Origin: Betaproteobacteria bacterium RBG_16_58_11
Lineage (GTDB): Bacteria; Pseudomonadota; Gammaproteobacteria; Burkholderiales; Thiobacteraceae
Reading direction: 5' to 3'
DNA: 11,622 nucleotides
Assembly (NCBI GenBank): GCA_001770235.1
Contig: MEQN01000058.1
Span: 4,625-16,246 of the forward strand
Part shown: piece by piece, positions 1 through 11,622 of the stretch
How positions within the stretch are numbered: the first letter of the stretch is position 1
How the letters are laid out: each line of letters starts with the position of its first letter
The notes under the pieces: model-generated
What the model saw: only the letters and a program-made list of their open reading frames with translations
The model's database searches: none
Told to the model about the DNA's origin: nothing
Made by a program: the position numbers and the translations under genes

Positions 1-938
1 ACCTGCCTCACCGTAAAAGTGACATCCAGAATGGCATCGAGCGCATGGGTCGAGGTTTCCATCCATTGGGCGCCGCTTTGGGAATAATTTCCGGTAGCCG
101 CCTCCTCATAGACCTTCCGGCGCACGTCGTTGAACCGGCCCAGAAAAAGCGTTTCCATCCGGCGCACCGAATCGGCGATGCGCGGATCGGTGTGTTTCAA
201 TTCGGCAATCGCCTGGATATCGAAAATGCTGCGATCGACTACGCCGCGCGTTGCCTTGAGTTCGTCCAGCACGGACGGCGGCAGGGGGAGACGGGCGCTG
301 ATGTAGTAAGCCAGCATGCCGCGCTCGCGCCCGGCATGCTCGCTGGCCAGCCAAACCCAGTGCTTGAGCGACATGTTGATTTGCGCCACATGGAGCGGCG
401 TATCCAGGGGGTGGAAGGCCGCCTCGCGCAAGCGCGCGGAAAGGCCGATAAAGCGCGTCATGGTGGCCAGCCAGGACTCGGCCTGATAAGCGCAGTCATT
501 GCCTTTCAGGCAAGCATCCACAAGAGTGCGCGCCGAACTCAGGTTGGCGAATTCCCGTTGCGCTTGCCGGATGGTGGCAGCCAGCGCGGAATCCTCTTCC
601 AGATTGGCAGACAAGCGTTGCGCCAGCGCCAGCGCCTTGTTCCACTCCGCATCCCCGCTCGTGCGCAACTGGGTAAGCATTCCGGTGGCTTCAGCATGGC
701 GGAAAGCCAGGCGCCCCAGCATGCCCGCTGTCAGCCCGCGCTCTACCGCGTGGATTCCGGCGGCCTTGATCAGATGGTCCGCCATCTGATTCGCATGGAC
801 CATGTCGCGCGCGGCGCGATTTTCGAAAAAGGCGTCCCACGCCCGCTCCCCGGTGAGGAGCAGGACAAAGAATGCCAGCGTGACAATGGCAAAATTGATG
901 GTGGCGCGGTGGTCGGTAATTCGGAATATCCCGGTTAA
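1..938 (-). CDS. Membrane sensor, N-terminal part (NIT-like periplasmic domain), partial at left edge
   Basis: About 310 residues can be read before the frame leaves the window. A short basic N-terminus is followed by one membrane segment (INFAIVTLAFFVLLL) and then a long, mostly helical region. The ERGLTAGML motif shortly after the membrane and the QWMETSTHALDAI motif near the edge resemble the beginning and end of NIT (nitrate/nitrite-sensing type) extracytoplasmic domains found in chemoreceptors, histidine kinases and GGDEF proteins. Those families normally continue with a second membrane segment and an output domain, here off the window, so the output type is unknown and the ligand need not be nitrate. 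The frame is open from 938 but has no ATG, GTG or TTG before the membrane segment. The first in-frame ATG (801-803) lies after it and has no ribosome site. The end coordinate is the limit of the open frame, not a chosen start. The gene follows the WaaF-HDOD gene on the same strand after about 100 bp and may share its transcript. Confidence 0.72.
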
Positions 939-1036
939 TTATCCAAAAGCGCCCTTATTATTATTTCTGCGCGGATAAGCATTGCACGATGCCACACTAA
1001 TTATTGCCTTGCAATCCCAAGACCGGAAAGCGAAAG

Positions 1037-3079
1037 CTAGTCGAAGGCATGGACGAACTGTCCAAGCTCCTCCTTGGTTTCCTGCAGCAGTGCTTGGCAG
1101 CTCTCGCTCTGCAGATTGAGACGGGTGAGCGCCAGCGGCGCCGTGTCCCAATCCATCTCCTGGATTTTGCCGGCATGATAGACGCCATCCAGAAAATCGG
1201 CGGCGGTGACGATGTCGGTCAAATCCGCGGGGCCGCGGTGGGTGCGTTGGGTATCCCGATGATCTCTGACCGCGAGATCGATTTCTTCGGGAATTTCCCA
1301 GCTTTCCAGGATGGCTTCGCCGACATCGGCATGCCATTGATCCACGACTTCCCACAGGGCCGCTTCGTTGTTGAATAGCTCGGGGTAGTCGCGCGCGCGA
1401 TTCAGAATATAAAACTTGCCGATATCATGCAGCAGCCCCGCCAGCATCGCCGTATCCGCGTTGATCCGGGTCAGCCGCTTTGCGCACACGAAGCATAGCG
1501 CGGCGACACGGATGCTGCGTTTCCACACGCCTTCGATCACCGGCGGGGTGACGCCGTGAACCTTGCCCTCCATCAATTGCCGCATGCCAACTGAAATGGC
1601 GACGTTTTGCACCATGGTATAACCCAGACGCACCACGGCGACATGCAGATCGGCAACCGGCTTGCCGCCCATGCTGAAGGCGGCGGCATTGCACAGCCGC
1701 AATAGCTGGGCGGACAGCACCGGTTCGGCGCCGACGATGTGCACTATTTTATCGGTGGAGGCGTTGGGGTCGTGCAGCGCATGCCGGATGCGCATGGTGA
1801 TGTTGATCGAAGTCGGGAAAACCAGTTTCTTTGAGGAAAGCTCTGTCGCCAGGCCTTCGATAAATTCGAATCCGCTGGATTGTCCTGCTCGCGGCGCGGC
1901 GGTGACGGGTGGGGGCTGCTGCGCGATTTCCTTTTTGGGCGCGGCCGGCGCCGGCGCGGCGATTTTTGGGGGAACCGTTTCCGTGCGGACTTTTTCCGGC
2001 GCGGGGGTTGGGGGCCGCTGATGAACCGCCGCCAGGATGTCGTTGAATACACGTTGGGGATGGATATCTTTCATGCAGGCGAAGTGTCCGAGCGGGCATT
2101 CGCGCTTCAAACAGGGGCTGCACGGCAGCTTGAGGCTGATGATCCGGGCCTGGGTGGACAGGGGAGGGGAGACGCTGGGGCTGGATGAGCCGTAGAGCGC
2201 GAACAGCGGCTTGCCGAGCGCGGCGGCCACATGCATCAAGCCGGAGTCGTTCACGACGGCGGCGCGCGCGACGGCGAACAGATCGACGGTCTCGGCCAGG
2301 TCGGCTTTGCCGCACAGGTTATGAAATTTTCGGGTTTTCCCGTGGCCGTGCTGGATCGATTTCTTGACGCGCGCGACCGCGAGCAGCCGTTCGATTTCCG
2401 CGCCGGTTTCCACATCTTCATCCGAGCCAAGCAGCCAGATTTCGTAGCCCGCTCCAGCCAGATTCCACGCCAGCTCGGCGAAGTGATGCGCCGGCCAGCG
2501 CCGGGCCGGGCCGCCTTCCGCGCCGACGCACAAGGCCACCACGGGACTGGCCGGGGCGAGGGCCAGCTTGGCGAGGATTGCGCGCACATGGCTCATCTCG
2601 GTGCGCAGGCGGGGAGGATCAACCGGGCGGTGCGCGTCGATATGGCGCCGGCCCGCCAAAGCAACGAAGCGCTCCACGGTCAGCGCCTTTTTATCCGGGC
2701 TGCGCAAGTCATTCAGCAGGAGAGCGCGCATCGCCCCGCCAAAGCCGGTGCGCAGCGGAATGCCCGCCAGATACGGAATCAGCGCGGCGGTAAACGAGCC
2801 GGGCAGAACAAGGGCGCGAACGTAGCCTTCGCGCTTCAGTTGCCGCGCCAAGCGCCAGCATGCCTTGAGACTGAAATGCCCCTCAATGAGCGGGCTGGGA
2901 ATAGCGCGCCCGATTTCCGCCATGCGCCACAGCAGGGGAACGATCGCGGCGGGTGCGAGCACATCAATCGCTGCATCGGGATGCTGCTCACGCAAGCGCC
3001 GCAACAAGGGCTCAAGCATCATGGCGTCGCCGATCGCGGCGGGGGCAATGACCAGGACTTTTAGCATGGGACTTTTCAT
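1037..3079 (-). CDS. WaaF-like LPS heptosyltransferase fused to a C-terminal HDOD domain
   Basis: Residues 5-355 form a complete glycosyltransferase family 9 heptosyltransferase most like WaaF (heptosyltransferase II), which adds the second L-glycero-D-manno-heptose to the LPS inner core on the cytoplasmic face of the inner membrane. Visible hallmarks are IGDAMM with the likely catalytic Asp18, LPGSFTAALIPYLAGIPLRTGF (92-113), GAEGGPARRWP (186-196), NDSGLMHVAAALGKP (277-291) and the Cys-containing CPLGHFACM tail (328-336). Residues 355-400 are a Pro/Ala/Lys linker. Residues about 405-635 are an HDOD domain: FPTSINITMRIRHAL (421-435), LSAQLLRLCNAAAF (455-468), GLLHDIGKF (548-556) and a late AADFLDGV. 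WaaF proteins usually end near residue 350, so the rest is extra. The start at 3079 is supported by GAGG five bases upstream; Met5 at 3067 lacks such a site. The transferase assignment is strong. The fusion is seen directly, and its function is unknown. Confidence 0.92.
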   Translation of the reverse strand: MKSPMLKVLVIAPAAIGDAMMLEPLLRRLREQHPDAAIDVLAPAAIVPLLWRMAEIGRAIPSPLIEGHFSLKACWRLARQLKREGYVRALVLPGSFTAALIPYLAGIPLRTGFGGAMRALLLNDLRSPDKKALTVERFVALAGRRHIDAHRPVDPPRLRTEMSHVRAILAKLALAPASPVVALCVGAEGGPARRWPAHHFAELAWNLAGAGYEIWLLGSDEDVETGAEIERLLAVARVKKSIQHGHGKTRKFHNLCGKADLAETVDLFAVARAAVVNDSGLMHVAAALGKPLFALYGSSSPSVSPPLSTQARIISLKLPCSPCLKRECPLGHFACMKDIHPQRVFNDILAAVHQRPPTPAPEKVRTETVPPKIAAPAPAAPKKEIAQQPPPVTAAPRAGQSSGFEFIEGLATELSSKKLVFPTSINITMRIRHALHDPNASTDKIVHIVGAEPVLSAQLLRLCNAAAFSMGGKPVADLHVAVVRLGYTMVQNVAISVGMRQLMEGKVHGVTPPVIEGVWKRSIRVAALCFVCAKRLTRINADTAMLAGLLHDIGKFYILNRARDYPELFNNEAALWEVVDQWHADVGEAILESWEIPEEIDLAVRDHRDTQRTHRGPADLTDIVTAADFLDGVYHAGKIQEMDWDTAPLALTRLNLQSESCQALLQETKEELGQFVHAFD

Positions 3080-3107
3080 CGCGCCCTCATATTAGATCAA
3101 ATCCCGA

Positions 3108-3136
3108 TTAGCAATATAAGTCAGCCGGTTTAAAAT
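3108..3136 (+). promoter_or_regulatory. Possible sigma-70 promoter for the FAD oxidoreductase gene
   Basis: TTAGCA (3108-3113) and TAAAAT (3131-3136) are separated by 17 bases and match the -35 and -10 consensus at 4/6 and 5/6 positions. Transcription would start near 3143 and give a leader of about 70 bases. The call rests on consensus and position alone, in the only gap between this gene and the divergent waaF-like gene. No convincing opposite-strand promoter was found. Confidence 0.35.
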
Positions 3137-3179
3137 GAAGCGCCGCCCCTTTACAAGGGATATGGCGGCAACCCGCTTC
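3137..3179 (+). other. Bulged stem-loop upstream of the FAD oxidoreductase
   Basis: Three consecutive stems nest here: GAAGCG (3137-3142) with CGCTTC (3174-3179), CCGCC (3143-3147) with GGCGG (3164-3168), and CCTT (3148-3151) with AAGG (3155-3158), closing a 3-base loop. That is 15 pairs with two 5-base bulges, both on the 3' side. It ends 31 bases before the ATG at 3211 and has no T-run, so it is not a terminator for the plus strand. It could be a leader RNA structure or a DNA inverted repeat; no known riboswitch is recognised. Confidence 0.4.
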
Positions 3180-3210
3180 ATAAATTGAGTTTTGTCTGGA
3201 AATAATCCGC

Positions 3211-4821
3211 ATGCTGCGTTTAACTGAACTCCATCTTCCGCTTGACCATGCCGAATCCGATCTCCCAGCCGCGATTCTCGCGCGGCTGAAAATCGGCGCG
3301 GACGCGCTGCTGGGCTATACGATCTTCCGGCGCAGTTTTGATGCGCGCAAAAAGCATGCGATCAAGGCGATTTATACGCTGGACGTCACGCTCAAGGATG
3401 AAGCGCAAATCCTGGAACGCCTGCACGCCGAGCCGCATGTCGCGATCACGCCCGATACCGAATACCGTTTCGTTGCGCGAGCGCCGAGCGGGCTCAGCTC
3501 ACGCCCGGTGGTGATCGGCACTGGCCCCTGCGGGCTGTTTGCCGCGTTGATTCTGGCGCAGATGGGCTTTCGCCCGATTGTTCTGGAGCGGGGCAAGATC
3601 GTGCGCGAGCGCACCAAGGATACCTTCGGCCTGTGGCGCGGCCGCACGCTCGACCCGGAATCGAATGTGCAATTCGGCGAGGGCGGCGCGGGCACGTTTT
3701 CCGACGGCAAGCTGCACAGCCAAATCAAAGACCCGCATCACTATGGGCGCAAGGTGCTGCAGGAATTCGTGAAGGCCGATGCGCCGCCGGAAATCCTGTA
3801 TGTGAGCAAACCGCATATCGGCACGTTCCGGCTGGTGAAGGTGGTGGAAAACATGCGCGCGACGATTTGCGCGCTCGGCGGCGAATTTCGTTTCCAGAGC
3901 AGAGTAGCGGATATCGAAATCGACCAGGGCCAGGTGCGCGGCGTGGTGCTCGCCGATGGTGAACGCATCGCCGCCGAGCAGGTGGTGCTGGCGGTCGGCC
4001 ACAGCGCGCGCGATACTTTCCAGATGCTGCATGCACGCGGCGTGTATGTGGAGGCCAAACCTTTTTCCATCGGTTTCCGCATCGAGCATCCGCAATCGAT
4101 GATCGATGCCTGCCGCTACGGCGCTAACGCGGGCAACCCGCTGCTGGGCGCGGCCGACTACAAGCTGGTGCACCACGCCGGCAATGGGCGCTCGGTCTAT
4201 AGTTTCTGCATGTGCCCGGGCGGCACGGTGGTGGCGGCCACCTCGGAGCCGGGACGGGTCGTGACCAACGGCATGAGCCAATATTCGCGCAACGAGCGCA
4301 ACGCCAACAGCGGCATCGTGGTCGGCATCACGCCGGATGATTATCCGGGCTCGCCCTTGGCGGGGATCGATTTTCAGCGCCGGTGGGAGTCGCGCGCCTT
4401 TGAATTGGGCGGGGGCAATTACGATGCGCCGGGACAGCTCGTCGGCGATTTTCTCGCGCATCGCCCCTCCACCGCCCTGGGCTCGGTCATCCCCTCCTAC
4501 CAGCCCGGCGTGCATCTGGGCGAGCTCGATTCATCCTTGCCGGATTATGCGATCGAGGCGATCCGCGAAGCGCTGCCCGCCTTCGACAAGCAGATCAAAG
4601 GTTTTGCCATGCAGGATGCGGTGCTGACCGGGGTGGAGACACGCACCTCATCACCGATCCGCATCAAGCGCAACGCGCATTACCAGAGCGTGAATACCCA
4701 AGGCCTGTACCCCGCCGGCGAAGGCGCGGGCTATGCGGGCGGGATTCTTTCCTCCGCGGTGGACGGCATCAAGGTGGCGGAGGCCGTGGCCTTGAGCATG
4801 CTGGAAAAAGCGCGAAGTTAA
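3211..4821 (+). CDS. FAD-dependent oxidoreductase, uncharacterised COG2509-type family
   Basis: A 536-residue soluble flavoprotein. A dinucleotide-binding Rossmann motif, VVIGTGPCGLFAALILA, lies at about 100-116 after a roughly 95-residue N-terminal region, followed by VLERG (124-128). The family-typical NVQFGEGGAGTFSDGKLHS is at 152-170, and AGEGAGYAGGILSSAVDGIKVAE near the C-terminus is the second FAD-contacting segment. This order, with an N-terminal module before the FAD fold, matches the widespread family annotated as FAD-dependent dehydrogenase (COG2509). To my knowledge its substrate is not established. There is no signal peptide or membrane segment, so it is probably cytoplasmic. The start at 3211 matches the family's N-terminal pattern, although the ribosome site is weak (GGA about 10 bases upstream). 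Its stop codon overlaps that of the convergent MFS gene. Confidence 0.9.
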   Translation: MLRLTELHLPLDHAESDLPAAILARLKIGADALLGYTIFRRSFDARKKHAIKAIYTLDVTLKDEAQILERLHAEPHVAITPDTEYRFVARAPSGLSSRPVVIGTGPCGLFAALILAQMGFRPIVLERGKIVRERTKDTFGLWRGRTLDPESNVQFGEGGAGTFSDGKLHSQIKDPHHYGRKVLQEFVKADAPPEILYVSKPHIGTFRLVKVVENMRATICALGGEFRFQSRVADIEIDQGQVRGVVLADGERIAAEQVVLAVGHSARDTFQMLHARGVYVEAKPFSIGFRIEHPQSMIDACRYGANAGNPLLGAADYKLVHHAGNGRSVYSFCMCPGGTVVAATSEPGRVVTNGMSQYSRNERNANSGIVVGITPDDYPGSPLAGIDFQRRWESRAFELGGGNYDAPGQLVGDFLAHRPSTALGSVIPSYQPGVHLGELDSSLPDYAIEAIREALPAFDKQIKGFAMQDAVLTGVETRTSSPIRIKRNAHYQSVNTQGLYPAGEGAGYAGGILSSAVDGIKVAEAVALSMLEKARS

Positions 4822-6104
4822 ATGTAACGGCAATACGTCTCGCGCACGCGCAGGCTGCCGAGCAATCCAATCACCACACACGCCAGAAAAATCAGCATGC
4901 CGGTCTGATAGATATCCGCCGCATGCGCCGCTTTCGCGCGATCGATCGCCCAGCCCACCAGCGGTTGCAATATTCCCGTGCCGAGAAATGCGCCGGTGTT
5001 GGCGACGCTGGTCGCCATGCCGGAGAGCGCGTGCGGGTTCACTTCCTTCACGCACGCCCAGCTCAGGGTGAAACTCGAAGCGCCCAGGCCCATGAGCAGG
5101 AACAGCCCATAGCTCGCCGCGCCCGGCAGCGGCAGCGCCAACACCAGCGGCAGCCAGCACAGCAGATACAGCAAGCCCGCGCCGATCAGCACCGGACGAC
5201 GCCGGCCGATGCGGTCGGACACGGCGCCGACGGCCATGGCGCCAAAAGCAAATCCCGCGAGCAGGAGGCTGGTGTGACGGGTGGCGATGTCGCGCGACAT
5301 GCCGTGCACGTCTTGCAAGTAGGGCACCGCCCACAAGCCGGCGAAAGCGAAGAAGCTGCCCGCATAGCCAAACGTGACCCAAAAGCCGGGCCAGCTCGCG
5401 CGATTTCTGACAACCGTAAGCAGGCCGTCGAACCAGTGACCGGCATGCGGGGGATGCGCGGTTTTGCCTTCCAATTCGCGCAAGCTGGGCAGGCCGGCTT
5501 GGCCCGGATGGTCGCGCACGAAAATCCAGGACAGCACGGCGAGCACCATCGACAGGCCGCCGATCAGAGCGAATACACTGCGCCAGGAAACGTAGCGCAA
5601 AGCTTCAGCGAGCGGCGCGGTCGCCAGCACCGCGCCGATATTGCCGAGCAGAATCGCGAAACCGACGATGGTGCCGAAGTAGCGGTCGTGAAACCACGCA
5701 GCATTGAGCTTGAGCATGGCGATGAAGGTCACCGACACGCCGAGCCCAACCAGGGTGCGGCCCGCTGCGGCGGCGCTGAGCGTGTCGGCATAGCCGAACA
5801 GGAGCGCGCCCACGCCCGCCACGAGGCCGCCCAAGGTGAGGATGCGGCGCGGCCCAAGCGTATCGACCAAAATGCCGGTCGGTATCTGCATGAGCGTATA
5901 CACGTAGAAATACGTCGCGGCGAGGCCGCCGAGCGCGGCAGCGCTGGCATGAAAGGCTAATTGCAAGTCCCCGGCGATCGTGGCCGGCGCGACGCGATGA
6001 AAGAACGAGATGACATAGGCCAACACCACGAGCAGAAAAGTCGTCCAGCGCAGATGGCGCATGCGCGCAGGGTGTGGCTTATGTTTCATGATTTCGGCGC
6101 GCAT
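4818..6104 (-). CDS. MFS transporter, substrate unknown
   Basis: A 428-residue polytopic inner-membrane protein of major facilitator size, with two six-helix halves joined by a hydrophilic loop around residues 198-235. The family signature between helices 2 and 3 is clear in the first half (GILVDTLGPRR, 77-87), and its repeat appears in the second (GAVSDRIGRRRP, 293-304). The RTLVGLGVSVTF stretch (116-127) fits helix 4. Nothing in the sequence identifies the substrate; the helix pattern suggests a secondary transporter of small solutes. The start at 6104 has GGGG seven bases upstream; Met6 at 6089 is an alternative with a poorer site. The gene begins 44 bases after the zinc-ribbon membrane protein gene on the same strand, so read-through transcription is plausible. 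Its TAA lies in the same TTAA as the stop of the convergent oxidoreductase, leaving no room for a terminator. Confidence 0.9.
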   Translation of the reverse strand: MRAEIMKHKPHPARMRHLRWTTFLLVVLAYVISFFHRVAPATIAGDLQLAFHASAAALGGLAATYFYVYTLMQIPTGILVDTLGPRRILTLGGLVAGVGALLFGYADTLSAAAAGRTLVGLGVSVTFIAMLKLNAAWFHDRYFGTIVGFAILLGNIGAVLATAPLAEALRYVSWRSVFALIGGLSMVLAVLSWIFVRDHPGQAGLPSLRELEGKTAHPPHAGHWFDGLLTVVRNRASWPGFWVTFGYAGSFFAFAGLWAVPYLQDVHGMSRDIATRHTSLLLAGFAFGAMAVGAVSDRIGRRRPVLIGAGLLYLLCWLPLVLALPLPGAASYGLFLLMGLGASSFTLSWACVKEVNPHALSGMATSVANTGAFLGTGILQPLVGWAIDRAKAAHAADIYQTGMLIFLACVVIGLLGSLRVRETYCRYI

Positions 6105-6148
6105 GCCTTCACCCCGCTATGCATGAAGCAGCCAATCAGGGAAAAGCG

Positions 6149-7261
6149 CTACTTGAGTTTATGCCCACAGCTGCCGCAGAACACGTCATCGCTAGTGATG
6201 GCAGCATTGCATTGGGGACAGGTCGATAGACTTTCTGCAGGCGGCTGTGCTGTCGAAGTCTCCGGTCGCCGCATCGACTGCTCCGCGCGCGCCTTGGCTT
6301 CGTCCATCCGTCGCTTCGCATCCGACATACGCTGCTGCATCATCTCTTCGGCTTGGTTGAAATCAAGCCCTTCAATTACCTGGAGGTAGATCAGGCAGCT
6401 ACCCAGCATAACGATTGCCACGGGAATCGTAAGGCCAATGGCAAACAACAAGGCTGTTCCAAAACCTGCGGCGACCAGATACCCCCCACCGCCACCACCG
6501 CCGTATTCTCCATAACCCCCCACCATCGGCGTGAACATACCCATGCCAGGCAAACCCATGCTTGTACCCAGCACCGGCGCGGAAACTGCCCCGGTGGTCA
6601 TCACCCCCATGAAGACCACCTGGAAGACTACAAAGCTCGCGAATGCCGTCAGCAACATCAGCAGCAATGAGCTAACTAAAACCGCCAAGCCACGCTGCTT
6701 ACTCACTACCCACAATCGGGAAATCGTAGGCAGCACGCCATTGCCGTCCCAGATGGATGGCGCAGCGATGGTGTTGCCGATATAAAACATCGCAAACAAG
6801 CCCAAACCGGTAAGGGCTGCTGCCACAGGAAAAGCGATGGCGTACAGCGCCGGGCCTATACCAGGAATTTTGCAAACCAGGAAAACGAGCGCGAGAACGA
6901 TGAGCCAGACGATGATTGCCAACAACTCAAGCAGCAGCACCCCCAACAGTCTGAAGGCGCTGAACACCCCGCCCAACAGCGCATCCACGAAACTGCGCAA
7001 TGGCGTACCCCTAGCCTGATCCATGAACAACAACCCAGCGGCTTGAAGACCACACACACCCACTGTAAGCGCGATTAAACCCATCAACCCCGCGATCACC
7101 CCCGAGCCCATTTTGGCACCCAGCACGCCGGCAAGAAACATCACCAGCGCAACCATCGCGCCAGTCGCAAAGAGCACTAACAGCGCACGCCAGTTATTGA
7201 TGGCCTCCAGCGCATTCAGCAGGCCCCGCGATTTGGAAAAATGTTCGGATATCGATGTCAT
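6149..7261 (-). CDS. Polytopic membrane protein with C-terminal zinc ribbon, function unknown
   Basis: 370 residues. About five to seven hydrophobic segments lie between residues 26 and 296, for example 26-46, 54-80, 98-130, 138-162, 192-222 and 262-296. A glycine-rich loop with seven consecutive Gly (254-260) precedes the last one. A charged helical segment with coiled-coil character follows (303-332). The protein ends in one zinc ribbon, CPQC-x10-CGSC (Cys348, 351, 362, 365). The ribbon and helix are likely cytoplasmic. The ATG at 7261 is preceded by a GGGGAGGGG ribosome site. I do not recognise a named family. The ribbon closely resembles the second ribbon of the upstream neighbour (both CPxC-x10-CxxCGHxL), and the two genes share strand and ribosome-site style, suggesting one operon and a joint role. 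Confidence 0.85.
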   Translation of the reverse strand: MTSISEHFSKSRGLLNALEAINNWRALLVLFATGAMVALVMFLAGVLGAKMGSGVIAGLMGLIALTVGVCGLQAAGLLFMDQARGTPLRSFVDALLGGVFSAFRLLGVLLLELLAIIVWLIVLALVFLVCKIPGIGPALYAIAFPVAAALTGLGLFAMFYIGNTIAAPSIWDGNGVLPTISRLWVVSKQRGLAVLVSSLLLMLLTAFASFVVFQVVFMGVMTTGAVSAPVLGTSMGLPGMGMFTPMVGGYGEYGGGGGGGYLVAAGFGTALLFAIGLTIPVAIVMLGSCLIYLQVIEGLDFNQAEEMMQQRMSDAKRRMDEAKARAEQSMRRPETSTAQPPAESLSTCPQCNAAITSDDVFCGSCGHKLK

Positions 7262-7345
7262 GGCTTCCCCTCCCCTATTTAAATTAGGCGCATCAACTCG
7301 CGCTTAGACGTTGACTACGATTACATATCCTCCTTCAGATGGGAC

Positions 7346-8269
7346 TTACCTCTCACAACCAGGCTTGCTCGCGTCCCACACGCCATTGACCGAGCAGTAC
7401 TTCCATTTCACCTGTTCCGTGCAAATACCCCGCCCCAAGAACCCTTTCGTCCTGCACGCATCTAGCTCGCGCTCAAAATTTGATTTATCTGATGACGTGG
7501 TAGAGGGGGCGGGATTTGGCTTAGCGGATTCCGCTGTAACGGGTTGGCCGTCTTGGGTGGACGTAGCTGGCGGTTGTGCCTTCTTAACCACAGGTGTTGA
7601 AGGTTGTTTATCTGCACCGGCTGGCTTAGGCACAGTGGGTGACTTCTTGGCGTTCTCGGATGGAGAAACCGGTTTTGTCTCAGCCGCCTTGGAGCTAGAT
7701 AAAGGTGCTTGAGCGCTGGGGCTGTCTGACGGCTTGGTTGCGTCCGGCATGGCTGCGGGCGGCTTCGCCTCATTTTTCTGCTCAGGCGCTGTAACTGGCG
7801 CAACACTTGAAGGCGCAGGGGCCTTCGCATATCTGCCAAACAAGATATATCCAGTAAGCGAAATTGCAACGATCCCGATCACACCTGCCAGCCATAACAC
7901 CATCTTGGATGGTGCTTTAGGTGGAGCCTCGTCTGCATTTGCGAGGGGCGGGTCTTGAAGCGTATGACTTTGTGCTGGCGCAGGAGTAATAGCTGGCGCC
8001 TCGTGCTCCTCAGAAACCGATGGGGCGGCGGCTGGAATCTGGCGCACCTTAGGCTCGGATGTCACCGCCGCCGTAGGTGATGCTGTTCTCTTCGCTAGCC
8101 CATGCCCACACGCTACGCAAAAAGCTGCGCCGGCTTTATTGGCTGCGCCACATTCGGGGCAATCAACCGAATCTGCCGCCACAGGCGCTGACGCCGACAA
8201 TGTCGCGCCACAATGTTTACAGAATCGTGCACCTTCTGAATTTTCTCCACCACAAGCAGAGCATTTCAT
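7346..8269 (-). CDS. Single-span membrane protein with two N-terminal zinc ribbons, function unknown
   Basis: 307 residues. Two zinc ribbons open the protein: Cys3, 6, 17, 20 and Cys37, 40, 51, 54, both CxxC-x10-CxxC. A variable Pro/Ala-rich segment leads to one membrane helix (123-143), then about 115 residues rich in Pro, Ala, Lys and Ser. A compact C-terminal module follows, with four cysteines spaced C-x10-C-x8-C-x12-C (272, 283, 292, 305). There is no signal peptide, so the ribbons should be cytoplasmic and the C-terminal module periplasmic, where its cysteines could form disulfides (inference). Similar short four-cysteine tails occur on zinc-ribbon proteins of Betaproteobacteria, without known function. 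The frame is open to a GTG at 8311, but ATG 8269 is chosen because AGGGAGGGG lies just upstream and the first ribbon begins right after it. Confidence 0.87.
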   Translation of the reverse strand: MKCSACGGENSEGARFCKHCGATLSASAPVAADSVDCPECGAANKAGAAFCVACGHGLAKRTASPTAAVTSEPKVRQIPAAAPSVSEEHEAPAITPAPAQSHTLQDPPLANADEAPPKAPSKMVLWLAGVIGIVAISLTGYILFGRYAKAPAPSSVAPVTAPEQKNEAKPPAAMPDATKPSDSPSAQAPLSSSKAAETKPVSPSENAKKSPTVPKPAGADKQPSTPVVKKAQPPATSTQDGQPVTAESAKPNPAPSTTSSDKSNFERELDACRTKGFLGRGICTEQVKWKYCSVNGVWDASKPGCER

Positions 8270-8420
8270 GCTCAACCCCTCCCTTAAAACAAATCCGATT
8301 CGTAATAACACCCACTTTATATTTGTTAGAACTGAAGCTTGTAGCTGGAAAACTATACACCGATCTGATCATTGGCTCACCCACCCGCCTGCGGGATAAC
8401 GACGCGCGGCATAGGCGCGA
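8270..8420. other. Intergenic region upstream of the zinc-ribbon operon
   Basis: This AT-richer stretch between the terminator and the ATG at 8269 should hold the promoter of the zinc-ribbon genes. On the minus strand a TATAAA and a TATAGT are present as -10-like hexamers, but neither has a good -35 partner. Only the ribosome site at its end is clear. Confidence 0.3.
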
Positions 8421-8455
8421 AAAAAAAGGCGCGGGGGGTAATCCGCGCCTTTTTT
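8421..8455. terminator. Bidirectional rho-independent terminator
   Basis: GGCGCGG (8428-8434) pairs with CCGCGCC (8443-8449) around an 8-base loop. The stem is flanked by seven A on the left and six T on the right, so it ends in a U-run on either strand. It lies just past the stop of the cytochrome c gene (8474, minus) and would insulate the downstream zinc-ribbon operon from that transcript. Confidence 0.9.
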
Positions 8456-8473
8456 CTCTAACACTCAATCCGC

Positions 8474-8965
8474 CTATTTCGGCTTGAAGCTCGCGCCGCC
8501 CGCATTGGCCATATACGCCACGACGCGCGACATTTCAATATCCGACAAATTGGGGTTGCCGCCACGCGGGGGCATGGCGCGAATGCCGTTGGTGGCGTTC
8601 TTCACCAAGGTATCGAAGCCTTGCGCGTTGCGCTTGCCCCAATCGCCTTTGATGCCATACTTCGGCGCACCCAGCGCACCGGAGCCATGGCAGCTCGAAC
8701 AAGCTTCGGTATAAACGGCTTCGCCGGTTTTCTCGACACGCGCCGCGGTGGGATCATTCGCATTCACCTCGCCAAAGGACTTGATGCGTTCTTTTACCGC
8801 CGCATCCGCCATGCGCGGATCATCTTTATCCACATGCCCCGCCTGGATGGAGAGCACCAGTTGCACGATCAGCACGATCGCGATCACCGGCGCCGCAAAC
8901 ACGCCCACCGCTGCGGCGACAATCATCATCGGAGATGTTTTTCTGCTCCCTTGCTGTTCGCTCAT
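8474..8965 (-). CDS. Membrane-anchored class I cytochrome c (cytochrome c5-like)
   Basis: A 163-residue monohaem cytochrome that would carry electrons at the periplasmic face of the inner membrane. An uncleaved-looking N-terminal membrane anchor spans about residues 13-40. A linker leads to the haem site CSSCH (Cys89, Cys92, His93). Met131 in AMPPRGG is the probable sixth ligand, and the closing helix ends in VVAYMANAGG (148-157). This layout, with the ligand Met followed by PPRGG, matches short cytochromes of the c5/c-555 group, often annotated cytochrome c5 family. Its redox partner is not indicated by neighbouring genes. It appears to be a single-gene unit, with a promoter upstream and the strong terminator immediately downstream. 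The ribosome site is modest (AGG about 12 bases before ATG). Confidence 0.92.
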   Translation of the reverse strand: MSEQQGSRKTSPMMIVAAAVGVFAAPVIAIVLIVQLVLSIQAGHVDKDDPRMADAAVKERIKSFGEVNANDPTAARVEKTGEAVYTEACSSCHGSGALGAPKYGIKGDWGKRNAQGFDTLVKNATNGIRAMPPRGGNPNLSDIEMSRVVAYMANAGGASFKPK

Positions 8966-9006
8966 GGTGTTGCCCTGTCCTGTTTGTTCGTTGCTAAGAG
9001 CCTGAG

Positions 9007-9035
9007 ATTATACTGAATTTTGCTTGGGCGACCAA
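9007..9035 (-). promoter_or_regulatory. Probable sigma-70 promoter of the cytochrome c gene
   Basis: On the minus strand a perfect TATAAT (9007-9012) lies 17 bases after TTGGTC (9030-9035). The start point would be near 9000, giving a leader of about 35 bases before the ATG at 8965. Confidence 0.6.
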
Positions 9036-9066
9036 GCCACGCATGGAGTCGTCCTGCAAATCCAGC

Positions 9067-9072
9067 TATAAT
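9067..9072 (+). promoter_or_regulatory. -10 element of the tRNA-Arg promoter
   Basis: A perfect TATAAT ends 10 bases before the tRNA, placing transcription start a few bases upstream of the mature 5' end. The -35 at the expected distance (TGGAGT, 9044-9049) is poor. Confidence 0.6.
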
Positions 9073-9082
9073 TCGGCCTCTC

Positions 9083-9159
9083 GCGCCCGTAGCTCAGCTG
9101 GATAGAGTACTGCCCTCCGAAGGCAGGGGTCGGACGTTCGAATCGTCTCGGGCGCACCA
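9083..9159 (+). tRNA. tRNA-Arg(CCG)
   Basis: A full cloverleaf can be drawn. The acceptor stem pairs GCGCCCG (9083-9089) with CGGGCGC (9149-9155), then discriminator A and an encoded CCA. The D arm contains AGCTCAGCTGGATAGAG. The anticodon stem CTGCC/GGCAG encloses loop CTCCGAA with anticodon CCG (9117-9119), which reads the arginine codon CGG. The T loop is TTCGAAT. At 77 bases it is of normal length and intact. Its end lies 10 bases from the stop of the convergent MarR gene, and no integrated element follows it. Confidence 0.97.
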
Positions 9160-9169
9160 GTCATCTCTT

Positions 9170-9601
9170 TTACTTCCCCCCGCCATTGCCCGTTAAGTCT
9201 TGCACATCGGGCACTTGGAAAACCCCTTGCAGGTTCAGCAGCTCATCGCGGTGCTCCCGTGCGAGCTTCTGAAGAATTTTTTCGCCCGCCGGGGTGAGAT
9301 GCACCTCCACCTCACGCCGGTCTGCACGGCCTTGCGCCCGGTAGACCAGCCCCAGTTTTTCACAGCGCGACACCAGGGATACGACGCCATGGTGATGGGC
9401 CTGCAAGCGCTCGGAAAGCTCGCCGATGGTCGCCCATTCCCGGCCGTGATAACCCTTGAGGTGAAGCAGCAGCAGATACTGGAGGTGAGTAATGCCGTAC
9501 TGTCGGGTAAGCTCCTCGCTAAAACGCAGAAAAAGCCGCAATTGGTAGCGAAAGCCGGAGAGTGTTTCGAATTCCTGCTTTTTAAGTGCGCCCTTGCTCA
9601 T
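9170..9601 (-). CDS. MarR-family transcriptional regulator
   Basis: A 143-residue winged-helix protein of normal MarR length. The N-terminal helix (about 14-35) and the C-terminal helices (about 104-125) would form the dimer interface. The helix-turn-helix lies at about 56-85 (ATIGELSERLQ, then HHHGVVSLVSRCEKLGLV), and the wing carries the family DRR motif (QGRADRREVEVHLTPAGEKIL, 90-110). Such proteins usually bind a palindrome at their own promoter as dimers and release it on ligand binding or thiol oxidation. Cys80 is the only cysteine, in the recognition region. The gene is divergent from the DsrC/TusE-like gene, and a perfect 23-bp palindrome lies between them, so it probably represses both (inference). 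The start at 9601 has only a weak GGG site about 12 bases upstream. The stop lies close to the tRNA-Arg end. Confidence 0.9.
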   Translation of the reverse strand: MSKGALKKQEFETLSGFRYQLRLFLRFSEELTRQYGITHLQYLLLLHLKGYHGREWATIGELSERLQAHHHGVVSLVSRCEKLGLVYRAQGRADRREVEVHLTPAGEKILQKLAREHRDELLNLQGVFQVPDVQDLTGNGGGK

Positions 9602-9655
9602 CTTTTGATGCTACCCATATGAGTACCTTCCGCTTACCTCTACCGCACCGTTCAA

Positions 9656-9678
9656 AATATATCATAGTATGATATATT
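9656..9678. promoter_or_regulatory. 23-bp perfect palindrome, probable MarR operator
   Basis: AATATATCATA (9656-9666) and its exact reverse complement TATGATATATT (9668-9678) flank a single central G. The centre lies 66 bases from the MarR start codon and 56 bases from the DsrC-like start codon. On the plus strand TTCAAA (9651-9656), a 16-base spacer and TATATT (9673-9678) make a plausible promoter lying inside the palindrome, so a bound dimer would block RNA polymerase. An opposite-strand promoter (TATGAT as -10, weak -35) could overlap it too. Confidence 0.72.
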
Positions 9679-9722
9679 AATTATGTGGCTGTTTGGCTTG
9701 TCCTTTTTTTGTGGAGGTTATG

Positions 9723-10049
9723 ATGGAAATGTCTTTCCCCTTGCCGGCCCTTGATGCGGAAGGCTACTTGGTGGAACCGCAGGATTGGACCCCGGCGCTA
9801 GCGGAAGAATTCGCCCGTCAGGAAAATATCCAACTCGGCGAGGACCACTGGGATGTGATCCACTTTATGCGCGAATATTACGAGGAGCATCAAGTCATCC
9901 CGGACGCGCGCTTCGCCATCAAGCACCTGTCGGCACGGCTGGGAATGGCGGCGCGCAAACGATTATTCGAGTTATTTCCCTATGGCTACGTCAAGCAGGC
10001 ATGCCGGATCGCCGGCATGAAACGGCCCCGCGGGTGGAGCACGGGCTGA
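9723..10049 (+). CDS. DsrC/TusE-family sulfur-relay-like protein lacking the C-terminal CysA
   Basis: 108 residues, close to the usual length of TusE and DsrC. Family motifs run throughout: LDAEGYLVEPQDWTPALAEEFA (10-31), DHWDVIHFMREYYEEHQVIP (41-60), the basic residues of DARFAIKHL (61-69), LFELFPYG (81-88) and KQACRIAG (91-98). DsrC carries sulfur on a near-C-terminal cysteine (CysA) and forms a disulfide or trisulfide with the cysteine of the ACKIAG motif (CysB). TusE, which serves tRNA 2-thiouridine synthesis, keeps only CysA. Here CysB is present (Cys94), but CysA is Trp105, followed by three residues (STG) instead of one. Normal sulfur carriage on CysA is therefore impossible, and a regulatory or thiol-sensing role is an inference. 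ATG 9723 is chosen because GGAGG (9713-9717) lies five bases upstream. ATG 9720 is too close, and TTG 9693 would add ten unrelated residues. Confidence 0.88.
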   Translation: MEMSFPLPALDAEGYLVEPQDWTPALAEEFARQENIQLGEDHWDVIHFMREYYEEHQVIPDARFAIKHLSARLGMAARKRLFELFPYGYVKQACRIAGMKRPRGWSTG

Positions 10050-10068
10050 GTCGGCACGGGGAGGCGCG

Positions 10069-11409
10069 TTAAAGCACGTACCGCGCCAAATCCTCGCTTT
10101 TTGCCAAGGCTTGCAGCTTGCCGTTCACATATGCCGCGTCGATGGTAACGGTCACGCCGCTCTGTTTGTCCGCCTCGAACGCCAACTCTTCCAATAGCTT
10201 TTCGATCACGGTGTAAAGCCTGCGCGCGCCGATGTTTTCGGTGCGCTCGTTGACCTCGAATGCGATCTCGGCCATGCGTTGGATACCGTCGCCGGTGAAT
10301 TCCAAATGCACGCCCTCGGTTGCAAGCAGCGCTTGGTATTGGCGGGTGAGGCAGGCATCGGTGCTGGTCAGGATGCGCGCGAAATCATCCACCGTGAGCG
10401 AGTTGAGTTCGACCCGAATCGGAAACCGGCCTTGCAGCTCGGGAATCAAATCCGACGGCTTGGCAAGATGAAATGCGCCGCTGCCGATGAACAGGATGTG
10501 ATCGGTTTTGACCATGCCGTATTTGGTGCTGACCGTGGTGCCTTCGACCAGCGGCAGCAAATCGCGCTGCACGCCTTGACGCGATACCTCCGCGCCGCCG
10601 GTTTCGCCGCGGCTGGGGATTTTGTCAATCTCGTCCAGAAACACGATGCCGTTCTGCTCGACGTTTTTCACCGCATCATGCTTGAGGTCGTCCTCGTTCA
10701 CCATCTTCAGCGCTTCTTCCTCGGTGAGCAGCTTGAACGCTTCGCGCACCGTGAGTTTGCGCTGCTTCTTGCGCCCGCCGCCGAGGTTTTGGAACATGCC
10801 TTGTAGTTGCTCGGTCATGTCTTCCATGCCGGGTGGGGCGAAGATTTCCATATGCGCGCTCGCGGCGCTTACTTCAATTTCAATTTCCTTGTCGTCGAGC
10901 TTGCCCTCGCGCAGCATTTTGCGGAATTTCTGCCGCGTGGCGCTCTCTTCCGGCTTGAGCTCGGGCTCCTCGCCGAACCCGAAACCGCCCTCGCGCGCCG
11001 GCGGCAGCAGCGCATCGAGCACACGCTCTTCGGCCATCTCTTCGGCGCGGAATTGCACCTGTTGGGTCGCCTGCTCGCGCGCTTGTTTCACCGCCATCTC
11101 GACCAGATCACGAATAATCGTATCCACATCGCGCCCGACGTAACCGACTTCGGTGAATTTTGTCGCTTCGATCTTGATGAAGGGCGCATCGGCCAGCCGC
11201 GCCAAGCGGCGCGCGATCTCAGTTTTACCCACACCGGTGGGGCCGATCATCAGGATATTTTTCGGGGTGATTTCCTGGCGCAGCGGCTCCGCCACTTGGG
11301 CTCTACGCCAGCGGTTGCGCAGCGCAATCGCCACCGCGCGCTTCGCCGCGTCTTGGCCGACGATGTGTTTATCCAGTTCGTGGACGATTTCTTTGGGGGT
11401 CATTTGCAT
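10069..11409 (-). CDS. hslU: ATP-dependent protease ATPase subunit HslU
   Basis: 446 residues, the usual length. HslU is the AAA+ unfoldase that forms hexameric rings on the HslV peptidase and feeds it unfolded substrates in the cytoplasm. Visible are the N-terminal [15 protein letters not shown], Walker A GPTGVGKT (56-63), pore motif GYVG (89-92) and a charged intermediate domain (about 110-240). Walker B IVFLDE lies at 255-260, followed by the arginine-finger region LQGRFPIR (325-332), sensor-2 GARRL (394-398) and the C-terminal tail ending RYVL, the part that docks into HslV. Translation may begin at 11409 or at the second Met (11403); neither has a clear ribosome site. It follows hslV by 27 bases, the standard order. 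Its stop is 19 bases from that of the convergent DsrC-like gene, and no terminator is visible between them. Confidence 0.98.
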
Positions 11410-11436
11410 ATTATTGGCGTGAAGTGCGAGGGCGCC

Positions 11437-11622
11437 TTACTCAAGCACCTCGATCACGTGATTATGGTTGGTGTAGATGCACAGATCGGCGGCGATGGTG
11501 AGCGCTTGCTTTACAACTTCGGGCGGCGTCATCGAAGTGTGTTGGAGCAAGGCGCGCGCCGCGCTCTGCGCATAGGGGCCGCCGCTGCCTATGGCGATGA
11601 GGCCGTCCTCCGGCTCCAGCAC
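11437..11622 (-). CDS. hslV: ATP-dependent protease peptidase subunit HslV, C-terminal part
   Basis: The last 61 residues are in the window; the N-terminal two thirds, with the catalytic threonine, lie beyond the right edge. [19 protein letters not shown] and the ending [17 protein letters not shown] match the C-terminal end of HslV, the threonine peptidase of the HslUV complex. The position just upstream of hslU confirms it. The operon promoter must lie outside the window. Confidence 0.96.

Follow-up and report, generated by a model that had tools for sequence, protein, structure and literature searches.

What does a protein do that joins an enzyme of LPS inner-core synthesis to an HDOD domain in one chain? 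The question is raised by a single gene in the window, by which we mean the whole 11,622-nucleotide stretch of DNA analysed here. The gene occupies positions 1037-3079 of the minus strand and, according to the list of open reading frames and its translation, encodes 680 residues in one uninterrupted frame starting from an ATG at 3079. On the basis of Pfam, NCBIfam and orthologues in two further genomes (G005 and G006), we describe it as a degenerate WaaF (family GT9) followed by a Pro/Ala linker and an HDOD domain. In Pfam the GT9 match spans residues 75-332 (9.5e-52) and the HDOD match (PF08668) residues 422-608 (3.3e-36; 125.1 bits against a gathering score of 22.9), and the NCBIfam model for heptosyltransferase II, TIGR02195, matches residues 7-348 with 368.4 bits at a cut-off of 134.6. 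From the alignment, the WaaF-like part divides into an N-lobe (residues 1-175; 2555..3079) and a C-lobe (residues 176-348; 2036..2554), which in GT-B enzymes bind the acceptor and the donor, here ADP-heptose, respectively (accessible part of PMC5713226). The HDOD domain, delimited by Pfam and alignment, covers residues 405-680 (1040..1867), and between the two lies a linker (residues 349-404; 1868..2035), defined by composition, start-codon scan and orthologue comparison, in which Pro and Ala make up 45% of the residues. All of these features are on the minus strand. The sequence-only reading had proposed both the full-length frame at these coordinates, leaving its strand unstated, and a Pro/Ala-rich linker at this place, and on both it was right. 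Linker length differs among the three orthologues. A scan of residues 341-428 for in-frame ATG, GTG or TTG codons found none, so that the HDOD part cannot initiate separately from an in-frame start in the linker, and a scan for promoters and terminators gave no promoter-like site on the fused gene's own strand.

The gene fusion is genuine, and has been seen so far in one genus. It is present in three of the eight genomes of genus g1 (G000-G007, among which G002 is 66% complete), namely the window's own genome (G000), G005 and G006; the three proteins are mutually 86-89% identical, and the frame is free of stops in both of the other genomes. An assembly or sequencing error that merged two genes has in its favour that the source MAG of the window is only 71% complete, but the same frame, linker and domain order recur in two more MAGs at this level of identity and the substitutions across the junction follow a coding-type pattern, which leaves the artefact with a negligible probability. 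The earlier proposal of a natural fusion rather than a read-through, with homologues of the same domain order to be sought, is thus upheld by G005 and G006, and the close relatives do not carry two separate genes here: neither gene is present at the locus in G003, a genome without the fusion.

Outside the genus we found no further case. Both genomes of the sister genus lack the fusion, and it was not found in family f15 (22 genomes) or genus g111 (39 genomes). Samples of 399 genomes from the order (searched with the HDOD at E <= 1e-25 and with the full protein at E <= 1e-100), 369 from the class and 398 from the phylum gave no further fusion among the matches listed; these samples overlap one another, and the rarity is a statement on the sampled genomes only. 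For each genome the best candidates were scored, up to six in the order with the HDOD query, three in the class, two in the phylum and two in the order with the whole protein, so that a WaaF joined to a distant HDOD might escape. Several candidates were considered and rejected. For instance, G768 and G766 looked fused at first, having an HDOD frame in phase with waaF, and turned out to hold separate in-frame neighbours divided by stop codons. A 624-residue frame in G042 (600 residues from its first start codon) contains an HDOD without GT9 and is thus no fusion. Ten other WaaF matches in nine genomes lie mostly in long open frames; any surplus is upstream, with 3-24 residues past the end of the match, so that a C-terminal partner is absent at these loci.

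The fusion is not the only WaaF of its carriers. Each of the three genomes has an ordinary, stand-alone one as well (51-53% identity to the fused copy), which the sequence-only reading had suggested looking for, and against TIGR02195 the carriers' stand-alone WaaFs (four ordinary relatives scored) reach 462-487 bits. The possibility that the fusion is the cell's sole WaaF is therefore rejected; the fused WaaF is an extra copy, and it should be dispensable for the usual inner-core synthesis. HepI-type (364.8 bits) and HepIII-type (315.2 bits) enzymes are present in the window's genome as well.

The extra copy has departed from the pattern shared by other WaaFs. We compared the three fusions with a reference set of 53 non-fused WaaFs. 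All three keep 79 of the 103 columns that are at least 90% conserved. Of the 61 columns that are at least 97% conserved, scored by leave-one-out, the window's copy breaks 11 and the other two fusions 12 each. The 53 other WaaFs break at most 9 (median 0); this highest count belongs to G327, itself long-branched, which retains the three catalytic residues, as do all 53. The losses fall unevenly on the two lobes. Five of the 12 strictly invariant N-lobe columns differ in one or more of the fusions (W15, D18, H66, K97 and E116), D18 being unchanged in the window's copy so that four are altered there, against one of 24 in the C-lobe (K193; Fisher p 0.010). With the columns at 97% or more and only changes common to all three fusions, the two lobes differ only weakly (7 of 23 against 4 of 38, p 0.08).

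The changes include positions of known catalytic importance. In the heptosyltransferase HepI, the substitutions D13A, K192A and D261A lower activity 4688-, 926- and 2027-fold, and all three residues are reported to be conserved across the heptosyltransferases compared (accessible part of PMC5713226). By a correspondence read off the profile alignment, the proposed catalytic base Asp13, Lys192, which lies near the heptose anomeric carbon, and Asp261 match residues 18, 193 and 278 of the fused protein (codons at 3026..3028, 2501..2503 and 2246..2248, minus strand), and each is invariant in the 53 other WaaFs, as Asp, Lys and Asp. Residue 18 is Asp in the window's copy and Gly in both G005 and G006; residue 193 is Arg in all three fusions; residue 278, the Asp of the NDSG motif, is Asp in all three. 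The sequence-only reading had held the conserved motifs of the transferase half to be intact, and here it does not stand, given the 11-12 broken columns and the Arg at the Lys192 equivalent. Read from the same profile alignment, Lys97, lost in the fusion, also pairs with a Lys in HepI.

The overall fold is not in question. An AlphaFold2 model built from 11 sequences, three of them with the HDOD, is good over most of the transferase part, and Foldseek matches this part to E. coli WaaF (PDB ID: 1psw; TMt 0.90) and also to WaaC structures, which confirms a GT9 fold and nothing more. The HDOD is poorly modelled, with pLDDT mostly below 50, and the model therefore carries no arrangement of the domains. 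The structural match, together with a TIGR02195 score far over the cut-off, would suit a WaaF of full function, with the HDOD controlling its activity or its location, as first proposed from the sequence; however, such an enzyme would be redundant beside the ordinary WaaF of all three genomes, and its invariants and catalytic residues are altered, which together make this reading very improbable.

An enzyme that is still active, with a changed acceptor and an HDOD that localises or regulates it, accounts better for the pattern of losses. Mostly kept invariants in the C-lobe and altered ones in the N-lobe are what it would predict, the Asp261 equivalent is retained in all three fusions and the Asp13 equivalent in the window's copy, and dN/dS is low in both lobes. 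Against it, two of the three orthologues have Gly for the proposed base and none has Lys at the Lys192 equivalent, at positions reported as conserved throughout the heptosyltransferases compared in the accessible part of PMC5713226, and Lys97 is gone too. To judge from their residues at these sites, the G005 and G006 proteins at least appear able to do without catalysis, while the window's own protein may have residual or altered transfer activity. The change from Lys to Arg at residue 193 is a conservative one. Because of this, and because Asp18 is kept in the window's copy, we regard an active enzyme as rather unlikely and not more doubtful than that. Loss of the base alone need not abolish donor binding, since the inactive base mutant D110A of the heptosyltransferase TibC had ADP-heptose bound in soaked crystals (accessible part of PMC4358343).

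Selection acts on the entire chain. In pairwise comparisons of the three fusions, dN/dS ranges over 0.26-0.36 for the N-lobe, 0.13-0.25 for the C-lobe, 0.21-0.33 for the linker and 0.12-0.22 for the HDOD; no region thus exceeds 0.36, and among the folded parts it is the N-lobe that is under the weakest constraint. For comparison, the stand-alone WaaF gives 0.14-0.20 (four genomes, including G003) and a neighbouring FAD-dependent protein 0.13-0.17. The low values throughout indicate that the whole chain is maintained as a protein. It is nevertheless conceivable that the transferase half is a structural relic or scaffold and that function resides in the HDOD alone, as the HDOD half is the more conserved (91-93% identity among the fusions against 85-91% in the two WaaF lobes, with the lower range of dN/dS) and the same HDOD has stand-alone relatives in genus g111. 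We think this unlikely, since dN/dS of the WaaF half does not exceed 0.36 and in the C-lobe comes near that of the stand-alone WaaF, and since the donor-lobe signature persists, whereas decay in a relic should be spread evenly.

The HDOD half has a peculiarity of its own. The HD doublet (H551-D552) is retained, and Arg521 replaces the first His of the HD superfamily, a position that we take to be a metal ligand in HD proteins, leaving the fused HDOD without a complete HD-type metal site. This His is present in 28 of the 33 HDODs that we aligned; the five that lack it are the three fusions, G327 and G528. By sequence, the best-scoring solved HDOD structure is 3i7a. HDOD domains as a class are described as having no catalytic activity and a mechanistic role that is not established (accessible part of PMC6543031).

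Where the two halves came from can be partly reconstructed. A tree of 56 WaaFs unites all nine stand-alone copies from the fusion's own family in one clade (support 98/95) and places the fused WaaF apart from them, with four WaaFs of g16, from another family of the same order, and that of G044 (99/99); a grouping of the fused WaaF with g16 to the exclusion of G044 receives a support of only 94/78. The stem of the fused WaaF is long (0.89 changes per column) and the branches within the fusion clade are short, so that the tree indicates a burst of change followed by constraint. Two adjacent waaF and hdod genes do occur in g16, at a different locus from that of the fusion. Here the gene order is glnE-ilvE-waaF-[X]-hemN (glnE or ilvE being beyond the stretch in two contigs), where X stands for one or two HDOD genes in seven of the 11 g16 genomes with waaF and empty in four (G331, G151, G770 and G357); the twelfth genome, G767 (74% complete), gave no match. 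The HDOD frame is out of phase with waaF in five of the seven, G768 and G766 being the others. In G044 the same slot is occupied by genes for a PAS protein and for a chemoreceptor that carries a CZB domain. The g16 WaaFs are 55-58% identical to the fused WaaF, and their HDODs 57-59% (first copies) and 49-50% (second copies) identical to the fused HDOD.

Neighbouring waaF and hdod genes of the g16 type are thus the likely source of the fusion, as far as the trees and gene order can tell. The simple form of this idea, the whole fusion coming from one g16 operon, was considered and set aside: the WaaF tree agrees with it and the HDOD tree does so only partly. In the rooted HDOD tree the fused HDOD joins the stand-alone HDODs of genus g111 (100/100), both being nested within those of g16, and a clade of the fusion and g16 without g111 is rejected by an AU test (p 0.0003); a fusion of one operon is therefore not established. 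The most economical reading of the two trees would have both halves coming from a g16-like waaF-hdod pair and g111 taking a related HDOD, though the origin of the two halves may also be mixed.

The insertion site is marked by a divergent gene for an FAD-dependent protein (3211..4821, plus strand), identified by Pfam and by comparison with G003. In G003, which belongs to the same subclade and lacks the fusion, uvrD directly adjoins the FAD gene; in G005 the two are separated by about 3.5 kb that contain the fusion and a gene for a PilZNR-PilZ protein. A tree of the FAD gene leaves the four genomes unresolved, and both the loss of this block from G003 and its never having been there fit. Downstream of the fusion in the window and in the same direction lies a gene for an 875-residue PAS-GGDEF-EAL protein (Pfam), of which the N-terminal part is at 3..803 (minus strand) and the rest is outside the window (contig C58:2800-5427). 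The downstream same-strand gene in G006 is a homologue of it, 93% identical, on a contig that ends after the GGDEF, and in G005 it is the PilZNR-PilZ gene; the neighbours in the window's genome and G006 therefore count as one homologous case. These neighbours hint at c-di-GMP, but the three carriers have 28, 46 and 41 GGDEF matches, and such a neighbour could be there by chance. The gap to the downstream gene is 233 nucleotides in the window's genome, 192 in G005 and either 33 or about 200 in G006, depending on the choice of start, and gaps of this size do not demonstrate co-transcription.

The explanation that we prefer, and to which we give about an even chance, is that the degenerate WaaF serves as a pseudo-enzyme, providing a non-catalytic HDOD output with a ligand-binding or regulatory input, and that the protein arose from a waaF-hdod pair made into one gene. 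A pair such as is seen in the other family of the order would have become a single gene, additional to the normal waaF. Its transferase half would then have lost much of the acceptor site, and the proposed catalytic base in two of the three lineages, with the ADP-heptose-binding lobe staying mostly intact. Since the signature of this lobe is kept, ADP-heptose or a related nucleotide sugar is the natural candidate for the ligand. Its binding state would be passed through a probably flexible linker to the HDOD, which in turn would bind a partner or a nucleotide second messenger, perhaps within c-di-GMP signalling. The fusion and its conservation, the low dN/dS, the second WaaF, the missing residues and the unfused gene pairs of relatives are observed; that transferase activity is gone, that a ligand is still bound, how the two genes came together and what the HDOD signals are inferred. 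The Asp in the window's copy, the conservative nature of Arg193, Asp278 in all three and the weak contrast between lobes in the looser column set count against the pseudo-enzyme reading, and the long branch of the fused WaaF against the proposed origin. A more specific version, in which a dead WaaF acts as a cytoplasmic sensor that reads the supply of ADP-heptose or LPS-core precursor and feeds it through the HDOD into a c-di-GMP and motility network, is possible, and we put it forward tentatively, as more apt to be wrong than right. The sequence-only reading had offered two ideas on function. Its first, a tie between LPS core completion and a signalling state, becomes less likely because the fused WaaF is a fast-evolved extra copy that has lost motifs; its second, a new role for the transferase part, is favoured by the altered invariants and by the extra copy itself.

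The joining of an enzyme-derived domain to an HDOD is of an already known kind; here the heptosyltransferase half has diverged from the catalytic pattern. A known example is SadB of Pseudomonas fluorescens, a YbaK-HDOD protein and negative regulator of motility, for which PMC6543031, in its accessible part, describes a role in c-di-GMP signalling and has a section headed 'SadB binds c-di-GMP'. Both proteins combine an N-terminal domain derived from an enzyme with a non-catalytic HDOD. Unlike SadB, the fusion has a relative of the heptosyltransferases at its N-terminus (Pfam finds GT9 and no YbaK), and its link to c-di-GMP is suggested by neighbouring genes only. LPS heptosyltransferase II (WaaF/RfaF; PDB ID: 1psw) shares with it the GT9 sequence, the GT-B fold, a TIGR02195 score above the cut-off and the donor-lobe signature, whereas the linker and HDOD, the altered acceptor-lobe invariants, the Arg in place of Lys192 and the loss of the Asp in two of three set the fusion apart. 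A full-text literature search for HDOD with heptosyltransferase gave, in the texts as accessible, no paper on such a fusion, and the co-mentions of HDOD with glycosyltransferases were unrelated, in agreement with the earlier statement that no described chain combining LPS inner-core synthesis with HDOD was known. A search on ADP-heptose with c-di-GMP gave nothing that looked on point from titles and the beginnings of abstracts, and one on pseudoenzyme glycosyltransferases as sensors found nothing.

A GT9 heptosyltransferase as a putative regulatory input joined to an HDOD would be a new domain pairing. Because the ligand of an enzyme-derived domain can be guessed, the role of the HDOD becomes directly testable by binding assays, and if the sensor reading is true, the protein would link the building blocks of the outer membrane to decisions about lifestyle. 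The stand-alone HDODs of g111 are the nearest neighbours of the fused HDOD in the HDOD tree (12 rows), and that of G327 also has Arg for the first HD His, but they have no transferase attached, and waaF is elsewhere wherever both were listed. The unfused waaF and hdod neighbours of g16 provide a matched comparison from another family: they include the closest WaaF relatives, with HDOD genes adjacent at seven of 11 waaF loci, but as two genes, and there waaF is the only close WaaF and keeps the catalytic trio in the four genomes checked.

Between waaF and hemN in g16, a genus of another family of the same order, HDOD genes are found in some genomes and nothing in others, and in G044, a genome whose WaaF groups with the fused and g16 proteins, the same slot holds a PAS protein and a CZB chemoreceptor (L085:9519-11554). 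The slot beside waaF in the g16 and G044 loci is thus perhaps a hotspot of signalling genes. Downstream of the fusion itself, the orthologue in G005 is directly followed by a PilZNR-PilZ (YcgR-like) gene (L086:12230-13168), whereas the same position in G006 and in the genome of the window (G000) is taken by a PAS-GGDEF(-EAL) gene. Of the four g111 loci compared that carry the related stand-alone HDOD, two have a FliL-like flagellar gene no more than about 600 nt away from it, identified by Pfam in G327 (L084:8013-9810) and by tblastn in G798 (L181:7230-9324).

The GT9 fold in the model of the fusion (window 1037-3079) is matched by 9grx_1, 7wff_a and 7f9o_6 (prob 1.00, TMt 0.60-0.65), which belong to the NDH-PSI supercomplex of plant chloroplasts as subunits and perhaps represent a further non-enzymatic use of this fold.

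Elsewhere in the window, the products of two adjoining minus-strand genes (6149-7261 and 7346-8311) contain zinc-ribbon motifs: one is hydrophobic and carries its ribbon at the C-terminus, while the other has two N-terminal ribbons. Neither has a homologue in the stretches that were compared from G005, G006 and the fusion-less G003. A MarR-type regulator and a DsrC-like protein are encoded divergently at 9170-10049, adjoined by a candidate HslU-like ORF, recognized by eye (10069-11409).
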